IMG/VR virus record: IMGVR_UViG_3300020442_000016
Span: 34,769 to 98,768 of that record
Reading direction: 5' to 3' (one strand)
Length of the DNA: 64,000 bases
DNA from: a virus
How positions within the stretch are numbered: position 1 is the stretch's first letter; every line of letters begins with the position of its first letter. Positions 1 to 64,000 of the stretch are shown in pieces. The notes below the pieces were generated by a model, which had not been told where the DNA came from, did no database searches, and saw only the letters and a list, made by a program, of their open reading frames with translations. Position numbers and translations under genes: made by a program.

Positions 1-2
1 CA

Positions 3-1535
3 AAGCAGTTTCCTGATATTGAAATTGCTCTAGTTGAATCTGATAAAAAACCCACTATTGGTGTGGGTGAAAGTACGTTGGGGCATTTCAATCGTTACCT
101 CCTCCACATGGAGTTAGAGGATGAAGATTGGATGCCCTATTGTAATGCAACGTATAAAACATCCATTGCATTTAGAAACTTTAAGCACGGTAAGGGTGAG
201 AGATTCCAGTATCCGTTTGGTGGACTAGCATATCAAGAACCATATAGGACTGACATTCAGAGATTCTATGAGTTGCAGATCCTGCATCCTGAATTATATC
301 CTGATGATGAGTTTGCTCGCTTTTGGAATCCATCAACATTGCTGACTGAGCAACAGAAGATTGCTAAAACAGGCATCGATGGTATGATGTGGGACCATAA
401 TAACGACAGCGCATATCATTTTGACGCTGAGTTGTTTGGTATCTATTTGAAAGAGCATCATTGTCAACGTGTCCAGCATGTGGTTGGTCATGTGGATCAT
501 GTTGTTAAGACTGAAGATGGATATATTAAAGCGATTGTAACTGCTGAGGGTAGTTACATCGAAGCGGACATGTATATTGACTGCACAGGATTTAAGTCAC
601 TACTCCTTGAAGGATTCATGGGTAGTGAGTGGGAATCATTCAAAGATGTGCTATTCAATGATAGAGCAGTAGCAACACAGATTCCATACAAGAATCGTGA
701 AACTGAAATGGATACCTATACTGATTGTGATGCACAGTCAGCAGGGTGGGTATGGAATATCCCGTTGTGGAATCGTGTTGGCACGGGATATGTTTACTCA
801 TCTGATTACATCAATGAGTGTGAAGCAGAGCAAGAATTTAGAGAGTATTTGAGTGAGCGATATTCGCCCGAGATTGCCCAAAATGCTGAAATGCGTCACA
901 TTAAGATCAAGCATGGTAAGCATAAAGAGGCATGGGTTAAGAATGTTGTGGGTATTGGATTGTCCTATGGTTTCCTAGAACCATTGGAATCTACTGGTCT
1001 CATGACTACACATGAGAATATTCTATTCTTTGCTAATGCACTGGGACGCCGTAATGGTCTACTGACTGATGTTGATCGTAAGTCTTTCAACTTCACAGTG
1101 GATAAGGTGCTGGAGAATATGAAACTATTCGTTGCTCAGCATTATTATCTGACACAACGTCAGGATAATAAGTATTGGCGTGATGTTACCAACATTGAGT
1201 TGGGACATGGTGAGTGGAGATTGGGCACAGAATATTCTACGCTTCAGTCTAAGCAGGAATACTATAACCTACTTGACAGAGCAACAAATAAATTCTATGA
1301 TGGTGACACCTTTGGTGGTTTGCTGTATATCTCAGCAGGTCAAGGTTACCGACCTATATCTCAGTGGGACTTCAAAGTAAGATGTAAGAATGTCCCAATG
1401 CATTATGGTCAAGTAACTAGCACTCATGAGTGGTATCAGAAGGAAAAGCAAAGACTGTTGGATATCATTGATGATATGCCTACACATTATGAATATCTAA
1501 AGGATCGTATTTATGGCGAAGAAACCGTGGATTAG
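3..1535 (+). CDS. Flavin-dependent (tryptophan-type) halogenase, 5'-truncated by window edge
   Basis: The reading frame is open from the first bases of the window, so the N-terminal Rossmann GxGxxG motif lies upstream and is not seen; the GTG at 63 is internal. The visible part starts in the conserved GVGES/T segment. Numbering from that GTG, it keeps the lysine equivalent to the catalytic Lys of PrnA-type halogenases (K32, in an NATYK context), the diagnostic WxWxIP motif (W229, W231, I233, P234) and the EPLEST segment with the catalytic Glu (about E309). Family enzymes use FADH2, O2 and halide to make a hypohalous species that halogenates aromatic carbons; a reductase partner is needed and none is visible here. 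A cyanophage relative, VirX1 of Syn10, is known to halogenate varied aromatics. The gene overlaps the next one by 23 bases and opens an oxygenase-rich operon. The substrate is unknown. Confidence 0.93.
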   Translation, partial: KQFPDIEIALVESDKKPTIGVGESTLGHFNRYLLHMELEDEDWMPYCNATYKTSIAFRNFKHGKGERFQYPFGGLAYQEPYRTDIQRFYELQILHPELYPDDEFARFWNPSTLLTEQQKIAKTGIDGMMWDHNNDSAYHFDAELFGIYLKEHHCQRVQHVVGHVDHVVKTEDGYIKAIVTAEGSYIEADMYIDCTGFKSLLLEGFMGSEWESFKDVLFNDRAVATQIPYKNRETEMDTYTDCDAQSAGWVWNIPLWNRVGTGYVYSSDYINECEAEQEFREYLSERYSPEIAQNAEMRHIKIKHGKHKEAWVKNVVGIGLSYGFLEPLESTGLMTTHENILFFANALGRRNGLLTDVDRKSFNFTVDKVLENMKLFVAQHYYLTQRQDNKYWRDVTNIELGHGEWRLGTEYSTLQSKQEYYNLLDRATNKFYDGDTFGGLLYISAGQGYRPISQWDFKVRCKNVPMHYGQVTSTHEWYQKEKQRLLDIIDDMPTHYEYLKDRIYGEETVD

Positions 1536-2334
1536 ATTCTACTCAATCGAGAAGGGTTTATCACAAAGATTCCCGTGGATTGCATCGCGTAAGTTGTCGC
1601 GACCATGGAGAGTTAAAGCACAGAAAGAGTTATCTAAGGATCCAGTTACCCGTTGTCCAGCATTAAAACTGCAACGCATGGTGCAGATGTCTAAGGTAAC
1701 TAATCAACCCACTATCTTTCCAATGCATGCTGCAACTTGCCCAGCATTGACAGGTGTAATGGATAGTGGTTTTGTGATGACTGCTGCATATGATTTCGTT
1801 ATCTCCATGGAAAATGGAGAAATGTTTTTCATGTCTAAAGGTGAAAGAATTCATTTACATTCACCTGAGCAGACTGATGGTATGCGTGAGTATATTAGTG
1901 CCAAACCTATTCACCCTGTTGTAATTAAGTTACAACAACCATGGAGAGTCCATGCACATAAAGATGTATGCTTCTTGCAGTTGCCAGTAACATATCACAA
2001 AGAGGAGCGATTCTCTGTTGCTACTGGTATTGCAGATCCTACATATTCATATGAGATCAATTTACAACTCTTTTGGCATATGCTAGAGGATGGACAATAT
2101 CTCATTGAAGCGGGCACACCACTCGCACAGTGGATACCTATCCACAGAGATTATCTCAATCCGAGTAACTTCAACGTTGAGATAGAAGATGCAAATGATG
2201 ACGATTATGTTGCTGAGGATTATTGGCAATATCATATGAGAAACACGTTTGCAGAATTACAACCACTACAAGTGAGAAAGAAAATACACCAATTCATTGT
2301 CTCACTAAATAAAAACAGCAAGAGGTTTGAGTAA
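1513..2334 (+). CDS. Uncharacterised 273-aa protein, possibly DUF6065-like
   Basis: I do not recognise a characterised function. The protein has a basic N-terminus and a CPALK segment near residue 48. A later stretch contains PWRVH, a GIADPTYSYE-like segment and an AGTPLAQWIP-like segment. That order of motifs (CPA, an aromatic core, a PW segment, then GTPlaq..P) reminds me of the DUF6065 family, but this is a memory-based match and not secure. It has no signal peptide or membrane span. The ATG overlaps the halogenase gene by 23 bases, which implies translational coupling and a shared role with the halogenase or the downstream oxygenases. It could recognise or present the substrate of those enzymes, which is inference only. 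Confidence 0.85.
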   Translation: MAKKPWIRFYSIEKGLSQRFPWIASRKLSRPWRVKAQKELSKDPVTRCPALKLQRMVQMSKVTNQPTIFPMHAATCPALTGVMDSGFVMTAAYDFVISMENGEMFFMSKGERIHLHSPEQTDGMREYISAKPIHPVVIKLQQPWRVHAHKDVCFLQLPVTYHKEERFSVATGIADPTYSYEINLQLFWHMLEDGQYLIEAGTPLAQWIPIHRDYLNPSNFNVEIEDANDDDYVAEDYWQYHMRNTFAELQPLQVRKKIHQFIVSLNKNSKRFE

Positions 2335-2336
2335 TC

Positions 2337-2786
2337 ATGTCTGACAACACTTTGGGTAACCTTGAATCGACATCGCGTAATGTCAAGGAAATCACAGAAT
2401 ATGACATCGACAAGGTGGCAGGAGTTGAGACCACCGAAGAAGTCAGGGAAAAACTTGAAGCAACTAAAATTGAACCAGGAGTGCTAATCTCCTATGATCA
2501 ACTGGTTGTTAATTTCCTACAACAATATGAAGATGCTAAAGAGGATCTTCTCAAGATGCAGTCTGCACTTGATAACCTGCACTACACATCTACAGTGACT
2601 AAGATTTCACTGAAAGAGATGCAGGATAAGAAAGATTTTATGCATCAACTCCACGGTGCTATTGAAGCGCTGTATCTTTATCAGAAGCATGTTGATCCCA
2701 ACGTGACTGATAAACCATGGACATTTGAAGACCCTGAATATGATGAAACCACAATCACTGCCGACCCCACCACACAGGAAGGTTGA
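2337..2786 (+). CDS. Hypothetical acidic helical protein (149 aa)
   Basis: No family is recognised. The protein is acidic and mostly predicted helical, with a likely coiled-coil stretch around residues 55-125 (repeated E/K/L pattern ending in a Leu/Tyr-rich EALYLYQKH segment). It has an acidic, Thr-rich tail. It begins 3 bases after the stop of the preceding gene and its 3' end overlaps the next oxygenase gene, so it belongs to the same operon. A CTAAATA box 26 bases upstream, inside the end of the preceding gene, resembles a T4-late promoter and may allow separate late expression. Confidence 0.8.
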   Translation: MSDNTLGNLESTSRNVKEITEYDIDKVAGVETTEEVREKLEATKIEPGVLISYDQLVVNFLQQYEDAKEDLLKMQSALDNLHYTSTVTKISLKEMQDKKDFMHQLHGAIEALYLYQKHVDPNVTDKPWTFEDPEYDETTITADPTTQEG

Positions 2787-3396
2787 TCTACTATTTCCCA
2801 CACCATTATGGACATTTGATGGGTGTGGGTTAGATACAAAAGAAATTACAGATTTCTGTTATGTAATTAAGGACGAAGGTCCTGGTAGAAAGGTAAGTAA
2901 TATCGGTGACAATGCATATCAGTCACTAGATTTTATGCCCTCCATCCTACCCCGTACGCCCCTGTATGCCCTCTATAATAAGATTATGGAGTGTGCATAC
3001 TCTGCTGCCGATGAATGGGGTTTCCAAGGGTATAAACTAGACATGGGTAATCTCTGGATTAATATCAATGGGAGAGCAGCATCTAACATGGTGCACACTC
3101 ATCCTGGTTGTATATTGTCTGGAGTTTATTATGCTAAACTACCAGCATGTTGTGAGGGTAGTCTCGTGTTGTGTGATACCTATGAGAGACAACACATGAA
3201 ACAGTATTGGGCGGATAAAGGTAATATCAATAAGTATGATGATCTGAATAAGGATGAGCACACTGTTTATCCTAAGGAAGATAGTATGCATATCTTTCCT
3301 GCATGGGTGCCACATTATGTGGATCCAAATATGAATCCTGATGGTGATGATCGTATTAGTCTCAGTTTCAACCTCAGAGTGAGGCAGTTTCGATGA
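2743..3396 (+). CDS. Putative 2OG-Fe(II) oxygenase, TIGR02466-like
   Basis: The sequence opens with an LLFPTPLW segment typical of the TIGR02466 group of putative 2-oxoglutarate/Fe(II) oxygenases. It carries the His-rich strand HTHPGCILSGVYY near residue 118 and a distal FPAWVPHYV segment whose His (about 191) would complete the iron site. An Arg followed by ISLSFN near residue 204 would bind 2-oxoglutarate. Family members hydroxylate proteins or small molecules, but the substrate here is unknown. Start choice is uncertain: ATGs occur at 2740 and 2743 and a TTG at 2725, and all overlap the preceding gene by about 44-62 bases. The stop overlaps the next ATG by 4 bases (ATGA), so the genes are translationally coupled. 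Confidence 0.85.
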   Translation: MKPQSLPTPPHRKVDLLFPTPLWTFDGCGLDTKEITDFCYVIKDEGPGRKVSNIGDNAYQSLDFMPSILPRTPLYALYNKIMECAYSAADEWGFQGYKLDMGNLWININGRAASNMVHTHPGCILSGVYYAKLPACCEGSLVLCDTYERQHMKQYWADKGNINKYDDLNKDEHTVYPKEDSMHIFPAWVPHYVDPNMNPDGDDRISLSFNLRVRQFR

Positions 3397-4064
3397 ATTA
3401 TATCCAGTTGGATGATGTTGTAGCACCGACATCTTACTCACGACTCCATGCACTTGTTACAGGTGTAGAATTTCCATGGTTTTTTCATGCTAAGGATGTA
3501 ACTTATCAGACTAATGGTGAATTTACATTTGGTGGACAAGATCTATTCGAACCTCCCAAAGAGTATAGATTGCCTGGTTTTTTTCATGCTGTTATTAAGA
3601 CTGATCAAGGTCCAGTTTCGCCCTACTTTGCCCTAATTGAAACAGCAGTGCTCAATTCTATTCAAGATAGATTGGGTGTTGAATGTCAATTCTTCCGTGC
3701 AATTTGGAGATTGACATTAAATGCTGGTGACAGAGATGGACACACCACAGCACATGTTGATCATGATGATGATCACTACACTGCAATATATTATTTGAAT
3801 GATTGCTCAGGTGATACTGTATTGTTTGATCAATACGATGACCCTAAAGACTTCGATGGTAATGTAAGTGAGCGATGGTTAAAAGGTAGGAAACAACCTT
3901 ATACTATTAACAGGAGACAGACACCTAAAGCAAATAGTGCTATTATATTTGATGGTCATCAATATCATGCTGGCACACCTCCACAGGGTGACGATGCATG
4001 GAGAATAGTGTTAAACATAAACTTTAAGACACATGAGCATATCTTTCCTGCCACATCAACTTAG
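3393..4064 (+). CDS. 2OG-Fe(II) dioxygenase with complete HxD...H...R site
   Basis: This 223-aa protein shows the full facial triad of the prolyl-4-hydroxylase-like 2OG-Fe(II) fold: H121-x-D123 inside a run of His and Asp followed by an AIYYLND strand, distal H192, and R204 in an RIVLNINF strand for 2-oxoglutarate. It would be a soluble, Fe(II)-dependent hydroxylase or desaturase of unknown substrate. The start overlaps the upstream oxygenase stop by 4 bases and the 3' end overlaps the next gene by 32 bases. The position between other oxygenases in one transcript suggests successive oxidations of one target or several related targets. Confidence 0.88.
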   Translation: MNYIQLDDVVAPTSYSRLHALVTGVEFPWFFHAKDVTYQTNGEFTFGGQDLFEPPKEYRLPGFFHAVIKTDQGPVSPYFALIETAVLNSIQDRLGVECQFFRAIWRLTLNAGDRDGHTTAHVDHDDDHYTAIYYLNDCSGDTVLFDQYDDPKDFDGNVSERWLKGRKQPYTINRRQTPKANSAIIFDGHQYHAGTPPQGDDAWRIVLNINFKTHEHIFPATST

Positions 4065-4731
4065 AGACACTAAAGAGTGGGATGTCGATGACAAACCACA
4101 CATGTGGGAGGGCATCGCTAAAGATATTAGTGATGTTTTATCATGGGATAAAGTAGAGTATTGTCTCAACAATCCTCAATTCTTCCGTGTCAATCTACCT
4201 CATAATAATATCCCTCATTATTATAGAAACTGGGGAGACAAAGAAGTACCTGATCCCAAAGATATATTTGAAGCAGTTAACAATGGTAGGACATTTATCA
4301 TTGAAAACTATTCATGGTGTGATAAGACTAGCAGACAATTAATGGATGCATTTGAATCAGTGTTTCCATCATGTCAGGGTGAAATGCATGTGTATGGTGG
4401 CACATCAACTCATCAAAGTTTCCCTATTCATCAAGACTTAGCGAATAACTTTATTATTCAGTGTGAAGGTGAAACTCACTGGACTGTATATAATGATAGG
4501 GCAAGCAATCTACTCTCACATCGTGAGACTATGGATGCAAAACTCAGTGAAAATTTGCTCAACGTTGCCATCGATTGCACTCTTAAAAAAGGTGATGTGC
4601 TCTACATCCCTGCTAGATGTTATCATCGAGCACAACCAGACTCGCGTCGTCTCTCACTCAGTGTCCCGATGATGCATTTATGTCAATCAAAACCATACGA
4701 TAGAAAGTATTATGAATTACGAAAGACTTAA
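4033..4731 (+). CDS. JmjC/cupin-like Fe(II) oxygenase
   Basis: This 232-aa protein has a JmjC/cupin_4-like C-terminal half. It contains H133-x-D135 followed by a long beta strand (FIIQCEGETHWTVY), and then a KKGDVLYIPARCYHRA segment whose H198 completes the metal site. The LKKGDvLYiP...yHra pattern is characteristic of cupin-type protein hydroxylases such as the RoxA/YcfD ribosomal oxygenases. Known members hydroxylate protein side chains, including Arg and His of ribosomal proteins. Here the target is unknown, and a virion or host protein is possible. The gene overlaps its upstream neighbour by 32 bases and its downstream neighbour by 20 bases. Confidence 0.85.
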   Translation: MSISFLPHQLRDTKEWDVDDKPHMWEGIAKDISDVLSWDKVEYCLNNPQFFRVNLPHNNIPHYYRNWGDKEVPDPKDIFEAVNNGRTFIIENYSWCDKTSRQLMDAFESVFPSCQGEMHVYGGTSTHQSFPIHQDLANNFIIQCEGETHWTVYNDRASNLLSHRETMDAKLSENLLNVAIDCTLKKGDVLYIPARCYHRAQPDSRRLSLSVPMMHLCQSKPYDRKYYELRKT

Positions 4732-5356
4732 TCCCTATGCATATGTGTTTAAGTCTAAAAGTACGATCGACTTTGAGACTGTTAAACCTAGAGTATTAGC
4801 ATACCTAGATTATGCAAACACACAGCATCAAACATCACTAGAGAAAGATGGCGGTCGATCTTCAGTGCACTTGAGTGTGACTGACCCTCCACATGCTTGG
4901 GATGAATTCACACCTTTTAGAGAAAAGATGTTTGAAGTGTGTGATGAAGTATGGAAGGAATGGAAGTTACAACCGTGTATCAAACAAGTAAAGGGATCAT
5001 GGATTAATGAGCATCCACAGGGTGCATGGACTGATTCACATCATCACCACGGATGTCATTTAGTGGTGTCATGGTATATGAAACAACCTAAAAATAGTGG
5101 TCGGTTAATGATACAAAACCCACTCACACCATACAAGATGAGCGAACCTACTGATGTTTTGTATGATGCTATGGGTATGGATTGGATCCCCATTGATACT
5201 GAAGAAGGTGACTTCTTAGTATTTCCAGGTTGGTTAAAGCATAAAACAGAAACCAACAATTCCTCAGAAATGCGTTATATTATGAGTGTCAACATAAGTG
5301 CATATCGCTTTTATGGTGAAAATGAAATGCCATTTCAACACAATAGAGTGACATAA
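4712..5356 (+). CDS. Putative 2OG-Fe(II) oxygenase, TIGR02466-like
   Basis: This is the second TIGR02466-type oxygenase of the operon (214 aa). It shows a His cluster at 110-113 preceding a LVVSWYMK strand, a long linker, then GDFLVFPGWLKH with H177 and R188 in RYIMSVNIS. These match the expected iron- and 2-oxoglutarate-binding positions. The middle of the protein (residues 140-160) differs clearly from the copy at 2743, so the two are paralogues rather than a recent duplication. It ends the operon; the following 59 bases hold a possible promoter for the next small gene. Confidence 0.85.
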   Translation: MNYERLNPYAYVFKSKSTIDFETVKPRVLAYLDYANTQHQTSLEKDGGRSSVHLSVTDPPHAWDEFTPFREKMFEVCDEVWKEWKLQPCIKQVKGSWINEHPQGAWTDSHHHHGCHLVVSWYMKQPKNSGRLMIQNPLTPYKMSEPTDVLYDAMGMDWIPIDTEEGDFLVFPGWLKHKTETNNSSEMRYIMSVNISAYRFYGENEMPFQHNRVT

Positions 5357-5358
5357 CG

Positions 5359-5387
5359 TTGACGATACCACCAAAACCCGCTTAAAT
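5359..5387 (+). promoter_or_regulatory. Possible sigma70-type promoter
   Basis: A TTGACG box (5359-5364) is followed after 17 bases by TTAAAT (5382-5387), just after the end of the oxygenase operon and 28 bases before the ATG at 5416. The overlapping CTTAAATA could also be read as a degenerate T4-late box. This is weak evidence. Confidence 0.35.
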
Positions 5388-5415
5388 AGTAATGCCACGT
5401 TGCAAAGAGGGAGGC

Positions 5416-5580
5416 ATGTCCATTTGGAAAACTCAGATCCTCGCTAATAGCGAGAAATCTCTCGTTAAACATGCATTGTTTTTATATCAAAAGCAAATGT
5501 ATGACAAAATCGGAGAGTTATCACCTGCACAGAGGGTAACACTCCAATCTATCGTCGAAAAGTTATCCTTAACCACATGA
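5416..5580 (+). CDS. Small hypothetical protein (54 aa)
   Basis: I chose the ATG at 5416 rather than the in-frame ATG at 5392 because a GAGGGAGG Shine-Dalgarno-like run lies immediately upstream of it. The product is a short, mildly basic helical protein with no recognised family. It overlaps the next gene by 4 bases (ATGA), so the two are probably co-translated. The function is unknown. Confidence 0.7.
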   Translation: MSIWKTQILANSEKSLVKHALFLYQKQMYDKIGELSPAQRVTLQSIVEKLSLTT

Positions 5581-5906
5581 CCACACCATTACTGATAGGG
5601 GAATCAGTCCCCAAAGAAGTAAAAAACATCCTCAAATCTCTTGAGGTAGGACAAAGAGCACGGATTGGATCTGTTGAAGGTTTTATTGAATTCGTCAGTG
5701 ATGAATACATTACTGTATGTGTTTCAACTAAACCCAATCCCGAAGGATCTAGACAACCAATGAATAAATGTTGTGTTTGTGTTTATCCATATCAATGGGA
5801 CGATCTAGAAATAGAAGACGAGCACTTCTATGACCACAAAGCATTCAGGGGCAAAACTAATGACCATCCTGGAAATGAAATGCTACCTGACATAGACGAT
5901 AGGTAA
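5577..5906 (+). CDS. Hypothetical protein (109 aa)
   Basis: This 109-aa protein has an N-terminal half (residues 8-75) that reads like a compact beta/alpha fold with a CCVCVYP strand, and an acidic, His/Asp-rich C-terminal tail. No family is recognised. The two adjacent Cys plus one more do not form an obvious zinc site. It follows the 54-aa gene with an ATGA overlap and is ended by a strong rho-independent terminator 10 bases downstream, which closes this transcription unit. Confidence 0.78.
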   Translation: MTTPLLIGESVPKEVKNILKSLEVGQRARIGSVEGFIEFVSDEYITVCVSTKPNPEGSRQPMNKCCVCVYPYQWDDLEIEDEHFYDHKAFRGKTNDHPGNEMLPDIDDR

Positions 5907-5915
5907 ACTGTCACA

Positions 5916-5941
5916 GGGGGTTGAGACACCCCCTTTTTTTG
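5916..5941 (+). terminator. Rho-independent terminator
   Basis: A GGGGGT / ACCCCC stem (5916-5921 with 5928-5933) with a 6-base loop is followed by an uninterrupted T run (5934-5940). It lies right after the stop at 5906. The loop side of the stem contains the -35 box of the next promoter. Confidence 0.9.
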
Positions 5942-5949
5942 TGTATAAT
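5921..5949 (+). promoter_or_regulatory. Sigma70-type promoter for the helicase gene
   Basis: TTGAGA (5921-5926), a 17-base spacer and a perfect TATAAT (5944-5949) are present. The -35 box is inside the terminator hairpin of the upstream unit, so the two elements physically overlap. The predicted transcript start is about 5956, ahead of the helicase start at 5972. Confidence 0.8.
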
Positions 5950-5971
5950 AGGTGCAACGACACGAAAAGCA

Positions 5972-7210
5972 TTGATCACTCTCCGTCCCCACCAGTCACG
6001 AGCACTCGACGCTATGAGTGCCACTGGTCACGGTCAGGTGATCGTCCCGACTGGTGGTGGTAAAACCATCATCATGATCGAGCACGCTAAGCACCTGCTC
6101 AACGAAGGTCCTAAGACCATTGTTGTGGTTGCACCTCGCATTCTTCTTGCTAATCAACTTAGCGAAGAATTCATGCAGTTTATCCCTGCAACATGGACAC
6201 ACGTTGCACACTGCCACAGTGGTGAAACTCATCATTTCTCTACAACTAAGAGCGACAAACTTGCTCTCTTCAATAATACTGCACGAGCAGCAAATGAGTC
6301 TTGCATTATCTTCACGACGTATCATTCTTTGCGTCGTGTTGTAGATAGTGGCATCGATGTAGATGCTATTTACTTCGATGAAGCACACAATGCTTGCACT
6401 AAGCACTTCTTCGTAAGTGTTGCTGCTATGTCATTCAGTGCAGATAAGAAGTATTTCTTCACTGCTACACCTCGTGTCAGCAATAAGCATGACCGTGGTA
6501 TGAATAACCGTGAGATCTTCGGTCCAGTGATTGAGAATGTCCCTGCACCCGAGTTGATCAAAGGCGGTCACATTCTTCGTCCTACTATTGTCCCTTTCGA
6601 GACTGATTACACAGTAGACAAGAAACAACCCCATCTGGTCCACTCTACTACAGTGCAGGATATCATCGACAACCTCGATGAATCACATGCTGCTAAAGTG
6701 TTGGTTGCCGTGCCATCTTCTCGTGTGCTTGGCAACATCCTCGGACATACTGATCTACTCTTTCAACTGAAAGATCGTGGTTATGATGTCCTCCACGTTA
6801 CCTCTAAATTTGGAGCATATGTCAACGACCAAAAAGTCAACCGTGAAAAGTTTTTTGAAACCCTCAATGCGTGGGGTAAAGAAGATGACAGAAAATTCGT
6901 CATCTTTCATTACAGCATCCTTTCGGAAGGTATCAACGTTGCTGGTCTCACTCACACGATTCTCTTGCGAAATCTTAACGTCGTCGAGATGGCACAAACT
7001 ATCGGAAGGGTTATCCGACTTGATAAGCGCGATGCCGCTGGTATTGCGAGCGGTGATATTTCTCCTTGCTCTTGGAGTTGCTATCACAAACCCACTGGTT
7101 ACGTTAGTGTGCCTGTCCATAGCAATCATGGTGCCGCAGTTATCAAAAGACTGCAAAGGGTGACTGATGAGATCTTTGTGAAGGGCGTCCCTGCTACTGC
7201 CCTCGTGTGA
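5972..7210 (+). CDS. SF2 DEAH-box helicase
   Basis: This is a superfamily 2 helicase of about 412 aa. Motifs in order: a LRPHQ Q-motif-like start, Walker A PTGGGKT (residues 26-32), DEAH (136-139), TATP motif III (164-167) and QTIGRVIR motif VI (342-349). An ATP-driven DNA or RNA helicase/translocase is therefore clear. It resembles the UvsW/RecG-like helicases of T4-type phages, but I cannot assign uvsW with certainty. The start is the TTG at 5972: it follows the predicted transcript start and places LRPHQ at the N-terminus as in relatives, whereas the longer open frame begins inside the terminator. A terminator follows the stop. The likely role is remodelling of replication or recombination intermediates. 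Confidence 0.9.
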   Translation: MITLRPHQSRALDAMSATGHGQVIVPTGGGKTIIMIEHAKHLLNEGPKTIVVVAPRILLANQLSEEFMQFIPATWTHVAHCHSGETHHFSTTKSDKLALFNNTARAANESCIIFTTYHSLRRVVDSGIDVDAIYFDEAHNACTKHFFVSVAAMSFSADKKYFFTATPRVSNKHDRGMNNREIFGPVIENVPAPELIKGGHILRPTIVPFETDYTVDKKQPHLVHSTTVQDIIDNLDESHAAKVLVAVPSSRVLGNILGHTDLLFQLKDRGYDVLHVTSKFGAYVNDQKVNREKFFETLNAWGKEDDRKFVIFHYSILSEGINVAGLTHTILLRNLNVVEMAQTIGRVIRLDKRDAAGIASGDISPCSWSCYHKPTGYVSVPVHSNHGAAVIKRLQRVTDEIFVKGVPATALV

Positions 7211-7220
7211 CAATCTACAA

Positions 7221-7254
7221 GGTGCACACTAATTGTTGTGCACCTATTTTTCTT
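7221..7254 (+). terminator. Rho-independent terminator after helicase
   Basis: A perfect 8-bp stem GGTGCACA / TGTGCACC (7221-7228 with 7237-7244) with an 8-base loop is followed by TATTTTTCTT. It sits 10 bases after the helicase stop. Confidence 0.85.
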
Positions 7255-7264
7255 GGGTTATATT
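7236..7264 (+). promoter_or_regulatory. Possible promoter of the nuclease/methylase pair
   Basis: TTGTGC (7236-7241), 17 bases, then TATATT (7259-7264); an overlapping TATTAT at 7261 is an alternative -10. The -35 overlaps the terminator stem, repeating the arrangement seen at 5921. It lies 23 bases before the ATG at 7287. Confidence 0.5.
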
Positions 7265-7286
7265 ATATACATAACACACAAGGCAC

Positions 7287-7889
7287 ATGACTAACACACA
7301 ACTCTCCGACGCTCTCTTCAGAATCATCCCTAAAGCAGTCAACCTTACCACACAGCGTGTTTCTAAAATGCTTGCTATTGGTAGTGGTGGCACAAAACCT
7401 GACCTTGATTCATTCTTCGGTGAAGATAACACAGTTGACAAGACTAAGTTTCTTGCTAACATCTTCAATCCTGCACTTGAGAATGCAGCACAAGAGTTAG
7501 GTGTTGATTACATTACTGAGGAAACTGTTGGATATGATGCTATACTATTAGGAGAGGAGATTGAGAATAAGATGTCTCTAGGATCTAGCACATCTTCATT
7601 CGCTACTGGTAACAACCACAGCAAGACTAAAGTTGATAAGATCTTTTGTGTGAAACTCACACAGGATGGTAACAACTTCCCTCAGATCTTCGCTTGCATT
7701 GTTGACCTATCTCTCGCACAAAATCCTAAGACAGGATGGACAGATTCAGTTACTAAGACTGGTAAGAATAACAATGGATTCTCAACTCTCAGAGTCCACA
7801 ATGAGGATCTAATCTGCATCACTCCGATCTATGGTAAAGTAAGAAGGACTCAGAAATTCATTCACACTGTATATGAAACTATCTCTTGA
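7287..7889 (+). CDS. Candidate PD-(D/E)xK nuclease, possible type II restriction endonuclease
   Basis: No named family is recognised, but the 200-aa protein has the layout of a type II restriction enzyme. D84 is in a GYDAILLG strand, E93-x-K95 follows in an EIENKMS strand, and then comes a GNNHSKTKVDKIFCVKL segment (109-124). In PD-(D/E)xK nucleases the Asp, Glu and Lys coordinate Mg2+ and catalyse DNA cleavage, and the ExK strand is often followed by a similar Gly/Asn/Lys-rich turn. Its 3' end overlaps a DNA methyltransferase gene by 17 bases, a typical restriction-modification layout. The pair has its own promoter and follows a terminator. A different nuclease or a non-catalytic DNA-binding role remains possible. 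Nuclease identity is inference from motif and context. Confidence 0.55.
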   Translation: MTNTQLSDALFRIIPKAVNLTTQRVSKMLAIGSGGTKPDLDSFFGEDNTVDKTKFLANIFNPALENAAQELGVDYITEETVGYDAILLGEEIENKMSLGSSTSSFATGNNHSKTKVDKIFCVKLTQDGNNFPQIFACIVDLSLAQNPKTGWTDSVTKTGKNNNGFSTLRVHNEDLICITPIYGKVRRTQKFIHTVYETIS

Positions 7890-8712
7890 TGATACATATC
7901 TCATGAGTTGTATCGATGGGATGCAACTTATGGATGAGGAGAGTGTTGACTTAGTTGTCACCTCTCCTCCTTATGATGACTTGAGGACATACAATGATTC
8001 CAGTAAGTGGGATCACAATGTGTTTATGCAGGTTGCTGATAACCTCACCCGCGTATTGAAGCAGGGTGGGGTTATTATGTGGAATGTGAATGACGCTACG
8101 ATTAAAGGTAGTGAGTCTGGATCTAGTTTCCGTCAGTGTCTATATTTCATGGATAAGTGTGGTCTACGACTACACGATACTATGATATATGAGAAGACTG
8201 GCACAGCATTCGCGTCAGGTCCTAAGAGTGTAAGATATACTCAAATCTTTGAGTATTGTTTTATACTATCCAAGGGTAAACCCAAGACTATTAATCTTAT
8301 TCAAGATAAGAAGAATGCATGGGCAGGTTACACCAGTTTTGGCAATGCTAAGACTCGAAAGAAGGATGGCACAATGCACGATCCTAATCGAAAGAGTAAT
8401 GTCATCCGTGAGTATGGTGTAAGGACTAACATTTGGAAGATTAAAAACTCAGGTGGTTTTGGTCAATCATCCAAAGCAAGTTACAAACATCCTGCCACAA
8501 TGCCTGAGGAATTGGCAAGGGGTCACATTCAAACATGGTCAAATCCAAACGATCTAGTTTTGGATCCTTTTATGGGTGCTGGCACCACTGCACAGGTTGC
8601 ACTTGAAGAGAATAGACATTTTATTGGATTTGAGATTGATGAAATGTATCATGGCATGTGTGTTGAGCGTGTGCTACCATTTAAGGATAATCTAATCACT
8701 CGTCTATCATGA
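7873..8712 (+). CDS. Beta-class DNA methyltransferase (N4-cytosine or N6-adenine)
   Basis: This 279-aa enzyme carries the catalytic motif IV TSPPY at residues 30-34 and the AdoMet-binding motif I DPFMGAGTT at 231-239. The order IV before I, with the recognition region between, marks the beta class. The SPPY form favours N4-cytosine methylation, but N6-adenine is not excluded. The C-terminal segment after motif I (FIGFEIDEMY) is also typical. The length is normal for a complete stand-alone methylase. The upstream gene overlaps it by 17 bases and resembles a nuclease. On its own it could protect phage DNA from host restriction; with the partner it could form a restriction-modification pair. The next gene overlaps its stop by 4 bases. 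Confidence 0.92.
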   Translation: MKLSLDDTYLMSCIDGMQLMDEESVDLVVTSPPYDDLRTYNDSSKWDHNVFMQVADNLTRVLKQGGVIMWNVNDATIKGSESGSSFRQCLYFMDKCGLRLHDTMIYEKTGTAFASGPKSVRYTQIFEYCFILSKGKPKTINLIQDKKNAWAGYTSFGNAKTRKKDGTMHDPNRKSNVIREYGVRTNIWKIKNSGGFGQSSKASYKHPATMPEELARGHIQTWSNPNDLVLDPFMGAGTTAQVALEENRHFIGFEIDEMYHGMCVERVLPFKDNLITRLS

Positions 8713-8990
8713 TTCACGAAGTGCCCGAAGGTTACTCACATTATAGTTGTGAGGAATTTAACAAAACATATGATCGTGTGTGGTTACACCACTCGCGAGA
8801 ATACATATATGCAGAGGGTGCAGAGGTCAAAACAGTTTGGGGATTTATCAAGCGTAAAACTGGTGCAATTCATTCACCAATAAATGCAAAGAAGGTCGGT
8901 AAGATCATCGATCCCGATCAAACTACGCCCTACACTGCTATGCCACGCCCTAAAGTCAGTCCACTCATGCTATTGTGTGATTATGATTAA
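8709..8990 (+). CDS. Hypothetical protein (93 aa)
   Basis: This is a basic 93-aa protein with aromatic-rich strands in the first half (YSHYSCEEF, YDRVWLHHSREYIY) and a Pro-rich end. No family is recognised. The ATG overlaps the methyltransferase stop by 4 bases, so it is probably co-translated with it; any link to methylation is only positional. Its own 3' end overlaps the next ATG by 8 bases. Confidence 0.72.
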   Translation: MIHEVPEGYSHYSCEEFNKTYDRVWLHHSREYIYAEGAEVKTVWGFIKRKTGAIHSPINAKKVGKIIDPDQTTPYTAMPRPKVSPLMLLCDYD

Positions 8991-9240
8991 AGATCGTGCG
9001 ATCGTGACCCCCAAGACCCCTAAGGCAAGGGAAATTCTAACAAATCACTTAAATAATAAGAGTGAGGTTAGACTTGAGGCATATAAGATGCGATCAGGCA
9101 TTAAAAGGTGCTTTGTCAGTGCTATCGACAACCCAGACTTTTGGTTTTGGGTAGATAAGGACTGGGATGAAGACTGGGACATTTACATTATTAACGATGA
9201 CAATACCAAGTTTCACACAGACATCGGACGCCCCATATGA
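8983..9240 (+). CDS. Hypothetical protein (85 aa)
   Basis: I start this at the ATG at 8983, which overlaps the preceding stop by 8 bases; the longer open frame upstream lies entirely inside the preceding gene. The product has a basic N-terminal half and a Trp/Asp-rich C-terminal half (FWFWVDKDWDEDWD). No family is recognised. It is part of a run of overlapping small genes. Confidence 0.7.
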   Translation: MIKDRAIVTPKTPKAREILTNHLNNKSEVRLEAYKMRSGIKRCFVSAIDNPDFWFWVDKDWDEDWDIYIINDDNTKFHTDIGRPI

Positions 9241-9400
9241 CCGTCACTGGTATAAAGTATGGTGCACTGATAACTCAGTTAAAATACTACACTCCTATCA
9301 AGAAGTGCAAGAAGTGTGGTGGAATTTTAAGCACTTCTTATCACATGTAGAGGTCATCGATGCCAAACGAAACAAACAATCAGGATCAGGATTCGGGTGA
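9197..9400 (+). CDS. Small hypothetical protein (67 aa)
   Basis: The frame from about 9230 reads as a plausible globular protein rich in Trp and His (HWYKVWCTD, EVWWNFKHFL). The start is uncertain: the ATG at 9197 overlaps the previous gene by 44 bases, and no closer ATG, GTG or TTG is well placed. The 3' end overlaps the next gene by 41 bases. It has no known family. Confidence 0.5.
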   Translation: MTIPSFTQTSDAPYDRHWYKVWCTDNSVKILHSYQEVQEVWWNFKHFLSHVEVIDAKRNKQSGSGFG

Positions 9401-9572
9401 TGGGTTGGACATCACTGTTGACGATAATGGCAATGTTAGTATAGAATGGGATCACAATGACCCTAGATGGTCAATGTTTAATGGATGGAAGTCAGAAGAC
9501 TTTCTTCAATTAATTAGTGACGGAATTACCAAATACGATTTAAGACACGAATTGAATCATGATGACATCTAA
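9360..9572 (+). CDS. Small acidic hypothetical protein (70 aa)
   Basis: This is a strongly acidic, Asn/Asp-rich N-terminus followed by a DITVDDNGNVSIEWD strand pair and a short helical end. It has no recognised family. It overlaps genes on both sides (41 bases before, 14 after), in the same transcription unit as the methylase cassette. Confidence 0.65.
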   Translation: MPNETNNQDQDSGDGLDITVDDNGNVSIEWDHNDPRWSMFNGWKSEDFLQLISDGITKYDLRHELNHDDI

Positions 9573-9831
9573 CGCTATTAGCGATTTTAATATCAATAAT
9601 GACCAAACTGGCACTATTGAGAAACACCACGAAAATTTGAAAACATGCAAATCTGCATTTTGTGATATTCTTTATGAATTCCTTGATGAAGGTGTGCTAA
9701 CTCCTGGAGAAACTGTTTCATGCTTCCGTGATGCATTGCAAATGATTGTGGATAATCATCAACAGTCATTGAATAACAGTAAAGCAGCACTGGAATTGAT
9801 CTCTCAAATTAGTAAGAATGAAGATCAATGA
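9559..9831 (+). CDS. Small helical hypothetical protein (90 aa)
   Basis: Tandem ATGs at 9559 and 9562 begin a predicted mostly helical, acidic protein with two Cys (CKSAFC). It has no recognised domain. It overlaps its neighbours by 14 bases on both sides. The function is unknown. Confidence 0.68.
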   Translation: MMTSNAISDFNINNDQTGTIEKHHENLKTCKSAFCDILYEFLDEGVLTPGETVSCFRDALQMIVDNHQQSLNNSKAALELISQISKNEDQ

Positions 9832-10054
9832 TGGTGATGAAGGGAAGAAGGCATCTAAAGAATTGAATGATGCAATGTGGTCAATAAGAAAATTATATGA
9901 CCCAGAGAATATCAATTCACTCGAAGATTCACTAGATGACACACTCTCAAAATTCAACAAACTATCAGAAACCCTGCGAAGATCCGCTGAAGTGTCAGGA
10001 TTGGCAAAACGCAAACTTAAAAATCCTAGACAAAGTGATGGCAAATTATTCTAA
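9818..10054 (+). CDS. Small helical hypothetical protein (78 aa)
   Basis: The protein has a charged, coiled-coil-like body (residues 15-62) and a basic C-terminal tail. It has no recognised family. It is the last gene of the overlapping run that starts with the nuclease/methylase pair; an 84-base non-coding gap with a new promoter follows. Confidence 0.68.
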   Translation: MKINDGDEGKKASKELNDAMWSIRKLYDPENINSLEDSLDDTLSKFNKLSETLRRSAEVSGLAKRKLKNPRQSDGKLF

Positions 10055-10110
10055 TGATATGCCAGTGGCAGAAGTGCACACTGAGGAGAGCGGATCTGCC
10101 CCTTAGTGCC

Positions 10111-10116
10111 TATTAT
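10111..10116 (+). promoter_or_regulatory. Promoter -10 box (TATTAT) with conserved downstream sequence
   Basis: TATTAT is followed by AGGTGCA, nearly identical to the start of the helicase promoter (TATAATAGGTGCA). TGCC immediately precedes it, as at 12911 and 10844. I see no good -35 box. Confidence 0.55.
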
Positions 10117-10138
10117 AGGTGCATAGCAAACAAACCCA

Positions 10139-10330
10139 GTGACTTTTCCAATTCTCTCTCGAATGATTCACTCAAAGAAAACTATCGTTGACATCATGAA
10201 AACATGTGATGGCGCTGATACTCTCTCACGAGAGGAGAAGTTTGAAGTATTCTGCAAAGTATGTGATAACATGCTAAACGAAGGTAGAATCACTAAAGTA
10301 AATCACACTCGCTGGACTACTATTTTTTGA
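10139..10330 (+). CDS. Small hypothetical protein (63 aa)
   Basis: The proposed GTG start at 10139 follows an AACAAACAAACCCA leader much like the AACAAACAAACAA leader of the gene at 14395; an ATG at 10163 is the alternative. The protein is small, helical and basic with two Cys. It has no recognised family. It is the first gene of a promoter-led early cassette running to 10834. Confidence 0.6.
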   Translation: MTFPILSRMIHSKKTIVDIMKTCDGADTLSREEKFEVFCKVCDNMLNEGRITKVNHTRWTTIF

Positions 10331-10332
10331 TT

Positions 10333-10461
10333 ATGAGCACACTACACCACGAATCTATTCTTGAAACCATCTATGATGAAATTTGTGAAGAATTTCCCGA
10401 ATTGAATGATGATGCCAAATTTGAATTAACACGTCAACGTTTTGAGGATCAGTGTCAATGA
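10333..10461 (+). CDS. Tiny acidic hypothetical protein (42 aa)
   Basis: The ATG at 10333 opens a 42-aa acidic helical peptide ending in TGA at 10459-10461, which overlaps the next ATG (ATGA). The regular ATGA coupling on its 3' side supports its being real. There is no family or function assignment. Confidence 0.6.
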   Translation: MSTLHHESILETIYDEICEEFPELNDDAKFELTRQRFEDQCQ

Positions 10462-10598
10462 GGATCGCATTACTTGCAATTATCGTGCTAGTAGGTGCCA
10501 ATCTCGGTCTTACTATCATCGATAAAATGACTGAGATCCAAGACGCTAAAATGGAGCGTCTTTGTAACATTGATGAATCTTACTGCACACCACAATGA
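10458..10598 (+). CDS. Tiny single-span membrane protein (46 aa)
   Basis: This is a 46-aa product with a hydrophobic stretch at residues 3-20 (RIALLAIIVLVGANLGL) that would span the membrane or act as a signal anchor, then a charged tail with two Cys. ATGA overlaps occur on both sides. Small early membrane proteins in phages often act on the host envelope or block superinfection, but no function can be stated here. Confidence 0.6.
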   Translation: MRIALLAIIVLVGANLGLTIIDKMTEIQDAKMERLCNIDESYCTPQ

Positions 10599-10834
10599 CA
10601 TACGAAGAAAATCGTAGACAATCACTCGATGAAGTAATTCAAGAGTATATTGAAGACGAAAAATGTGGTCCAGATCTTTTAGTTAAAGATCTATTGGACA
10701 CACTAACAACAATCCGTGAGTATCATGAAACACAGGCACGAAAGTGTGATGTAGTTTATATGAAACTTAATGGTATCCTGAGAGGGTTTGGGACAGTCGC
10801 GGAAGTGCCCACTAATGCCCCTAAAGCACCCTGA
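10595..10834 (+). CDS. Small hypothetical protein (79 aa)
   Basis: This is an acidic helical protein with a possible coiled coil over residues 10-60. It has no recognised family. It overlaps the tiny membrane protein gene by 4 bases. It is the last gene of this cassette; a new -10 box follows 10 bases downstream. Confidence 0.68.
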   Translation: MTYEENRRQSLDEVIQEYIEDEKCGPDLLVKDLLDTLTTIREYHETQARKCDVVYMKLNGILRGFGTVAEVPTNAPKAP

Positions 10835-10843
10835 TCGATGCCA

Positions 10844-10849
10844 TACTAT
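10844..10849 (+). promoter_or_regulatory. Promoter -10 box (TACTAT)
   Basis: TGCCA precedes TACTATAAAA in the 41-base gap before the gene at 10876. It resembles the TGCC-TATAAT elements elsewhere in this region. There is no clear -35. Confidence 0.4.
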
Positions 10850-10875
10850 AAAAGTCAAAACAAACGAGGCATTTC

Positions 10876-11127
10876 ATGCAACTCACAGCAAAAGGCGGCA
10901 ACATGGTTGTTGATTTCTATCCCCTTAAGTTCGCTACTGGCGAAGTCCATAACCGTCTTATGCTGAAAATTGTAACTTTCTCTGGTTGCACTCAATCCAA
11001 GCGATATATCAACAAAAAAGATATGAATCGCGAAGTATACGAGCGCGTCGAGAATTATGGTTACGATGTTACTGATCTGCATGTTATCCCACAACTGTTT
11101 AATTCTGCTCTCGCCCCCGCTTGCTGA
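10876..11127 (+). CDS. Hypothetical protein (83 aa)
   Basis: This is a compact 83-aa protein with alternating strands (MVVDFYPLKF, RLMLKIVTFSGCT) and a basic helix. No family is recognised. Its stop overlaps the following tiny membrane-protein ATG by one base. The function is unknown. Confidence 0.7.
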   Translation: MQLTAKGGNMVVDFYPLKFATGEVHNRLMLKIVTFSGCTQSKRYINKKDMNREVYERVENYGYDVTDLHVIPQLFNSALAPAC

Positions 11128-11210
11128 TGTCAGTCGAATTTAGTCTTGCAATTACTGGTATTTTATCAGTCGCTGGTATTATTCTATTTTTCAAAGCAGT
11201 TTATCGATGA
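11127..11210 (+). CDS. Tiny membrane peptide (27 aa)
   Basis: This is a 27-aa open frame almost entirely made of one hydrophobic span (about residues 5-22). It lies between two genes with one-base and ATGA overlaps, which is the main evidence that it is translated. It has no family. Confidence 0.45.
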   Translation: MSVEFSLAITGILSVAGIILFFKAVYR

Positions 11211-11335
11211 CCCCTGACACTTTCAACTTCACTGGTGATGCAATCACGGTTATTGGATTTATTGGTGTTGCATCAACTGGAATTATTCTATTCACAGCAT
11301 TCACACGTTATTTCAATTCACCATTGAGGAAGTAA
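11207..11335 (+). CDS. Tiny membrane protein (42 aa)
   Basis: This is a 42-aa product with one predicted membrane span (about residues 11-32, Ile/Gly/Val/Ala rich) and a basic C-terminus. It overlaps the preceding membrane peptide by ATGA, and the two have similar hydrophobic cores (GIIL[F]), so they may form a pair. The function is unknown. Confidence 0.5.
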   Translation: MTPDTFNFTGDAITVIGFIGVASTGIILFTAFTRYFNSPLRK

Positions 11336-11337
11336 AA

Positions 11338-11631
11338 ATGTCATTTTCTCAGGAAGATTCAAAGAAAATCGCAAATGCATATTGCGATTATCAAATAGAG
11401 CACATGGATTACGACCAATTATCCCATCTTGCTAAAGACTTATTAATGCAAACTTATTCACATTTAGACTACGAAGAAATTACAGCAGAGATATCAGATC
11501 TCTACGATGATGAAGTGTTAGAAACTGTAGTCGAGAATGCGAAGATCTCACGGTCTCCAGTGAAAGATTTTTATGAAGAAGTGCTAGACTTTTATCGTAA
11601 TCCACTTAATCACACTTTCGCCCAAAACTAA
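11338..11631 (+). CDS. Acidic helical hypothetical protein (97 aa)
   Basis: This is a strongly acidic protein, predicted all-helical, with many Tyr and Asp. It has no recognised family. It begins 2 bases after the stop of the preceding membrane protein, and its stop shares one base with the next ATG (TAATG), so it belongs to the same transcript. Confidence 0.7.
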   Translation: MSFSQEDSKKIANAYCDYQIEHMDYDQLSHLAKDLLMQTYSHLDYEEITAEISDLYDDEVLETVVENAKISRSPVKDFYEEVLDFYRNPLNHTFAQN

Positions 11632-11828
11632 TGCCTAACTACGAAACATCCGATCAACAACACTCGATTGACAACATGAGTGACACATTGATGATCGCAT
11701 TGCAACGGAATGCTGATAACAGTAATTTCCAGGAAATGAAAGCAATTTATGAAGAGTGGGTTGTTGATGGTCGTGATCCCGAAGATGGCAGTTACCAATT
11801 TATTTTTGTCCCTAATCTGACCTTATAA
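11631..11828 (+). CDS. Small hypothetical protein (65 aa)
   Basis: This is an acidic 65-aa protein with a hydrophobic C-terminal strand (YQFIFVPNLTL). It is coupled to its upstream neighbour by TAATG overlap. No domain is recognised. Confidence 0.65.
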   Translation: MPNYETSDQQHSIDNMSDTLMIALQRNADNSNFQEMKAIYEEWVVDGRDPEDGSYQFIFVPNLTL

Positions 11829-11829
11829 A

Positions 11830-12024
11830 ATGAAAGGAATGTCCAAACAAGATCGAATTCTACTTGCTATTAAACAAGTTGAAAATGTGACCAAATTGTG
11901 TGAAAGTTTGGACTATACCCATTACTTAACTAAAAGTTGCTCATTGAAGCAACTTCCTTATGAATTGCAGAGACAATTAAGTCTTCTACAATCACATGAA
12001 GATGACACCATATTTGATCGCTAA
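11830..12024 (+). CDS. Small helical hypothetical protein (64 aa)
   Basis: The ATG at 11830 directly follows the previous stop; an in-frame ATG at 11839 preceded by GAAAGGAA is an equally good start. The protein is helical with mixed charge and has no family. It ends the cassette; about 100 bases of non-coding sequence with a -10 box follow. Confidence 0.62.
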   Translation: MKGMSKQDRILLAIKQVENVTKLCESLDYTHYLTKSCSLKQLPYELQRQLSLLQSHEDDTIFDR

Positions 12025-12090
12025 AGTAAAGAGAATATATGACAGTATACAAACCGCCACACGACAGGTCGCCAAGGACCCGCTGTGCCC

Positions 12091-12096
12091 TACAAT
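12091..12096 (+). promoter_or_regulatory. Promoter -10 box (TACAAT)
   Basis: TGTGCCC precedes TACAAT in the gap between 12024 and 12124. It has the same TGCCC-TAnAAT form as the box at 12911. The predicted transcript start is near 12103. Confidence 0.45.
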
Positions 12097-12123
12097 GGTT
12101 GTATGACAAACGAAACCAACAAC

Positions 12124-12309
12124 ATGATTCACAAAAACGAAGCATTCCTGAATGCAATCCAAGGACTTCAATCATTCGTCCTTGATACCAACGCAGACAT
12201 CGATATGGCATACGATTGGGTGTCTGATCAGTCAGGAATTGCATCCTTTGTGCATCAAAATGAAGCATGGGATATGTTTTACGATGCATGGGAGAGTGCA
12301 AATGTTTGA
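12124..12309 (+). CDS. Small hypothetical protein (61 aa)
   Basis: I prefer the ATG at 12124 over 12103 or 12085. The upstream -10 box puts the transcript start at about 12103, and the ACAAACGAAACCAACAAC leader then matches the leaders of the other early genes. The product is acidic and Trp/Met-rich and has no recognised family. It overlaps the next gene by 8 bases. Confidence 0.6.
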   Translation: MIHKNEAFLNAIQGLQSFVLDTNADIDMAYDWVSDQSGIASFVHQNEAWDMFYDAWESANV

Positions 12310-12538
12310 TATTTTTGAAGACATCAACAATCAACTAAACTCCCTGACTATCTACAAACCAAACATGACAAATCCATATGTTGAAAATCTCGTTGAAATG
12401 GGTTACGATCGTGCAGATTGTGAAACCGTAGCAACAGCGGGAATTGATAAGAAATTCCCCTTAAACATTCACGGTCGTGTTTATAATACTCAAGAAGAGT
12501 ATAACGAAGCACTTCACGATTTCATCAACGGACTTTAA
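12302..12538 (+). CDS. Small hypothetical protein (78 aa)
   Basis: The ATG at 12302 overlaps the previous stop. The product is a 78-aa mixed alpha/beta protein. Residues 25-48 (NPYVENLVEMGYDRADCETVA) resemble a UBA-like or helical-bundle sequence, but I would not assign a domain. The function is unknown. Confidence 0.65.
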   Translation: MFDIFEDINNQLNSLTIYKPNMTNPYVENLVEMGYDRADCETVATAGIDKKFPLNIHGRVYNTQEEYNEALHDFINGL

Positions 12539-12542
12539 TCAA

Positions 12543-12869
12543 ATGACTATTTTCATTGAGCGCGGTATCCGCCACAACGACAAATCTATCTACGTTGAAG
12601 ACATTTTTGTGGAGCAAGATTCTGTTTGGAAGGATGACCGCAGACTCGCCGCGTTTACTATTACTGAAGATGTAAGTGGTCCGCACATTGGTGACTTTAA
12701 TGCGCGTCGGTATCGTGTTAATCAGCGCACACAATTAGACAACGGCGTCTACATCTATCCTAAGATCTATGGCGCGGAAACTGTTAGCGAGTGCAAGGAA
12801 TTTATCGAGGGTTATATCAACGAAGATATCACCCAGAGAATCATGAAAACGGATCAAGCAACCAGTTGA
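12543..12869 (+). CDS. Hypothetical protein (108 aa)
   Basis: The start is the ATG at 12543, 4 bases after the previous stop. The protein is beta-rich (TIFIERGIR, IYVEDIFVEQD) with a C-terminal helix and mixed charge. No family is recognised. It ends its cassette; a 95-base non-coding stretch with a promoter and a hairpin follows. Confidence 0.7.
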   Translation: MTIFIERGIRHNDKSIYVEDIFVEQDSVWKDDRRLAAFTITEDVSGPHIGDFNARRYRVNQRTQLDNGVYIYPKIYGAETVSECKEFIEGYINEDITQRIMKTDQATS

Positions 12870-12910
12870 TTAAGTGTCACACAGGTTGTAGGCACCGCTC
12901 TTCTATGCCC

Positions 12911-12916
12911 TATAAT
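12911..12916 (+). promoter_or_regulatory. Promoter -10 box (perfect TATAAT)
   Basis: TATGCCC precedes TATAAT. A TTGTAG at 12886-12891 could be a -35 but is 19 bases away. A 5' leader hairpin follows at 12927. Confidence 0.6.
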
Positions 12917-12926
12917 AAAGACATCA

Positions 12927-12944
12927 GGGGGAGAGAGGTCCCCC
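12927..12944 (+). promoter_or_regulatory. 5'-leader hairpin
   Basis: GGGGGA (12927-12932) pairs with TCCCCC (12939-12944) around a GAGAGG loop, only a few bases after the predicted transcript start. There is no T run, so it is not a terminator. It may stabilise the mRNA 5' end or be a protein-binding site; that is inference. Confidence 0.5.
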
Positions 12945-12964
12945 ACAATCACTAAATTCCAAAC

Positions 12965-13276
12965 ATGCGTAAAATCGAGCGTCTCATGAATCAAGCAATC
13001 CGCCAGCGTCGTAACTGGTCAAATGCTAACACTTCCGTTGTAGTTGATGATAACAACAACGCCGAAGTTTATCTTCATGGCAATCACATCGCAACGATTG
13101 GTGATGAGATTCAACTTTTTGATGGTGGTTGGCAGTCTAACACCACTAAGTCACGTTTGAATGCTATTTGTTACGAATTCGCTTACGGTTGTGGTGTTTT
13201 TCAAAAGCAATTTGAGTGGTTTGTTAACACTGACAACGGCACAGTAGATTTCGTTAACGGCATCACAGTATCATGA
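12965..13276 (+). CDS. Hypothetical protein (103 aa)
   Basis: This 103-aa protein has a basic N-terminal helix (residues 1-20, Arg-rich) and then a beta-rich body (SVVVDDNNNAEVYLHGNHIATIGD) ending in an aromatic stretch. I have the impression that similar proteins are common in cyanophages, but I cannot name a family. It overlaps the next gene by 4 bases (ATGA). Confidence 0.72.
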   Translation: MRKIERLMNQAIRQRRNWSNANTSVVVDDNNNAEVYLHGNHIATIGDEIQLFDGGWQSNTTKSRLNAICYEFAYGCGVFQKQFEWFVNTDNGTVDFVNGITVS

Positions 13277-13455
13277 GTTGCCAATTAGATTTTCTCACCG
13301 ATGTATACACTGAATGGTGTAACAAAGAAGGTCTAGAATTGATCTCCGCCGATGATCAACTCTATTGCGCTGATGGTCCTGATCTTACACTACGTCAGCG
13401 CGTTTGGTTATCCAACTTCATTGAAGTTTGGGACGTAATTAACCAAAACACATAA
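13273..13455 (+). CDS. Small acidic hypothetical protein (60 aa)
   Basis: This 60-aa protein, rich in Trp, Asp and Leu, is coupled by ATGA overlap to the gene before it. It has no recognised domain. A TATAAT (13468-13473) just after its stop may drive the next tiny gene. Confidence 0.65.
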   Translation: MSCQLDFLTDVYTEWCNKEGLELISADDQLYCADGPDLTLRQRVWLSNFIEVWDVINQNT

Positions 13456-13467
13456 AAAGCGGGTTTA

Positions 13468-13473
13468 TATAAT
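13468..13473 (+). promoter_or_regulatory. Possible -10 box (TATAAT)
   Basis: A perfect TATAAT lies in the 63-base gap before the ATG at 13519. No -35 consensus is visible. Confidence 0.4.
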
Positions 13474-13518
13474 TGTATCTCCAACCGCGAGATCTCCCCG
13501 CTCTCACTATCACAAACA

Positions 13519-13653
13519 ATGCGCATTTTTCTTCTTGCTCTTCTCGCGATTCTTTGCTATAATAGCAACGACGCGAGATTTTTCATTTCAGATCAATTAC
13601 ACAATGCCGCTGAGATTGTCCGCCCTGATCCACAACTTCGCATCAACTATTAA
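13519..13653 (+). CDS. Tiny exported or membrane-anchored protein (44 aa)
   Basis: This is a 44-aa product with an N-terminal hydrophobic stretch after a single Arg (RIFLLALLAILCYN), which would act as a signal peptide or membrane anchor; a Cys sits at its end but a true lipobox is not convincing. The rest is short and polar. The leader CACAAACA before the ATG resembles other early genes here. Confidence 0.5.
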   Translation: MRIFLLALLAILCYNSNDARFFISDQLHNAAEIVRPDPQLRINY

Positions 13654-13682
13654 TATAGATACTTTACAATTTCCCCATTAAC

Positions 13683-14315
13683 ATGACTGACAAATTAAGT
13701 GACAAACTAGAGAAGAAAATCACCCAAGAAACTTATGGGTTGTTTCCTACTGGTGTCACTCGTTATCAACTTGATAATAGTGAAGAATTAAAGAAAAAAG
13801 TCTTATTGTGGATGAAAGACCAGGAAATCGTTGATGATCATGGTCGCCGTATGTTATGCCACAATATTACACAAGTTGGAGAGAAAAATAAGATCCTCGA
13901 TGATATCCCAGAGTTAGAGCAGGCACTCATGAAAGCGGTGGGATTTCACAATCAAAATACTTTCAACTATAGTTGCAATTTAGCAATTAATGAAGCATAC
14001 GTTGAATTAGCAACAGAGGGAGCACTTTACGCCCCTCATGAGCATTCAAATTGCCTTTATTCTCTCACTTACTTTATTAACTACAATCATGAAAATCATG
14101 GATTTTTGAAATTTAGGCGTAATGTATTGTCTTCAATGTATCCTGTTATGCAGGTGAATTCTAATCAACTCACCCCATACAATATGCCTGAAGCAACTTT
14201 CACAATGCGCGAAGGTGATGTTATCATTTATCCCTCAAATGTTACTCACGGTTATGACTCTAACAGTGCTGACGAGCGTATCACATTAACCGCAAATATC
14301 ATACCAGTTGAGTGA
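13683..14315 (+). CDS. Putative 2OG-Fe(II) oxygenase (stand-alone copy)
   Basis: This 210-aa protein has the 2OG-Fe(II) oxygenase fold signature: H119-x-H121 in an APHEHSNCLYSLTYFINY strand pair, GDVIIYPSNVTHG with H189, and R199 leading an ITLTANI strand. The first triad segment is HxH rather than HxD, as in other TIGR02466-like proteins, so the acidic ligand may be E120 or lie elsewhere. The role is a probable hydroxylase of unknown substrate. It is not in the oxygenase operon but among small early genes, and it has a different N-terminus from those copies. Confidence 0.82.
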   Translation: MTDKLSDKLEKKITQETYGLFPTGVTRYQLDNSEELKKKVLLWMKDQEIVDDHGRRMLCHNITQVGEKNKILDDIPELEQALMKAVGFHNQNTFNYSCNLAINEAYVELATEGALYAPHEHSNCLYSLTYFINYNHENHGFLKFRRNVLSSMYPVMQVNSNQLTPYNMPEATFTMREGDVIIYPSNVTHGYDSNSADERITLTANIIPVE

Positions 14316-14363
14316 CACTTTTATTACTGTCACCTAAGTATGTGCTACGGTGTTTTTTTCCAC

Positions 14364-14369
14364 TATAAT
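14364..14369 (+). promoter_or_regulatory. Promoter -10 box (TATAAT)
   Basis: A perfect TATAAT lies 26 bases before the ATG at 14395 and is followed by an AACAAACAAACAA leader. There is no clear -35; TTTTTTTCCAC precedes it, one base different from the cyanobacterial DnaA box. Confidence 0.6.
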
Positions 14370-14394
14370 AAGTGTATAAGAAACAAACAAACAA

Positions 14395-14835
14395 ATGACT
14401 CTTTCAAATCCAACAGTTGAAGCAAACGTCCCAACATGGGCACAAAAGTATTGTGACGCTCTAGAAGCAAATTACAAGAATTATCACATTGATTCAATGA
14501 AGAGAATGGCATCCCGCCCAGACTCATCAACTTACGCAAATGAGCAACTTGAAAAGATCGAATCAGGTGAAGCAAAGTTAATGAAATTCAGAGCAAATCC
14601 TGGAAAGAAGTATTTCAAGATTATTCAACAGGAAGCAAGAAACGAAGCGGGTGAATATCGCGATCAGTCAGTTGTTGCTTTCATCGATAAAAAGACTGGT
14701 GAAATATACAAACCAGCAGGTTGGAAGGGACCAGCAAAGCATGTAAGATTTGACATGAGAATCATCAAAGATCGCGAATTTGTCCATAACGCTAACAACG
14801 TAGATTGGGCAGGTGGTCATCTCTACATGATCTAA
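14395..14835 (+). CDS. Conserved-type hypothetical protein (146 aa)
   Basis: This 146-aa protein has a helical N-terminal half (residues 10-60) and a C-terminal beta-rich half with a GEIYKPAGWKGPAKHVRFD segment. I recall this KPAGWKGPAKHVR sequence as a recurring signature of small cyanophage proteins, but no function is known to me. It has its own TATAAT promoter, and a hairpin follows the stop, so it is a single-gene unit. It was probably expressed early. Confidence 0.8.
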   Translation: MTLSNPTVEANVPTWAQKYCDALEANYKNYHIDSMKRMASRPDSSTYANEQLEKIESGEAKLMKFRANPGKKYFKIIQQEARNEAGEYRDQSVVAFIDKKTGEIYKPAGWKGPAKHVRFDMRIIKDREFVHNANNVDWAGGHLYMI

Positions 14836-14848
14836 ACCAATACAATAA

Positions 14849-14880
14849 GTGGCACATACTAACACTGTGCCACACAATTT
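14849..14880 (+). terminator. Hairpin, probable terminator
   Basis: A perfect 8-bp stem GTGGCACA / TGTGCCAC (14849-14856 with 14866-14873), 9-base loop, is followed by ACAATTTTCCC. The T run is short, so termination may be partial. It closely resembles the stem at 7221. Confidence 0.6.
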
Positions 14881-14885
14881 TCCCT

Positions 14886-14891
14886 TATAAT
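14886..14891 (+). promoter_or_regulatory. Promoter -10 box (TATAAT)
   Basis: A perfect TATAAT directly after the hairpin at 14849, 27 bases before the ATG at 14918. The leader is AACAACAACAAAGAAACACA. Confidence 0.6.
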
Positions 14892-14917
14892 AGTATTAAC
14901 AACAACAAAGAAACACA

Positions 14918-15184
14918 ATGGCAAACTTCTCTGAATTCCTTGATTATTGCGAATCATTCTATAACCCTAAGCACCCTGATGCATTATATCCAATAGAAGG
15001 ATTAACTAGGGGAGAATTAGCACTTGCTACACTTGAATACCTAGATTCATGTAACGATGAAATTACATGGGGTGGAGGTGATAGTCTAGACAGAGAAAGA
15101 GTAAGGGATACGGTATTAGAAATTAGGGAATTAAATGACCTAGTAAATGATGCTACCGAAGCATTAATGAATGAAGTCAGGTAA
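14918..15184 (+). CDS. Small acidic hypothetical protein (88 aa)
   Basis: This is an acidic, predicted all-helical 88-aa protein with a short Gly-rich turn (ITWGGGDS). No family is recognised. It is a single-gene unit between a -10 box and the AT-rich non-coding region that may act in replication. Confidence 0.7.
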   Translation: MANFSEFLDYCESFYNPKHPDALYPIEGLTRGELALATLEYLDSCNDEITWGGGDSLDRERVRDTVLEIRELNDLVNDATEALMNEVR

Positions 15185-15197
15185 CACATCACCATAC

Positions 15198-15233
15198 AGT
15201 TTTCCACAGATTTTTGATATTTTGTGGAAAACT
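15198..15233. repeat. 11-bp perfect inverted repeat containing two DnaA-box sequences
   Basis: AGTTTTCCACA (15198-15208) and TGTGGAAAACT (15223-15233) flank a 14-base T-rich spacer. Each arm contains TTTTCCACA, the DnaA-box consensus described for cyanobacteria, in opposite orientation. A third copy lies at 15562-15570. It could be a DnaA-binding site, part of an origin, or a transcription hairpin. Confidence 0.75.
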
Positions 15234-15371
15234 AAAAATGGTTAAAAAAATATACTAGAGAGAAATATATCTCTAGTTAAATGTCTCTAGGTGTAGTCAT
15301 CTAAGAGCGTAACGCAACGAGATTTTTTTGTCAAGTATGCACAGGACACTTCACAAACCCACACAGATCCC

Positions 15372-15400
15372 TTGACATTACTATCATTTTCCTACATAAT
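15372..15400 (+). promoter_or_regulatory. Sigma70-type promoter
   Basis: A perfect TTGACA (15372-15377), 17 bases and CATAAT (15395-15400) lie 41 bases before the ATG at 15442. Confidence 0.75.
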
Positions 15401-15441
15401 GTAATCGTCCCAAACAAATCACTTTCCTTTGCTAATCGATC

Positions 15442-15627
15442 ATGGGTAGGACATACAAACGAAACGACCCCTATAGAAGCAACAGACCCAAATCTCTAAA
15501 AGAAAAAAGAAACCAATCACAATCCAATCGTCGCGGGTATGCTGATGACAACTCCGCAGACTTTTCCACAGGTAAACACAAACGACGCAACCCTGATGAC
15601 TACACTACGCGAGACGATTGGCAATGA
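15442..15627 (+). CDS. Small very basic protein (61 aa)
   Basis: This is an Arg/Lys/Asn/Ser-rich 61-aa protein, probably disordered, with repeated RN and KR dipeptides; it is likely to bind nucleic acid or ribosomes. No family name is known to me. It is first in a promoter-led ATGA-coupled operon running to 16128. The third DnaA-box copy (15562-15570) lies inside the gene. Confidence 0.75.
   Translation: MGRTYKRNDPYRSNRPKSLKEKRNQSQSNRRGYADDNSADFSTGKHKRRNPDDYTTRDDWQ
15562..15570 (+). other. DnaA-box-like 9-mer (TTTTCCACA)
   Basis: A third perfect copy of the cyanobacterial DnaA-box consensus, inside the basic-protein gene and about 330 bases from the inverted pair. Confidence 0.5.
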
Positions 15628-15746
15628 ATGAGTATACACTACCCGATTGGATCGATGAGTTCCTGGAGGACGAAAATGCCCCTAGTTGCCCATCTTTGAC
15701 CGATGAAGATTTTTCCCTGATTAACTACACCGAGGACCAGCAATGA
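15624..15746 (+). CDS. Tiny acidic protein (40 aa)
   Basis: This is a 40-aa acidic peptide (many Asp/Glu, a TLPDWIDEFLEDE segment). ATGA overlaps on both sides support translation. The strong opposite charge to its upstream neighbour is notable; a complex between the two is possible but unproven. Confidence 0.6.
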   Translation: MNEYTLPDWIDEFLEDENAPSCPSLTDEDFSLINYTEDQQ

Positions 15747-15910
15747 GTTTGAATCATCAACTAGCAACTTCTCCCCCTGTTAATATCAAGATCTGGGAGA
15801 AAGGTCGGAAATACTTTTGGGCGTATGATTACCCCGATTGTCCTAAGAACGGACCTTTCAAGAATGAGCAACAAGCACTCAACGACGCAAGGCACTATTC
15901 AACACGATGA
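15743..15910 (+). CDS. Small hypothetical protein (55 aa)
   Basis: This 55-aa protein has an aromatic-rich strand pair (VNIKIWEKGRKYFWAYDYP) and then a helical tail. The pattern resembles a small beta-hairpin fold, possibly AP2- or SH3-like, but no assignment is safe. ATGA overlaps occur on both sides. Confidence 0.6.
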   Translation: MSLNHQLATSPPVNIKIWEKGRKYFWAYDYPDCPKNGPFKNEQQALNDARHYSTR

Positions 15911-16128
15911 GACACACCTACGGCAGCAAAATAGCATCCATTCCTAACAGTTTGGAGCGTCTCCTAGATCTATACGACGAGGGACAATTACCACCCGATG
16001 ATATCATTGAAATGTGTCAGCAGATGATTGACATGGACCTCGATGACTATCTCCTACAGTATCAACAACTATGCGACTATTGCATTGCGGAAGGCATGTG
16101 TTATGATGTAGAAGTAGGGGACAGTTAG
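15907..16128 (+). CDS. Acidic helical hypothetical protein (73 aa)
   Basis: This is an acidic all-helical 73-aa protein with three Cys and a LPPDDIIEMCQQMIDMDLDDYLLQY core. No family is recognised. It is the last gene of the operon that starts at 15442; the next promoter begins 3 bases after its stop. Confidence 0.7.
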   Translation: MRHTYGSKIASIPNSLERLLDLYDEGQLPPDDIIEMCQQMIDMDLDDYLLQYQQLCDYCIAEGMCYDVEVGDS

Positions 16129-16130
16129 AG

Positions 16131-16159
16131 TTGACAATCGACAGTTAATTTGTTATCAT
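16131..16159 (+). promoter_or_regulatory. Sigma70-type promoter
   Basis: A perfect TTGACA (16131-16136), 17 bases and TATCAT (16154-16159) directly follow the preceding operon and sit about 73 bases before the ATG at 16232. Confidence 0.75.
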
Positions 16160-16231
16160 ATTGTTGTATATTAAAAACCGATACTTCCCTAACCTACAAA
16201 AGTATCCCAGCGCCCTCGCTATATTATTCAA

Positions 16232-16399
16232 ATGAAACTTCGGGTCCCCCCAGACAAAAAATTTTCCCAGTATAAAATTTCCACCCAGACCCCTCTGAGA
16301 GAGCAAGTGGTGTATATTTGGGAATCTCTCTCAGAGACCGCTAGGATCGCCGCTAAGGCGCTCAGAAACAAACTTAGGAGGAATGATGCCCAAGAGTAG
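16232..16399 (+). CDS. Small basic protein (55 aa)
   Basis: This is a 55-aa open frame rich in Lys, Arg and Gln with an amphipathic helix (residues 25-50). It begins after the promoter at 16131 and its 3' end overlaps the NlpC/P60 gene, a coupling layout common here. Without it the 250-base leader of the next gene would be empty. No family is recognised. Confidence 0.55.
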   Translation: MKLRVPPDKKFSQYKISTQTPLREQVVYIWESLSETARIAAKALRNKLRRNDAQE

Positions 16400-16868
16400 G
16401 GATAAGCAGTATGAAGCACTGCGTGAAGAATACAAAGACTTACTAGACATCCCATGGGAAGGCAAAAGACTCTATGGGTGTTATGAGATCATTCGTAAGT
16501 ATTGGGAGAAAGTGCACGACGAAAAACTGATTGATTTCAATAGTCGTGGAGTCATTCGCTTTCAGGAAGATGCTATTGCAGAGCAAGGAGCAGCTTGGAA
16601 GTTTCATAAGGAGTGGGGGGAAGAGTTAGACTTCTCACTCCTAGAGAAGGAGGATGTCCTATTATTCCGATTGTTTACCACACCCCTCGGCGGCAACTAC
16701 TCCGTGCCTAGGGGAGAAGCACCGAATCATGGTGGTATATACCTCGGAGATGGGTGGATGCTTCATCATCCCTACGATGATGTTTCTCAGATTGCAGATC
16801 TCACTGATAAGTATAACAAGATATATTGCAGCAGTTGTATGGGTGCAATTTATAAAAAGGATAGATAA
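16386..16868 (+). CDS. NlpC/P60-like cysteine peptidase
   Basis: The 160-aa protein has the NlpC/P60 layout. C32 in a LYGCYEIIRKYW helix start is the likely nucleophile, H115 is in an NHGGIYLGDG strand, and a second His pair is at 127-128 (LHHP). The DVLLFRL strand before the His segment fits too. Family enzymes cleave peptidoglycan cross-links or stem peptides; in tailed phages they are tail-associated (lambda K-like). Here it lies ahead of virion genes, so a tail-tip or lysis role is likely. AGGAGG at 16376-16381 is a strong ribosome site, with tandem ATGs at 16383 and 16386. The gene partly overlaps the 55-aa gene. Confidence 0.75.
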   Translation: MPKSRDKQYEALREEYKDLLDIPWEGKRLYGCYEIIRKYWEKVHDEKLIDFNSRGVIRFQEDAIAEQGAAWKFHKEWGEELDFSLLEKEDVLLFRLFTTPLGGNYSVPRGEAPNHGGIYLGDGWMLHHPYDDVSQIADLTDKYNKIYCSSCMGAIYKKDR

Positions 16869-16891
16869 TGCTTAGAGTGGAGAATAACTCT

Positions 16892-17068
16892 ATGAGCAAA
16901 AGATTCATAGTCCCTGTACAAGTAGATGATGAGGGGGAATACTTCTTCAATCTTCCCGATGAGATCATGGAGGACCTTGACTGGAGGGAAGGTGATGAGT
17001 TACACTATGAAGAGGATATCAATGGTGATTTGATCCTTCGTAAGGTAGACCCTGAAAAAAATCCGTAA
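16892..17068 (+). CDS. AbrB/SpoVT-like swapped-hairpin protein (58 aa)
   Basis: The sequence has a beta-hairpin body: FIVPVQVDDEGEYFFNLP, then EIMEDLDWREGDELHYEE, then LILRKV. This is the pattern of AbrB/MazE/SpoVT swapped-hairpin DNA-binding proteins (the W.eGD.l segment is typical). It could be a transcription regulator of the phage or a structural adaptor. Two starts are possible: the ATG at 16868 (TAATG overlap with the upstream gene) and the ATG at 16892, which has GGAG upstream and matches the domain start. No toxin partner is visible next to it. Confidence 0.65.
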   Translation: MSKRFIVPVQVDDEGEYFFNLPDEIMEDLDWREGDELHYEEDINGDLILRKVDPEKNP

Positions 17069-17086
17069 AAAACCGCGTGGTGACTA

Positions 17087-17344
17087 ATGAGTGAAAAAAA
17101 CGGCGTCCCCGAGTTTGAAAGTGACGCAGAGTATATTGCATGGGCATTTAACCAGATCAGTGAAGGGATGAAGAATCTAGGCAGTCGTATTGCTAACCTA
17201 GAGATTGCCTTGTCCCGTCTTCCTGAGCCTGGACCTAACATGATTCAATACAAGATCCCTGAGGATGATAAGTATTCAAATCTGAAAGAAGTATTGGACG
17301 ATCTGTATGTTAAACTAAATAGCAGAAAGTCTGATGATGCGTAA
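17087..17344 (+). CDS. Hypothetical coiled-coil protein (85 aa)
   Basis: This is an acidic protein with a central heptad-like segment (residues 18-45) suggesting a coiled coil, and a C-terminal helix. Its stop overlaps the following virion gene by one base (TAATG). It may be a chaperone or trimer adaptor for that protein; no family is recognised. Confidence 0.7.
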   Translation: MSEKNGVPEFESDAEYIAWAFNQISEGMKNLGSRIANLEIALSRLPEPGPNMIQYKIPEDDKYSNLKEVLDDLYVKLNSRKSDDA

Positions 17345-20300
17345 TGCCCGCATATATTGAATCAACAGGTCGATCCTTTCCCAATCCTATTAAGAGCGAA
17401 GATTACGCAAAACCTTTCGAGCGTCCCTCTTCTAGTAAGTATCGTAGTAGGTCTGGGTATCAACAAGGCACTGGCACACAATACTACATCGAGTTTGAAG
17501 GAATGGGTCCTGGCAGTATGCCACTGGGTAAGGACCAGATACACTATCTCGGTGAAGAGGATGAGCAGTGCGTAAACGCCTGCGGGTATGAGCGTCAACC
17601 CATCTACCGTTGGTATAGAGGTAGTAAAGACGATCACAAGTATTCAACAGGTCCCAAGCTACAAAAGCGGGACATGATTGGTGAGAATGAGAGCAAGGAC
17701 AAAGCAGCGTCGGGATATAACCCTGAGCCTCGCTCTGGCACACCAGTCTTCTTTACAATGATGACACAGGTCAGTGGATCTGTGCCACTGTATATCTGGT
17801 ATAATCATTGGCCTGATGATACTCAGTTGTCACTGAGTAGTAGTGCACCACCTGATAGTAGTGGTCCTGGTCAGTATAGATTAGTAGGTAAGGCAGGTTA
17901 TGTGTTTCCAAATGCGGCTGCAGCACAAGCTTATGCTGGCAGCGGAGGTGAGCAGCCTGCTGCTCTATATGAATATCTACATCCTGACCCTGATCATTTC
18001 TATACTACTGATCCAGCAAACGAAGTCAACCTAGCAGATAACTCTCCCATCCCTCCTAAGAAGAGATATAAGGGGGAATACTCCTATCAGGGTATACTTT
18101 GCTATGTGTTTAGGAATGACACCCCTGACGGTCCTGAGAGACGCCTTGAGGACATCGGTAAGATTGGTGCTAGTGGACAGTGTGTTGACCGATCTGGTTG
18201 GTATCAGTATACAGGGACTTGGACATATAGCAGATATCGTCGTAATCAAGACGCTAATGGCAATAGAATGGAGGGCACACCTGGCGTTAATGGTTGGGGT
18301 GACTCGAATAATGCTGCGCTGATCGATACTGACGGTGCGTTTGAATGGTTTTATGGTGCGAATGGTCCAATCAAAGCAGCAGTGCCGAGATACCTAGGGT
18401 TTGAAACATCATATGATTCACAATTCTACTACTATCTTTATGATACTTCATACCCATGGAATGGTCCTATCTTTGGAATCCAGTATGAATTGAATGATGC
18501 GCCATGTTGTCCCAATACAACGTGTCCTGATGGCGAAAGCTCTGTACCATGTTGTATCCCAGTCATCTCATATCACTCCCACTTCTATGAAATCCGTGAA
18601 GATTCATGGGAAACTACAGAAAGTGAGATCACTTTGACGGATGTTTCGACTCGTGGAGTCAATGAATCCTTCTGGACTGTTGATACAAAGAGTAGAAGAG
18701 TCTTTTTCCGCTATCAAACTAGCGTTGGTAAGGTCAGTCAAGGTGAATCTATCAATGGTTGGGAGGTAAATAGTGTTAGATACTTTGGTGATGAGTTAAA
18801 ATGCGGTGTAATTGAGTTTGGTGGAGGCGATGGAAACGCATTTCAGCGTGGAGTTACCTACACTGCGGAGGATGGTGCGCAATTTGAAGTGCTTGCAGGG
18901 TTTGGTATACCCAATAAAGCGGCATATTGCGGTGTATATGAGTTTAATAAGAGGATTGGTTACTACAAAGTAGAGATTGACCCCGCAGCTTTGATCCCAA
19001 AACGCACTTTGGACGTTGCACAACTGGAAGCTAAGGTCAATAAGAAGGGTGAGATCGTCGAAGTTGAGGTTATTAACGGCGGAAGAGGGTATATTAACCC
19101 TCAAGTGTCCGTTTCTACGCCTGGTGTGCTCGAAGATTTCAGTGCAGGTGACCTTGCATCGTCTCAAACTGCCTCATTTACTAAGGAAACTAGCCGTCAA
19201 GCATTCCCAGCACCCGAATCTACGAGTAATTTTGACGTAGCAGGTAAGAATATCTTCAAAAAAGTCCGTAACAAGACAAATAAACTCCAAGCAGAGAATG
19301 ATTTTGGCGAAAGAGAGGACATTAGACAGGCGGAGATCCGTATTGGAGAGATAGATGAGCTTGGTGTTATCAAAAGTATCGTTGTTGAAGACCGTGGTAA
19401 GGGGTATAACCCTGCTGAGCCACCCGCAGTCTTCGTTGTTGACCCTAAACTAGAGACTATTAACTCCCCAGATCTTGATAAAGTTGATTTTGGTGGTGTT
19501 GGTAAGGACTTTGCTAGTGCATTTGAGAATTTAGAGCTCCCTCAAGGCGACGATGGTGACTATATTTCACCAGCAGACATGTTTGAAGAGGGTCAGACGA
19601 CCACTAAAGGTGGTTTCCAAGCAAATATTCCCACCTCTTACCTTAAGATGGCGGAAATTGACGACTCAATGATGACATTGTGCCAAGATTTGCCCGCAAA
19701 TTGCATCAATATTGAGTTTCCGAAGAATTTGAGTAAGGCAATGCCTACTGATGGAGCATTTGATAGCCTCGGACAACTAGGAGATGAGGGTTTTGACGAA
19801 TTTAGGAGCGCAGTTTACCCCGAAGTGCTCAAAAACGTCGCTCAAGCGGATGAAGAAGGCGAAGGATTGAGTCATCTTTACGGATTTAACCAGAAAAACC
19901 GCTGTATCAAGGTCGCACAACCCAAGGTATACAACATTCAGCGTTGGTTTGACGTGCCTTGTGCGTATTTGGACGCTAATGAGGACGGAGATACGGTTGC
20001 ATATGGATTTTTGATCTATAAATACTGTGCACCTAAGGATGATAATGCGTCATTCAAGGTAAATCTGAAATTTAACGGTAAAACTACGGGTAGTCAGGGT
20101 CAAGATTTCCTTGATTGGTTGATGAGTATGCCAAAACCGAAGCTTACTGACGCAAGAGACTATACAGATCCAAATACAGGCAATAAAAAGAAGGTTTGGA
20201 ATTGCGCTCGTGCTGATGTTGCGGGTAGATGCTATGAAGATGGCGGAAATATTGTCTTCCTTGCGGTTGGTGGTGATGAAAATACGTTTGACTACAACCA

Positions 20301-20937
20301 ATCTTCCTATAGTGAAGGTCAGCAACTAGAATTGTGGTTGGGTGACAACCTAGTTTCACACGCTCCTGGCTCTATAAGGAATTGGCAATGGTCAACATCG
20401 TCTACTGACCCTGAAACTGGGCAGACTACGACTACAAGCAATAATGGATCCTTCCAATACACTGCATTGGAAGTTGATTGCAACAACGTTGTATCAAATC
20501 AGATGGCAAATCACCCATGCTGGGACAATTTTGTTAGATCGAGTACTAATCCTGACGGACCTTTAGACGTTTACTGTGGATGGGATGCAGATGGAAACAC
20601 AATCGCGGGGACTACCTGGTGGAATACTTCTGCTAGGGGTATATCTAATATCTTCTGCTCCACTTGCACTAATACATATTGGGCTGGCACTGCTTCTGCG
20701 GCAGGTTTGGCATATGTCTACGACGCATCCATCGCAATCGATCCAAGCAGAATCACAGCAGGAAACTATGAAATCCTGATGGGTCCATACTCTGGTGTGA
20801 TGTCTATCAAGAATTATCTAACAGGTGGCATCAATGCCCTTAGTAGCGCTATAGATAATCTAGGGAATCCATTCTTCTCAGAGTGTGAGGTGGATGTCCC
20901 ATGGACTGCAGGAAGGGAAATTAACGACGACGTTTAA
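17344..20937 (+). CDS. Large virion protein with DUF5648-like motifs (1197 aa)
   Basis: This is a soluble beta-rich protein. Residues about 80-260 contain three aromatic repeats of the DUF5648 type (IYRWYRGSKDDHKYS, LYIWYNHWPDD, LYEYLHPDPDHFYTTD), a motif often found in secreted or surface proteins. Many Cys residues occur at 165-430 (CCPNTTCP, PCC), unusual for a phage structural protein. GGxGY-type beta modules, also present in the giant tail proteins, lie near residues 575 and 679. The gene is one base away from overlapping the next, a PAAR-like gene, and precedes the gp25/gp6 block. It is probably a tail-tip or baseplate decoration protein that binds a surface glycan; that role is inference. 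Confidence 0.8.
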   Translation: MPAYIESTGRSFPNPIKSEDYAKPFERPSSSKYRSRSGYQQGTGTQYYIEFEGMGPGSMPLGKDQIHYLGEEDEQCVNACGYERQPIYRWYRGSKDDHKYSTGPKLQKRDMIGENESKDKAASGYNPEPRSGTPVFFTMMTQVSGSVPLYIWYNHWPDDTQLSLSSSAPPDSSGPGQYRLVGKAGYVFPNAAAAQAYAGSGGEQPAALYEYLHPDPDHFYTTDPANEVNLADNSPIPPKKRYKGEYSYQGILCYVFRNDTPDGPERRLEDIGKIGASGQCVDRSGWYQYTGTWTYSRYRRNQDANGNRMEGTPGVNGWGDSNNAALIDTDGAFEWFYGANGPIKAAVPRYLGFETSYDSQFYYYLYDTSYPWNGPIFGIQYELNDAPCCPNTTCPDGESSVPCCIPVISYHSHFYEIREDSWETTESEITLTDVSTRGVNESFWTVDTKSRRVFFRYQTSVGKVSQGESINGWEVNSVRYFGDELKCGVIEFGGGDGNAFQRGVTYTAEDGAQFEVLAGFGIPNKAAYCGVYEFNKRIGYYKVEIDPAALIPKRTLDVAQLEAKVNKKGEIVEVEVINGGRGYINPQVSVSTPGVLEDFSAGDLASSQTASFTKETSRQAFPAPESTSNFDVAGKNIFKKVRNKTNKLQAENDFGEREDIRQAEIRIGEIDELGVIKSIVVEDRGKGYNPAEPPAVFVVDPKLETINSPDLDKVDFGGVGKDFASAFENLELPQGDDGDYISPADMFEEGQTTTKGGFQANIPTSYLKMAEIDDSMMTLCQDLPANCINIEFPKNLSKAMPTDGAFDSLGQLGDEGFDEFRSAVYPEVLKNVAQADEEGEGLSHLYGFNQKNRCIKVAQPKVYNIQRWFDVPCAYLDANEDGDTVAYGFLIYKYCAPKDDNASFKVNLKFNGKTTGSQGQDFLDWLMSMPKPKLTDARDYTDPNTGNKKKVWNCARADVAGRCYEDGGNIVFLAVGGDENTFDYNQSSYSEGQQLELWLGDNLVSHAPGSIRNWQWSTSSTDPETGQTTTTSNNGSFQYTALEVDCNNVVSNQMANHPCWDNFVRSSTNPDGPLDVYCGWDADGNTIAGTTWWNTSARGISNIFCSTCTNTYWAGTASAAGLAYVYDASIAIDPSRITAGNYEILMGPYSGVMSIKNYLTGGINALSSAIDNLGNPFFSECEVDVPWTAGREINDDV

Positions 20938-21470
20938 TGGCATACGGATTTCTAAAACCACTAGCATCCCTAAATGGTCTGCCTTGCTCAGGTCATGGTC
21001 TCTGTCTGCCATCTACTGTGCACTCAATTCAAGCGTGTGGCACCCCTCCAGTGCCCTACTCTATTGTTATTAAGAATTTTACATGTTGGTGGCCACCCTT
21101 CCCCCTAATTCCCCTAGAGGCGGTTAATCCACTCAGGGCAACATTGCTGGTGAATTTCATTCCAGTGATGTTGGAAGCAGATATGTTTGTTACACATGTG
21201 TCACCATGCACTAACATTGTGATATACTTGTGTCCATGCGGAAAGTCTATCTGCGCTATCCCAACTCCGATTATTTGTAGTATACTTACTGCAGAGGACA
21301 TGGGTGGTGTTGGACACGTCCGTACCCTCTTTGCAACAACGTTTACAGTCTTTGGATTGAAACGTAGAGTTGCAAGAGTCCTCGACCCCTTGGGTGCAGG
21401 TTTTCCTGGTTTCTCTCTTCCATGCTCATCTGTTGTTGCTTGGGGTCATCCTACTGTTTTAGCATCTTAA
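20937..21470 (+). CDS. Probable PAAR-like spike-tip protein (177 aa)
   Basis: The N-terminus reads SGHGLCLPSTVHSI and the C-terminus reads RRVARVLDPLG followed by a C-x3-V-x-A-x-GHPTVL segment. The G.pvaRvgDplg...C.svva.GspTVl pattern is that of PAAR repeats, which sharpen the tip of phage and T6SS spikes (T4 gp5.4). It is rich in Cys, His and Pro, consistent with a metal-bound tip. The middle part does not match well, so it is a divergent member. It overlaps the 1197-aa gene stop by one base (TAATG). Its location just ahead of the gp25/gp6 block fits a baseplate hub role. Confidence 0.5.
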   Translation: MAYGFLKPLASLNGLPCSGHGLCLPSTVHSIQACGTPPVPYSIVIKNFTCWWPPFPLIPLEAVNPLRATLLVNFIPVMLEADMFVTHVSPCTNIVIYLCPCGKSICAIPTPIICSILTAEDMGGVGHVRTLFATTFTVFGLKRRVARVLDPLGAGFPGFSLPCSSVVAWGHPTVLAS

Positions 21471-21476
21471 AAAATT

Positions 21477-21626
21477 ATGGCAATGCGATCTAAAGTTGGT
21501 CTGTCTGGTGGCACGTTTATCCCCAGTCGTCCAAAACAAACTCGTCAGGGCAGTTCTAAGAATACTAAGTATTCTGCCACTTCTCGTAACAATGCGAAGA
21601 AGCGTTATCGTGGGCAGGGTCGATGA
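21477..21626 (+). CDS. Small basic protein (49 aa)
   Basis: This is a 49-aa very basic, Ser/Thr/Gly-rich protein (SGGTFIPSRPKQTRQGSS), probably disordered. It is placed between the PAAR-like protein and a 67-aa gene with which it has an ATGA overlap. Its small, positively charged sequence suggests it binds DNA or packs against the virion; the function is not known. Confidence 0.65.
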   Translation: MAMRSKVGLSGGTFIPSRPKQTRQGSSKNTKYSATSRNNAKKRYRGQGR

Positions 21627-21826
21627 GACCTGAGACCAGAGAAGCAATGGAAATGCTGTGGTCTGCTAAATGGAATCTTCCAACAGCAGCACAGCATTGT
21701 AACCTTACTAATAAGGAGATGAAAATCACATTTAACGAATATTGTGCTTTTCATCCTCCTACTTTTCAGATAGAAGCAGACTCAAGTCTGAAATCTATAT
21801 ACAGTGATCATGATCACATCCAGTAA
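21623..21826 (+). CDS. Small hypothetical protein (67 aa)
   Basis: This 67-aa protein has a WNLPTAAQHCNLTNKEMKITF segment. It suggests a helix-turn-helix-like small domain that I remember from T4-like cyanophage genomes, but I cannot name it. It is coupled by ATGA to the basic protein before it and is followed by a late-promoter box. Confidence 0.68.
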   Translation: MRPETREAMEMLWSAKWNLPTAAQHCNLTNKEMKITFNEYCAFHPPTFQIEADSSLKSIYSDHDHIQ

Positions 21827-21830
21827 ACTT

Positions 21831-21838
21831 GATAAATA
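21831..21838 (+). promoter_or_regulatory. T4-late-type promoter box (GATAAATA)
   Basis: ATAAATA lies 28 bases ahead of the ATG at 21866, at the start of the baseplate block. T4-like late promoters use TATAAATA. Confidence 0.6.
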
Positions 21839-21865
21839 AATATATCGCACCAGCGGGAGACTGAA

Positions 21866-21994
21866 ATGGCTGTAAAACCGATTCCTGATCAGAGCAAGGA
21901 ATTTATCAAGTCGGGGATGGTGCTAATAACCGACCCACGGAGTGATAAATACCTCAATAAGCATCAAAGCAAAGAAAAACCAAAGAAGCAGTAA
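21866..21994 (+). CDS. Tiny hypothetical protein (42 aa)
   Basis: This is a basic 42-aa product, VKPIPDQSKEFIKSGMVLITDPRSD with a Lys/Gln-rich tail, following a late promoter. It shares its end with the start of the gp25 gene (stop at 21992-21994, next ATG at 21995). The position suggests it belongs to baseplate assembly, but no function is known. Confidence 0.62.
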   Translation: MAVKPIPDQSKEFIKSGMVLITDPRSDKYLNKHQSKEKPKKQ

Positions 21995-22408
21995 ATGGCA
22001 TCGTACAGATTTAGATCTGAAAAATATGTTTCTAGGGGGTTTAAGGATTTCGCCATATCTTTCATGGCAAATCCTAACACCAACGACTTTGGTGTGGTTA
22101 AAAATGAAAATGCCATTAAGCAAGCGGTCAAAAATCTTATTTTGACCTCTTTTTTGGAAAGACCCTTCCAACCTGACACTGGATCTAGAATTAAAGATTT
22201 AATGTTTGAGCCTTATGACCCATTTGTGGGTGAGGCAATGAGAAATGAGCTTAGAAACGTATTAGAACGTCTCGAACCTCGTGTTGAAGTGACCAGAGTG
22301 TATATCAGAGAAGAAATTGACATTAATTCTCTACACTTTGAGCTGGATTATAAGATTGTCGGTGAAAACGTCGTTAAAACCGTAGACTTTCTTTTAGAGA
22401 AGACTTAA
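21995..22408 (+). CDS. gp25: Baseplate wedge protein gp25
   Basis: This 137-aa protein is a typical T4 gp25 homologue: a short N-terminal extension, NTNDFGVVKNENAIKQAVKNLILT, then FLERPFQPDTGSRIKDLMFEP and a beta-rich C-terminal part. In T4, gp25 is the core of the baseplate wedge and, through its conserved glutamate-containing core motif, links the hub to the sheath; it is the TssE homologue of T6SS. Start and length fit the family. It is followed 1 base later by gp6, giving the expected gp25-gp6 arrangement. Confidence 0.95.
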   Translation: MASYRFRSEKYVSRGFKDFAISFMANPNTNDFGVVKNENAIKQAVKNLILTSFLERPFQPDTGSRIKDLMFEPYDPFVGEAMRNELRNVLERLEPRVEVTRVYIREEIDINSLHFELDYKIVGENVVKTVDFLLEKT

Positions 22409-22409
22409 A

Positions 22410-24527
22410 ATGTCAGCAATCCCTTCACAATTAACTTCCCTTGACTTTTTCGAGATCAAGGAATCAATCAGATCATACTTAAGGACTCGCAAAGAGTTTT
22501 CCGACTATGATTTTGAGGGATCTGCTGCGTCATACCTGATTGATACCCTCGCTTACAATACTTACTACACAGCATTCAACGCCAACATGGCAATGAATGA
22601 GGCATTCCTTGAAACTGCCACTGTAAGAGATAATATTGTCCGTATTGCTAAGCAACTTAACTATACACCCCGCTCTGTTAAGGCATCCAGAGCATGTGTG
22701 GAATTGCATGTACAAACAAATCAATCCACTAACGGTGTTACCTATCCAGAATTCGTAACATTGGGTGCTGGTGACGTTTTTGTCGCTAGAAACGAAGCAG
22801 ACGCTTATACGTTTGCAATGCCACAAGATATTCAAGTGCCCGTCAACCAGCAAAATGGTATGGCGATGTTTAACAGCGTATTAATCTACCAAGGCAACCT
22901 TTTGAAGGCAGATTACGTTGTTGACTACACTAAGAAGCAAGATTATATCGTCCCATCCGAAGATGTGGACACAGAAACACTAATTGTCCAAATTTCACCA
23001 AGTGTGCAGTCATCCGAGACTGATACTTACAATAAAGTGACCAATGCGGTTGCAATTATCAGCACTTCCCGTATTTACTACTTGGAAGAGACTGATGATC
23101 TTAGATATCGTCTTATTTTCGGTGATGGAGTCCTAGGACGTAAGTTGATTGACGGTGAGCACATCAAATTAACCTATATTCGCACAGATGGTCCTCTTGC
23201 TAACGGTTGTAAGGACTTTTCGTTTGTTGGTGTTGCTAGAGACTCTGATGGCAGAGCGATTGCACCTCAAAACATTACTGTAAAGACAAAACTCGCCGCG
23301 GCCGATGGTGAAGAGATGGAAACACCTCTTTCTATCAAGTTTAGAGCACCTAGAGCATTTGCAACACAGAATAGAGCAGTTACTGAGTCTGACTATGAGC
23401 ACATTGTGTCTGAGATCTATCCTCAGGCAGCATCTGTGACTGCATATGGTGGTGAGAAGTTGGTGCCACCTGTTTACGGTAAAGTTTACATTGCTATCCG
23501 TCCTAAAACAGGCACTAAGCTCAATGAGTCAACAAAAGTTGGCATTAAGCAAGATTTATTGAGATATTCAGTTGCATCGATTGAGCCAGTCATCATCGAT
23601 CCTACAACTTACTACATTATTCCAAAATCCTACGTTTACTACAACGGAAACCAAACATCTTCTGCTGGTAGTGACATTTCAAGTAAAGTCCTCAAGTCTA
23701 TTGACAACTTTAACCGTAATGGTGTTACAAACCGCTTTGGAAACCGTTTAGAAGCATCTCGCTTCGGTGCGATGGTTGACTCTGCTGATAACTCGATCTC
23801 TGGTAACGTTACTCAAACCACATTGGGTCAAAACCTTGATCAATTCGCTTTTGGTAACGTTTTCACCCAATGTCTTGATTTTGGCAATCCTCTATATGAT
23901 CCTAACAACTTTGCTGGCACGGATCCTGATGGTGGTGCTAATGCTGGCAATGGTGATGATGGGACTGGTGGTGGAAAGTGCACACCTTCCTTCTCAACGG
24001 TTAAATCAGGCACATTCTATGCAACTGGATACACTGAGGATTTGGTTGCCCTTGCAGCGGCAGATGGGACCGTTACAGCGTCCTTTGGCAGTGCTGTAGT
24101 ATCAACAAGTGAAGAGAATCAAGTCCTAGTCCCCGTCAATCTAAGAGATGACGGAAAAGGCGGAATCATGCTTGTGACTAAGCGTGATGAAACAGAATTA
24201 ATCCTTAACCCTGCAGCAGGTACTGTGGACTACGGCACTGGTAAAGTTTGTGTCGGTCCTATCGCAATCTCAGGTACACCAGATGGCACAACTAGAGTGC
24301 CATTGCAGGTTCTTCCATACGGTGGTGCAATCAACATTCCACCTGGCGTTGATCCTGTTATCTTTAACCCAGAAGTTTTCGCAATCGATTATACAGTGAA
24401 TGACACCCCTGTCCCCATCTTCGATCCTAATAATTTCAGTGGATTTAACTTCGGAGATTTGAATATAAATATTCTTGATTATCCTTCGGATACGTTTGTA
24501 TATCCTGAAATCGATAACTGCTTCTGA
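22410..24527 (+). CDS. gp6: Baseplate wedge protein gp6
   Basis: This 705-aa protein has the gp6-type N-terminus (LDFFEIKESIRSYLRTRKEFSDYDFEGSA) followed by a helical NANMAMNEAFLETATVRDNIVRIAKQL segment and the characteristic GDGVLGRKL motif near residue 245. In T4, gp6 forms the outer ring of the baseplate wedge and triggers the contraction signal. The C-terminal third is enriched in Gly/Asp/Pro (residues 500-540), as seen in cyanophage versions. It is adjacent to gp25 and followed by the giant tail gene. Confidence 0.93.
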   Translation: MSAIPSQLTSLDFFEIKESIRSYLRTRKEFSDYDFEGSAASYLIDTLAYNTYYTAFNANMAMNEAFLETATVRDNIVRIAKQLNYTPRSVKASRACVELHVQTNQSTNGVTYPEFVTLGAGDVFVARNEADAYTFAMPQDIQVPVNQQNGMAMFNSVLIYQGNLLKADYVVDYTKKQDYIVPSEDVDTETLIVQISPSVQSSETDTYNKVTNAVAIISTSRIYYLEETDDLRYRLIFGDGVLGRKLIDGEHIKLTYIRTDGPLANGCKDFSFVGVARDSDGRAIAPQNITVKTKLAAADGEEMETPLSIKFRAPRAFATQNRAVTESDYEHIVSEIYPQAASVTAYGGEKLVPPVYGKVYIAIRPKTGTKLNESTKVGIKQDLLRYSVASIEPVIIDPTTYYIIPKSYVYYNGNQTSSAGSDISSKVLKSIDNFNRNGVTNRFGNRLEASRFGAMVDSADNSISGNVTQTTLGQNLDQFAFGNVFTQCLDFGNPLYDPNNFAGTDPDGGANAGNGDDGTGGGKCTPSFSTVKSGTFYATGYTEDLVALAAADGTVTASFGSAVVSTSEENQVLVPVNLRDDGKGGIMLVTKRDETELILNPAAGTVDYGTGKVCVGPIAISGTPDGTTRVPLQVLPYGGAINIPPGVDPVIFNPEVFAIDYTVNDTPVPIFDPNNFSGFNFGDLNINILDYPSDTFVYPEIDNCF

Positions 24528-24538
24528 CCTAGAGAGAT

Positions 24539-27500
24539 ATGTCTTCACAACTGGCAAAAAGAGTCAACGTATCCGATAGAGTTGAATATCAGCTTCCTGA
24601 GTTTATTAGAGAGGACGATAGACAATTCGTTAACCTTCTTCTTGAATACTACAGATCTCAAGAGAAAACAGGGCGTCCTTACGATGTTCTAAACAACATC
24701 ATCAATTATCTTGATCTTGACAACTATGGATCTGAAGGGTTGTCAGCAGAAACTCTTTTGCTTCGTGATATTGGTATAACTGACCAATCGATTGAAGTTG
24801 AGACCATTGATGGTTTCACAGAGAAAAATGGATCGATTCTGATCGATAATGAAATCATTTATTATGAATCTGTATCTAGAGGTCCTGACGCTATCCTGAC
24901 GCCAGGTATTTCCTACGAGCAGTTTAAGAAAAAGGAGCAGCAACTAGAGAATCCCTTTTCCCTCTTTGACGGCACTCGCAGAAGGTTTGATTTAAGCAAC
25001 CTAGGCACCCCTGTAGCGCCTCCTACTGCCAATCACCTCCTAGTTACCACATATAACAACTTCCTCATCCCTAACGTTGATTATACCGTTGATGGTGATG
25101 AAATTGTGTTTACCACAGCACCTCGTTTGAGGACTGGTGTTGATGATTCAGAATTTACTCAACTCGTTTACCTTGTAGGTTATGCTGATCAGGGCGTCCT
25201 TGAAATGGACGACATCAACTATGAAGTCTATCAAGGTAAGTCAGAATATCCTCTAAAACTGAATGGGTCTAACTATTATCCCACTTCAGAGATCGGTCTG
25301 ATTGTTAATAAGAATGGCAACCTTCTTGTGCCATTCCAAGACTACGTTATTTTCCAAACCAACGATGGAAGCTCTTTTGTTTCCTTTAATGCTGGTGCTT
25401 TGGGTGCTGCTGATGTAATTCATATTAGATCTGTCGAATATAACGCACCTCAGTATGGATCTGGTGCAAAACTAATTTGTGAAGTTAACGAAGCCTCTAA
25501 AGCACTCTCTGGATTGCAAGTTAAGAGTGGTGGTAGTGGATATCGTCTAGATTTTGCTCCTAAGGTCGCTATTGTCTCCACAACTGGTGAAGGTGCTGCA
25601 GCAAGATCACTTGTTGGTGGTATTAAAGATATTCAACTTATTAGTGGTGGTCAAGGTTACACATCTTTCAACCCACCCATTCCTTTTGTATCTGCACCAA
25701 CAAATCCTAATGGATCTAGAGCAGAAATCGAAATTGAGGTAGATGATACATCTGGACAAGTCTCTTCTATCAGAATTACTAACTCTGGTAGTGGATATGA
25801 CTTTATTCCTGCAATTTCTTTCATCAATCCTGCTGGTGCAAAGATTAGTGATCCAACAATCGACTCTGAAGGTCGTGTCAACGTTGATAGCATTCAGGTT
25901 ACTAAAACTGGTGTAGGATATAAGAATGCTCCTGTTGTTTACATTGATCCAGCACCTGAAGGTGGTATCAATGCTCAAGCAACTTCTAGAATCAACTCTG
26001 ATGGTCAAGTTATTGAGATTCAAGTCAATAACAGAGGTAGAGGATATGCAACTCCTCCTAGAGCAAGAATTATCGATCCAGTTGGTGCTCAAGTCCTTGA
26101 TGTAACTGTTGCATCAGGTGCTGTCACTGAAATTGAAATGTTGACTGGTGGTATGGGTTATACTGATCCACCATCTGTGTATATTGTTGATGATCGCAAA
26201 GATGCTTACGGCAATCCCGTTGGTGGACAAGGTGCTAAGGCAGTTGCGACTATTTTTAACGGTGAGATCACTGATATCAACATTACTGACTTTGGTAGTG
26301 GATATTCTGATCAATTCCCTCCAAAAATCTATATTGCTGAGCCTGCCGCTGCTAAAGCATCTGTAAATATCGGATATGATGAAGTTACTGGTTTTGAAAT
26401 CATTAGAGGCGGTAAAGAGTATTCTCCATCAGCACTTTTAGGTTGTGCTCGTGGTGTTTCTAACGTTATTGGTTTTGATGACCTTGGAAACCAAATTTAT
26501 GCAAGAGAAGAGCAACTTGCTAACACTAACCATAATGCAGGGACCAGAATTGTTAATCTGGACTCTATTTTCGTTAAAGAGGTCTTTGATCGTTTCAGAA
26601 GGCAGTATCTGCCAACTCTAGAGATCAACTATGACAGAATTAACCCTGTCCAAGTAATTAAGACCATTAGAGACTTCTATGCCTCTAAAGGCACCAAGAT
26701 GTCTACTCAATACCTCTTCAAAATTCTGTTTGGAGAGAATGTTGATGTTTTCTATCCAAAAGACGAAATTATCAGTCCTTCCCATGCAACTTGGGTTGTT
26801 GACACGATTCTTCGTGCAGAATTGATTTCTGGTGATCCTAGAAACCTAATTGACGGTCAACTTAACCAATATAGAGATGAAGTTGACACAAACATTCGAT
26901 CAGCATCTGCTTTGATCGAAAACGTCATTTCTATCATTCAAGGCACCGATACAATCTACGAATTGGCGATTTCTGAGGAAACGCTCATTGGTCAGTTTAT
27001 AATTCCTTATAAGACTCGTCTTGTCGAGCCTTTGAATACAACTGGTCAAATTATCACGGTTGACTCGACGATTGGATGGCCTGAGAGAAATGGCACCATC
27101 CTAATCAATGATGAAGAGCAAGTCCAGTATAAAGAGAAGTCTCTTAACCAATTCATCGAATGTACTCGCTCTAAAAACGGTATTGTAGAAGATTGGGATC
27201 CTGGCACTATTGTCCAGTCCGATATCTTCGTTTATGTCAATAAAGACACTTCTACAGAGTGTAAGTTGAGAATTCTTGGTATTGCTGAAGCAGGCACCAC
27301 TGTTTTGGATGATACTGGATCTTACTACCTTCCTAGCGATAAACTGAAGGTTGCATCTCTGGGATCTTCTGCAGAAGATGAAAGACTGTCTTCTTGGCTT
27401 TATAATGTTAAAAAACTAATCCAGGTCTCCAGTGTTACGCCTGGTGGTGATAATAATCAAACTGCAACTGTTGTTTGCGATAACCCTCATGGTTTGTTGG

Positions 27501-30500
27501 TTTCTGACCAAGTTACGATTTATGGTGCAAACCCTGTTATCTACAACGGCACATTTGCTGTTACTTCTCGTATTGACGAATATCAATTCTCATACCGTCT
27601 AGCACAGCCTACAGACATTATTCCACAGGGTAACATTCTACTTTCGGTGGACCTCAACCGAGGAAAATCTGATGTTACTTCAATCAACAAGGTTGTTTCT
27701 GAGTTTACAACTAATATCCAAAACTCCTTCTTTAACGATGATTATGTCTATGTTGCTGCTAGTGGCTTACCTAATTACAAGATTGGCCCTTTCACAGGAT
27801 CCGCGTTAATTCCTGGCAACCAGCGTAAGTTGATGCGTTTCCCAAGAAACGTATTGACTGTTTCTGAAAGACAAGACATTCAACCCAATACCTCAATCGG
27901 ATCATGGGTTAATGGTGTTTCTATCTGGTCTTACAAGTCTTCTGAGTATGTCCAGTTTGGTCCTCTTACCAATATCACTGTAGATGGTGGTGGTGAAGGA
28001 TATGATGCTGGCGCTAAACCCAACCTTGAAATTATTGGTGGTGGCGGCACAGGAGCATCAGGTAGCGTTGTTGTTAACGGTAGTCTCACATCTTTCGATG
28101 TTACTGAAGGTGGTAGTGGATATACCGATTCACCTCTAATCTCCATCGTTGGCGGTGGTGGTAGTGGAGGCACAGCAAGAGCCGTCGTTACTGGTGGTCG
28201 CGTCACCAGAATTCTGGTTGATTCACCAGGTACAGGATATACATCACAACCTGACGTTGCTATTACAGGTGGTGGTGGATCTGGCGCTACAGCGACTGCA
28301 AACGTCCGTGGTCCAATCTCATCTGTGATGATTGGCAGTTTTGGTAGTGGATATACTTCACTGCCTCAAATCAGAGTTAACTCTGGTGAAAATGCTTTGG
28401 CACAACCTATTGTTATTAATGGTCGTATTGTTTCAATCGCTATTATTAACTCTGGTAACTCTTACACCACAGCACCTAACGTCATTATTAATGGTGATGG
28501 TTTCGGTGCTATTGCTCAAGCAACCATTGGCACATTTGGTGAAGATAAGGGTAAAGTGCTTAGTATTCAAATCCTTAACAGAGGTATTGGATATACTCAA
28601 GGAAACACTACTGTTAGACTGGAAGCAGTTGGTCAGAATGCAACATTCACACCTACTGTTTACAGATGGTATAGAAACAATCAGTATGACCTTGGTAGTA
28701 ACTATGACTTTGCTAGAGGTTATGTCTTTACTGGTCTTAATAACGCATTCGGTGGTGAGTATGCTCACCTAAGTGATCCTAAGGAATTGCGTTATGTGGT
28801 TGGTGATAACGTATTCTTGAATCCTGTTACCCAACAATTCCAAGAGCTTTCTTCCAATTTTAGCCATTCTCCTATTCTTGGATGGGCATTTGATGGTAAC
28901 CCCATCTATGGTCCTTATGCATATTCAGATCCAACTGATCAAAACAGTGGCATCCGTCGTATGCGCACTTCATACAAACTGAAGACAAATGTCGTATTTG
29001 ACGCTGCAACTAATCCTAATCCTTCAAGGACAGATGGTCCTCCGCTGGCATCCTATCCTGCGGGACAATTTGTTGCTGATTACTACTATGATTTCCAATC
29101 TGGTGACCTAGACAACTATAACGGTCGTTTCTGTAAGACACCTGAGTATCCTGATGGTGTATATGCATATTTCATCACTGTTGATGCTTCTGAAGCTGGT
29201 GTTGCAGAATTCCCTTATATTCTTGGTCCTCAGTTTAACTCTCTTCCAGATCAGTGGAATTTGGGTCAAGGTGCAACTCAGGAAAATATTCCTCAAGGTG
29301 TTGTCCGTTATAGAGATCCTTATGTCAATGTTGACATTGATATTGATCGTCAACCAAACCAAGAGTCAGATGTCCTGACAACTGAGATTGAAGGATATCC
29401 TCTCATCTTTGAGATTCAAGATAGCAACAATGATGGTGTTATTGATGCTTCTGAGCAGCAAGAGACTTTAGAGATGACTACAGAGGCAACTCTGCAGATC
29501 TATGACTACTTCCCTCAAGTCCCACCCGAATCAAGAGTTGACATCGAAGTTGAGACAACTACTCAGTTTGAAGATGCTCAAATTGACGGATTTGTTATTG
29601 AAAACCCTGGCGTTTCTTATCAGGTTAATGATACTGTTTTCTTCAACAATGAAGGCACAGAGGGTTATGGTGCGTCCGCAATTATTGATTCTGTTAAGGG
29701 TCAAGTAATTCAAGCATATCAAAAAGAAATTATTGGTGACCAACCTTATGGTAAGATCACCACTGCTGAAATTCACGATTTGAAACAGCAAGACGGTATT
29801 ATTGTTAACTCTAGACCTATTGCTGATAATACCAACAAAGCATTTAAGAATGTTGTTGTATCTGGTATTGAGACTGTTTCTATCGATCAGGTTGGTAGAG
29901 GTTATAATCAAGACCTCCCTCCTGTCTATGAATTGATCACATCACAAGGTAGTGATGCTGAATTTAGAATTAATCTAGAATCTAATGGTGGTATTAGCAC
30001 CGTTGATATTCTTAACTCTGGTAATGGATACGATGTTGATAATCCTCCTCAGATTCGTGTTACCCATCCTCAACAGTATAGGAAGACTCGTTACTGGTTG
30101 AGTGAGTATATTGAAGCTGATGGTCAGTTGATGATCCATGATAGTAAGATCACTGCGGATCGCTATCTGTATATTTGTGGAGCTATTGAAATCGGCAATG
30201 GTAACATGGCAGGTTTCCTTGCTAAGTTTGATGATCTTGGAAGACTTGTTTGGGAAAGACACTTACAACCTATTAACAATGGTGATAAGAGAAGTGAATT
30301 CCTCAGAATGTATATCAATGAGTCTTATGAAAACGACCGTATTTATGTTGCAGGCCAAACTTATTCTCCTACAAACGACCTGTTTAACCCAGATATTTGG
30401 GTTGGTATGTATGAGTCTGGATTTAACACTGCAAACGCTCCAGACGGTCTTCTTCAATGGCAGAAGTCTATTGCAGGTATCTCTGGCACAACTAGAAGAG

Positions 30501-33500
30501 ACTACATTACTTCTATCAGTCTAGATGCCGAAGAGCGTATCTACCTCGCAGGTTATACGAATACTAACTCACCTGATCCTGATGATATTTGGGTTATTCA
30601 GGCAGACCAAGATGGTGACGTTGTTGAGAAGCGTAAGTTTGCCTCTATTGATGGTAATGAAAGACTTGAGCAAATTGCTGATCTTGGTAATAACAGATTC
30701 TTCTGGGTTGGTGTTAACGAAGATAATGATGACTGCTTATATGGTGTCTTCTTCTATGATGGTGCAAACCTTGAGATGGAATATGCCAAGCAGGTTACTG
30801 TTACTGGTGGTTATGTAAGAAATCCAAGATTCGTCATCGACGAATATCAAGATGTCTTCATCCTTTGGGATTTCTATAATAATGCTACTAGCGTTTGGGA
30901 GAAAGTCCAGCTCAGCAGAATTTCACTTGCCAATACATCAACTGGTGGATCCTTTACATGGTCTAAGACTATTGCTCTTACACCAATGGATTCTGTTACA
31001 CCTATCAGTATCCAACATGCTGGTCTCAACCTAGATGAGTTTGGTAATATCAGTGTTGTTACTGATATGAAGTATAAGCAGAATGTCCGAGTGGCAGGTC
31101 TGACATACTTTAAGTATGACGGCACAGTGCTCCGTCAATCCTATCTTGAGGATACTAATAGCGCTGGTTTCTCCGTTAAGTCTCACGTTGTTGATTCTTC
31201 TGGTGACCCAATCATGGTTTGTGAGCGTCAGCTTCCAGATCAGGCTGCAGCATTCAGATTTACTGAAGATGGAAATAATTGGAATGAAGATTTCACTAAG
31301 CGTAAGTTGGCACCTCTTTCAGTTATTGATACTGCTGCAAGTGCTTGGGAGCGTGATACATCTGTATATAAGTGGGGTCCTGCATCACTCAAACTCAAGA
31401 CATCTAATGCTGTAAAGGCAACTAACTTTAATAGATCTGTCCAAGCAGAATGGTGTGTTGAAGGTTGGTATTCTATGGATGGCACCAATCATGGTGTTAA
31501 CCATCAACCTAAGATGATGACCGTTGTGCCTGTCGCAGGTAAGACAGCACATTTCATTATCGATGGTGATTCAACATCTGCAAACTATCAGAAAGTCCTA
31601 CTTTACTTTGATGGTGTTGAGGTTGCTTCCTCTACTACTGCATACAACTGGACTACATTTGCATCTAGTGCATGGGTCCATCTAGCATTCTCTAAAGAGA
31701 ATCCTACTGTTGGTAGTTACACTTATAGAGTGTTTGTCAACGGCGTTGCAATGATTGAATTGGTCTCTGTTGAAGATATCGGTCTTGATGACGTTTACTG
31801 GGCAAGTGATTCTACTCCTAGTGCTTCCGATGCCTTCCTTGGTAACCTTGACGATCTCGTTGTTTCTGAGACAGCAAAATATACTGCAACTTATACTGTC
31901 CCTGCTGATTATGTTGAGATTACAACTCAAGCATCTGATGTTGCAATCTATAAGGTTGACAGACTGCATACTGAGCGTGGTGATAAGACACTTACAACTC
32001 TCAACAACTATACACAATTCTCATTCCAAGAAAACTTCCTTGTTAATGTCCAGACTGTAAGCAATGGTGCTATTACTAACTGGGAAGAAGGTCCTGGCGG
32101 TCTGCAGATTCTTGACATGTCGTATACTATTGCGACTATGATTCCAGCAACAGTTGCTCTGTCTGCTAATGTTGAAATCTTTGGATCTAAGACATCTACT
32201 GTCCCAACACCTAGAGGTCAGAAACTTAAACTGTCTTCTAACGTTGTGCCAAAATTCTATATTAGAGATGCACTGTATAGTAAGATTGATAACGTTAAGG
32301 AATTTACTTTCAACCAAGATTGTAAATTCACAAAAGGTAGTATTATCCAACAGGTGAATGCTGCTGGTGTTGTCCAAGCATACGGCACTATTGTTGAATC
32401 TCCTGCAGGTGGAATCAATACTCCTGGTCTCGGCACCAAATATAAGGTTGGTAAGATCTTCGGCACATTTAATAATACAGATCTGTTTAAGAATGATCTT
32501 GATGAGATCAATCATATCACTGGTGTTTACTTCGATACTGAAGAAGCAGAGATTCCATGGGCATCAAATACTGCATATGCTCAGGGTGATAGAGTTTATA
32601 GTGATAAGAAAATCTATGAGGCACAGGGTGCTGGCACATCTGGCACAATTACACCTATCCACACTGCTGGTGTTGCTTCTGATGGTGTAATTAACTGGGC
32701 ATTCATTGATGATTCAGGTAAGTTTACTATTGATTCTGCAAACCATCCATATCAGATTCCTGAATACCAAGGATCCGATATGATTGAATGGGATGCACAC
32801 ATCCTGTATGCACCTGGTTATAGAATTTGGAAAGGTCTTAATGTGTATGAAACCACCAATGGTGGTGTTTCTGGCACAACCCCTCCCACTCATACAACTG
32901 GCACAGTTAACGACGGTAACGTAGATTGGACATTTGTTGAGACTAGAGAGGCACTTGGCACATATGCTAGATTCATGGCATATGATGAAGATTTCTATAC
33001 AGTTAGAATTGAAGAGATTCAACCTGGATCTACTTACATTCCAGGCGATGTTATCAGTATTAGATCTGATAATATTGAAGTTGATGAAACTGAAAAGATC
33101 CTTAGAGTTGTAAATCTTCCTTCAGTTAAAAAGATTCGTGTAACTTCTACAGTTAAGAAAGATATTATTCGCACCGCTGAGGTCCGCACTGATCAAGTTT
33201 ACGCAACATCAGTTACTAGACATAATTATAATGACGGTGAGATTCTTTATACAACTGGATTCTCTCAGACAGCATTTAACGGATCATTCTTTGTTAAAGA
33301 AGTATTTGGTAGTAGAGAATTCACATTTACTATCAGAGATACTGCTGTAGAAGAGCCTGCATTCTTGCAGAGCGCTATTTCTAATGTCAACATTTATGCT
33401 AAGCACCCAACTCTGACATTTACCAGAGGTCATGCATATGTGTTTGATCTAGCAGATCCTTCTAACTTTGGTTATTACTTGTCCTTCTCTCAGGACAACC

Positions 33501-36500
33501 AGTATAAACTAGAGTATTCATTCAACAATATTACTAGAGAAGGCACACCTGGTATTCCAACAACCAGCACTGCACCTTTTGTTAAGTTTACTGTATTGGG
33601 TGACGTTACAAATATTTCTTACTACTTTGATCCATCAAGAGTTGGAGCTGATTCTCCTGTTGGTCCTAGGTCGTTTATTGATGTCATCAAGACACCTTAT
33701 GATGGCACATTTACAATTTCTGAAATTATTACAGATACTGAGTTTAGATTCCCACTCATTAGAGAGCCTGAGCAAACATCTGCTGAGGTTGGCACTGATG
33801 AGTTTGACAATGCATACTCATATTATTCAACGACATCTACCAAAGCAGTTGGTCCTATCAACAGTATCAAACTGGTATCACCTGGTGGATTCTATAAGAG
33901 ACTTCCTATCATCTCTGATATTGCATCTTATCGTCAAATTGAGAAGATCAACATCACAGATGGTGGCACAGAATATGCACCTGGCGTCTACTATGATGTA
34001 GGCATCCTTGGTGATGGTGAAGGTGCTAAGGCAACTATCACTGTTGAGATTGATGATGAGACAGGATCAGGCACCATTACAGGTGTTGCTATTACAGATC
34101 CTGGCAAAGGCTACACTACCGCTTCGATTGATATTGATGCTATTCCTGGCATTCTTGGTCCAACTCTTGCTGGATCTGGTGCTGCATTAGAAGTGGTGAT
34201 CCCCGAAGAGGGATCTGGCGCGTCTGTTTTCCTCACTGGTAGGAATATTGGTAAGATTAAGAGACTGAAGAATAATGAGTTTGGTTATGGTTATTCTCAT
34301 GACTATACTCTACGTCCTGAAATCTCCTTCCCAGTTAACCTACAACTCTTTAATACTTCGATCCTAACTCAGATTAAGATCACCAATCCAGGTTCTGGTT
34401 ATACCTCTGCTCCTGCCGTTGTCATTGAAGGTGGCGGTGGTGAAGGTGCACAGGCAGAAGCGATTGTTAAAAACAACCGTCTTTCTGAAATTGTAATTAA
34501 GAATCCAGGTCAAGGTTATTCATCTGAGCCCATAGTCACACTTAAGTCTGAGTTTAACTACGTTGTTAACCTCGACCTCAACTATCTGCAGTTTAACTTC
34601 CCTCACGGTATCACCACTGGTGCTGCTGTCCAATTCCGTGCTGATGATGTTGGCACAACTGAGGGTGAGCTCCCCAAACCTAGCAGCGTTGGTTTGACCT
34701 CTTTGGTTGCAGGTCAGATCTACTATGCAATCGCTGGTAACCAAAACTCTCTTGAATCTGATCAAATCAGATTTGCTTTGACACCTCAAGCAGCAGCAAC
34801 TGGTGACTTTATTACCTTCTTGACTCAAGGTAGTGGTCGTCAAGTCCTTCTTACTGAGGTCTTTGGAGGCACAGCAGAAGCAATCGTTTCTACTTCCAGA
34901 TTCTTGGAAGGCGAAGAGGTATTCCAAGGTCCTAGCCTTGAGCAAGCAACTGCAACCGCTGTTGTGTCTACAAACACTGGTTGGCAGATTGGTCCTAAGA
35001 TTCTAAAACTTGTCAACAACCAAGGTGATTTTGTCAAAGGTGAAAAAGTTACAGGCACAGTTTCTAAGGCATCTGGTGTTATCGATAACTTGAATATTGC
35101 TAAGGGCGTCCTGAATATTGGATCTCTTACCAAGACACCTGGTAAATTTATTGATGACGTTGGTAAACCTTCTGAAATTGTCCAGAAAATTCAAGACTCT
35201 TTCTTCTACCAAAACTTCTCTTATGTTATTAAGTCTGAGATTCCTATCACAGAGTGGAAAACTCAGATTCTTGAAAACAACCACCCTGCAGGTTTCAACC
35301 TCTTCGGTCAATTACAACTGACTGGTGGTAAAGACGTTTCTGGTCGTAAGATCGGCACTGAGTTTATTAAGAATGTTAATATCTTTGATTATGCAAATGT
35401 CAATCAGATTACATCCTTCGGTGCTGCACAACCTATCTACACCGATTACAACAACACTGAGGTGCTTTTCCGTAAGAGAAGACTGACTTCTTCTGAGGAA
35501 ATTCTTACTTCTATTGTTAAGAAACTGGATGATATCTCTGATCAGTTTGATGGTGTCCAGAAGAGTTTCCCACTTACAGTGGAGAATGAAAGTGTCATTG
35601 TTAAAGATGACCAGTTGATGATTACGATTAACGGTATCATCCAGTCTCCTAGAATCTCTTACAGTATTGTTGGTGGTAACATCGTATTTGCTGAAGCACC
35701 TAAACCACCTTCTAAGGTTGTTTATAGAAATATCAGAGTTACACCTATTGAGATCTATAGAATTGAGTTGTATCAAGTTGGTGGTATTTTCCCAACATTA
35801 GGTCAGCAAATTCAAGGTCAGGCAAATGATACATTTGCAACTGTGATTGACACAGGAGCAAGTAGTATTGATGTTATCAATATCACTGGCACTCCATTCC
35901 AACTTAATGAGCAATTAAGAAGAGGCACTATATTCTCAGCATTGGTCCAATCTGTGACTCTGCTGAATTCAGATACCATCTTTGAATTTGGTGAGTCTAT
36001 TACCAATCTCAGTGGTGATACTGCTAAGATTGAAGAGACTAACCTCAATGACGGTGTTGTTACTGATGCTTTGGTTATCAGTAAAACTTCTGGCACATCT
36101 GACGAAGAAACTGGTCAGTTTAACATCAGATTGAATGATTACGTCTACTCTGCATCTACTAAGATTGCAGGTCAGGTTTCCTTCATCTCCCCATACTTAG
36201 ATCCTAATACTGGTGAGCCAGTTGACACTCTAACAATTAACGCTGGATCAACATTCTTTGGTCTGCTGTTTGAGCGTCTGCTTTCTATCACCAATCCTAA
36301 CGTTGTCTTGGATGATATTTCCAAGTCTACAATTACACCTACTGAATTGTATAATTCAGATAATAGAATCAACGCTGACTTCCTTGACTTTGAAGATGTA
36401 AGATCTTCTGAGGTTGTCATGACAGATCTTACTGGTGGACAATTCTCAGAAGGTGAGTTGATTCGTAACAAGAAAGTTGATTATATTAACGAAGTTACTA

Positions 36501-39500
36501 CAGCAATTAGTCGTTACTATGATGCTGGAAACAGAATCATTGATAATAGACAAGAAATTATTGATTTTGCCGAAGCACAGATCACAGTTGATCATCCTGG
36601 TTTCTACTATCCTGGCGCTCAACAAACTGATGCATGGGGTAGATTCCGTGATGCATATCGTTTGATTATCAAGAATAAAGACCTCATTGTTGATTACACT
36701 TATGAATTGATGGTTGCACAATTCCCATCATTGGTTGTGCCTAGTGCTGATAAGTGTAAGAGAGATCTTGGTAAGTTTATCGATGCTGTTGCTAGAGATA
36801 CACACTCTGGTGGTAACGTCTATGGACGTAAATTTACCATGCAATATTTTGATTCCAACAGTGGTTTGGCATACATCTCTAGTGAGATTGCTGAGACACG
36901 TTGGGCATATGAGAAAGCAAAAGATTTGATGCTTCTTGCTATTACCAACCAACTTTCTGGTAACTATGGTAGTGGCAACTTCGGTCCTGCTTATAACGAG
37001 ATTTCTGTTGGTGGTAGCGGCGGCACTGGTATTACTATTGACCCTGCACCTGGCAATCCTTATGGCACTGCAGGATCTAATACTACTGCTAACGATCCTG
37101 GCAACTGCTCTGATGTCCAGTCTGCAATTACAACTACTTGGACATATATTGATGAAACTCTTGGAGCAGGTAACATGGATGACCTGCCTGATGAAGTGCT
37201 TCCTACAGAATTCACTCTTAACCAAACCAAGTGTCGTCGTGATATCGGAATCTTTGTTGATGCAATCGTTGAAGATCTTAAGTCCAACGGTAACTGGGGC
37301 GTCGTTAAATTTACTAAGAAATACTTCGATGGTGCTGGTGCACCTATCTCCAACGGTCTAGTTGGCGAAGTTGCTGAATCTATCACAGCATTTAACCATG
37401 CTCGCACACTGATGTATAGTGCGATCAACAACTTGCTGTATGGAAAGGATCTTACCATCACTGCAGATCCTGCATCTTATGGTGGTAGTGCTCCTGGTCA
37501 TAAGTATGATCCTAACTATGCAAGTGGCAGCAATCAGTTGCTCACTAACTGTGCAGATGTTAAGGCATCGATCGATACATTGTTGGCAGTTGCAACAACA
37601 GCAATTAGTGCTGGTAACCTTAATAATATTGTTGCTCTTGAGCAAGCAAATCAGGTTACTGATGGCACATACACTATCGGTGAAACGATTCGTGTTAATA
37701 AGATTGCATACCAAGAAAAAGGCGATGGTCTCTTCTTCAGAGATGACGTTATTAAGGGTATGTCTAGCAATGCATCCTTCACTGCACTCGGTGTTAACAC
37801 TGGTTTCAGATGGTTGTTTGCTGGTAATGTAACTGGATCATTCCAGTCTAGAGAGTATATTACTAACAGTCAGTTGGATGTTGGTAGTGGTGTTTCTCAG
37901 ACTGTAATTAACGTTGCTGCTGGATCCAAATCACTCAAGTTTGATGGATCTTCAAATTCATATATCAACATGCCTAACAGCTATGATTATGAGTTTGGCA
38001 CTGGTGACTTTACAATCGAAGGTTGGTATTATTTCCCTGCAACAACTGCTAACCCACAGCAAGTCCTCTTCGACGTTGGTTATCAAACTGACTATCAGGT
38101 TGTAGTTGTTTGGGATACAGTTATTAGAGCATATACTGCAACTAACGGTCAAGGCACAGATCTCTACAATACTGCTAATAAGGTAACACCTTCAGCAAAT
38201 ACATGGCACCACATCGCTCTTGTTAAGGGTAGTAATGTGATGACTCTATATGTTGATGGTGTTGTTACTGGTCAGGTTGGTGATACTGGCACATATAACT
38301 ATGGTCACGTCACTATCGGTGCATCTGCTGCTACTAACGCAGGTAACTTTAATGGTGGTGTCGATCACTTCATCGTTTCTAACGCTGCAAGGTATACTCA
38401 ACCATTTACACCTAGCGCTGTCTACGATTCTACTGCTGATGACATTATTACATCCTTCAATAATGAGCATCCAATTTTGGTTGCTGATCAGGATGTTTAT
38501 GCGAAGTATACTGACACTATTACAGCCAACGCAACTGCTACTTACGTTGACTACGATGATGACAGAATTACAATTCAGGAATGGGATATTGGTAGACAGG
38601 AATATAGAGATGCCGCTGATATCATCGAGAAGAATGCTGCATGGATTGCAGAAGAAGCAGTCGGTAGACTGAAACTCCGTTATCCTGATTTCGTCTTCCC
38701 TGGCGATAACCCTGCTGCAAATACTTACGGTGGCACAAACTATTGTATTCGTGACACTAGAGACTACATCGTTCCTGCAATGGTCAAAGACCTCAGAAAT
38801 GGTGGTAATTATAATGTAACTACTACTGCAAGATTCTATCTGACTAAGGGTGGAGAGCTGGAGTTTATCGGCAATGAATTGCTACAAACTCTGTATACAT
38901 GGGATCAAGTTGCTGATATTGCTAAAGAAGTCGTTACTTCCACAAGTCTTGATCTTTCTGGCACATACAGCACAATTCTTCGTATTCCTAACAACTTCTC
39001 TTCTCCTGCATCTCAACCAGTCCTAGACGAAATTCAAGCACTCTCTGATGAGATTGCTACTATTCTGTCTCCAACAGGTCACAGATATCGTGATGCTGGT
39101 GATCTCATTTGGAAGAATAAGGACTACATTGCAGATGAAGCAGTTGGTTATATTCAAGACAAGTATACTAAAGATATCGCTGGCACCCTCACAGACTTCC
39201 TTATCATGCCTGGTAATGGAGAGCCTAGCTGCCATCGTGATCTTTCCGATCATGTTATCCCTGCAATCATCGGTGACCTCTGCACTGGCGGTAACGCTAA
39301 CACCCAGATGATCATCAGTAAGTATCTGAATAACCAAGATCAGATCCTACACGTACAGGATGAGTTGTCACCTATGCTTGATGCGTTGCATTTCTGCAAC
39401 GATCTTGCACAGAAAGCAATTAATAATCTCCTCTTGAGTCCTGGCGAAACTGCTTCTAGTTTGGGAATTGATGTTAGATATCAAGATGATTACTATGAGC

Positions 39501-42500
39501 CTCAGTGGACAACTAGAGATGCATTTAGAGGTGCTTCTACTACTATTGATAGTAAGGCATATCCTCAGGCAACTCGTGCACAGAATGATAGATTCCTCGA
39601 CGCTGCAGATCTGCTACAAGCCAATAAGAAACTGATCGCTCATGAAGCAGTTGCATTCATGAATGATCTTGGTAAGTATGGATCCTTCAACGTGCCTGGT
39701 GGATCAATCAACTGTGTTGATGACGTTGTAGATATCCTCGATGCAGTAACCCATGACCTTTCTTATGACTGTAATGAAAGGACATATGATGCATCTGCAC
39801 TTTACTTGCGTGAAGAAGATAATGCACTGCTCCACGTTTCTACTGAAGCAGAAGCAACTCGCACAGTCCTAAGAGTTGCCAGAGACATGGCAATCCTAAC
39901 CATGAGAAATGGTTTCGGTCGCCCCCATGTCGATGGTAACAACCCAGATTTCAGACCTGTTGAATCCTACGAGCAAAACACTGTCCATCAAGACGTGTAT
40001 GATGCTTATCATTATCTCGATTCGCATATCAGATGGATTGCTAATGAGTCTGTGAAGCGTATGAAGGCTAACTACCCTAACTTCACTGTTAATGGTGGTG
40101 CTGGTGCAATGTGGTGGAAGGAATTCACTCCAACAAATGCATCATATACTGCATCAACTGGTGTGTTGACTCTCACTATTCCAGATCACAGACTTAACGT
40201 TGGTGAGTATATCAGTATCGCTGCAAATGGTATTACATTTACCTGCAGTATGGATAGCAATGCAACTAACCATCCATATCCACGAAATACTGATCCTGCT
40301 TACGAGAAACGTCTGCTAATCACAGATACAACTCCAGATACACTCACAATTAATGTCGGTGCATCTCCTTCAGGCCAGCAATACGACCACACATTTGTAT
40401 CTGCTGTTACTGGTGCTGTCCGTTATGGATGGAATGATGGTGGAGAGCACTTCACTCCAACTGCTGTTAACTACACAGCAAGCACAGGTGAGATGGTCCT
40501 GACCATTCCTAACCACTCCTTCAACGTTGGCAGCAGAATGTCTATCGAGCCTCATAGCTTGGTATTCACTTGTGCTATGGATAATAACCAAAGCGAGCAC
40601 GCATATCCTCGTAATGGTGATCCAGCATATGGCACAACTCGCGCTATCACTGCTATTGGCACTTCTACTCAAGATATTACCAATGCAACTTATGATCCTG
40701 TCTCAGGTAAGATGGTTATCACAACAAGTGGCAACCATGGATTGGTAACTGGCAACAGAATTAAACTTGCCGCTAACTCCTTGACATTCACATGCACAAT
40801 GGATAGCAATGGTAGTAACCATACTTATCCTCGTGCTACAGACCCTGCAAATGAGAAGTGGTTGCTTGTCAGCCGCGAGAGTGATACAACATTCTCTTGC
40901 TATGTGGGTGTTGCTGCAAACAATAACCAATATGATCATACCTTTGTGAGTGCTACTGCTGGTGCACTTATCAAGCAAAATGGCACTGTTACAGTTAATG
41001 TTGGTGCATCTCCTTCTAACAATCAATACGCTCACACTTTCGTGAGAGCTGTCCAAGGCGGAATCATTTCTGCTGGCGCTATCGATTGTGTCCATGACGT
41101 TGCAGATCTAATCCGTGCTGTCCTCTGGAATGCTGAGAATGGTGGTGACAACTATGTTGGTTTGGCAACTGAATTCTACTTAAGTGGTCCTGCTATTATT
41201 CACGTTACTTCACAGGTAACTGAGACGCTTTACGCTATTCAGCAAGCGAAGAATATTATGATCAACATGGCGCTGGGTGCAGGTGTTGGATCTATTGTTG
41301 GTGAAGTTGCACAACCTGCAGCAAATACATTTAACGGCACTTCAGATCAGAATACAGAAATTCAGAATCGTTTGACATATCTCTGGGATATTGTCGAAGA
41401 TACAATGCAAGATCCTAATGGACAAAATGCTCCAACGTATCCTAATTCTGCTGCTAGTAAGAATTTCCAGTGGGAATTGCCTAACTTCTGGCCAATCAAA
41501 TATACAAGCGAAATCGCTGATAGAGATCTTACCATCACCTTTGACTCCGCTAATGGTGGTCTAGGAAACAGTGGCACATGGAATCAAACTTGTCCACAAG
41601 TTGCGTCTTCCATCACTACCTTGATGGATATTGTTGATAGCACCATTGTTGGTGGTTTGACAAATACCAATGCTCTTGCAGGTATTACTCGCACAACGGC
41701 ATACTCCTCTAACACCAACTATCAAGAAGGTACATGTGAGAATGTCAGATCGATGATTGATAACCTCTTCGTCTTGATGACAGAATCTCTAACTGCTGAC
41801 AATAGAAACTTGCGTCAGTATGCAGACCTCATGAGATTCAATGCTCCTGCAATTTACAGACGTGCATATGATGAGACTGTTGTTTCTTATCCTCAATTTG
41901 CTACACAGATCCTAACTTACAATTCAGATCCATATCTCCTTGGTAAGGAAATCGTTGATGCTATTCAGTATGACCTTATTACTAAGGGTAACGCTGGTGC
42001 ATTTAAGTTGATCGCTGATTGGTTTGATGGTGATGGTGCATTCATTGCATTCCCAAATATTATTAGATCTTTCCTCTTGGAATTCTTGTCCAAGATCAGA
42101 GAAATGGCCAAGTCTGTTATTTACCTCTCACAGACCGAACCTGAGTGGGCAGCATATGCAAATTACATCTATAACATTCCTATCAATACTCGCCTTGAGT
42201 GGAATCAAGAGCACGCCGAGTTTATCCTCGACTCCTCTTTGAATGTGATTCGCTATGCGATGTCAAGATCTGAATTCCCAACAGAAAACAGAGTCAACTT
42301 TGTCCCAAGCACTGACGTTGTTAATATTAGCAATAAGTATAATCTTGGTTACGATTGGAATACTGATCCTGCACTTGTCCTTCTTACACCTACAGTCCCT
42401 GTTGGTTATGACAGAGCAGAATACAGAATCAGAATCAACAAGCCTAACAACTTTAGAAGAGGTGACATTGTTACCTACATCCCTGCATCTCAGACATCAC

Positions 42501-45127
42501 TACAAACTCTGAATAAACCAGAATATTTTGTGATCGCGTCTGATTCCTCTTCGTGGTTTGAAATTGCAGAATCTCCTATTCATGATGGTAGATTCCATAA
42601 TTTCTTCATCGATATTACCAATAATGGTGCACAGCAATTTGCTTTGACACTCAGAAGTGGAATTACTAGAGCAACCACCACATACGGCACAAGAGAAAAC
42701 TTCACTCCTCTTGAGGGTGGATTCCTCCCCGCAGACGTGCTTTATGGATCTACCTCCCAAGCATACGCTGAAGTTGGTAGTGTGCTTCAGAATGAGGCAG
42801 AAATTATTCAGTCTTACAAGCACTATGAATTGAATAATCTCTCAACCGACCTGCAAGAATTTGCAAATGGTGAGACTCTGGTTGTCCAAGGTAACACAAG
42901 TGTTAATGGTAAGATTCTGCAAACAAGACTGCAGGATGCTCAAGCAACTTCATTTGTTAAACTTATTAACCAACAAGGCATCATCAGTCAAAATGATGTG
43001 CTTCTTTCACAAGAAAGTAACTTGGAAGGCACTGTCACAGATATTAGTGATCGCTTCCTAATCAACGTTAAGAAAGGTGCATTTGCTACAGGCGACTGGT
43101 TCTTCAGTAAGACTGCTGCAACTTACGCCAAGATGAGTGAATACTCCAATAAGTCTGGTGCTATCGTTGATAACACTGGCGGTAAGATCACAATGGACGT
43201 TGAGACCATTGATGGAGCATGGAATTCTGGCGATATCATTTATGGTAACCAGACATCTTACATCTTGGAAGTCAAGGGTGTTTCTGGATCTAGTCCACTA
43301 ACTCTCAACTCTTATGTCCACGGCACTAACGTGTATGAGTTGAATCTTGGCACTGCAATTATTGACACTGGTATTACAGATACCTTCGCACCTGGCGATA
43401 CCGTCTACATGCTGCAAGGCACCGTTATTAAGGATCCTGGATTCAGCGCAACGGTCACCAAATATATCAATGGATTGAATCTTGATCCAGGCGAGCCAAA
43501 TTACGGTGTCCACAAACTTTGGATTGCTAATCCTATTGATGTTGGATCTGGTGAGCCAGTTAGCGCAGTTTCCAATACAATCTACTCGATTGGTAAGTAT
43601 GACATTAACTCTAACTTCCCAACTATCTACGCGCCTGTAACATCACTGACAGACACAACATATACCTCTTACGGACGTGTTGTTAAGATCGATATCGCAG
43701 GTGTTACTGGCACCATCTGGATTGAGAATGCAGTTGGCGATTTCCTTGATAACATGTCTCTCTCCGCTAATGACGGATGGGGTGCTGCTGTTACTAGAGC
43801 CGCTAAACTTCAAGGTCGTGTTGATCGTTACTTCAGAGGTTTCGACGGCACACAAACAGAATTCTCACTCACCATCTCTAATGGTGAATCCTACTTCCCT
43901 GATCCTGCAGGTCATCTGCTCGTCTTTGTTAATGGTATTCTTCAACCACCTGGCGGTAACTTCGCTTATAACGCATTCTCTGATCAGATTCGCTTCACTG
44001 AGGCACCTGAGATTGGATCCGAATTCGTTGGTTACTACATCGGTAAGATGCGTCAGTTGGATGATATCTCCTTCGAGTTTGACTCATTGAGATCTTCCTT
44101 CAACCTCCGTTACTTGGGTATTTACTACTCCTTGACACTGACTGAAGGTGTTTCCTCTAACGTCATTAGACCTGAAAATAATATTATTGTTTCTCTCAAC
44201 GGTGTTATACAGGAGCCTGGTGTTTCATATGAGATCGTTGGTTCTAGAATCATCTTCTCTGAAGTGCCTCGCGCAGGCGGCACATTCGTGGCATTCTCCT
44301 ACATTGGATCTGATGCTGACGTGATCGCTGCAACTGTTGTGCCTCCTATCGAGACTGGTGACTCACTCTTCATCGAAGGTGAGGAATTCAACAGAGAAGT
44401 TGCTTTGATCGAATCTTCCAACTCTCTAATCACCTTTGAATACACTGGATCTGTTAAGGGTCGTAACGCTGAGGCACTTGCCAGAATCAAGAAAGGTAAG
44501 GTTACCGAAGCACTTCTCACCAACCCTGGCGATGGTTATACCTCCAGACCTAACGTTGACATCATCTCCTCTTCTGGATTTGATGGTCGCATCAAGGCAC
44601 TGAATGGTATCGCACGCATTGACGTGAAGACTGCAGGCACAGGATATGCAATGCCTAATGTGTTGGTTGAGACTACTGTCCCCGACGACTACACAGAACC
44701 TACTGGCACACCTGTCAACGGTGGTTTTGATGTCCTCGCAGGCGAAGGTGCAGAATACTATGGTGGTGGTGCACAGATCGATCCTGGCACAATCGCTATC
44801 ACATACAACCCTGTTAACGTAACTGTTAACCAAGGTCAGACAGCATCCTTCACAGTTATTGCTACTGTTAGCAATAATCAGCAACTGAATTATCAGTGGC
44901 AGAAGAAGGACTACGGCACAACTGTTTGGAGTAATATTATTGGCGCTAACCAAGCGACATTTACTACGATCTCCGCAGCGCAGGCAGACGATGGTGATGA
45001 ATATAGAGTGGCAATCACAGCAGCAGGTGCAACACCTGTCTACTCCAACTCTGCGATCCTCACAGTCCAGACTGGTGCTACTGTCTTGAGCAACTTCAGT
45101 CCTGCACAAATCTTTGACGACGCCTAA
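24539..45127 (+). CDS. Giant mosaic baseplate/tail protein (6862 aa)
   Basis: One uninterrupted frame of 20.6 kb. The N-terminus (residues 1-60) and a DFYASKGTKMSTQYLFKILFGE segment near residue 717 resemble conserved T4-like tail/baseplate proteins; it occupies the place of T4 gp7. Visible modules: GGxGY beta repeats (about 321-634, 1141-1361, 3131-3334, 6654-6721); a YHYH-like domain lacking the YHYH motif (1374-1571); a propeller-like repeat region (1849-2251); two LamG-like domains (2264-2464, 4460-4634); tandem chitin-binding-like modules (2671-2803); a degenerate cupredoxin-like domain (2958-3051); helical repeats (3984-5884) with a beta insertion (5194-5514); NGIxQ beta modules (about 3654-3734, 6426-6591); an Ig-like end (6751-6844). 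It probably forms large baseplate-attached fibres that bind cell-surface polysaccharide. Function is inferred from architecture and position. Confidence 0.9.
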   Translation: MSSQLAKRVNVSDRVEYQLPEFIREDDRQFVNLLLEYYRSQEKTGRPYDVLNNIINYLDLDNYGSEGLSAETLLLRDIGITDQSIEVETIDGFTEKNGSILIDNEIIYYESVSRGPDAILTPGISYEQFKKKEQQLENPFSLFDGTRRRFDLSNLGTPVAPPTANHLLVTTYNNFLIPNVDYTVDGDEIVFTTAPRLRTGVDDSEFTQLVYLVGYADQGVLEMDDINYEVYQGKSEYPLKLNGSNYYPTSEIGLIVNKNGNLLVPFQDYVIFQTNDGSSFVSFNAGALGAADVIHIRSVEYNAPQYGSGAKLICEVNEASKALSGLQVKSGGSGYRLDFAPKVAIVSTTGEGAAARSLVGGIKDIQLISGGQGYTSFNPPIPFVSAPTNPNGSRAEIEIEVDDTSGQVSSIRITNSGSGYDFIPAISFINPAGAKISDPTIDSEGRVNVDSIQVTKTGVGYKNAPVVYIDPAPEGGINAQATSRINSDGQVIEIQVNNRGRGYATPPRARIIDPVGAQVLDVTVASGAVTEIEMLTGGMGYTDPPSVYIVDDRKDAYGNPVGGQGAKAVATIFNGEITDINITDFGSGYSDQFPPKIYIAEPAAAKASVNIGYDEVTGFEIIRGGKEYSPSALLGCARGVSNVIGFDDLGNQIYAREEQLANTNHNAGTRIVNLDSIFVKEVFDRFRRQYLPTLEINYDRINPVQVIKTIRDFYASKGTKMSTQYLFKILFGENVDVFYPKDEIISPSHATWVVDTILRAELISGDPRNLIDGQLNQYRDEVDTNIRSASALIENVISIIQGTDTIYELAISEETLIGQFIIPYKTRLVEPLNTTGQIITVDSTIGWPERNGTILINDEEQVQYKEKSLNQFIECTRSKNGIVEDWDPGTIVQSDIFVYVNKDTSTECKLRILGIAEAGTTVLDDTGSYYLPSDKLKVASLGSSAEDERLSSWLYNVKKLIQVSSVTPGGDNNQTATVVCDNPHGLLVSDQVTIYGANPVIYNGTFAVTSRIDEYQFSYRLAQPTDIIPQGNILLSVDLNRGKSDVTSINKVVSEFTTNIQNSFFNDDYVYVAASGLPNYKIGPFTGSALIPGNQRKLMRFPRNVLTVSERQDIQPNTSIGSWVNGVSIWSYKSSEYVQFGPLTNITVDGGGEGYDAGAKPNLEIIGGGGTGASGSVVVNGSLTSFDVTEGGSGYTDSPLISIVGGGGSGGTARAVVTGGRVTRILVDSPGTGYTSQPDVAITGGGGSGATATANVRGPISSVMIGSFGSGYTSLPQIRVNSGENALAQPIVINGRIVSIAIINSGNSYTTAPNVIINGDGFGAIAQATIGTFGEDKGKVLSIQILNRGIGYTQGNTTVRLEAVGQNATFTPTVYRWYRNNQYDLGSNYDFARGYVFTGLNNAFGGEYAHLSDPKELRYVVGDNVFLNPVTQQFQELSSNFSHSPILGWAFDGNPIYGPYAYSDPTDQNSGIRRMRTSYKLKTNVVFDAATNPNPSRTDGPPLASYPAGQFVADYYYDFQSGDLDNYNGRFCKTPEYPDGVYAYFITVDASEAGVAEFPYILGPQFNSLPDQWNLGQGATQENIPQGVVRYRDPYVNVDIDIDRQPNQESDVLTTEIEGYPLIFEIQDSNNDGVIDASEQQETLEMTTEATLQIYDYFPQVPPESRVDIEVETTTQFEDAQIDGFVIENPGVSYQVNDTVFFNNEGTEGYGASAIIDSVKGQVIQAYQKEIIGDQPYGKITTAEIHDLKQQDGIIVNSRPIADNTNKAFKNVVVSGIETVSIDQVGRGYNQDLPPVYELITSQGSDAEFRINLESNGGISTVDILNSGNGYDVDNPPQIRVTHPQQYRKTRYWLSEYIEADGQLMIHDSKITADRYLYICGAIEIGNGNMAGFLAKFDDLGRLVWERHLQPINNGDKRSEFLRMYINESYENDRIYVAGQTYSPTNDLFNPDIWVGMYESGFNTANAPDGLLQWQKSIAGISGTTRRDYITSISLDAEERIYLAGYTNTNSPDPDDIWVIQADQDGDVVEKRKFASIDGNERLEQIADLGNNRFFWVGVNEDNDDCLYGVFFYDGANLEMEYAKQVTVTGGYVRNPRFVIDEYQDVFILWDFYNNATSVWEKVQLSRISLANTSTGGSFTWSKTIALTPMDSVTPISIQHAGLNLDEFGNISVVTDMKYKQNVRVAGLTYFKYDGTVLRQSYLEDTNSAGFSVKSHVVDSSGDPIMVCERQLPDQAAAFRFTEDGNNWNEDFTKRKLAPLSVIDTAASAWERDTSVYKWGPASLKLKTSNAVKATNFNRSVQAEWCVEGWYSMDGTNHGVNHQPKMMTVVPVAGKTAHFIIDGDSTSANYQKVLLYFDGVEVASSTTAYNWTTFASSAWVHLAFSKENPTVGSYTYRVFVNGVAMIELVSVEDIGLDDVYWASDSTPSASDAFLGNLDDLVVSETAKYTATYTVPADYVEITTQASDVAIYKVDRLHTERGDKTLTTLNNYTQFSFQENFLVNVQTVSNGAITNWEEGPGGLQILDMSYTIATMIPATVALSANVEIFGSKTSTVPTPRGQKLKLSSNVVPKFYIRDALYSKIDNVKEFTFNQDCKFTKGSIIQQVNAAGVVQAYGTIVESPAGGINTPGLGTKYKVGKIFGTFNNTDLFKNDLDEINHITGVYFDTEEAEIPWASNTAYAQGDRVYSDKKIYEAQGAGTSGTITPIHTAGVASDGVINWAFIDDSGKFTIDSANHPYQIPEYQGSDMIEWDAHILYAPGYRIWKGLNVYETTNGGVSGTTPPTHTTGTVNDGNVDWTFVETREALGTYARFMAYDEDFYTVRIEEIQPGSTYIPGDVISIRSDNIEVDETEKILRVVNLPSVKKIRVTSTVKKDIIRTAEVRTDQVYATSVTRHNYNDGEILYTTGFSQTAFNGSFFVKEVFGSREFTFTIRDTAVEEPAFLQSAISNVNIYAKHPTLTFTRGHAYVFDLADPSNFGYYLSFSQDNQYKLEYSFNNITREGTPGIPTTSTAPFVKFTVLGDVTNISYYFDPSRVGADSPVGPRSFIDVIKTPYDGTFTISEIITDTEFRFPLIREPEQTSAEVGTDEFDNAYSYYSTTSTKAVGPINSIKLVSPGGFYKRLPIISDIASYRQIEKINITDGGTEYAPGVYYDVGILGDGEGAKATITVEIDDETGSGTITGVAITDPGKGYTTASIDIDAIPGILGPTLAGSGAALEVVIPEEGSGASVFLTGRNIGKIKRLKNNEFGYGYSHDYTLRPEISFPVNLQLFNTSILTQIKITNPGSGYTSAPAVVIEGGGGEGAQAEAIVKNNRLSEIVIKNPGQGYSSEPIVTLKSEFNYVVNLDLNYLQFNFPHGITTGAAVQFRADDVGTTEGELPKPSSVGLTSLVAGQIYYAIAGNQNSLESDQIRFALTPQAAATGDFITFLTQGSGRQVLLTEVFGGTAEAIVSTSRFLEGEEVFQGPSLEQATATAVVSTNTGWQIGPKILKLVNNQGDFVKGEKVTGTVSKASGVIDNLNIAKGVLNIGSLTKTPGKFIDDVGKPSEIVQKIQDSFFYQNFSYVIKSEIPITEWKTQILENNHPAGFNLFGQLQLTGGKDVSGRKIGTEFIKNVNIFDYANVNQITSFGAAQPIYTDYNNTEVLFRKRRLTSSEEILTSIVKKLDDISDQFDGVQKSFPLTVENESVIVKDDQLMITINGIIQSPRISYSIVGGNIVFAEAPKPPSKVVYRNIRVTPIEIYRIELYQVGGIFPTLGQQIQGQANDTFATVIDTGASSIDVINITGTPFQLNEQLRRGTIFSALVQSVTLLNSDTIFEFGESITNLSGDTAKIEETNLNDGVVTDALVISKTSGTSDEETGQFNIRLNDYVYSASTKIAGQVSFISPYLDPNTGEPVDTLTINAGSTFFGLLFERLLSITNPNVVLDDISKSTITPTELYNSDNRINADFLDFEDVRSSEVVMTDLTGGQFSEGELIRNKKVDYINEVTTAISRYYDAGNRIIDNRQEIIDFAEAQITVDHPGFYYPGAQQTDAWGRFRDAYRLIIKNKDLIVDYTYELMVAQFPSLVVPSADKCKRDLGKFIDAVARDTHSGGNVYGRKFTMQYFDSNSGLAYISSEIAETRWAYEKAKDLMLLAITNQLSGNYGSGNFGPAYNEISVGGSGGTGITIDPAPGNPYGTAGSNTTANDPGNCSDVQSAITTTWTYIDETLGAGNMDDLPDEVLPTEFTLNQTKCRRDIGIFVDAIVEDLKSNGNWGVVKFTKKYFDGAGAPISNGLVGEVAESITAFNHARTLMYSAINNLLYGKDLTITADPASYGGSAPGHKYDPNYASGSNQLLTNCADVKASIDTLLAVATTAISAGNLNNIVALEQANQVTDGTYTIGETIRVNKIAYQEKGDGLFFRDDVIKGMSSNASFTALGVNTGFRWLFAGNVTGSFQSREYITNSQLDVGSGVSQTVINVAAGSKSLKFDGSSNSYINMPNSYDYEFGTGDFTIEGWYYFPATTANPQQVLFDVGYQTDYQVVVVWDTVIRAYTATNGQGTDLYNTANKVTPSANTWHHIALVKGSNVMTLYVDGVVTGQVGDTGTYNYGHVTIGASAATNAGNFNGGVDHFIVSNAARYTQPFTPSAVYDSTADDIITSFNNEHPILVADQDVYAKYTDTITANATATYVDYDDDRITIQEWDIGRQEYRDAADIIEKNAAWIAEEAVGRLKLRYPDFVFPGDNPAANTYGGTNYCIRDTRDYIVPAMVKDLRNGGNYNVTTTARFYLTKGGELEFIGNELLQTLYTWDQVADIAKEVVTSTSLDLSGTYSTILRIPNNFSSPASQPVLDEIQALSDEIATILSPTGHRYRDAGDLIWKNKDYIADEAVGYIQDKYTKDIAGTLTDFLIMPGNGEPSCHRDLSDHVIPAIIGDLCTGGNANTQMIISKYLNNQDQILHVQDELSPMLDALHFCNDLAQKAINNLLLSPGETASSLGIDVRYQDDYYEPQWTTRDAFRGASTTIDSKAYPQATRAQNDRFLDAADLLQANKKLIAHEAVAFMNDLGKYGSFNVPGGSINCVDDVVDILDAVTHDLSYDCNERTYDASALYLREEDNALLHVSTEAEATRTVLRVARDMAILTMRNGFGRPHVDGNNPDFRPVESYEQNTVHQDVYDAYHYLDSHIRWIANESVKRMKANYPNFTVNGGAGAMWWKEFTPTNASYTASTGVLTLTIPDHRLNVGEYISIAANGITFTCSMDSNATNHPYPRNTDPAYEKRLLITDTTPDTLTINVGASPSGQQYDHTFVSAVTGAVRYGWNDGGEHFTPTAVNYTASTGEMVLTIPNHSFNVGSRMSIEPHSLVFTCAMDNNQSEHAYPRNGDPAYGTTRAITAIGTSTQDITNATYDPVSGKMVITTSGNHGLVTGNRIKLAANSLTFTCTMDSNGSNHTYPRATDPANEKWLLVSRESDTTFSCYVGVAANNNQYDHTFVSATAGALIKQNGTVTVNVGASPSNNQYAHTFVRAVQGGIISAGAIDCVHDVADLIRAVLWNAENGGDNYVGLATEFYLSGPAIIHVTSQVTETLYAIQQAKNIMINMALGAGVGSIVGEVAQPAANTFNGTSDQNTEIQNRLTYLWDIVEDTMQDPNGQNAPTYPNSAASKNFQWELPNFWPIKYTSEIADRDLTITFDSANGGLGNSGTWNQTCPQVASSITTLMDIVDSTIVGGLTNTNALAGITRTTAYSSNTNYQEGTCENVRSMIDNLFVLMTESLTADNRNLRQYADLMRFNAPAIYRRAYDETVVSYPQFATQILTYNSDPYLLGKEIVDAIQYDLITKGNAGAFKLIADWFDGDGAFIAFPNIIRSFLLEFLSKIREMAKSVIYLSQTEPEWAAYANYIYNIPINTRLEWNQEHAEFILDSSLNVIRYAMSRSEFPTENRVNFVPSTDVVNISNKYNLGYDWNTDPALVLLTPTVPVGYDRAEYRIRINKPNNFRRGDIVTYIPASQTSLQTLNKPEYFVIASDSSSWFEIAESPIHDGRFHNFFIDITNNGAQQFALTLRSGITRATTTYGTRENFTPLEGGFLPADVLYGSTSQAYAEVGSVLQNEAEIIQSYKHYELNNLSTDLQEFANGETLVVQGNTSVNGKILQTRLQDAQATSFVKLINQQGIISQNDVLLSQESNLEGTVTDISDRFLINVKKGAFATGDWFFSKTAATYAKMSEYSNKSGAIVDNTGGKITMDVETIDGAWNSGDIIYGNQTSYILEVKGVSGSSPLTLNSYVHGTNVYELNLGTAIIDTGITDTFAPGDTVYMLQGTVIKDPGFSATVTKYINGLNLDPGEPNYGVHKLWIANPIDVGSGEPVSAVSNTIYSIGKYDINSNFPTIYAPVTSLTDTTYTSYGRVVKIDIAGVTGTIWIENAVGDFLDNMSLSANDGWGAAVTRAAKLQGRVDRYFRGFDGTQTEFSLTISNGESYFPDPAGHLLVFVNGILQPPGGNFAYNAFSDQIRFTEAPEIGSEFVGYYIGKMRQLDDISFEFDSLRSSFNLRYLGIYYSLTLTEGVSSNVIRPENNIIVSLNGVIQEPGVSYEIVGSRIIFSEVPRAGGTFVAFSYIGSDADVIAATVVPPIETGDSLFIEGEEFNREVALIESSNSLITFEYTGSVKGRNAEALARIKKGKVTEALLTNPGDGYTSRPNVDIISSSGFDGRIKALNGIARIDVKTAGTGYAMPNVLVETTVPDDYTEPTGTPVNGGFDVLAGEGAEYYGGGAQIDPGTIAITYNPVNVTVNQGQTASFTVIATVSNNQQLNYQWQKKDYGTTVWSNIIGANQATFTTISAAQADDGDEYRVAITAAGATPVYSNSAILTVQTGATVLSNFSPAQIFDDA
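25500..26440 (+). repeat. GGxGY beta-module repeats, first block in the giant gene
   Basis: Tandem units of the kind 'V/I..SGGSGY...P.V.I....G.GA.A...' recur about every 45-60 codons. The same unit appears at 27960-28620, 33930-34540 and 44500-44700 of this gene, and in the genes at 17344, 48670 and 50575. This is an amino-acid-level repeat, with no long exact DNA identity. Confidence 0.7.
32551..32945 (+). repeat. Two tandem chitin-binding-like (CBM5/12-type) modules
   Basis: Two copies follow the pattern 'W...t.Y..Gd/y.v....vYe....G.SGt..P.HT.G...DG.v.W.F', one from about 32551 and the other from about 32784. This aromatic pattern is typical of CBM5/12 and phage-tail carbohydrate-binding modules. 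Confidence 0.6.
36490..42190 (+). repeat. Seven degenerate alpha-helical repeats in the giant gene
   Basis: Each unit of roughly 110-140 aa has a DA..li..nk..iA.ea helix, a 'P.f..P' turn, a C-x-x-D-(V/I/L) helix, DL..GGN followed by a Y-containing strand, then an E-x2-(E)-a..a...A.....I helix. Units occur near 36530, 37227, 38605, 39075, 39595, 40005 (interrupted by a beta insertion) and 41815. The units are too divergent to be a recent duplication. Confidence 0.6.
40120..41080 (+). repeat. Triplicated beta module inserted in a helical repeat
   Basis: Three copies of a unit containing 'Y.AStG...LtIp.H...VG..i.i....i.FTC.MD.N...H.YPR..DPA', each about 95-100 aa, sit between the two halves of one helical repeat. 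The C-M-D-x-N and YPR-x2-DPA motifs recur in all three copies. Confidence 0.65.
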
Positions 45128-45130
45128 ATA
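45124..45130 (+). promoter_or_regulatory. T4-late-like box (CTAAATA)
   Basis: CTAAATA overlaps the stop codon of the giant gene and lies 12-18 bases before the ATG at 45142. It has one base less match than the TATAAATA late box. Confidence 0.4.
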
Positions 45131-45141
45131 CAAGTAAAAAG

Positions 45142-46725
45142 ATGACCGCTACCGCAACATACGATAGCTCTACTAGGACACTGGCAGTTACTGGTGACGG
45201 TCTGCCAGACCCCGTGAGTTACGGCACTTTCCCGAATGTTAACAACCCAAACTCTGTAACTGAGCAAGCATTTGCTCATACCTTCTATTACAGAGGTGGG
45301 ACTTTTGGCATCTCTAGGACTTTTGATGATACTTCTTGGACACAAGAAGGTTTTATTAGAAGTGTCAATATTAGTGTTAATGATAACTCTTTGTTTGATA
45401 ATCAAATTCAGAGTGGTGATCATCTTTTGTTTGTTTTCTCTGACGGAGTAAAACAAAGATTTGTTTATCAAGGCACAACATTTACAAGCTCAGCTGGTAA
45501 TTGTTGGTTAGCGACAGATCAAAGACTTGATCTGATTATGGAGAATAGTGAAAGTGGCACATCTGGTACTTGCGAATATTATGACCAAAGAAACGGTAGG
45601 GCAGCTACTCCTCTTGGTGCTATTGGCATTGCTGCTAACGGGGTCGTTATGTTTAATCCTAGCGCTGGAAACGGTGGCAATCCTCCCGCAGGATTTAATT
45701 GGAATGCACATTATCCCACCTCTCCTGTAGATTTTGGTGATGATAGTTGTGGGGGACATCCAGAGCAAACAGGACAGTATCACTATCATGATACTCATTT
45801 CCTAGATTGCTGGAAAGACAATTCCATTATGGCAACCTACAATGACTATTATGGATCAACACAATACAACGGAAATAACATCAGACACCCTGATGGACAC
45901 TCCAAGATGGTCGGAGTTGCATTTGATGGATTCCCAATCTATGGACCATTTGGTTACAACAACCCTTGGGATAACCTCTCTGGCACAGACTCTATGGTCT
46001 CGTCTTACAGGGTTAAATCAGAAGAAGCACTAGGTAGACCTGAGTATGGTCAGACCCAAGCAAACCCCCCTGCAGGGTCTCTCATGCAGGACTGGGAGTA
46101 TGTTGAGGGTATAGGTGACCTAGACTACCATAATGGTAGATTTTGTGTTACACCCGAATTCCCAGATGGCACTTATGCCTATTTTTTAAGTCTTGATGAG
46201 AATGATGCTACTGAGGCAGCATTCCCATATTTGATTGGCACTACAACTAGAGAAGGTGTTAATCAACCTGTTAATAATGGTGCTGCAACTCCACCTAGTC
46301 AAGGTGGCGGCGGTGAGCAGCAAGGTCCTCCACCAACATTGCAGATTGGTGCTCAACCCCAGAATGTTACAACTGCGGGTGGTCTTGTTGCAACATTCAC
46401 ACTTACAGCACAAGTGCTACCAGAAAATGGACCTATTGCCTATCAGTGGCAGAGATCTACAGACGGTGGTTTCTCGTTTGCAACTATTACAGGTGCAACG
46501 TCAAATACTTACGCTGTAACTGCTCAAGGTTACATGACAGGATATCGTTATCGTTGTGAATTGCGTGGACCTCTCGGTGCACCTCAAGCAGCACAAAACT
46601 CACCATTGCTGTCTAGTGTTGCAACATTGACAGTAACTGGTAATGAGGGTGGCGGTAGTGGTGCCGACTTCTCCTTCACTAATGCTACATTCGATAGCAC
46701 AGGTATTACCTTTGATGGCACCTAA
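45142..46725 (+). CDS. YHYH-domain tail protein with Ig-like C-terminus (527 aa)
   Basis: The protein contains a YHYH domain: GQYHYHDTHFLDCW (Y213-H216), then FDGFPIYGPFGYNN and NGRFCVTPEFPDGTYAYF. This domain is found in secreted and phage proteins but its chemistry is not defined. Residues about 400-500 form an Ig-like fold (TLQIGAQPQNVTTAGG... YQWQRS), common on phage tails where it binds weakly to cell-surface sugars. A degenerate copy of the YHYH region lies in the giant protein. It follows the giant gene directly and is probably a baseplate or fibre decoration component. Confidence 0.82.
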   Translation: MTATATYDSSTRTLAVTGDGLPDPVSYGTFPNVNNPNSVTEQAFAHTFYYRGGTFGISRTFDDTSWTQEGFIRSVNISVNDNSLFDNQIQSGDHLLFVFSDGVKQRFVYQGTTFTSSAGNCWLATDQRLDLIMENSESGTSGTCEYYDQRNGRAATPLGAIGIAANGVVMFNPSAGNGGNPPAGFNWNAHYPTSPVDFGDDSCGGHPEQTGQYHYHDTHFLDCWKDNSIMATYNDYYGSTQYNGNNIRHPDGHSKMVGVAFDGFPIYGPFGYNNPWDNLSGTDSMVSSYRVKSEEALGRPEYGQTQANPPAGSLMQDWEYVEGIGDLDYHNGRFCVTPEFPDGTYAYFLSLDENDATEAAFPYLIGTTTREGVNQPVNNGAATPPSQGGGGEQQGPPPTLQIGAQPQNVTTAGGLVATFTLTAQVLPENGPIAYQWQRSTDGGFSFATITGATSNTYAVTAQGYMTGYRYRCELRGPLGAPQAAQNSPLLSSVATLTVTGNEGGGSGADFSFTNATFDSTGITFDGT

Positions 46726-46728
46726 ATA
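46722..46728 (+). promoter_or_regulatory. T4-late-like box (CTAAATA)
   Basis: CTAAATA overlaps the stop of the YHYH gene and lies 23-29 bases before the ATG at 46751. Confidence 0.4.
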
Positions 46729-46750
46729 AAACTGTAGAAATCCAAGCACG

Positions 46751-48667
46751 ATGGCAAAGGAAAATCTAAATATCGGTTCTGCCGCCAACGATGGCACTGG
46801 CGATACTCTGCGAGATGGCGCTATTAAACTTAATAACGTCATTAATGAGGTCTACAATGCACTTGGCGATGGCACAAATGTGCAAATCGACATCGCTACT
46901 CCAGCAGCGGGTCAAGTTTTGCGCTGGAATGGTAGCACTGCATTTGTTGGCAGTCACTACGACGCATTGAGTAGTAACCTCGACGTAGCAGGAAACCAAA
47001 TTACTTCGTCATCTGACGGCAATGTTGTTGTTAAACCACATGGCACTGGCGATATTCACCTTTGGGCTGGATCTTCTGGAAGTCCTTTAACATATATTGA
47101 TGGCGCTGATGGAAAGCTGAAATATTCTGCAGTGTATACAAACCTAGCAGATCTACCTGATGCTACGACACACCACGGTATGTTTGCTCATGTCCATAGC
47201 ACAGCACATGGATATTTTGCACATTCTCCATCTGGAGAAACTGTTAACGTTGCAGTTACAGTTGGTGTAGATACTGTAGGTGGACAAGCAACTGGTGTTT
47301 TCTATCTCGATGGCACAGAAAAACCATCTAACTTCCCATTGGTAAGAGGAAATACATACGTCTTCGATCAGTCCGACGCCTCAAACGAAAATTATAATAG
47401 TCAGACTCACCCCTTGATGTTTAGCACAGGGTCTGATGGCGACCATAACGGTAATGGTCATTATATGGCTGGCGTGCAATACAAGTTGGATGGATCCAAC
47501 GTTGACATGTCAGGGTATACTACTGGATTTGCTGCAGCTACAACTAGGACAATAGAATGGACTATTCCTTCTGATGCTCCTGCTGCTCTTTATTACTGGT
47601 GTCATCACCATACAGGACAAGGTAGCAGTTTTGCCGTTAGTGATCCTGTTAGATGGAGACAACTTCTTGATATCCACTCATCTATCGGTGAGTTGAAAGA
47701 TGTTGACATGGCTGCCAATGGTGGTCCTAGTGATGGTCAAGTCCTTAAGTGGGTTGCATCTGCTAATGCTTTCCAAGCAGCAAATGACGATTCAACAACT
47801 GGTGGCGGTGGCGGCACAACACAGAATCTTTTTGAAACTGTTAATGCTGACACAGGCACTACAACTGCTTCTGCTGCAAATGACACCCTTATCATTGCTG
47901 GTGGGTCAAGTATCTCTACTTCAATTAGTGGTGACACTGTAACTATTGCTTACACTGGAGCAGCTGGCGCACCTGATCAAAATATATTTGAAACTTTTAA
48001 TGCAGATTCTGGCACCAGATCTGCAGCCGCTACGGATGATTCTTTTACATTCACTGGCGGCACAGGTATTACGACATCGATCACTGGTGCTGCTATAACA
48101 ATCACTAACGACGCACCTAACGTTGTCCAAAATCTTTTTGAGACACTTTCTGGTGATAGTGGATCTGTTACAGCTTCTACAGCAACTGGTGAGCTGTCGG
48201 TTGTTGGTGGCACTAACATCCAAACAGTAGTGTCTGGCACTGGTGCAAATACGGTCCTTACTATTAATAACTCTGCTGCTGCACTTCCTACAGCATCTGA
48301 TGGTCAAAGTTTGATCCACAATGGAAGTGGATATGAAGGAGTTGCATCTCCTACAATCTCTTTCCAAATCACTGCTAATGGATCTGGTGCATACAGATTT
48401 GCAGGTGGTGGCGTTGATCCAAACACAGACGATCCTACAATCTACGTTTATCGTGGTTTTACATATCGTTTTGATAATACAGTTGGTGGTCCTCACCCAT
48501 TTGCTCTGAGACTAACAAGTGGTGGATCTGCTGTTACTGAAGGCGTGAGTGGATCTCAGAATGGTGTCCAATATTGGACAGTGCCTATGGATCTTGCTCC
48601 TGGCACGACATATGTGTATCAATGCACTCAACATCCATTGATGGTCGGTAATCTTACAGTTGTCTAA
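46751..48667 (+). CDS. Tail protein with cupredoxin-like domains (638 aa)
   Basis: The N-terminus (LNIGSAANDGTGDTLRDG) is a common start of T4-like cyanophage fibre/structural proteins. Two cupredoxin-like domains are visible. The first (about 190-295) has RGNTYVFDQSDASN, H220 in THPLMF and C284-x2-H287. The last 60 residues contain H582 in GPHPFALRL and C625-x2-H628-x2-M631, followed by VGNLTVV. The C-x2-H-x2-M end is that of amicyanin-type blue copper proteins. The middle is made of repeated FET.N.DTGTTTAS-type beta units. It may bind copper, or the fold may be used structurally. It is followed 2 bases later by the next virion gene. Confidence 0.8.
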   Translation: MAKENLNIGSAANDGTGDTLRDGAIKLNNVINEVYNALGDGTNVQIDIATPAAGQVLRWNGSTAFVGSHYDALSSNLDVAGNQITSSSDGNVVVKPHGTGDIHLWAGSSGSPLTYIDGADGKLKYSAVYTNLADLPDATTHHGMFAHVHSTAHGYFAHSPSGETVNVAVTVGVDTVGGQATGVFYLDGTEKPSNFPLVRGNTYVFDQSDASNENYNSQTHPLMFSTGSDGDHNGNGHYMAGVQYKLDGSNVDMSGYTTGFAAATTRTIEWTIPSDAPAALYYWCHHHTGQGSSFAVSDPVRWRQLLDIHSSIGELKDVDMAANGGPSDGQVLKWVASANAFQAANDDSTTGGGGGTTQNLFETVNADTGTTTASAANDTLIIAGGSSISTSISGDTVTIAYTGAAGAPDQNIFETFNADSGTRSAAATDDSFTFTGGTGITTSITGAAITITNDAPNVVQNLFETLSGDSGSVTASTATGELSVVGGTNIQTVVSGTGANTVLTINNSAAALPTASDGQSLIHNGSGYEGVASPTISFQITANGSGAYRFAGGGVDPNTDDPTIYVYRGFTYRFDNTVGGPHPFALRLTSGGSAVTEGVSGSQNGVQYWTVPMDLAPGTTYVYQCTQHPLMVGNLTVV

Positions 48668-48669
48668 TA

Positions 48670-50541
48670 ATGCCAAGAGTAGTTCCTGGTTCTGGTGCAT
48701 CAATCGAGCCCATATTCAATAGCATATATGGGGTCAGAGATGTCTATGTCACAAACGGTGGATCTGGGTATGACCCCAACGATCCTCCTAGACTTCGTAT
48801 TACTAATTGTGGCACACCTATCCGTGAGGCTGTCCTTAGAGCAGTTATCGAAGGAGATCTAGGTGAGATTACTGCTGTTGAAGTTTTAGATCCTGGTGAG
48901 GGTTACGATCCCCTCAGAATGGTGATTGATAGTGAAGATGATGGTTATGGTGCTGACGCAAAAGTATTTCTGAATGCTTCAGGTGGTATTGACTACATTC
49001 AGGTTACAAAAAATGGCGATCAATACTTTGATACTACTACTGCTGAAATTAAAGGTGGTGGTGGATCTGGATCAGAATTGGTCCCTATTACAGGTTTGTT
49101 AACTGGTCTCTCTATTGAGCAGTTTGGACAAAATTATACTAATGATGATATCAACCTTGTTATCAGTGGTGGCGGTGGACAAAACGCTACTGGTGTTGCA
49201 AACGTAAATGAGTTTGGTGAAGTTGATCAGATTCTTATTACGAATCAAGGTGAGTTTTTTGAGACACCTCCTCTCATTCAAATTATCGGTGGTGGCGGTA
49301 ATGGTGCTACTGCTGAAGCAAATATTAATCTAGGTGTTATTGATGATATTAGTCTGCTACAAAAAGGTGGTGGATATGTCAATGATCCTCAGGTTATTTT
49401 TACAAGAGATACTAACCTAATCAGGACTGCAAGAAATAGACAGTCTTTGAATAGTGTGATGTATAACTTGACTGGTCTTCTAAAAGATGTTACTCCTTCT
49501 GAGCAGACCGTATATGTGCAGTCAACAGCTCCATATCCAGGATCTGGAAAACTTTTGATTGGTAGAGAAGTTGTTAGATATACTGGTAAAACTGCAAACT
49601 CTTTTACTGGTATTGATAGAGCAACAAATTTCCGTTTTGACCAGAAGGTTATTCTAGATAATCTACAGGATGATCCTGTTACAGGTCAGACTGCATATGA
49701 ATTTAGAGTTACTGACCGCGTAAAAAGAGTCGTTGAAAACTCTAACAACAGAATTGCTATCGTTTATGACTGGGTGCCTGAAGAGCGTGCCCTATATCTT
49801 GTGTTTGAGATTGACGAGCTGGCATTTATTGATGCTGGTAGATCTAATGAAAAGTCTCAAGCAATTAGATTTATTTGCGGTAGTGCATCTTCATCTGGCA
49901 CAGGTGTTGAGCCACATGTTTTGATTGAAGCAGAAGGTCAAAATATTGTTGCATTTACAAATCCACTCAGCTTGATTCTTAATAGAAAGTTTGAGGATGA
50001 TGATGAAGAATACACTGATGAGTTTGGAAACCCAGCCTTTGGTGATGGAATTCCTGATTTGGTGAATGCAAATACAGATTATGCTAACGATACTTCTTTG
50101 GACGGTGGTATTGCCTCGTCTAAATATGGTATTGAGGAGACACTTGGTGGACAGAATACTACTCTGCTCCAAACAGGTGATCAAATCTATGATGGTAATG
50201 CACAACCTTTGGTTGCTGCCATCAGTGATGCTGGACAACTTGGAGATGGTGACGCTCATGTTTCTACAGCAAGTGTCATTGTCGAATTCTCTGGAGCATC
50301 AAGATATTCTGCATCAGAATCGCTGAGTGGAGCAACTACAGGTGTTACAGCAACATTTGTTTCTGTTGCGGAAAACACACCTAAAACAAATCAGCAAACT
50401 GTCCAAATAAAAACAATCGTCAATAATGGTGCAACTTACCTATTCCAAGTGGGTGAAACACTTAATGGCGTAACAAGTGGCGTCACTGCCACTATCAAAG
50501 CTATTGAATATAACAGCTTCGTAAGAAACGAGGACGATTAA
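48670..50541 (+). CDS. Virion structural protein with GGxGY modules (623 aa)
   Basis: The first 250 residues are four or five GGxGY beta modules (for example VYVTNGGSGYDPNDPP). The middle (about 270-420) contains a structural region with RVKRVVENSNNRIAIVYDWVPEERAL, and the last 100 residues repeat a SGVTATIKAI beta unit. I cannot name a T4 homologue with confidence; the position just before gp8 suggests a baseplate or wedge component, and N-terminal modules suggest exposed loops. The gene begins 2 bases after the preceding stop and is followed by a late-promoter-like box. Confidence 0.78.
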   Translation: MPRVVPGSGASIEPIFNSIYGVRDVYVTNGGSGYDPNDPPRLRITNCGTPIREAVLRAVIEGDLGEITAVEVLDPGEGYDPLRMVIDSEDDGYGADAKVFLNASGGIDYIQVTKNGDQYFDTTTAEIKGGGGSGSELVPITGLLTGLSIEQFGQNYTNDDINLVISGGGGQNATGVANVNEFGEVDQILITNQGEFFETPPLIQIIGGGGNGATAEANINLGVIDDISLLQKGGGYVNDPQVIFTRDTNLIRTARNRQSLNSVMYNLTGLLKDVTPSEQTVYVQSTAPYPGSGKLLIGREVVRYTGKTANSFTGIDRATNFRFDQKVILDNLQDDPVTGQTAYEFRVTDRVKRVVENSNNRIAIVYDWVPEERALYLVFEIDELAFIDAGRSNEKSQAIRFICGSASSSGTGVEPHVLIEAEGQNIVAFTNPLSLILNRKFEDDDEEYTDEFGNPAFGDGIPDLVNANTDYANDTSLDGGIASSKYGIEETLGGQNTTLLQTGDQIYDGNAQPLVAAISDAGQLGDGDAHVSTASVIVEFSGASRYSASESLSGATTGVTATFVSVAENTPKTNQQTVQIKTIVNNGATYLFQVGETLNGVTSGVTATIKAIEYNSFVRNEDD

Positions 50542-50545
50542 GTCC

Positions 50546-50553
50546 CATAAATA
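50546..50553 (+). promoter_or_regulatory. T4-late-type promoter box (CATAAATA)
   Basis: CATAAATA lies 22-29 bases before the ATG of gp8 (50575), in a 33-base intergenic gap. Confidence 0.65.
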
Positions 50554-50574
50554 AAAAGAAGGTATCGGTAGAAA

Positions 50575-52110
50575 ATGGCACTACTTACTGACCAATTTAG
50601 AATTTTCACGGCACAGAGATTCAAAAAATCTCTGGAAGGTCCTGACCCAACTCAGTCGGACCTAGATGCTGGTGCAAATCGTGATCGACTGTATGTTTTC
50701 ATTGGTCGTCCCCAACCGTGGGATAACGAAAACGCAGCACCTGATCCTGTGGATTCTTTCCAAGAATTCTCGGATGACTATTCTGACATGATCTCTCTTA
50801 AGAGAGTCCTTGCTAACGATACCATTCAAGTGGTCCGTCGTATTGACTGGATTCCCCCAGAGCAAACCACTGGTGGTCTGGGTTACGTTTATGACATGTA
50901 TCGCCATGATTACTCCGCCACAAAGACGGCATCGTCGGGTGCGACGAAGCTTTATGATGCAGACTTTTATGTCGTTAACTCGTCCTATCAGGTCTATAAG
51001 TGCATCTACAACGGGACCAGTCCTAGTGATCCTAACGGTAAACCTTCTACTGTTGAGCCTACTGGTACTTCCACATCCATTATTACAACTGCCGATGGTT
51101 ATCGTTGGAAGTATTTGTATACGATCCCTGTTGGTCAGGTTTTGAAATTCTTCTCGAATGAATACATGCCTGTGTTGACAGATACCGCTGTTATCTCAGA
51201 CGCTATCGGTGGTGAAATCGACACAGTTGTTATTGCAGCATCAGGAAACGGTTATAACAATGGCACATATGAAAATGTCCCCATTAAAGGTGATGGCACT
51301 GGCGGGCGTGTTTCGCTTGTTGTTGATGGTGGGCGCATTGTGTCTGCCACTGTTACGTCAGGTGGATCGGGATACACCTTCGGTAAAGTCATCATCGATG
51401 AAGTCAACGGTATCGGTGCAGGTGCAGGATCAGGCGGTAGCGTCGAAGTAGTTATCCCCCCTGTTACTGGTCACGGTGCAGATCCCAAAGTTGAATTGGG
51501 TGGATATCGTATCATGATCAACACCAAATTCACCTACGCTGAAGGTAGTGGTGACTTCCCAACTGATAACGATTACAGACGTATTGGACTCGTTATCAAC
51601 CCATACAAGAATGGCACACAAGAGTTGACATCAGATCTTACTCTGTCTGCTACAAAAGCTGTTATCTTCTCCCCTACATTTACGGGCAACTTCCAAACTG
51701 ATGAGATTATCACACAATCTCGTACCATTGGTGGTCAGCAAGTTACTGCTCGTGGACGTGTTATTTCTTGGAATAACACAACGAAGGTCCTTAAGTATTA
51801 CCAAAACAGAATTGACGGGGTATTCCCTGAAATTACAGGTAACCTGATTGACTTTGAAGGTGGTAACCCTGTGGTTGGTAGCACCTCTGGTGCATCTGCT
51901 GACCCTGATATCAACTTCCCAATTATTTCTGGTGAGTCTACCAGAATTATTAACAACACTGAATATGACCTTGGTATGTCATTTACCAATGGATATGCGA
52001 GACCTGAGATCGAGCCAGATTCGGGTAGCGTAATCTACATAGATAATAGAGGCGCGATCACTCGTGCTGGTGACCAAATCGAGGATATCAAAATCGTAAT
52101 CGAGTTCTAA
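50575..52110 (+). CDS. gp8: Baseplate wedge protein gp8
   Basis: This 511-aa protein matches T4-like gp8 over its N-terminal half (RIFTAQRFKKSLEGP, YVFIGRPQPW, GYRWKYLYTIPVGQVLKFFSNEYMPV). In T4, gp8 dimers sit in the outer wedge of the baseplate and bridge the gp6/gp7/gp10 ring. A GGxGY beta module (about residues 218-280) is inserted after the core, an addition not found in T4 and shared with the neighbouring structural genes. It has its own late-promoter box and is followed by the DUF4815 gene one base later. Confidence 0.88.
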   Translation: MALLTDQFRIFTAQRFKKSLEGPDPTQSDLDAGANRDRLYVFIGRPQPWDNENAAPDPVDSFQEFSDDYSDMISLKRVLANDTIQVVRRIDWIPPEQTTGGLGYVYDMYRHDYSATKTASSGATKLYDADFYVVNSSYQVYKCIYNGTSPSDPNGKPSTVEPTGTSTSIITTADGYRWKYLYTIPVGQVLKFFSNEYMPVLTDTAVISDAIGGEIDTVVIAASGNGYNNGTYENVPIKGDGTGGRVSLVVDGGRIVSATVTSGGSGYTFGKVIIDEVNGIGAGAGSGGSVEVVIPPVTGHGADPKVELGGYRIMINTKFTYAEGSGDFPTDNDYRRIGLVINPYKNGTQELTSDLTLSATKAVIFSPTFTGNFQTDEIITQSRTIGGQQVTARGRVISWNNTTKVLKYYQNRIDGVFPEITGNLIDFEGGNPVVGSTSGASADPDINFPIISGESTRIINNTEYDLGMSFTNGYARPEIEPDSGSVIYIDNRGAITRAGDQIEDIKIVIEF

Positions 52111-52111
52111 G

Positions 52112-55100
52112 ATGCCCCAGAATACTAATCTAAATATTGCTCCTTATTTTGACGACTTCGATAAGGACAAAAACTTTTATAGAGTCCTCTTTCGACCAGG
52201 ATATCCCATCCAGGCGAGAGAGCTTACAACGATGCAATCGATTCTACAGAATCAGGTTGAAAGCATCGGCACGCACTTCTTCAAAGAAGGTGCGATGGTC
52301 ATTCCTGGACAAATTGGATATGACCTTAATGTGCAGGCAGTTATTCTGCAGCAATCTTTCCTTGGTGTAGACGTAGAGACATATAGGACACAACTTAACG
52401 GTCAGATTATTGAGGGCATCACAACTGGCGTTAAGGCAAAGGTCCTTTACTCTATTCCTTCTACAGAATCAGAGCGTGGTTATATTACACTGTATGTAAA
52501 ATATATTGACTCAGGTGACACAACTTCAAGTGAATCTCTTAAAGGTTTCCAACCCAACGAGCAGTTGCTTGCTGAAAACGAAATCACTTTCGGCACAACT
52601 CTGATTGAAATTGGGTCTCCATTTGCACAGTTGCTTCCTGTTGATGCAACTGCTGTAGCATCTTCTGCTTATATCAATGAGGGTGTCTATTTTATTAGAG
52701 GTCACTTTGTTGATGTGCCTTCCTCTTATTTGATTCTTGAGCAGTATTCAAACAACCCTTCTTATAGAGTTGGTCTTGAAGTTTCAGAATCCATTATTAC
52801 TCCTGAAGATGATCCTTCTCTTAATGATAATGCCGCTGGCACTTCTAATTATTCTGCGCCAGGCGGACATCGTTTCAGAATTCGTACCTCTCTCGTCAAG
52901 AAAGCAATTAACGATGAGACAGATAAGAATTTTATCGAGCTACTCAGAATTAATAACTCCAAACTAGAGCAGTTTGTTAATAATACTGAATACTCTGAGC
53001 TGGAGAGATCTCTGGCACGCCGCACATATGAAGAGAGTGGCGACTATGTTATTGATACCTTTGACATCAAGATGCGTGAGCACCTTGACGATGGTTTCAA
53101 CAATGGTGTTTATAGAGCAGGTGCACAATCCAGAGAAGGCAATGCTGCCTCTGAAGATATGCTTGCCATTGAGGTTTCACCAGGTAGAGCATATGTTAAA
53201 GGTTACAGGACTGAATTCCTTGTGCCTCAGTATGTTGATGCTCCTAAACCTAGAGACTTCAACTCTGAAGAAAACGCTATTGTATCTTTCAACCTAGGTC
53301 AGTTTGTTAAGGTCTACGATGTATATGGATGGCCTGATCTAACTGGTGAAGGTGTTACTGATGCATATCAAGTCCTTGAGATGAGAGACGACTGGGCTCT
53401 CAATCCAGGCTCCAGTGTAAGTGGTAGACAGATTGGTCGTTGTCGCACCATTCAGATCCAAGAAGATCAGACTGGCATCTATGACCTTTATATGTTTGAT
53501 ATTCAAATGTATACTGCCGTTAACTTGGCAGCAGGTAACCAATCTGTGCAGGTTGGTGATGTGATTGTCGGCAGGACTTCTAATGCTAGAGGTTTTGTTG
53601 CTGATGCTGGATCTGGTAACTATTTCTCCCTTGAGCAAGTTTCTGGTAAATTTGTTAACGGTGAGGTGATGGAAAGAGATGGTCGTGTTATCGGCACACT
53701 GGAAGCAGCATGGACATTTGAGCCTACTGATACAAGATCTTGTATTGGTAGAAACAACAGTAACCAAGTTATCTTTGGTTGTAACTGGTTGTTAAATGAT
53801 CAAAGAGAAATCGAAGCAACTACTGTTACTCTTGATCAAGCTGCATTTACTTTGACTGGTTTTAGGACTAAGTTTGAAAACGATCTTAGACCAGGTGAAG
53901 TTGTAACTGTATCTGGCACAAGTGCAGAAGGTGAGACATCTTTCCGTATTGAGAGAGTTGATCCACAATATATTAAGACACAATCTGGTAACTCTCACAC
54001 AGGTGCTTCCTATAATGTGTTTGATTATGCTACTCAAGTAGCGAGAGTTGATCCTACTCTGAATAAGGGATCTATTTCCAATGGAGAATATTCTGTATTG
54101 GCACGTCTTCGTCCATACATTTTCCAAAAAGATTATCAGAATGGTGAGCTGACGATTGATACTCCTAAGACTTCAATGAAGTCTATCAGTGATGAATCAT
54201 TCTTTGTCTATCGCACATTCACAAACAAAACTGTTGTGTCTGGTGGTGTTACTGTTACTCTGCCTGAATCTGAGCAGTTTGCATCTCTTGACGGTGAAAA
54301 CTATGTCTTGACTGTCCTGTCTGAATCTGGATCTGCATACTCAGTTGGACAAAACCTTGACATTGATGCTCTGAATGATGGTGGACAGTTGACTGTTACC
54401 TTCGGTGCATCTAGACAGTCCATCACGATTGACGGTTTGACAAATGTCCAGACTGTTAAATTGACTGCACTGGTTTCTAAGAATATCGTTTCTAAGAAAA
54501 TTAAGACTGCTGCAAAGATGCGTGCCATGAAAGTGGTCCGCACACAAAATAATAATGACCAGCAAAAATTCGGTCTTGCTTACGGTAACTTGTATGGCAC
54601 CCGTATTGAAGATAGAGAAATTTCTTTTGCTCTAAATGACGTTTATAAGATTCATGCAATCTATGAATCTGAAGACGATAATGATGCAGAAGCACCTTTC
54701 CTGACACTGCAAGAAGCAACCTTCTTTGATTCTGGTAGTGTTGTTATTGGTAGGACATCTGGTGCTCGTGGTCGTGTTATCCAGTTTATTAACGCAACTC
54801 TAAAACTACACATCGTCGCATTGAATGAAATTCCATTCTTGCCTGGCGAAACTATTGATGGTGTAGATGATGATAGTCAACCTCTCTCAGCAATCATTGA
54901 TGATGCTGAAGGATCTATCGGTAGAGGTAGTAAAGTTATTACATCTCAGTATGAGTTGGATCCTGGTCAAAAAGCACATTTCTATGATGTTTGTAAGATC
55001 ACTAGAATTCCAGGATTTACAGCACCTACAAGAAAACTACTTGTTATCTTTGACTACTTCATTCATGAATCTTCAGGTGACTATTTTGCTGCACAATCTT

Positions 55101-58100
55101 ACACAGGTATTACTTTCAAAGAGATTCCAAATTACAAACTTGATGGATCTATTAACTTCCTGAGAGACCAGTTGGACTTCCGTCCTGCTGTTGGTGAATT
55201 GGCATCTGGTAACGGCACTATTGGTGCACCATACTTTGTTAACTGTGCATCTCTTGACTTTGCTGCACGCACATTTAACACTTCTGGTGGCACGGGCGGT
55301 GCGACAATCTTCGACATCATGAAGGTTGATACGGAATTTAGAATGGATTATTCCTACTATCTTCCTAGAATCGACAAACTGTTTATTACCCATGACAACA
55401 AACTGCAAGTTGTAAGGGGTGTCTCTGGTGAGGATCTTCTCCCACCTGAGGGTATTGAAAATGCTATGTTGTTGGCAGTGCTTGAGCACAAACCATACAA
55501 CTACGATGTGGAGCGAGATACTCTGATCTTCCCTGAGATCATTCGTCGCTACACTATGAAAGATATTGGTGATCTTGAGACTCGTCTTACTCACGTTGAG
55601 TATTACACATCTCTGTCACTGTTGGAAGTCCAAGCAGACAACGCTAAGTCCTATGACGACAATGGTTTCGACCGTCTGAAGAATGGTTATGTGGTTGATG
55701 ACTTTACCGACCACACTATTGGCGACGTGCTTAACGTTGACTATAAGTGCTCCATGGACTTCAAAGAAGGTCTGTTGAGACCTGCTCACTATACTACTAA
55801 TGTCCCTCTTGAGTTTAATGCTTCAGCATCTAACAATGTTGTAAGGACTGAAAGTAATATGATCTTCCTGCCTTGGCAGGATGTTGAGATTGTTAAGCAA
55901 CCTTATGCATCTAGGACTGAGAATGTTAACCCATTCAACGTGTTTACATTCATTGGTCGTGTTGACCTAACTCCAGCATCTGACGATTGGATTGATATTG
56001 AGCGTCTTCCTGCTCGTGTTGAAAACGTCGAGGGTGATTTCTCTGCTGTTGCTAGAGACCTTCAGATTGACCAGAATGGTTTTGCTCCTATCCAATGGGG
56101 ATCTTGGCAAACCAACTGGACTGGTGAATCACTTCAATCATCTTCTTCCTTCCAGTCTAGATCAGGTACATATGGTATTGGTCGTCAGTTAGGTCGTGCT
56201 GGTCACGGTCAGCGTCGTCAGGGTCTTTTCTACCTGCACGAAAGACGCACATATCGTGTTGTTAACAACCAAGCAAGACAAGGTATCAGGACTCGTGTTG
56301 TGCCCAAGATTGACAGAAAGTCTCTTGGTGACACTATCCTGTCTCAAACAGCAATTCCTTGGATTAGATCTCGTAACATTGGTTTCAACGTTGATCGTTT
56401 GAAGCCTCGCACCAGAATGTATGCATTCTTTGATGGTGTTGATGTTACCAACTATATTACTCCTAAGGTTATTGAGCTGATCAAAAACTCTTCTGAAGAC
56501 ACTCGCACAAACGAAACACCTTTCGTTGTTGGCGAAACTGTCATTGGTGAATCTTCCAAGTGTCAACTTCAGGTCGTCGCTGCAAATGACGGTTATAAGA
56601 CTGACCCTTATGGTGTTGGTGAGGCAACTCTTCCCGAGTCATATGCATCTCAAACACCCGTACTTAATATTGACTTGAAGGCACTTGCTGAAACTGTCAA
56701 TCCTAACTTCTTCGGTAATGCACAAACAGGTGAAGTGTTGGTGGGTCAAACCTCTGGTGCTCGCGCTGTTGTGAAAGATCGCCGTCTGCTCTCTGATAAC
56801 ATCGGTAACCTGCAGGGCACATTCTTCATTCCTTCTCCTAAGAATGATGCAAACCCACGTTGGGCAACTGGCACAAGGACATTTAGATTCACAACATCTA
56901 ATACTAATAGTAGATCACCTGGCGAAGTTGATTCTTCTGCAGATACTGAATATAAAGCAACAGGTACTTTACAGACTGTTAGAGAAAATATTCTTGCAAT
57001 CAGAAACGCTCAAATCGTTAGAGATACTGTTACTGATGAAAGACAAGTTATTACAACTAGGACTGAGACACGTCAGGTTGGTTGGTATGACCCTCTTGCA
57101 CAATCCTTCATCGTTGATGAAGAAGGTGGTATCTTCCTGACAGGTGTTGATATCTTCTTTAACACTAAAGATAGCAACATTCCTATCTCTATGCAGATCA
57201 GGACTATGGAGAATGGTTATCCTACTAAGGATATTCTTCCTTTCTCTGACGTGACAATCGATCCTTCTCAGGTTGAATTGTCTGATAACGCTGCAATCCC
57301 AACACGATTTACATTCCAGTCTCCTGTTTATATTAAGCAGTCGATTGAATATTGCTTCGTGCTTCTGTCTGACTCCAACGAATATAAAGTTTGGATCTCC
57401 AGAATGGGTGACGTTGAAGTCAGCGGGACAAGGACCATCTCTGACCAACCATATGCTGGTGTGCTCTTTAAGTCACAAAACGCATCTACATGGACTGCTG
57501 ACCAGTATGAGGATTTGAAGTTTACCATCTATCGTGCTGAATTCACAGCAAGTATTGGTAACGCCGTATTTAATAACGCTGAGTTGGGTCTCGGTAACGG
57601 TGGTGTCCATAACTTGATTGAGAATCCAATTCAAACTCTCAAACCAAAGCAACAACTGTTGCTCCCTACAGGCACAAATAATAATTTCACTATTGGTGCT
57701 CGTATCATTCAGACACCTTCTAACGCAGAAGGCACCATTGTTGAGTTTGACTCAACATCTGATCCTGAAGTGATTACGATTTCCGATATTGTTGGATCTT
57801 GGCAGTCAGGTTTCTTGGATGCAAATGGTAATCCATTCCAAGGTATTAAATCCTCTCAGTCAACAGCAACCATTGTGTTGTCCGCTATCTTTAACGGTGT
57901 CTTTGAAGTTAATAATACTATCACAGGATCTACATCCAACGCTACCGCTAAAGTAACCAACTATGATGCAGGCACACAAACTTTGAGTGTCAACTTTGTT
58001 GATGGTGCATTCGACTTGGCAGATACACTATCTGAGCCAGGCGGCACATCTGCAACTATTACTAGCGTTACTTATGCTGGTGATACTTATGACACTTATC

Positions 58101-59398
58101 CTACTGCTGCTCCTACATATTCAAATGATGATAAGGAAGTCTTGGTGTATCACAGAAACCACTGTATGCATCAACGCACAAACAACGTAGAGGTTTCTGG
58201 AATTGTTTCTGAGATCCCTTCTACTACTTTGACTTCTACTCTGTCAGTTGGTGCTGGTAGTATTCAGGTGCAGGATGCTTCTGCATTCCATACGATTATT
58301 AATGGCACAGGAATTGGTAACTTGAATCCTGGCTTTATTAAGATCGGCACAGAAATTATTAAATACTCTGCTATTTCTACTAGCGGACAAACCATTACAG
58401 TTGCAACTTCTGGTAGAGGATCTAACTCTACTGCTGAGCAAGAGCATCCCTCTGGCACAGTTGTTGAATGTTACAACCTTGATGGTATTCCTCTGACAGA
58501 AATCAATAAGGTCCATACCAGCATTTCTTGCCCATGGTTGGATACTTATATGTTGCACGTTGATAGTGTTGCAACAAATGGAATTCGTGCAGGTGGCACA
58601 GGCGTTATTGCTTCTCAGAATGTCCAGTATGAGACTTTGACACCTACTGTCTCCACCATGAATCTCCCAGAGACTAATATTCTTGCTCGTGTAAATACTA
58701 CTACGGGCACGTCAATCGGTGATGGATCTACCACCATCGACCAAGCGTCCTTTGTTAACAATGGCACATACGAGGATGTTGTCCTCAATGAGCAAAATAG
58801 ATTCTACTCACCTCAGTTGATCTGCTCCAAGATTAACGAGCAAAACAAACTTGATGGTGGTAAGTCATTCAACATGATTATTGAGTTGTCTACTGATAAG
58901 GCATCTCTATCTCCATGTATTGACTTGGATCGTTGCTCTCTGATTACAACCACCAACCGTATCAATGCATGGCCAGGCGGTCCTGATCCTTATGGACAAC
59001 AGTCTAATATTGATAGGGATCAAGATGTTTCGACACTTCCTAATGGTGATCAAAACGACGCAGTATACATCACACGTCTCGCCCGCTTGGGTCAAGAGGC
59101 TAGATCTCTCAAGGTTGACTTCCAAGTCACCAGACATCCTGCTTCTGAAGTCCGCGTATACTACCGTGCATTCAAGATCGGTAATGCTACATCCAGCGAA
59201 GAGACAGGTTGGACTCTGTTAGGTCTGCCGACGAATTATGACTCTACTCCTTCCGAGGAAATTCTTTATAAGGATTATGCCTATGAAGCAAGAGGTCTTA
59301 ACTTCAACGCATTCCAAGTGAAGATCGTTATGAGATCTACTAACCAAGCAAGAGTACCTCTAATTGCTGATCTTCGTGCTACTGCTTTAGCTACTTAA
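52112..59398 (+). CDS. DUF4815 baseplate/tail protein (2428 aa)
   Basis: The N-terminal 350 residues are a clear DUF4815 domain: LNIAPYFDDFDKDKNFYRVLFRPGYP, ARELTTMQSILQNQVESIG, KEGAMVIPGQIGYD. This domain marks a phage baseplate protein in T4-like cyanophages and occupies the gp10 position. The rest contains three or more TSGARG/TSNA units (a G.t.ig.TSgArg...V... repeat at roughly 480, 880, 1545 and 1940) and a YDPLAQSFIVDEEGGIFLTGVDIFF core near residue 1660. It probably forms the outer baseplate and contacts the long fibres. It starts one base after gp8 and is followed by a sigma70-type promoter. Confidence 0.85.
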   Translation: MPQNTNLNIAPYFDDFDKDKNFYRVLFRPGYPIQARELTTMQSILQNQVESIGTHFFKEGAMVIPGQIGYDLNVQAVILQQSFLGVDVETYRTQLNGQIIEGITTGVKAKVLYSIPSTESERGYITLYVKYIDSGDTTSSESLKGFQPNEQLLAENEITFGTTLIEIGSPFAQLLPVDATAVASSAYINEGVYFIRGHFVDVPSSYLILEQYSNNPSYRVGLEVSESIITPEDDPSLNDNAAGTSNYSAPGGHRFRIRTSLVKKAINDETDKNFIELLRINNSKLEQFVNNTEYSELERSLARRTYEESGDYVIDTFDIKMREHLDDGFNNGVYRAGAQSREGNAASEDMLAIEVSPGRAYVKGYRTEFLVPQYVDAPKPRDFNSEENAIVSFNLGQFVKVYDVYGWPDLTGEGVTDAYQVLEMRDDWALNPGSSVSGRQIGRCRTIQIQEDQTGIYDLYMFDIQMYTAVNLAAGNQSVQVGDVIVGRTSNARGFVADAGSGNYFSLEQVSGKFVNGEVMERDGRVIGTLEAAWTFEPTDTRSCIGRNNSNQVIFGCNWLLNDQREIEATTVTLDQAAFTLTGFRTKFENDLRPGEVVTVSGTSAEGETSFRIERVDPQYIKTQSGNSHTGASYNVFDYATQVARVDPTLNKGSISNGEYSVLARLRPYIFQKDYQNGELTIDTPKTSMKSISDESFFVYRTFTNKTVVSGGVTVTLPESEQFASLDGENYVLTVLSESGSAYSVGQNLDIDALNDGGQLTVTFGASRQSITIDGLTNVQTVKLTALVSKNIVSKKIKTAAKMRAMKVVRTQNNNDQQKFGLAYGNLYGTRIEDREISFALNDVYKIHAIYESEDDNDAEAPFLTLQEATFFDSGSVVIGRTSGARGRVIQFINATLKLHIVALNEIPFLPGETIDGVDDDSQPLSAIIDDAEGSIGRGSKVITSQYELDPGQKAHFYDVCKITRIPGFTAPTRKLLVIFDYFIHESSGDYFAAQSYTGITFKEIPNYKLDGSINFLRDQLDFRPAVGELASGNGTIGAPYFVNCASLDFAARTFNTSGGTGGATIFDIMKVDTEFRMDYSYYLPRIDKLFITHDNKLQVVRGVSGEDLLPPEGIENAMLLAVLEHKPYNYDVERDTLIFPEIIRRYTMKDIGDLETRLTHVEYYTSLSLLEVQADNAKSYDDNGFDRLKNGYVVDDFTDHTIGDVLNVDYKCSMDFKEGLLRPAHYTTNVPLEFNASASNNVVRTESNMIFLPWQDVEIVKQPYASRTENVNPFNVFTFIGRVDLTPASDDWIDIERLPARVENVEGDFSAVARDLQIDQNGFAPIQWGSWQTNWTGESLQSSSSFQSRSGTYGIGRQLGRAGHGQRRQGLFYLHERRTYRVVNNQARQGIRTRVVPKIDRKSLGDTILSQTAIPWIRSRNIGFNVDRLKPRTRMYAFFDGVDVTNYITPKVIELIKNSSEDTRTNETPFVVGETVIGESSKCQLQVVAANDGYKTDPYGVGEATLPESYASQTPVLNIDLKALAETVNPNFFGNAQTGEVLVGQTSGARAVVKDRRLLSDNIGNLQGTFFIPSPKNDANPRWATGTRTFRFTTSNTNSRSPGEVDSSADTEYKATGTLQTVRENILAIRNAQIVRDTVTDERQVITTRTETRQVGWYDPLAQSFIVDEEGGIFLTGVDIFFNTKDSNIPISMQIRTMENGYPTKDILPFSDVTIDPSQVELSDNAAIPTRFTFQSPVYIKQSIEYCFVLLSDSNEYKVWISRMGDVEVSGTRTISDQPYAGVLFKSQNASTWTADQYEDLKFTIYRAEFTASIGNAVFNNAELGLGNGGVHNLIENPIQTLKPKQQLLLPTGTNNNFTIGARIIQTPSNAEGTIVEFDSTSDPEVITISDIVGSWQSGFLDANGNPFQGIKSSQSTATIVLSAIFNGVFEVNNTITGSTSNATAKVTNYDAGTQTLSVNFVDGAFDLADTLSEPGGTSATITSVTYAGDTYDTYPTAAPTYSNDDKEVLVYHRNHCMHQRTNNVEVSGIVSEIPSTTLTSTLSVGAGSIQVQDASAFHTIINGTGIGNLNPGFIKIGTEIIKYSAISTSGQTITVATSGRGSNSTAEQEHPSGTVVECYNLDGIPLTEINKVHTSISCPWLDTYMLHVDSVATNGIRAGGTGVIASQNVQYETLTPTVSTMNLPETNILARVNTTTGTSIGDGSTTIDQASFVNNGTYEDVVLNEQNRFYSPQLICSKINEQNKLDGGKSFNMIIELSTDKASLSPCIDLDRCSLITTTNRINAWPGGPDPYGQQSNIDRDQDVSTLPNGDQNDAVYITRLARLGQEARSLKVDFQVTRHPASEVRVYYRAFKIGNATSSEETGWTLLGLPTNYDSTPSEEILYKDYAYEARGLNFNAFQVKIVMRSTNQARVPLIADLRATALAT

Positions 59399-59405
59399 AG
59401 CTCCC

Positions 59406-59433
59406 TTGCAACCCTTACATGGTTGATTATAAT
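59406..59433 (+). promoter_or_regulatory. Sigma70-type promoter
   Basis: TTGCAA (59406-59411), 16 bases and a perfect TATAAT (59428-59433) precede the ATG at 59457. This is an early-type promoter inside the late structural region. Confidence 0.65.
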
Positions 59434-59456
59434 AATAATTGAGGCACTTGTCAAGT

Positions 59457-59713
59457 ATGGCACAAACCAACCCCTATGATCCAGATCTCATCCCCGTTGA
59501 GGGGAAAGATGGCTGGTATCGTGACCCATACTCCAATGCAATCGTGAATTGCAATAAAAGTGAGTATGATAAATATATGGCAGCGCATGATAAGCGCACC
59601 AAAAAAGATGAATCCTTCTCTACTTTACAAGATGAAGTAAAAGGGTTAAAATCTGAATTGAATGACATCAAACGTTTACTACACATTATTGCTAACGGAG
59701 ATCAATCTAAATG
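59457..59713 (+). CDS. Small coiled-coil hypothetical protein (85 aa)
   Basis: I start at the ATG at 59457 rather than 59439 because the promoter and leader place it directly downstream. The first 40 residues have a YRDPYSNAIVNCNKSEYDKYMAAH motif often seen in T4-like cyanophage small proteins; residues 50-80 are a coiled-coil helix (SFSTLQDEVKGLKSELND). The TGA of this gene overlaps the next ATG by ATGA. The function is unknown; it could be an assembly chaperone. Confidence 0.75.
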
Positions 59714-59920
59714 ACACTTGACGTACCTGAAACAATGGACCAATCAGAATTGCTTGAGCAATTCAAGACACGCTATCAGAATTTGGTAACTGAGAACCAG
59801 AAACTCCAAAAACAAATTCGTGATAATGAAGCAACAGCACTGAAACTCATGGGTGCTATTGAAACTCTTGAATATCTGGACAGTCCACCCGAGGACAAAA
59901 CTGAGGAAGCGGGTGAATAA
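59711..59920 (+). CDS. Small coiled-coil protein (69 aa)
   Basis: This is a 69-aa highly charged protein; residues 10-55 form a regular heptad coiled coil (LLEQFKTRYQNLVTENQKLQ), and the tail is acidic. It is coupled to the preceding gene by overlap, and a strong terminator follows it. It could oligomerise with its neighbour, but no family is recognised. Confidence 0.75.
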   Translation: MTLDVPETMDQSELLEQFKTRYQNLVTENQKLQKQIRDNEATALKLMGAIETLEYLDSPPEDKTEEAGE

Positions 59921-59927
59921 GATATAG

Positions 59928-59950
59928 CCCCCGTAAAGGGGGTTTTCTTA
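59928..59950 (+). terminator. Rho-independent terminator
   Basis: CCCCC (59928-59932) pairs with GGGGG (59938-59942) around a GTAAA loop, followed by TTTTCTTA. It ends the two small coiled-coil genes and directly precedes a late promoter. Confidence 0.85.
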
Positions 59951-59956
59951 TAGACA

Positions 59957-59964
59957 TATAAATA
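59957..59964 (+). promoter_or_regulatory. Perfect T4 late promoter box (TATAAATA)
   Basis: TATAAATA exactly matches the T4 late consensus and lies 42-49 bases before the ATG of the tail fibre gene at 60006, just after a terminator. Confidence 0.8.
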
Positions 59965-60005
59965 AACCAGCAGACAATGTGTGCAGTTGCAGGATCCTTT
60001 AAGCA

Positions 60006-63000
60006 ATGGCAAATAGAATACAACTAAGAAGAGACGGTGCTCAGCAATGGGCAAACGTCAACCCTATCCTTGCCCAAGGTGAATTGGGTATCGAGATCGA
60101 TACGTCGCGTATCAAAATCGGTGATGGCGTTACGCCGTGGAACTCGCTTAAATATGAGCGACCACTAGAAACCGAATCTAATACCGCCAACACTCTGGTA
60201 AAGAGGGATGCTGACGGTAACTTTGAGGCGGGTGCAATTACTGCATCGCTGATTGGTAATGCTGCGACTGCAACAAGACTGGCAAACTCCAGACAGATCC
60301 AACTGGGTGGTGACATGTCTGGTAGTGGCACGTTTGATGGATCCTCAAACCTGACCATTACTGCAGAATTGAATTATGTTACAACTCTGCCACACTATGA
60401 TCAGAATGATCTTGACGCACAAGGCACATATACAAAACTAACTATTGACTCTCGTGGTCGTATTGTTAACGCATTCAATCCCACGACTCTAAATGATTAT
60501 GGAATCATTGACGCGCAACCTCTTGATAGCGATCTGACATCGGTTGCTAGTATGACCACTTTCGGTCTGATGTCTCGTCAGGCAGAAGGTAGTATTGTCA
60601 CTCGCACCATCACTGGTGGTAGTGGTCGTATTATTGTACAGAATGGTAACGCACAAACCAACAACCCCTTCCTTGATCTTGCTGATACAGCAGTTGTTGT
60701 TGGCACATATAACCCTGTAGGACTTGGAGATACCCCTCTTGTTTCTGTAGGCACAGGTTCTCAGACTGTTAATACTACAAACTTCACAGTTGACAGATAC
60801 GGTCGTTTGACTTATGCTCAAACCAGTCCTATCGCAACTGCAACGGAGGGAGCGAAGTCTGGCACATCTTTCACCACTTACGATAACGCTGTTGCGTATC
60901 CTAGATTTTCAAAGATTATTGCTCCTAATGGTAGAGTATATCAAGCTGCTATTCGGGATGTCGGAGCAGGTCTCGGCGCACCAACGCACAACACAAACAA
61001 TGGTGATGCAGACGATCAAGGTGGATGGAGAGATCTGGGTGCTGATTCCGTCGAGCAAAAGGGTCTTGCGAGTTTCGACCAAGAAGACTTTGATGTAGAT
61101 GACAACGGTCATGTAACGATTGCTGCAGACGCAATCGAAAATACTCAGTTACAATCTGCTGGTAAACTTATGTTTACCGACCAAGCAGCAACTGAAGAGT
61201 TTATTCTCGACAAAGAGCGCACAACTGACAATGCCTATCATGGCATCACTAAAGTAAACCATGTTAACATCAACAACCGCACTGGTAATTCTGTTTTCAG
61301 AGTTGTTGGCTACGATACTTCTGAGTATCCCTTCCAACCTTCCATCCTGTCGCAGGGTAATTCTTACCCCGCTGTTACTGCTGATGATGCTAACGGCAAT
61401 GGGAGCGCCACAAGCGGTTCTTCTCTTACTGGCGCTGTTGACATTAATCTTGACACTACCCTTTCTGGTAATCTTACCCTCGACGTTGCAAAAGCCGATC
61501 AATTCATAAAGAGGACTAGCGGCAATCTTGAGGTTGCTCTAGAGATTAATGAAACTAACAACCGCTCGATGGATGTTAATGTCACCAACGCAGGTTCTGG
61601 TGATGCAACATTCAATCTGACTGTTGATCAAGATATTACTATTAACGTTACCGATGTTGATCATCGCGTTAACGTAGAAGACTTCCACATTCAGGATAAT
61701 GTGTTGTCAACCACCAATTCCATCATGGTGCTTGACCCTGCTGATGACGATGACATTAGTGGCACAGTCCGTATCCGTGGAGACTTGACTGTTGATGGCA
61801 CCACGACTACAGTTAACTCAACTACAGTCACCATCGATGATGTCATTCTTACCTTGGGCGGAGACACAACACCAACGCTCGATGATGGAAAAGACAGAGG
61901 TGTTGAATTCCACTATTATGATTCACAAGCAAGAAAAGGATTCTTCGGGTGGGACGAAAATTACGCGGATGCTAACATATGGTCTGGCACTGGCGGGTAT
62001 AGGTTCCTCTACAACGCGACTAACACAAGCGAAGTTTATTCTGGTACTGACGCTCCTCTCATTGCTGGTAACCTCAGACTAACAACTAATACGTCTTCTA
62101 CTTGGAAGACACCTACAACTGGCACATTGGTAGTAACTGGTGGTGCAGGTATTTCTGAAAACCTCAACGTGGGTGGCACAACTCACCTGAATGGTAACGT
62201 TGAGATTGATGGCACACTTGATATTGATGCCAACTTTGCTATCAGAGATGGCAGCACTGATAAGTTTACTGTTGCTAGTGCTTCAGGTAATACTGTTATT
62301 GAAGGCACACTGGATGTCCAGCTGGAAACTGAAATTACAGATAACCTAATTGTAAGAGCAGATAATAAAGTATTTGATATTAAGACAGATGCTGGCGTAT
62401 CTAAGTTTACTGTAGATACCGATAATGGTAACACTGTCATTGAAGGCACAGTTAATGTCAAGCAAGGCGTTGACTTTGATAGCACACTGAATGTCGATAG
62501 TGATGTAACCTTCAACGCAACATTGGATGTTGACGATGATGCTACATTCCACAACGACATTACACTTGATACCACTGGTAAATTCTTTACAATTACCAAT
62601 GGTAGTAGTCAGACTTTCCGTGTAACATCGACAAATGGTAACACAGATATTGAAGGTAGTCTTAATGTTGGCGGCATCAACACTTTTGAGCGCACTAACA
62701 ATATCGTTATTGCTGAAACTACAGACGATATCACATTAAGCAGTGTAGGTAACGCTACCTTTGCTGGTGGTGTAAACATCGATAAGGATGTAAGAATCGG
62801 CACCGATCTGTACGTGGCCGATCGTTTAGTCGTCAAAGACGCTGGCACAGCACGCACACGTCCTTCACTTCTCAACAACGTTGATGTCCTGTATCGCACC
62901 TATCTGGGTGGTGGCGCAGCACACAATGCAGACTTTGCTGATGATCCTGATGCTCAACTTAGAGTTGCAGGTGGTGTAGGTATTGTCCAAGACTTGTATG

Positions 63001-64000
63001 TTGGTGACGATTTCTATATTGGTAAGGTTTCTAATACAGACACTATTGAATTCCAAGTCCTTGGTGAGTCTGGTGCTACTACAATCGGTCGTGTTGGACA
63101 GGGTGGCACAACAGATGGATCACTTACAGTCCACGGTGATGTCACATTTAACCGTGATGTCACATTTAATGGTGACGCTCTAACCTTTGGTGTTGATGCA
63201 ACTGATGTATTGACAGTCAATGCTATCTCCACATTCACTGACAACGTTACTGTTAACGGTGACTTGGATGTTGATGGTAATACCGTTATTGAAGGTAACC
63301 TGACTGTTAACGGCACAACTACAACTATTAACTCTACAACTCAGACTCTGGACGATCCCGTCTTTACTCTGGGTGGCGATACTGCTCCTTCTCAGGCAGA
63401 TGCTAAGGATAGAGGTATTGAGTTTAGATATTATTCTGGCAGCGCACAGATTGGTTTCTTTGGTTGGGATAACTCTGCTGGTCGCTATGCTTTCTATCAT
63501 GGGGCGACTAATTCTTCAGAGGCATTCTCTGGCACACGCTCTGGTATTGACGCTGGATCACTCAAACTATTTGATACAACCAATTCCACATCAGCATCTA
63601 CAGGTGCACTGATTGTTGGTGGTGGTGTTGGTATTGGTCTAGACCTTACTGTTGGTGATGATCTTATTGTTACCGATGACGGTAGTTTCGGTGGCAACGT
63701 AGATATTACTGGCACATTAGATGTCACTAATGACCTTGCAGTCAACGGTAATAAATTTACTGTTGTTGCCAGCAACGGTAACACATATGTTGCAGGCACT
63801 TTCCAAGTTGATGGTAACTCTACCATTGGTAATGCTGGATCTGATAACCACATTGTTACTGGCACAGTAACATTCAACCAAGCAATTACATCTACTGACA
63901 TCACTGCTGATCAGATTGAGATTGGTGTTGATGGTCCTACTGAAATCAGCACTACTTCTGGTAACCTGATTCTTGATTCTGATGGCGGCACTGTCAACAT
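60006..64000 (+). CDS. Long tail-fibre protein with Mtd-like N-terminus (partial, runs off the window)
   Basis: The frame is open from the ATG at 60006 to the window end (at least 1331 codons) with no stop. The first 50 residues (NRIQLRRDGAQQWANVNPILAQGELG..., ...KIGDGVTPWNSL) match the Mtd_N type N-terminal domain found at the base of phage fibres. The remainder is a series of beta units (VNGNLTV, LTVDG, GDVTFN, NTVIEGN) typical of triple-stranded fibres, interrupted by two longer modules near 61795 and 63310 (TTTTVNSTT..., LGGDTTP..., GFFGWDEN). It would be trimeric. The receptor-binding tip lies beyond the window. Confidence 0.88.
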   Translation, partial: MANRIQLRRDGAQQWANVNPILAQGELGIEIDTSRIKIGDGVTPWNSLKYERPLETESNTANTLVKRDADGNFEAGAITASLIGNAATATRLANSRQIQLGGDMSGSGTFDGSSNLTITAELNYVTTLPHYDQNDLDAQGTYTKLTIDSRGRIVNAFNPTTLNDYGIIDAQPLDSDLTSVASMTTFGLMSRQAEGSIVTRTITGGSGRIIVQNGNAQTNNPFLDLADTAVVVGTYNPVGLGDTPLVSVGTGSQTVNTTNFTVDRYGRLTYAQTSPIATATEGAKSGTSFTTYDNAVAYPRFSKIIAPNGRVYQAAIRDVGAGLGAPTHNTNNGDADDQGGWRDLGADSVEQKGLASFDQEDFDVDDNGHVTIAADAIENTQLQSAGKLMFTDQAATEEFILDKERTTDNAYHGITKVNHVNINNRTGNSVFRVVGYDTSEYPFQPSILSQGNSYPAVTADDANGNGSATSGSSLTGAVDINLDTTLSGNLTLDVAKADQFIKRTSGNLEVALEINETNNRSMDVNVTNAGSGDATFNLTVDQDITINVTDVDHRVNVEDFHIQDNVLSTTNSIMVLDPADDDDISGTVRIRGDLTVDGTTTTVNSTTVTIDDVILTLGGDTTPTLDDGKDRGVEFHYYDSQARKGFFGWDENYADANIWSGTGGYRFLYNATNTSEVYSGTDAPLIAGNLRLTTNTSSTWKTPTTGTLVVTGGAGISENLNVGGTTHLNGNVEIDGTLDIDANFAIRDGSTDKFTVASASGNTVIEGTLDVQLETEITDNLIVRADNKVFDIKTDAGVSKFTVDTDNGNTVIEGTVNVKQGVDFDSTLNVDSDVTFNATLDVDDDATFHNDITLDTTGKFFTITNGSSQTFRVTSTNGNTDIEGSLNVGGINTFERTNNIVIAETTDDITLSSVGNATFAGGVNIDKDVRIGTDLYVADRLVVKDAGTARTRPSLLNNVDVLYRTYLGGGAAHNADFADDPDAQLRVAGGVGIVQDLYVGDDFYIGKVSNTDTIEFQVLGESGATTIGRVGQGGTTDGSLTVHGDVTFNRDVTFNGDALTFGVDATDVLTVNAISTFTDNVTVNGDLDVDGNTVIEGNLTVNGTTTTINSTTQTLDDPVFTLGGDTAPSQADAKDRGIEFRYYSGSAQIGFFGWDNSAGRYAFYHGATNSSEAFSGTRSGIDAGSLKLFDTTNSTSASTGALIVGGGVGIGLDLTVGDDLIVTDDGSFGGNVDITGTLDVTNDLAVNGNKFTVVASNGNTYVAGTFQVDGNSTIGNAGSDNHIVTGTVTFNQAITSTDITADQIEIGVDGPTEISTTSGNLILDSDGGTVN
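61795..62140 (+). repeat. Duplicated fibre module, copy 1 of 2
   Basis: Sequence of the form 'TTTTVNST.T.ldD...TLGGDT.P...D.KDRGvEF.YY...a..GFFGWD...Y.F...AT..SE..SGT...i.aG.L.L.....S...TGaLvV.GG.GI..nl.vG' recurs about 1510 bases later at 63310-63640. The two copies match at amino-acid level along their whole length. Confidence 0.7.

Follow-up and report, generated by a model that had tools for sequence, protein, structure and literature searches.

The gene row that begins just upstream of the window and occupies its first 5356 bases is, in our judgement and by a modest balance of the evidence, a cassette for the maturation of tail-fibre adhesins, which adds halogen and hydroxyl groups to the receptor-binding tips of the phage itself. 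The window is a 64,000-nucleotide stretch (positions 34,769 to 98,768) of the virus record IMGVR_UViG_3300020442_000016. This record has 98,768 bases and its relatives fall in the Kyanoviridae, in agreement with the prediction that the genes are carried by a phage, here a marine one. An ORF check of the window found all seven ORFs of the overlapping operon that had been predicted, which overlap or abut from the halogenase to the last oxygenase (spacing of −62 to +2 bases). The halogenase is truncated by the window edge, starting 66 bases before it (record 34702), and the row reaches further upstream, taking in three adhesin genes and that of a small protein. The gaps from adhesin 1 to the halogenase are, in order, 23, 3, 28, and 16 bases, the last one separating the end of the small-protein gene from the halogenase start. 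The original prediction saw no biosynthetic scaffold; this was an effect of the window edge, as the likely substrate genes, those of the adhesins, open the same row just upstream. The features are as follows.

Record 31695–34159 (L002 6927–9391), outside the window, just upstream: three paralogous glycine-rich tail-fibre adhesins
L002 9420–9917, outside the window, between adhesins and halogenase: small conserved protein, possible adhesin chaperone
1..1535 (+): VirX1-type flavin-dependent halogenase (predicted activity), 533 aa; Lys75, Glu352, and WVWNIP kept
1513..2334 (+): U1 protein of 273 aa (phrog_7084); dUTPase fold by prediction, motifs changed or missing; weak DUF6065 similarity
2337..2786 (+): u2, 149 aa, assigned to no known family; many relatives have a related protein in the corresponding block
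2725..3396 (+): 2OG-Fe(II) oxygenase, PF13759; TTG at 2725, alternative ATG at 2740 or 2743
3393..4064 (+): 2OG-Fe(II)-type oxygenase, HxD...H...R; PHROG 274 carries the label 'DNA endonuclease V'
4033..4731 (+): JmjC_2 (PF08007) oxygenase; nearest solved relatives are the histidyl-hydroxylases MINA and NO66
4712..5356 (+): 2OG-Fe(II) oxygenase, PF13759

All the enzymes of the seven-gene block (the halogenase, the three 2OG-Fe(II) oxygenases, and the JmjC protein) keep their catalytic residues. The sequence CTAAATA, which we take to be a late-promoter motif, lies 74 bases before adhesin 1, but among representatives it was found for 7 of 46 first adhesins versus 3 of 46 in shuffled sequence, and it was given no weight.

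In the Pfam profile search, the halogenase matched PF04820 with an E-value of 1.3e-102 (344.5 bits; cut-off 21). It also matched phrog_2928 in the PHROG search (E 1e-151) and, from end to end, VirX1 (PDB 6qgm; E 2.7e-138, 465 bits), and it is 44% identical to the Syn10 and Syn9 gene. As had been predicted, the catalytic Lys, Glu, and WxWxIP are kept (K75, E352, and WVWNIP), together with GGGSAG (GxGxxG), and both K and E are present in 276 of the 278 aligned relatives covering the two positions. By its sequence, this protein is a VirX1-type flavin-dependent halogenase with predicted activity, the orthologue of VirX1 of cyanophage Syn10; in Syn9, which has a VirX1 relative, the halogenase likewise sits after glycine-rich tail genes. 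VirX1 itself was characterised in vitro, where it halogenated many small aromatics, and it has an open active site that accepts bulky substrates (PMC8407142). The open site is one of the reasons to consider tail tips as the substrate.

The activity on many small aromatics would also suit enzymes that produce or tailor a halogenated small molecule, either resembling an antibiotic or derived from a sugar or amino acid, that aids host or phage, with the adhesin neighbourhood being incidental. Antibiotic protection has been proposed (PMC2984593; PMC9964418), as has a cluster for a halogenated metabolite in S-SSM6a (PMC7824862), a cyanophage that, like the window phage, has a halogenase together with oxygenases of the 2OG and cupin types; S-SSM7, a relative of the S-SSM6a type, has a halogenase beside carbamoyltransferase and sugar genes. 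However, the S-SSM6a cluster includes carbamoyltransferases and sugar genes, none of which were identified in the window block, and a secondary-metabolite cluster test of the 10 proteins of the region (Pfam and PHROGs) found no gene for scaffold synthesis or transport anywhere from the adhesins to the last oxygenase. In a quick tree, the distant S-SSM7 halogenase did not fall within the phage clade that contains the window enzyme, so the S-SSM7-type cluster may be a separate case. A small-molecule product also leaves the reciprocal adhesin link described below unexplained, and we consider it unlikely, although deserving of some weight.

The proteins at 2725 and 4712 match PF13759 (E 2.8e-16 and 1.2e-14, respectively). 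The one at 3393 had no Pfam match at 0.01; its PHROG matches were phrog_274 and, less strongly, phrog_61 and phrog_81. The residues for iron and 2OG are conserved in it, and the three 2OG-Fe(II) oxygenases originally proposed could all be recognized. Against the PDB, the 3393 protein gave ankyrin-repeat matches alone, judged to be due to chance. The JmjC/cupin-type oxygenase, also proposed, is the 4033 protein, which belongs to JmjC_2 (PF08007, E 3.3e-19, 69.1 bits versus a cut-off of 22) and in which H133, D135, and H198 (HxD...H) are conserved in 100% of 122 aligned sequences. It is closest to MINA (RIOX2) and NO66 (RIOX1) (E 2e-6), protein histidyl-hydroxylases with which it has the JmjC_2 catalytic domain in common. 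Their chains have 442–489 aa, whereas the 4033 protein has 232 aa, with a match spanning residues about 100–204, and lacks the full-length ribosomal-oxygenase architecture beyond the JmjC domain. That the nearest relatives are protein hydroxylases argues for modification of the tips.

The original prediction regarded the proteins at 1513 (U1) and 2337 (u2) as the best clues, with no known function, and asked whether the former travels with the halogenase. It does, as a halogenase was found within 3 kb in 80 of 80 loci anchored on the 1513 protein (best 80 of 272). A fold, on the other hand, could be assigned: all 15 Foldseek matches of the U1 model with E ≤ 0.001 are dUTPases, and the best dUTPase structure aligned with a Z of 9.8 (rmsd 3.8, 124 aligned). 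On the basis of this model, U1 is a protein of the dUTPase fold without the full set of dUTPase motifs. Inspected by eye against what we take to be the motif consensus, it keeps a motif-3-like GI.DP.Y..E and a motif-4-like AGTPL.Q.IP, the motif-2 RSG-like place is altered to PVxY, and the C terminus has no motif-5-like stretch; with motif 2 changed and motif 5 absent, U1 was rejected as a full dUTPase by motifs 1–5. The U1 profile had no match among PDB sequences up to E 10. The suggested likeness to DUF6065 (PF19541) was reduced to weak matches in 6 of 60 relatives at E ≤ 1 (best 0.0025), the window protein having none, and membership was rejected. No known family was found for u2 in Pfam and PHROG searches.

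The dUTPase fold of U1 could count against tail tips by pointing to a nucleotide or to phage DNA as the substrate, with U1 as the nucleotide-handling partner. Its motif-3-like and motif-4-like stretches fit this, and a DNA repair role has been proposed for cyanophage 2OG enzymes (PMC9146016; PMC3037559). The changed motif-2-like stretch and the missing motif-5-like C terminus, however, do not, and S-SZBM1, P-RSM6, S-WAM1, and the L044-type lineage keep adhesin and halogenase but have no U1. A nucleotide substrate is thus very improbable.

The adhesin at L002 8585–9388 matched PF21722 with 27 bits (cut-off 24.3). Against PDB sequences the adhesin profile gave only chance matches, and its identity was later settled by fold. 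The model of the near-identical L109 adhesin (mean pLDDT 84.7, most blocks of residues 1–80 scoring lower) aligned with the Pam3 fibre gp24 (7ypx_A; Z 20.7, rmsd 2.4, 181 aligned), which has its fold in common with the C-terminal domain of the window-phage adhesin (26% identity). S16 gp38 was not among the fold matches listed, which excludes nothing. In the sections of the Pam3 study drawn on here (PMC9608196), the glycine-rich domain of gp24 is proposed as a receptor binder and the fibre gene is paired with the chaperone gene gp25; no modifying enzymes are described there with the two, unlike in the row of the window phage. Pam3 is not named among the organisms (counted by first word) of the 64 phage records with a halogenase match. 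The fibre–chaperone pairing resembles that of adhesin and small protein, and the latter may be an adhesin chaperone, although, in contrast to gp25, it matched no solved chain by sequence at an E-value below 0.35, and none convincingly. Among 272 distinct adhesin sequences, Y151 (97%), W93 (86%), N176 (99%), H181 (92%), and H204 (90%) are kept. Both these residues and the match to gp24 favour the tips as substrate, while the conserved aromatic and His residues may alternatively have a structural role.

The adhesin–halogenase linkage was observed from both sides. Halogenase-anchored loci were the best 80 of 570 relatives, of which 16 without at least 3 kb upstream were dropped; of the remaining 64 viral-contig loci, 56 have a member of the adhesin family no more than 4.5 kb upstream of the halogenase, as do 45 of 52 clusters at 90% identity. 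Conversely, of 54 adhesin-anchored loci, nine without at least 3 kb downstream were dropped and 42 of the other 45 have a halogenase, the three exceptions being the weakest or most fragmentary matches. Halogenase relatives were found in 64 of the 50,697 phage records searched, and all 12 records matched by the adhesin in tblastn are within these 64. The downstream genes vary while the adhesin–halogenase core stays: the pairing persists in lineages that have neither the JmjC gene nor the 1513 protein, is kept in L044, L060, L069, and L097, where the other partners are absent, and survives in L219, L220, and L225, where the inverted enzyme block still adjoins the adhesin. Glycine-rich proteins of other families adjoin the halogenase in L011 and L263, the latter a phage-like contig from a Maricaulis MAG with a PF21722 protein ~270 bases upstream of an ox-U1-ox-ox-HAL-ox row, and in Sf-CH11, PF21722 proteins flank the halogenase on both sides. 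The recurrence of the pairing across many different phages makes modification of the tail tips by the enzymes probable, and the single gene row, the reciprocal linkage, its independence of other partners, and the other glycine-rich replacements all support this reading. The adhesin family was not nearby in eight of the 64 viral-contig loci and in 10 of 20 loci of the named set (window virus counted); inspection of exceptions by eye found no tail gene beside the halogenase in S-H35, S-MbCM6, L094, L106, and L101.

The original prediction also held that halogenase relatives without the oxygenases or the two unknown genes would show the grouping to be accidental. Relatives without the 1513 protein, the JmjC gene, or most oxygenases do exist (S-H35, S-MbCM6, L094, L101, and the L044/L060 lineage), which counts against the grouping as it was worded. 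It is the adhesins, and not the two unknown genes, that are constant.

The linkage could nevertheless be hitch-hiking, which would speak against tip modification: the module would be cargo in a tail-fibre hot spot, kept there by vertical inheritance or by a preference for insertion at this site, without shared function. Tail-fibre regions of T4-like phages are such hot spots, and GLY-linked rows were clustered on the quick halogenase tree (six changes versus a shuffled mean of 20.6; labels 'GlyOther' and 'tailOther' were assigned by hand from neighbourhood results and annotation), so that much of the linkage count is inheritance. Against this, the inverted blocks still adjoin adhesins, the same core with varied downstream genes and other glycine-rich families (L011, L263) would need repeated coincidence, and enzyme-free adhesins of this family are rare (3/45). 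We regard mere cargo as rather unlikely.

A related arrangement is found in bacteria, where an upstream protein of 750–1250 aa occurs in 56 of 74 halogenase loci, and the four large upstream neighbours tested are all TonB-dependent receptors. The order TonB receptor–halogenase–SapC–Cupin_8 places a halogenase and a cupin/JmjC oxygenase beside a surface-protein gene, as here, but these neighbourhoods are chromosomal with a single receptor, unlike the window row, and their halogenases are ~28–37% identical to that of the window over the matched part. They would fit enzymes whose target is the surface of the host or the receptor, for instance to prevent superinfection, with the link to adhesins explained by the shared receptor. 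Flavin and 2OG enzymes, however, need cofactors found in the cytoplasm, where phage adhesins are also made, and a host-surface target appears quite improbable.

The tailoring cassette originally proposed, with halogenation and hydroxylation, was supported, with the adhesins encoded just upstream now the likely substrate. In the mechanism that we infer, the adhesins would be made first, with the small protein possibly acting as their chaperone. The host would supply reduced flavin to the halogenase, which would put halogen on aromatic side chains exposed on the glycine-rich tip. Further residues, histidines for instance, would receive hydroxyl groups from the 2OG and JmjC oxygenases, and U1, as a repurposed dUTPase-fold protein, could serve as an adaptor or scaffold. 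Such modification would alter the stability of the tip or its contact with the receptor. Phages are known to encode glycosylation of their own virion proteins; those enzymes also act on the phage's own particle, by sugar transfer rather than the halogenation and hydroxylation proposed here. The literature searched contained only proposals of metabolite or antibiotic tailoring, DNA repair, and nitrogen (2OG) signalling, and none for tail tips.

It is close to an even call whether many phages carry a cassette that edits their own receptor-binding tips, the halogenase on aromatics and the Fe(II) oxygenases elsewhere, and whether this is the native job of VirX1. If true, a virion protein would bear halogen and hydroxyl groups, host recognition would gain a chemical layer that the adhesin sequence does not reveal, and folded proteins could be modified with these enzymes as tools.

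The window covers bases 34769-98768 of a virus record 98,768 bases long. All seven genes named in the original prediction were found, on the + strand between window positions 1 and 5356. The locus of the window virus (L002, which includes sequence upstream of the window) carries the following main features, given in window positions unless marked L002:

L002 6927-9917, same strand as the halogenase: three glycine-rich adhesins of 268-271 aa, then a small protein of 165 aa
Beginning 66 bases before the window, + strand: halogenase, 533 aa
1513, + strand: U1
2337, + strand: protein matching no known family
2725, + strand: 2OG-Fe(II) oxygenase (PF13759)
3393-4064, + strand: 2OG-type protein (PHROG)
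4033, + strand: JmjC_2 protein (Pfam profile)
4712, + strand: 2OG-Fe(II) oxygenase (PF13759)

From the first adhesin to the halogenase the gaps are 23, 3, 28, and 16 bases, and those that follow, up to the last oxygenase, are −23, 2, −62, −4, −32, and −20 bases; because of this short spacing, the gene row probably begins at the adhesins rather than at the halogenase. The halogenase matched PF04820 (E 1.3e-102) and phrog_2928, and its top solved relative, aligned end to end, was VirX1 of cyanophage Syn10 (PDB 6qgm, E 2.7e-138). The catalytic Lys, Glu, and WxWxIP claimed for it are present (K75, E352, and WVWNIP), as is GGGSAG, the K and E being conserved in 276 of the 278 aligned relatives covering both positions. 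Gln replaces the catalytic Glu in distant halogenases of phages Syn1 and S-PM2 (L020:8995-10431 and L022:8995-10470).

In the protein at 3393, H121, D123, H192, and R204 are each 100% conserved (222 aligned). Its family, phrog_274 (window 3393-4064; L008:14226-14813, L009:14303-14938, L017:8444-8998), carries the label "DNA endonuclease V", which has passed into phage records. Since the aligned members have a fully conserved HxD...H...R, the set typical of 2OG oxygenases, this label is likely a misannotation. Downstream of the oxygenase block are helicase-like and DNA methyltransferase-like genes (5921-7210 and 7873-8712), and genes so annotated occupy the matching place in P-TIM40. Elsewhere in the window, one ORF of 6,862 aa (24539-45127, + strand) lies among tail and baseplate-like genes.

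The one adhesin scanned matched PF21722 as well as phrog_863, whose label is tail fiber assembly. The modelled adhesin, from contig L109 and one residue different from the first adhesin of the window virus (mean pLDDT 84.7), matched in fold 7ypx_A, the fibre of cyanophage Pam3 (Foldseek E 1.6e-7; Z 20.7, rmsd 2.4, 181 aligned, 26% identity); next came the tail tip of Bxb1 (Z 15.8) and then the ALK glycine-rich domain (Z up to 9.7). For Pam3, the host receptor is proposed as the target of the fibre's glycine-rich domain, and the fibre is bound by a chaperone (PMC9608196). The small protein (phrog_1787) comes after the adhesins almost everywhere; a search of solved structures found no relative of it, and it may be an adhesin chaperone.

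The proteins of the window virus served to build profile HMMs, and loci were annotated with these. The adhesin family was upstream of the halogenase in 56 of the 64 viral-contig loci with at least 3 kb upstream (from the best 80 of 570 halogenase relatives) and, after clustering at 90% identity, in 45 of 52 clusters. Conversely, 54 loci were found via the adhesin, and the halogenase was present in 42 of the 45 with at least 3 kb downstream; the other three matches are the weakest or the most fragmentary. A tblastn search of annotated phage records with one adhesin returned 12 records, all among the 64 halogenase-bearing ones. In L219, L220, and L225 the halogenase–U1–oxygenase block (U1 being the protein at 1513) is inverted and still adjoins the adhesin. 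Among 19 named phage loci plus the window virus, the adhesin was present at 10, all with VirX1-like enzymes; eight of the 10 loci without it have more distant halogenases, and Sf-CH11 (L011) and S-H35 (L014) have a VirX1-like halogenase without the family. A quick tree placed the phage VirX1-like rows in one group of 64 (support 99), 52 of them adhesin-linked, and linked rows were clustered (6 changes against a shuffled mean of 20.6), so the linkage counts are not independent events.

One lineage (L044, L046-L048, L055, L060, L063, L065, L069, L078, L084, L097, L099) keeps the adhesins, small protein, and halogenase, with neither U1 nor the JmjC gene; between small protein and halogenase it has a 408-441 aa protein of no known family (for example L044:8179-9408; phrog_1458, no Pfam match). 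A Cys-containing stretch seen by eye in this and similar genes suggests a metal site. In Sf-CH11, two different PF21722 proteins flank the halogenase and 2OG genes, and in L263, a phage-like contig of a Maricaulis MAG, a PF21722 protein precedes an oxygenase, U1, two oxygenases, the halogenase, and another oxygenase. L096 is without the glycine-rich protein and has two triads of ~190 aa proteins, whose starts look by eye like those of tail-fibre proteins. In S-SRM01 a distant halogenase is flanked by a tail protein and a gene carrying the annotation "adhesin tip". Counting against the linkage, no tail- or adhesin-type neighbour was seen at the halogenase loci of S-H35, S-MbCM6, L094, L106, and L101. 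In phage contigs L179, L181, and L183, three tandem halogenases adjoin U1 and many oxygenases on the opposite strand, with, by eye, neck-, tail-, and Nudix-like genes nearby; the stretch viewed held no glycine-rich adhesin.

U1 travels with the halogenase, at most 3 kb apart in 80/80 loci found via U1 (best 80 of 272). Among 17 records matched were three distant phage homologues (23-26% identity), and the inspected surroundings of two of these three held no halogenase. The suggested DUF6065-like identity drew weak support. The U1 model (mean pLDDT 92.6) matched dUTPases, and we take GI.DP.Y..E and AGTPL.Q.IP to resemble dUTPase motifs 3 and 4. At the position of motif 2 the sequence diverges, and a motif 5 was not seen; a repurposed dUTPase fold is therefore more likely than an active dUTPase.

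For the best bacterial halogenase relatives, a gene of 750-1250 aa lies just upstream in 56 of 74 loci, and all four such proteins tested were TonB-dependent receptors; SapC and Cupin_8 were neighbours in a bacterial locus tested. Such receptors adjoin the halogenases at L249, L253, L257, and L260, also with SapC and Cupin_8 as neighbours, a combination for which the literature searched gave no report. L238, from a Nonlabens xiamenensis assembly, holds the entire cyanophage block (halogenase 49% identical) and is probably a phage contig or contamination.

Roles proposed in the available passages of the literature are antibiotic protection (PMC2984593; PMC9964418), a halogenated metabolite (PMC7824862), DNA repair (PMC9146016), 2OG and nitrogen signalling (PMC3037559), and greater stability of host metabolites (PMC10452541). 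No connection between tail fibres and either the halogenase or the oxygenases turned up in the passages searched, including those of PMC10436341, PMC12774648, and PMC11288001; the original VirX1 paper, outside this search, may discuss context.

The nearest solved relatives of the JmjC protein are MINA and NO66, both protein histidyl-hydroxylases, and a protein substrate is therefore favoured. VirX1 is described as a trimer with an open active site that takes bulky aromatics (PMC8407142). Across 272 distinct adhesin sequences, aromatic residues (Y151 97%, W93 86%, Y166 82%) and histidines (H181 92%, H204 90%, H228 89%, H238 84%) are conserved, which alone is no proof of modification, and they may be structural rather than modification sites. 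On the proposed reading, the enzymes of the cassette would add halogens and hydroxyl groups to the adhesin tips before these are assembled.

Follow-up and report, generated by a model that had tools for sequence, protein, structure and literature searches.

The analyzed window is a 64,000-nucleotide stretch that forms part of a 98,768-base IMG/VR virus record (IMGVR_UViG_3300020442_000016), whose baseplate genes match those of T4-like cyanomyoviruses. Downstream of a helicase gene, the window carries 2 ORFs on the + strand, 7287-7889 (200 aa) and 7873-8712 (279 aa), which both have an ATG start and overlap by 17 nt. These ORFs and their overlap are as described in the initial annotation, which had proposed that they form a phage-borne restriction-modification pair. 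The features of the locus are the following:

7220-7255, + strand: intrinsic terminator-like hairpin with a T-rich tail
7259-7264, + strand: TATATT, a -10-like element of the pair's probable promoter
7287-7889, + strand: predicted PD-(D/E)xK restriction endonuclease, PHROG 11812
7873-8712, + strand: beta-class DNA methyltransferase

The hairpin (7220-7245) lies just past the helicase stop and consists of a 9-bp stem, AGGTGCACA...TGTGCACCT, followed by ATTTTTCTT; the RNA fold z-score of this region (7205-7262) is -2.6. A promoter shared by both genes had been placed at this terminator. The terminator and the TATATT element agree with that placement, but a generic sigma-70 scan upstream of the nuclease start found no promoter. 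TATATT fits the pattern TATAWT. In 25 of 30 relatives this pattern is found no more than 60 nt before the nuclease gene begins, mostly at positions -26 to -35, compared with 11% of random windows; as these loci are related, the nominal p value overstates this enrichment. The 30 relatives span all 3 nuclease subfamilies described below.

The upstream helicase was considered as a dedicated third subunit of a restriction system and rejected, since its family is found in 418 cyanophage records and in most cyanomyovirus records. On the other side, the region assigned to the pair had been extended to position 8990, which takes in a 93-aa ORF (phrog_573) with no demonstrated link to the 2 genes.

Elsewhere in the window, a single ORF of 6862 aa spans 24539-45127 on the + strand, and further very large ORFs are found at 17344-20937, 52112-59398, and 60006-63998. 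Their neighbors belong to baseplate and structural families, and they probably encode giant tail or virion proteins. The first ORF (3-1535, + strand) matches the PHROG tryptophan halogenase family at 3e-138, a family that is already known in phages.

The methylase and the predicted nuclease

The protein encoded by 7873-8712 matches Pfam N6_N4_Mtase (3.8e-42), PHROG 67, and the PADLOC models for orphan and Type II methyltransferases, and its nearest sequences in the PDB include an N4-cytosine methyltransferase and M.MboIIA. Its catalytic and SAM-binding motifs are intact, with TSPPY towards the amino end and DPFMGAGTT towards the carboxyl end, the order of the beta class to which it had first been assigned. 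We take the SPPY form of the motif to point to N4-cytosine, which is the likely product, with N6-adenine also possible. The region of approximately residues 136-200, presumably where beta-class enzymes carry target recognition, is nearly as conserved as the rest of the protein, whichever nuclease is its partner. Neither the relatives nor the marine methylome paper allowed a recognition sequence to be deduced.

The protein encoded by 7287-7889 matches PHROG 11812, a family of unknown function, at 6e-92, and found nothing significant in sequence searches of Pfam, NCBIfam, PADLOC, or the PDB. Relatives are present in 17 phage records (syn9, Syn10, P-TIM40, S-MbCM6/25, S-RIM4, S-H35, and S-MS29) and in at least 55 IMG/VR loci. 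A scan of genome contigs for the nuclease returned 2 loci, both reading as cyanophage DNA, and no cellular ancestor or relative of known specificity; a plasmid search gave no match. These 2 loci are filed under Nonlabens xiamenensis (NZ_RMVE01000006.1) and a Euryarchaeota MAG (NHGE01000052.1), probably by contamination or a binning error, judging from the 75-81% identity of their proteins to the cyanophage protein.

An AlphaFold model built from 30 family members (pLDDT 89.4, pTM 0.85) gave restriction endonucleases as structural neighbors, consistent with what the initial annotation had anticipated. In Foldseek searches against the PDB, the matches were mainly Type II restriction enzymes in nearly uninterrupted order (NaeI, ThaI, EcoRV, DpnI, PvuII, and BglI), while each single match was weak (best E 3e-3, none below 0.001, TM-scores about 0.3-0.4). 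The residues D84 (in GYD), E93 and K95 (in IENK), and the segment GNNHSKTKVD are located where they had been reported. The model places D84 immediately ahead of strand 85-87, with E93 and K95 on strand 90-98. The protein thus looks like a predicted PD-(D/E)xK endonuclease of a previously unnamed family.

This family, here called subfamily A, is part of a deeper superfamily. Upstream of methylases that lack the nuclease of the window, other proteins occupy the same overlapping place. Those of subfamily B (205-242 aa) align with A end to end in a profile comparison (183 columns, probability 95.9, E 6e-9, 16% identity), with D84, E93, and K95 of A superposed on D90, E103, and K105 of B. An intermediate subfamily, AB, is recognized by the profiles of both, aligns with both, and reaches the P-TIM40 nuclease by tblastn at E 1e-11. 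The model of subfamily B is weaker (pLDDT 68). Across A, AB, and B, the 3 presumed catalytic residues are invariant even though the extremes are only about 16% identical, and in the A model they lie beside or on the strands, as is characteristic of PD-(D/E)xK enzymes; residues fixed over 22 members include K54, G82-x-D84, E93-x-K95, G108-N109, and K115. Conservation over 22-30 diverse members and the deeper superfamily places the motif first noticed in a single protein beyond chance.

Both genes are under purifying selection: the median dN/dS (127 gene pairs that are not independent; Nei-Gojobori style) is 0.19 in the nuclease against 0.08 in the methylase, and the nuclease evolves the faster of the two. 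These data bear on 2 alternative roles. It is established that some PD-(D/E)xK nucleases paired with methylation act in repair, and an enzyme nicking new, unmethylated strands under guidance of the methylase mark, as MutH does with Dam, would suit both a T4-like phage that replicates by recombination and a family under purifying selection. However, the best structural matches of the A model are restriction enzymes, with MutH absent from the best 50, and the pair occurs in only 17 isolate records, whereas the baseplate gene of this phage is found in about 458 cyanophage records; so patchy a spread is unlike that of a housekeeping function. We consider a role in repair or strand discrimination improbable.

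Alternatively, the nuclease could be a catalytically dead or repurposed DNA-binding protein that modulates the methylase, which would then in effect be an orphan anti-restriction enzyme. The faster change of the nuclease would fit this, as would the report that marine phage methylases are almost all solitary (PMC9516812). Invariance of D84, E93, and K95 in 3 divergent subfamilies would be unexpected once catalysis was lost, however, so that this explanation, too, appears quite unlikely.

Linkage and probable partner exchange

The nuclease gene is directly upstream of the methylase gene in all 17 isolate records whose methylase is at least 79% identical to that of the window. As the genomic neighborhoods of these pairs differ, the 2 genes travel together. 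A separate scan of IMG/VR with the methylase as query yielded 80 loci. In 69 of these an A, AB, or B nuclease is adjacent to the methylase, and 68 of the 69 overlap it or lie within about 90 nt of it. Another 8 loci, all of a single lineage, contain a close methylase without an adjacent nuclease: 4 have the nuclease elsewhere on the same contig, approximately 7 kb away where both could be placed, and the other 4 are 5-30 kb contig fragments that lack it. The last 3 loci contain distant methylases (below 62% identity). The genes are thus close and co-inherited, as those of Type II systems are, and the methylase almost always accompanies the nuclease, for whose homologs no other function has been assigned.

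Exceptions were also found in the opposite direction. On the contig fragments L058 and L080, the nuclease gene is directly upstream of the helicase gene and no methylase is present; the L080 nuclease copy is frameshifted. On a third contig (L066), the methylase is apparently frameshifted.

In a maximum-likelihood tree of the methylases, the subfamily A label requires 7 changes, at least 5 of which are forced by well-supported branches; for example, the methylases of L090 (subfamily A) and L095 (subfamily B) are sisters with support 99/94. The simplest reading of these sequences is that the nuclease gene has been exchanged beside a constant methylase. Free-standing homing endonucleases are mentioned for T4-like cyanophages in a passage of PMC3037559 citing Zeng 2009, and the PD-(D/E)xK homing enzyme I-Ssp6803I is among the weak matches of the B model, but a selfish homing gene that had landed beside the methylase by chance would be expected to insert independently of a fixed partner, and neither the tight link to one methylase over dozens of loci in several neighborhoods nor the exchange of subfamilies with the methylase retained fits this explanation, which we regard as the least probable of all.

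One distant methylase (57% identity) is preceded by a third, unassigned ORF (L162:651-1379), which carries GGDMIFQGKPYEIKTG and resembles another D...ExK nuclease. A weak relative of this ORF is found in the freshwater Synechococcus phage DSL-LC02 (OR032571.1, L180:3803-4459), where a ParB-like gene adjoins it and no methylase is annotated nearby.

A proposed phage-borne restriction-modification pair and its relation to known systems

Taken together, the proposal of the initial annotation is supported, and we are fairly confident, on the basis of sequence comparison and structural models, that the overlapping genes form a Type II-like restriction-modification pair that cuts unmethylated DNA in the infected cell. 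The methylase would modify a short sequence on the phage DNA, presumably to N4-methylcytosine, and the endonuclease, by means of D84, E93, and K95, would cut this sequence wherever it is unmethylated. Packaged phage DNA would arrive in a new cell already methylated; once the genes are transcribed from the probable promoter near 7259, any unmarked DNA would be open to cutting by the nuclease. A host chromosome without the mark would unavoidably be a target, and so would any co-infecting phage lacking the methylase. Several points speak against restriction-modification: the operon begins with the nuclease gene and no controller gene was identified, an arrangement that does not account for timing; the single fold matches are weak; the B model is weaker; L058 and L080 are without a methylase; and the L066 methylase is apparently frameshifted.

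The selected benefit is, in our judgment, on balance the exclusion of competitors; help with the breakdown of host DNA is the less likely, though still credible, alternative. Several cyanophages, including syn9 and P-HM2, rapidly degrade host DNA (PMC7852597). The pair is present in syn9, while P-HM2 is not among the isolates in which it was found, so that host DNA can probably be degraded without it. Competition is favored over scavenging because the pair is rare and its nucleases are swapped, although in a host without the mark the two would go together.

More speculatively, lytic cyanophages may share one mark while swapping fast-diverging nucleases, such that marked phages tolerate each other and exclude unmarked ones. 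Such a weapon could be widespread and overlooked, the methylases being listed as orphans in surveys for want of an annotated nuclease family.

No prior report of this pair was found in the open-access literature, and judged by these sources three things appear new: this family of nucleases, its distribution among T4-like cyanophages, and the swapping of partners. Algal and giant viruses already provide precedents for virus-borne restriction-modification itself. The pair had been described as unusual for a lytic T4-like phage; it is indeed rarer than orphan methylases, but its presence in 17 isolate records from at least 5 cyanomyovirus lineages means that it is not unique. If the restriction-modification reading is correct, PHROG 11812 and its unannotated relatives would gain a name and a function, and some phage methylases called orphans would be half of a restriction system. 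The phages syn9, P-TIM40, S-MbCM6, and S-H35 would then be cultured models for phage-on-phage exclusion in the ocean. The swapping of partners would provide a natural test of restriction enzyme divergence, with one recognition sequence presumably kept.

Among known systems, the orphan methylases of the same Pfam family in T4-like phages of Cronobacter and Enterobacter are homologous to the cyanophage methylase (41% identity), and no relative of the nuclease was found in those phages. In T4, phage DNA is modified with hydroxymethylcytosine, and EndoII and EndoIV degrade host DNA. If the preferred explanation is right, the cyanophage pair likewise combines marking of its own DNA with cutting of unmarked DNA, except that its mark comes from a site-specific methylase rather than hydroxymethylcytosine.

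The pairs of chloroviruses and Marseilleviridae (CviAI, mel_015/mel_016) are similarly complete and virus-borne, and mel_015, like the cyanophage nuclease, has no recognizable domain (PMC7253447). They differ in belonging to eukaryotic viruses and in having a GATC N6-adenine methylase (PMC7253447). In marseilleviruses, host DNA is left undegraded by the pair, whose proposed role is the exclusion of co-infecting viruses (PMC7253447); whereas melbournevirus spares the DNA of its host, the cyanophage pair shares a compartment with the bacterial chromosome.

A further parallel is with Type II systems with beta-branch PD-(D/E)xK enzymes, such as NaeI, ThaI, EcoRV, and PvuII. These likewise have a D...(D/E)xK site and adjacent but separate genes for the nuclease and a beta-class methylase, and the weak fold matches suggest a similar fold. 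Compared with these, the cyanophage nuclease shows no detectable sequence similarity (Pfam, NCBIfam, PADLOC, and PDB), and the pair is distinguished by being borne by lytic phages, in which the nuclease has apparently been swapped under a single methylase lineage.

Follow-up and report, generated by a model that had tools for sequence, protein, structure and literature searches.

Escherichia coli datA is a localised cluster of DnaA boxes outside oriC and is a titration-type site, and bacteriophage lambda, which is temperate, encodes its own initiator, O. To our knowledge, the known origins of phage T4 do not use DnaA. For the cyanophage Syn9, the original prediction of a theta origin is reportedly that of Weigele in 2007. 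The available text of PMC2984593, a review, mentions a predicted single theta origin for this phage, and lambda is described, in the accessible portion of PMC3985674, as making use of the host's DnaA at, or close to, its own origin and promoters. The T4 origin oriF (ori uvsY) adjoins gene 25, and a phage transcript serves as its primer (T4 record). In cyanobacteria, the 9-mer TTTTCCACA is a published DnaA box, and domain IV of Cyanothece DnaA binds multiple boxes (both from the excerpted text of PMC4674748).

Here we analyze a cluster of TTTTCCACA boxes in T4-like cyanophages, starting from a 64,000-nucleotide stretch of the IMG/VR virus record IMGVR_UViG_3300020442_000016 (the window). The phage array is like the cyanobacterial oriC next to dnaN in its TTTTCCACA boxes, which are helically phased, and in matching direct and divergent (18–19) spacings. 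It is unlike that oriC in that neither dnaN nor dnaA lies beside it, its neighbors being small phage genes and the baseplate block, and in that the phages favor a convergent pair with a start-to-start distance of 23–25. It shares with datA the property of being a localised DnaA-box cluster outside oriC, and it differs from lambda in that an array of consensus boxes is carried here by T4-like phages. The T4 genome, in contrast, has no DnaA-box cluster and two scattered copies of TTTTCCACA; in Syn9, the array lies at 52.5 kb. The features of the window that are relevant to this comparison are the following (coordinates, strand, description).

14918–15184, plus strand: open reading frame (ORF) upstream of the array, 88 amino acids, phrog_7799, function unknown
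15200–15208, plus strand: perfect DnaA box TTTTCCACA that forms the left arm (15198–15208) of the convergent pair
15223–15231, minus strand: perfect DnaA box that forms the right arm (15223–15233) of the same pair
15236–15256, plus strand: A/T-rich element AAATGGTTAAAAAAATATACT, which abuts the array, candidate unwinding element
15254–15277, minus strand: inverted repeat ACTAGAGA..TCTCTAGT with a T run after it, resembling a terminator only for transcripts of the minus strand
15372–15400, plus strand: sigma-70-like promoter TTGACA-17-CATAAT, probably an early promoter that serves the small genes after it
15442–15627, plus strand: ORF downstream of the array, 61 amino acids, weak match to phrog_1464, function unknown
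15562–15570, plus strand: third perfect DnaA box, within the small ORF 15442–15627, at the same offset in the near relative G001 (position 130769)
21995–22408, plus strand: gp25 baseplate wedge gene, 6.8 kb downstream of the pair and used as the syntenic landmark

An earlier, sequence-only reading of this DNA had reported three perfect copies of TTTTCCACA, two of them forming an 11-bp inverted repeat. All three copies lie at the positions and on the strands that it gave, and the repeat is perfect, with arms AGTTTTCCACA and TGTGGAAAACT separated by a gap of 14 bases. Its estimate that such a 9-mer is expected about once or less per window agrees with our computed value of 0.98, and three copies were reached in 9 of 100 shuffles of the window; the copy number of TTTTCCACA in the window alone is not significant. 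The clustering of the copies is the signal, and it is beyond chance, because the whole record has no further copy, because G001 (186,016 bases) has the same three and no more, at identical spacing, and because two of the copies form an exact convergent repeat. The whole-record count proposed in that reading places all three copies of the 98,768-base record within 371 bp. The left-arm box of the convergent pair is conserved in three relatives (L015, L108, and L114). The boxes had also been placed in and beside the largest AT-rich non-coding gap. Of all 100-bp stretches in the 64-kb window, the one with the lowest GC begins at 15183, in this gap; the third box lies outside the gap, within an ORF. 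Searches of the window with Rfam and for tRNAs returned zero matches in each case. The window also encodes, at 16868–17068, an AbrB/MazE-like small DNA-binding protein (PF04014, phrog_661), and a homologue of it lies downstream of the pair in 17 of the 17 pair-bearing sequences in which one was found.

The pattern AGTTTTCCACA N5-30 TGTGGAAAACT matches at least 119 IMG/VR loci, and 115 of the 119 loci listed belong, with named T4-like cyanomyoviruses, to a single component of a protein-sharing network, a type of network that can chain. Among the convergent-pair loci listed, gaps of 14–16 are the commonest, with a lesser peak at 26–27, and the loop sequences and flanks vary. Several of the IMG/VR loci are near-duplicates, and only identical cores or genes were removed from the counts of spacing, phasing, gp25, promoters, and A/T-rich flanks that are given below. 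In the 40 whole records behind a subset of the loci, TTTTCCACA is found, among the matches listed, mostly in one cluster of ∼1.5 kb, and copies of a reversed-pattern control are few. The four of the 119 that fall outside the cyanomyovirus network (L012, L014, L062, and L107) are viral contigs that carry the convergent perfect pair. Contigs of bacterial genomes have the same convergent pair in 118 stretches or more (L126–L243), many of them from Clostridia and Sphingobacterium.

When 17 named cyanomyovirus genomes were analyzed, none of them picked by the pair and four included for their DNA similarity to the window, a cluster (at least two exact copies within 60 bp) was present in eight: S-WAM1, P-TIM68, Syn9, S-PM2, Syn19, S-SM2, S-SSM5, and Syn1. 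No exact cluster was found in the other nine (MbCM1, P-TIM40, P-SSM2, P-SSM4, P-RSM4, S-SSM7, P-HM1, S-TIM5, and S-RSM4), and the regions of these genomes that were examined contain no one-mismatch cluster either. A cluster was found in 0 of 3 T4-like controls (HTVC008M, T4, and KVP40). When sorted by isolation host as given in the records, this small sample has clusters in 7 of the 10 phages assigned to Synechococcus and in 1 of the 6 assigned to Prochlorococcus, with S-RSM4, for which no host is given, counted in the Synechococcus group and MbCM1 left without a host; we treat this host-genus skew as a lead only. The presence of the array does not simply track GC. Conservation in related cyanophages, on which the earlier proposal had been made to depend, is found in general, although it is patchy (8 of 17 named genomes and 22 of 61 gp25 loci).

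The gp25 loci come from a sample that is independent of the boxes, obtained by gp25 searches that returned 281 loci with 222 distinct genes. Two boxes within 60 bp are present upstream of gp25 in 22 of the 61 loci that have at least 5 kb of upstream sequence, compared with two upstream clusters for the best of 1,259 scrambled 9-mers of the same composition; downstream of gp25, a cluster is present in 0 of the 118 loci with at least 5 kb of downstream sequence. Of 128 pair-bearing sequences, gp25 could be located in 73 and gp6 in 72; without exception, each lies downstream of the pair, on the same strand and 1.6–10.0 kb away. On the other side, an SF2-type helicase and a 2OG-Fe(II) oxygenase are upstream of the pair wherever they were found (15 of 15 and 18 of 18 sequences, respectively). 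Annotated maps of Syn9, S-RIM50, Syn19, P-TIM68, and Syn1 show the same placement of the array, which stays while nearby small genes switch sides (members of the gp90 family, for example, lie upstream in 35 cases and downstream in 26). The orientation of the array toward gp25 is not fixed, direct pairs being '++' in 11 cases and '--' in 12. From these results, we conclude that the DnaA-box cluster recurs at one syntenic place in T4-like cyanophages.

Synteny with T4 oriF was considered and dropped. The T4 origin lies on the opposite side of gene 25 from the cyanophage array, and the orientation of gene 25 relative to oriF is opposite. Nor can the helicase of the cyanophages be clearly identified as UvsW, the best match between the two covering only 59 residues. 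In S-PM2 (L263, 14000–26000), several tRNAs are annotated in this neighborhood, including one within the 2OG oxygenase gene and two that overlap the box array; ARAGORN finds none, and the annotation looks displaced.

The boxes in the phage arrays are separated by start-to-start distances of 11–12, 21–22, 32, 42–43, and 52 for direct pairs and of 13–14, 23–25, 34–36, 44–46, and 55–56 for convergent pairs. These spacings have a period of ∼10.5 bp (R of 0.75, 0.68, and 0.56 for convergent, direct, and divergent pairs, respectively) that was matched by 0 of 2,000 shuffles in each orientation class, and the phasing is weaker when unique distances are used (1, 32, and 199 of 2,000 shuffles). The direct and divergent spacings are free of retrieval bias, because the retrieval fixed only convergent gaps of 5–30, and the gp25 sample has the same main peaks. 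In the cyanobacterial oriC beside dnaN, direct spacings of 9, 11, 12, 21, 32, 42, and 53 and divergent spacings of 18–19 and 29–31 were found. Judged by motif identity, helical phasing, and the direct spacings that they share with host oriC, the boxes appear to behave as the cyanobacterial DnaA boxes that the sequence-only reading had taken them for. A search for the DnaA DNA-binding domain (PF08299) found none in 22 cyanophage records, and a phage-encoded DnaA was rejected on this basis. Given the published box, the oriC-like spacings, and the absence of PF08299 from these records, host DnaA is the expected reader of the array.

Host origins differ from the phage array in the quality and arrangement of their boxes. 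A convergent pair within 90 bp is absent from 61 host dnaN loci, several of which are on contigs that start at dnaN with oriC out of view. In small cyanobacterial genomes (presumed from their size and GC to be Prochlorococcus and marine Synechococcus), the boxes near dnaN mostly have one mismatch, for example ATTTCCACA and TTTTCAACA, and the convergent perfect pair is present in 0 of 20 such genomes. Capture of a host oriC was rejected from these data, and the phage array is not a copy of host oriC, nor does it share the degeneracy of the host boxes. That the host arrays are without the convergent hallmark of the phage would also be expected if another host or phage protein, sharing TTTTCCACA by coincidence, were the reader of the sites; however, the direct and divergent spacings match those of host oriC arrays, which makes this explanation very unlikely on the sequence data.

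The same comparison with host genomes bears on titration of host DnaA, in which perfect, phased phage boxes would draw DnaA from the weaker boxes of oriC, halting host replication and freeing nucleotides. It is consistent with the perfect state of the phage boxes, set against the mostly one-mismatch boxes beside dnaN in the presumed hosts, and with the absence of the convergent perfect pair from all 20 of those genomes. Yet the arrays have 2–6 boxes, mostly 2 or 3, and would therefore offer few targets before the phage replicates, and titration in its pure form requires neither one syntenic place nor an adjoining A/T-rich element. An array confined to a single site, upstream of the baseplate genes, is more easily explained by a local function than by plain titration, and we consider titration unlikely.

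The convergent pair could instead act as RNA, either as an intrinsic terminator or as an RNA-processing element, and the 11-bp inverted repeat does fold well as RNA on both strands (z of −5.1 and −4.5). However, no T run follows the repeat on the coding strand, which answers the concern that the box hairpin might prove to be an intrinsic terminator, and T-rich tails follow it in just 30 of 147 cases on one strand and 34 of 147 on the other. In addition, Syn1, S-WAM1, and S-SM2 have direct boxes and no perfect hairpin, and one-sided mismatches in Syn19, S-SSM5, and S-SM2 are uncompensated. The loops vary and the boxes do not, and the box spacing is helical, so we interpret the locus as a DNA–protein site; an RNA hairpin was rejected as extremely improbable.

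An A/T-rich element adjoins the boxes in part of the family. When the window was aligned with the orthologous gap of S-WAM1, the boxes were found to be rearranged, with three direct copies in S-WAM1, and TAAATGGTTAAAnnAATATACT was kept despite this rearrangement; the conserved element is also seen in S-RIM32 and others. The A/T-rich motif points outward at 26 of 364 array flanks, compared with 5 pointing inward and 4.5 in shuffles, counts that are somewhat optimistic because the pattern was chosen after examples had been seen. Among ten genomes selected for having clusters, the motif is present as a single genome-wide copy, beside the cluster, in three (G001, S-WAM1, and S-PM2), in four copies in P-TIM68, and is absent from six; 247 kb of host dnaN/oriC sequence contains one match. 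Low GC at the cluster is exceptional in only 3 of these 10 genomes, in which random stretches are equally AT-rich at frequencies of 0.002–0.035, with values of up to 0.60 in the others. In the orthologous gap of the Prochlorococcus phage P-TIM40 (L275, 10100–10340), the A/T-rich element is kept, as is the promoter region in part, and there are no recognizable DnaA boxes.

The promoter TTGACA-17-CATAAT is the sole exact match to its pattern in the window, and the TTGAC..TACATAAT block, with its −35 and −10 elements, is conserved in S-WAM1. Across 80 loci (16 orientation-less loci and loci with the pair <300 bases from an end were omitted), there are 31 sigma-70-like sites on the plus strand and 29 on the minus strand at no more than 300 bp from the pair, compared with 4.8 and 6.3 expected, and their density is about four times that of the surrounding upstream region. 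The minus-strand sites occur in these IMG/VR loci even though the listed genes are almost all on the plus strand, and they could give rise to antisense or origin-priming transcripts. The sigma-70-like promoter at the cyanophage array can likewise be compared with a transcript-primed, oriF-type origin, its role in priming being putative. The inverted repeat at 15254–15277, between the array and the promoter, would, if real, halt minus-strand transcripts before the boxes; shuffles of this region gave a mean of 1.7 such terminator-like sites, and the hairpin and T run may be due to chance.

The enrichment of promoter-like sites around the pair, the promoter conserved between the window and S-WAM1, and the position of the array upstream of the baseplate block are each consistent with control of transcription, in which host DnaA would be an activator, a repressor, or a roadblock for the promoters located where the early small genes give way to the late baseplate block. 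Lambda, with DnaA sites and promoters at its origin, provides a precedent (accessible portion of PMC3985674). The variable orientation of the array toward gp25 and the wide variation in the distance between array and promoter argue against a role of this kind, which we regard as rather improbable.

A GC-skew turning point at the cluster, which the sequence-only reading had proposed as a check, did not materialize, and this counts against that reading. There is no cumulative minimum there in the ten whole genomes, and the dip in the window is local, so GC skew was rejected as evidence for an origin. In T4-like phages, whose genes as annotated here are nearly all on one strand, this criterion is not diagnostic.

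Based on the presence of one cluster per genome, its fixed neighborhood, the phasing of its boxes, the abutting A/T-rich element, and the nearby promoters, we favor an origin over the readings considered above. Several host-consensus boxes in a short stretch, as in an origin, are present both in the window (three within 371 bp) and in clusters across the family, and these boxes are helically phased. The array is phased, selected, and confined to a single locus, it occupies a syntenic place, and it has an adjoining element in part of the family. To judge from its sequence, the cluster is most likely a host-DnaA binding array that is part of a replication origin, and we give about even chances to the more specific proposal that the locus is a host-initiator-assisted phage replication origin. 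In this proposal, host DnaA would oligomerize on the phased boxes early in infection, the bound DnaA would help to open the A/T-rich element or the promoter region, and the opened DNA would let the phage's own T4-type replication proteins load. We infer both that host DnaA binds the array and that the outcome would be initiation of replication, as opposed to promoter regulation or DnaA capture. An origin is also disfavored by the six of ten genomes that have no A/T-rich motif, by the low GC that stands out in only some genomes, and by the variable orientation of the array toward gp25. The lack of a skew turning point, the patchiness of the array, and the P-TIM40 neighbors without boxes suggest that, across the family, DnaA has at most an accessory role.

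The occurrence of perfect boxes in cyanophages suggests that these phages use or capture the host initiator during infection. A bolder and tentative possibility is that this T4-like branch depends on host DnaA, with one element that starts phage replication and switches off that of the host; the phased consensus boxes and the A/T-rich element would then outcompete the degenerate boxes of host oriC.

In the portions of the PMC open-access literature that were available (including PMC6359870, PMC2297514, and PMC9860041), no such boxes are described in cyanophages. A single origin in Syn9 has been proposed before (available text of PMC2984593), and the position of that origin may already be in print. 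How replication starts in T4-like cyanophages, which are among the most abundant viruses of the ocean, is not settled in the literature searched, and a syntenic, phased array of consensus host-initiator boxes provides one precise place to look in cultured phage–host pairs, such as those of Syn9, Syn1, S-PM2, and S-RIM50. The array would also bear on the observation, in a small sample, that Synechococcus isolates carry arrays more often than Prochlorococcus isolates, and on how cyanophages stop the replication of their hosts.
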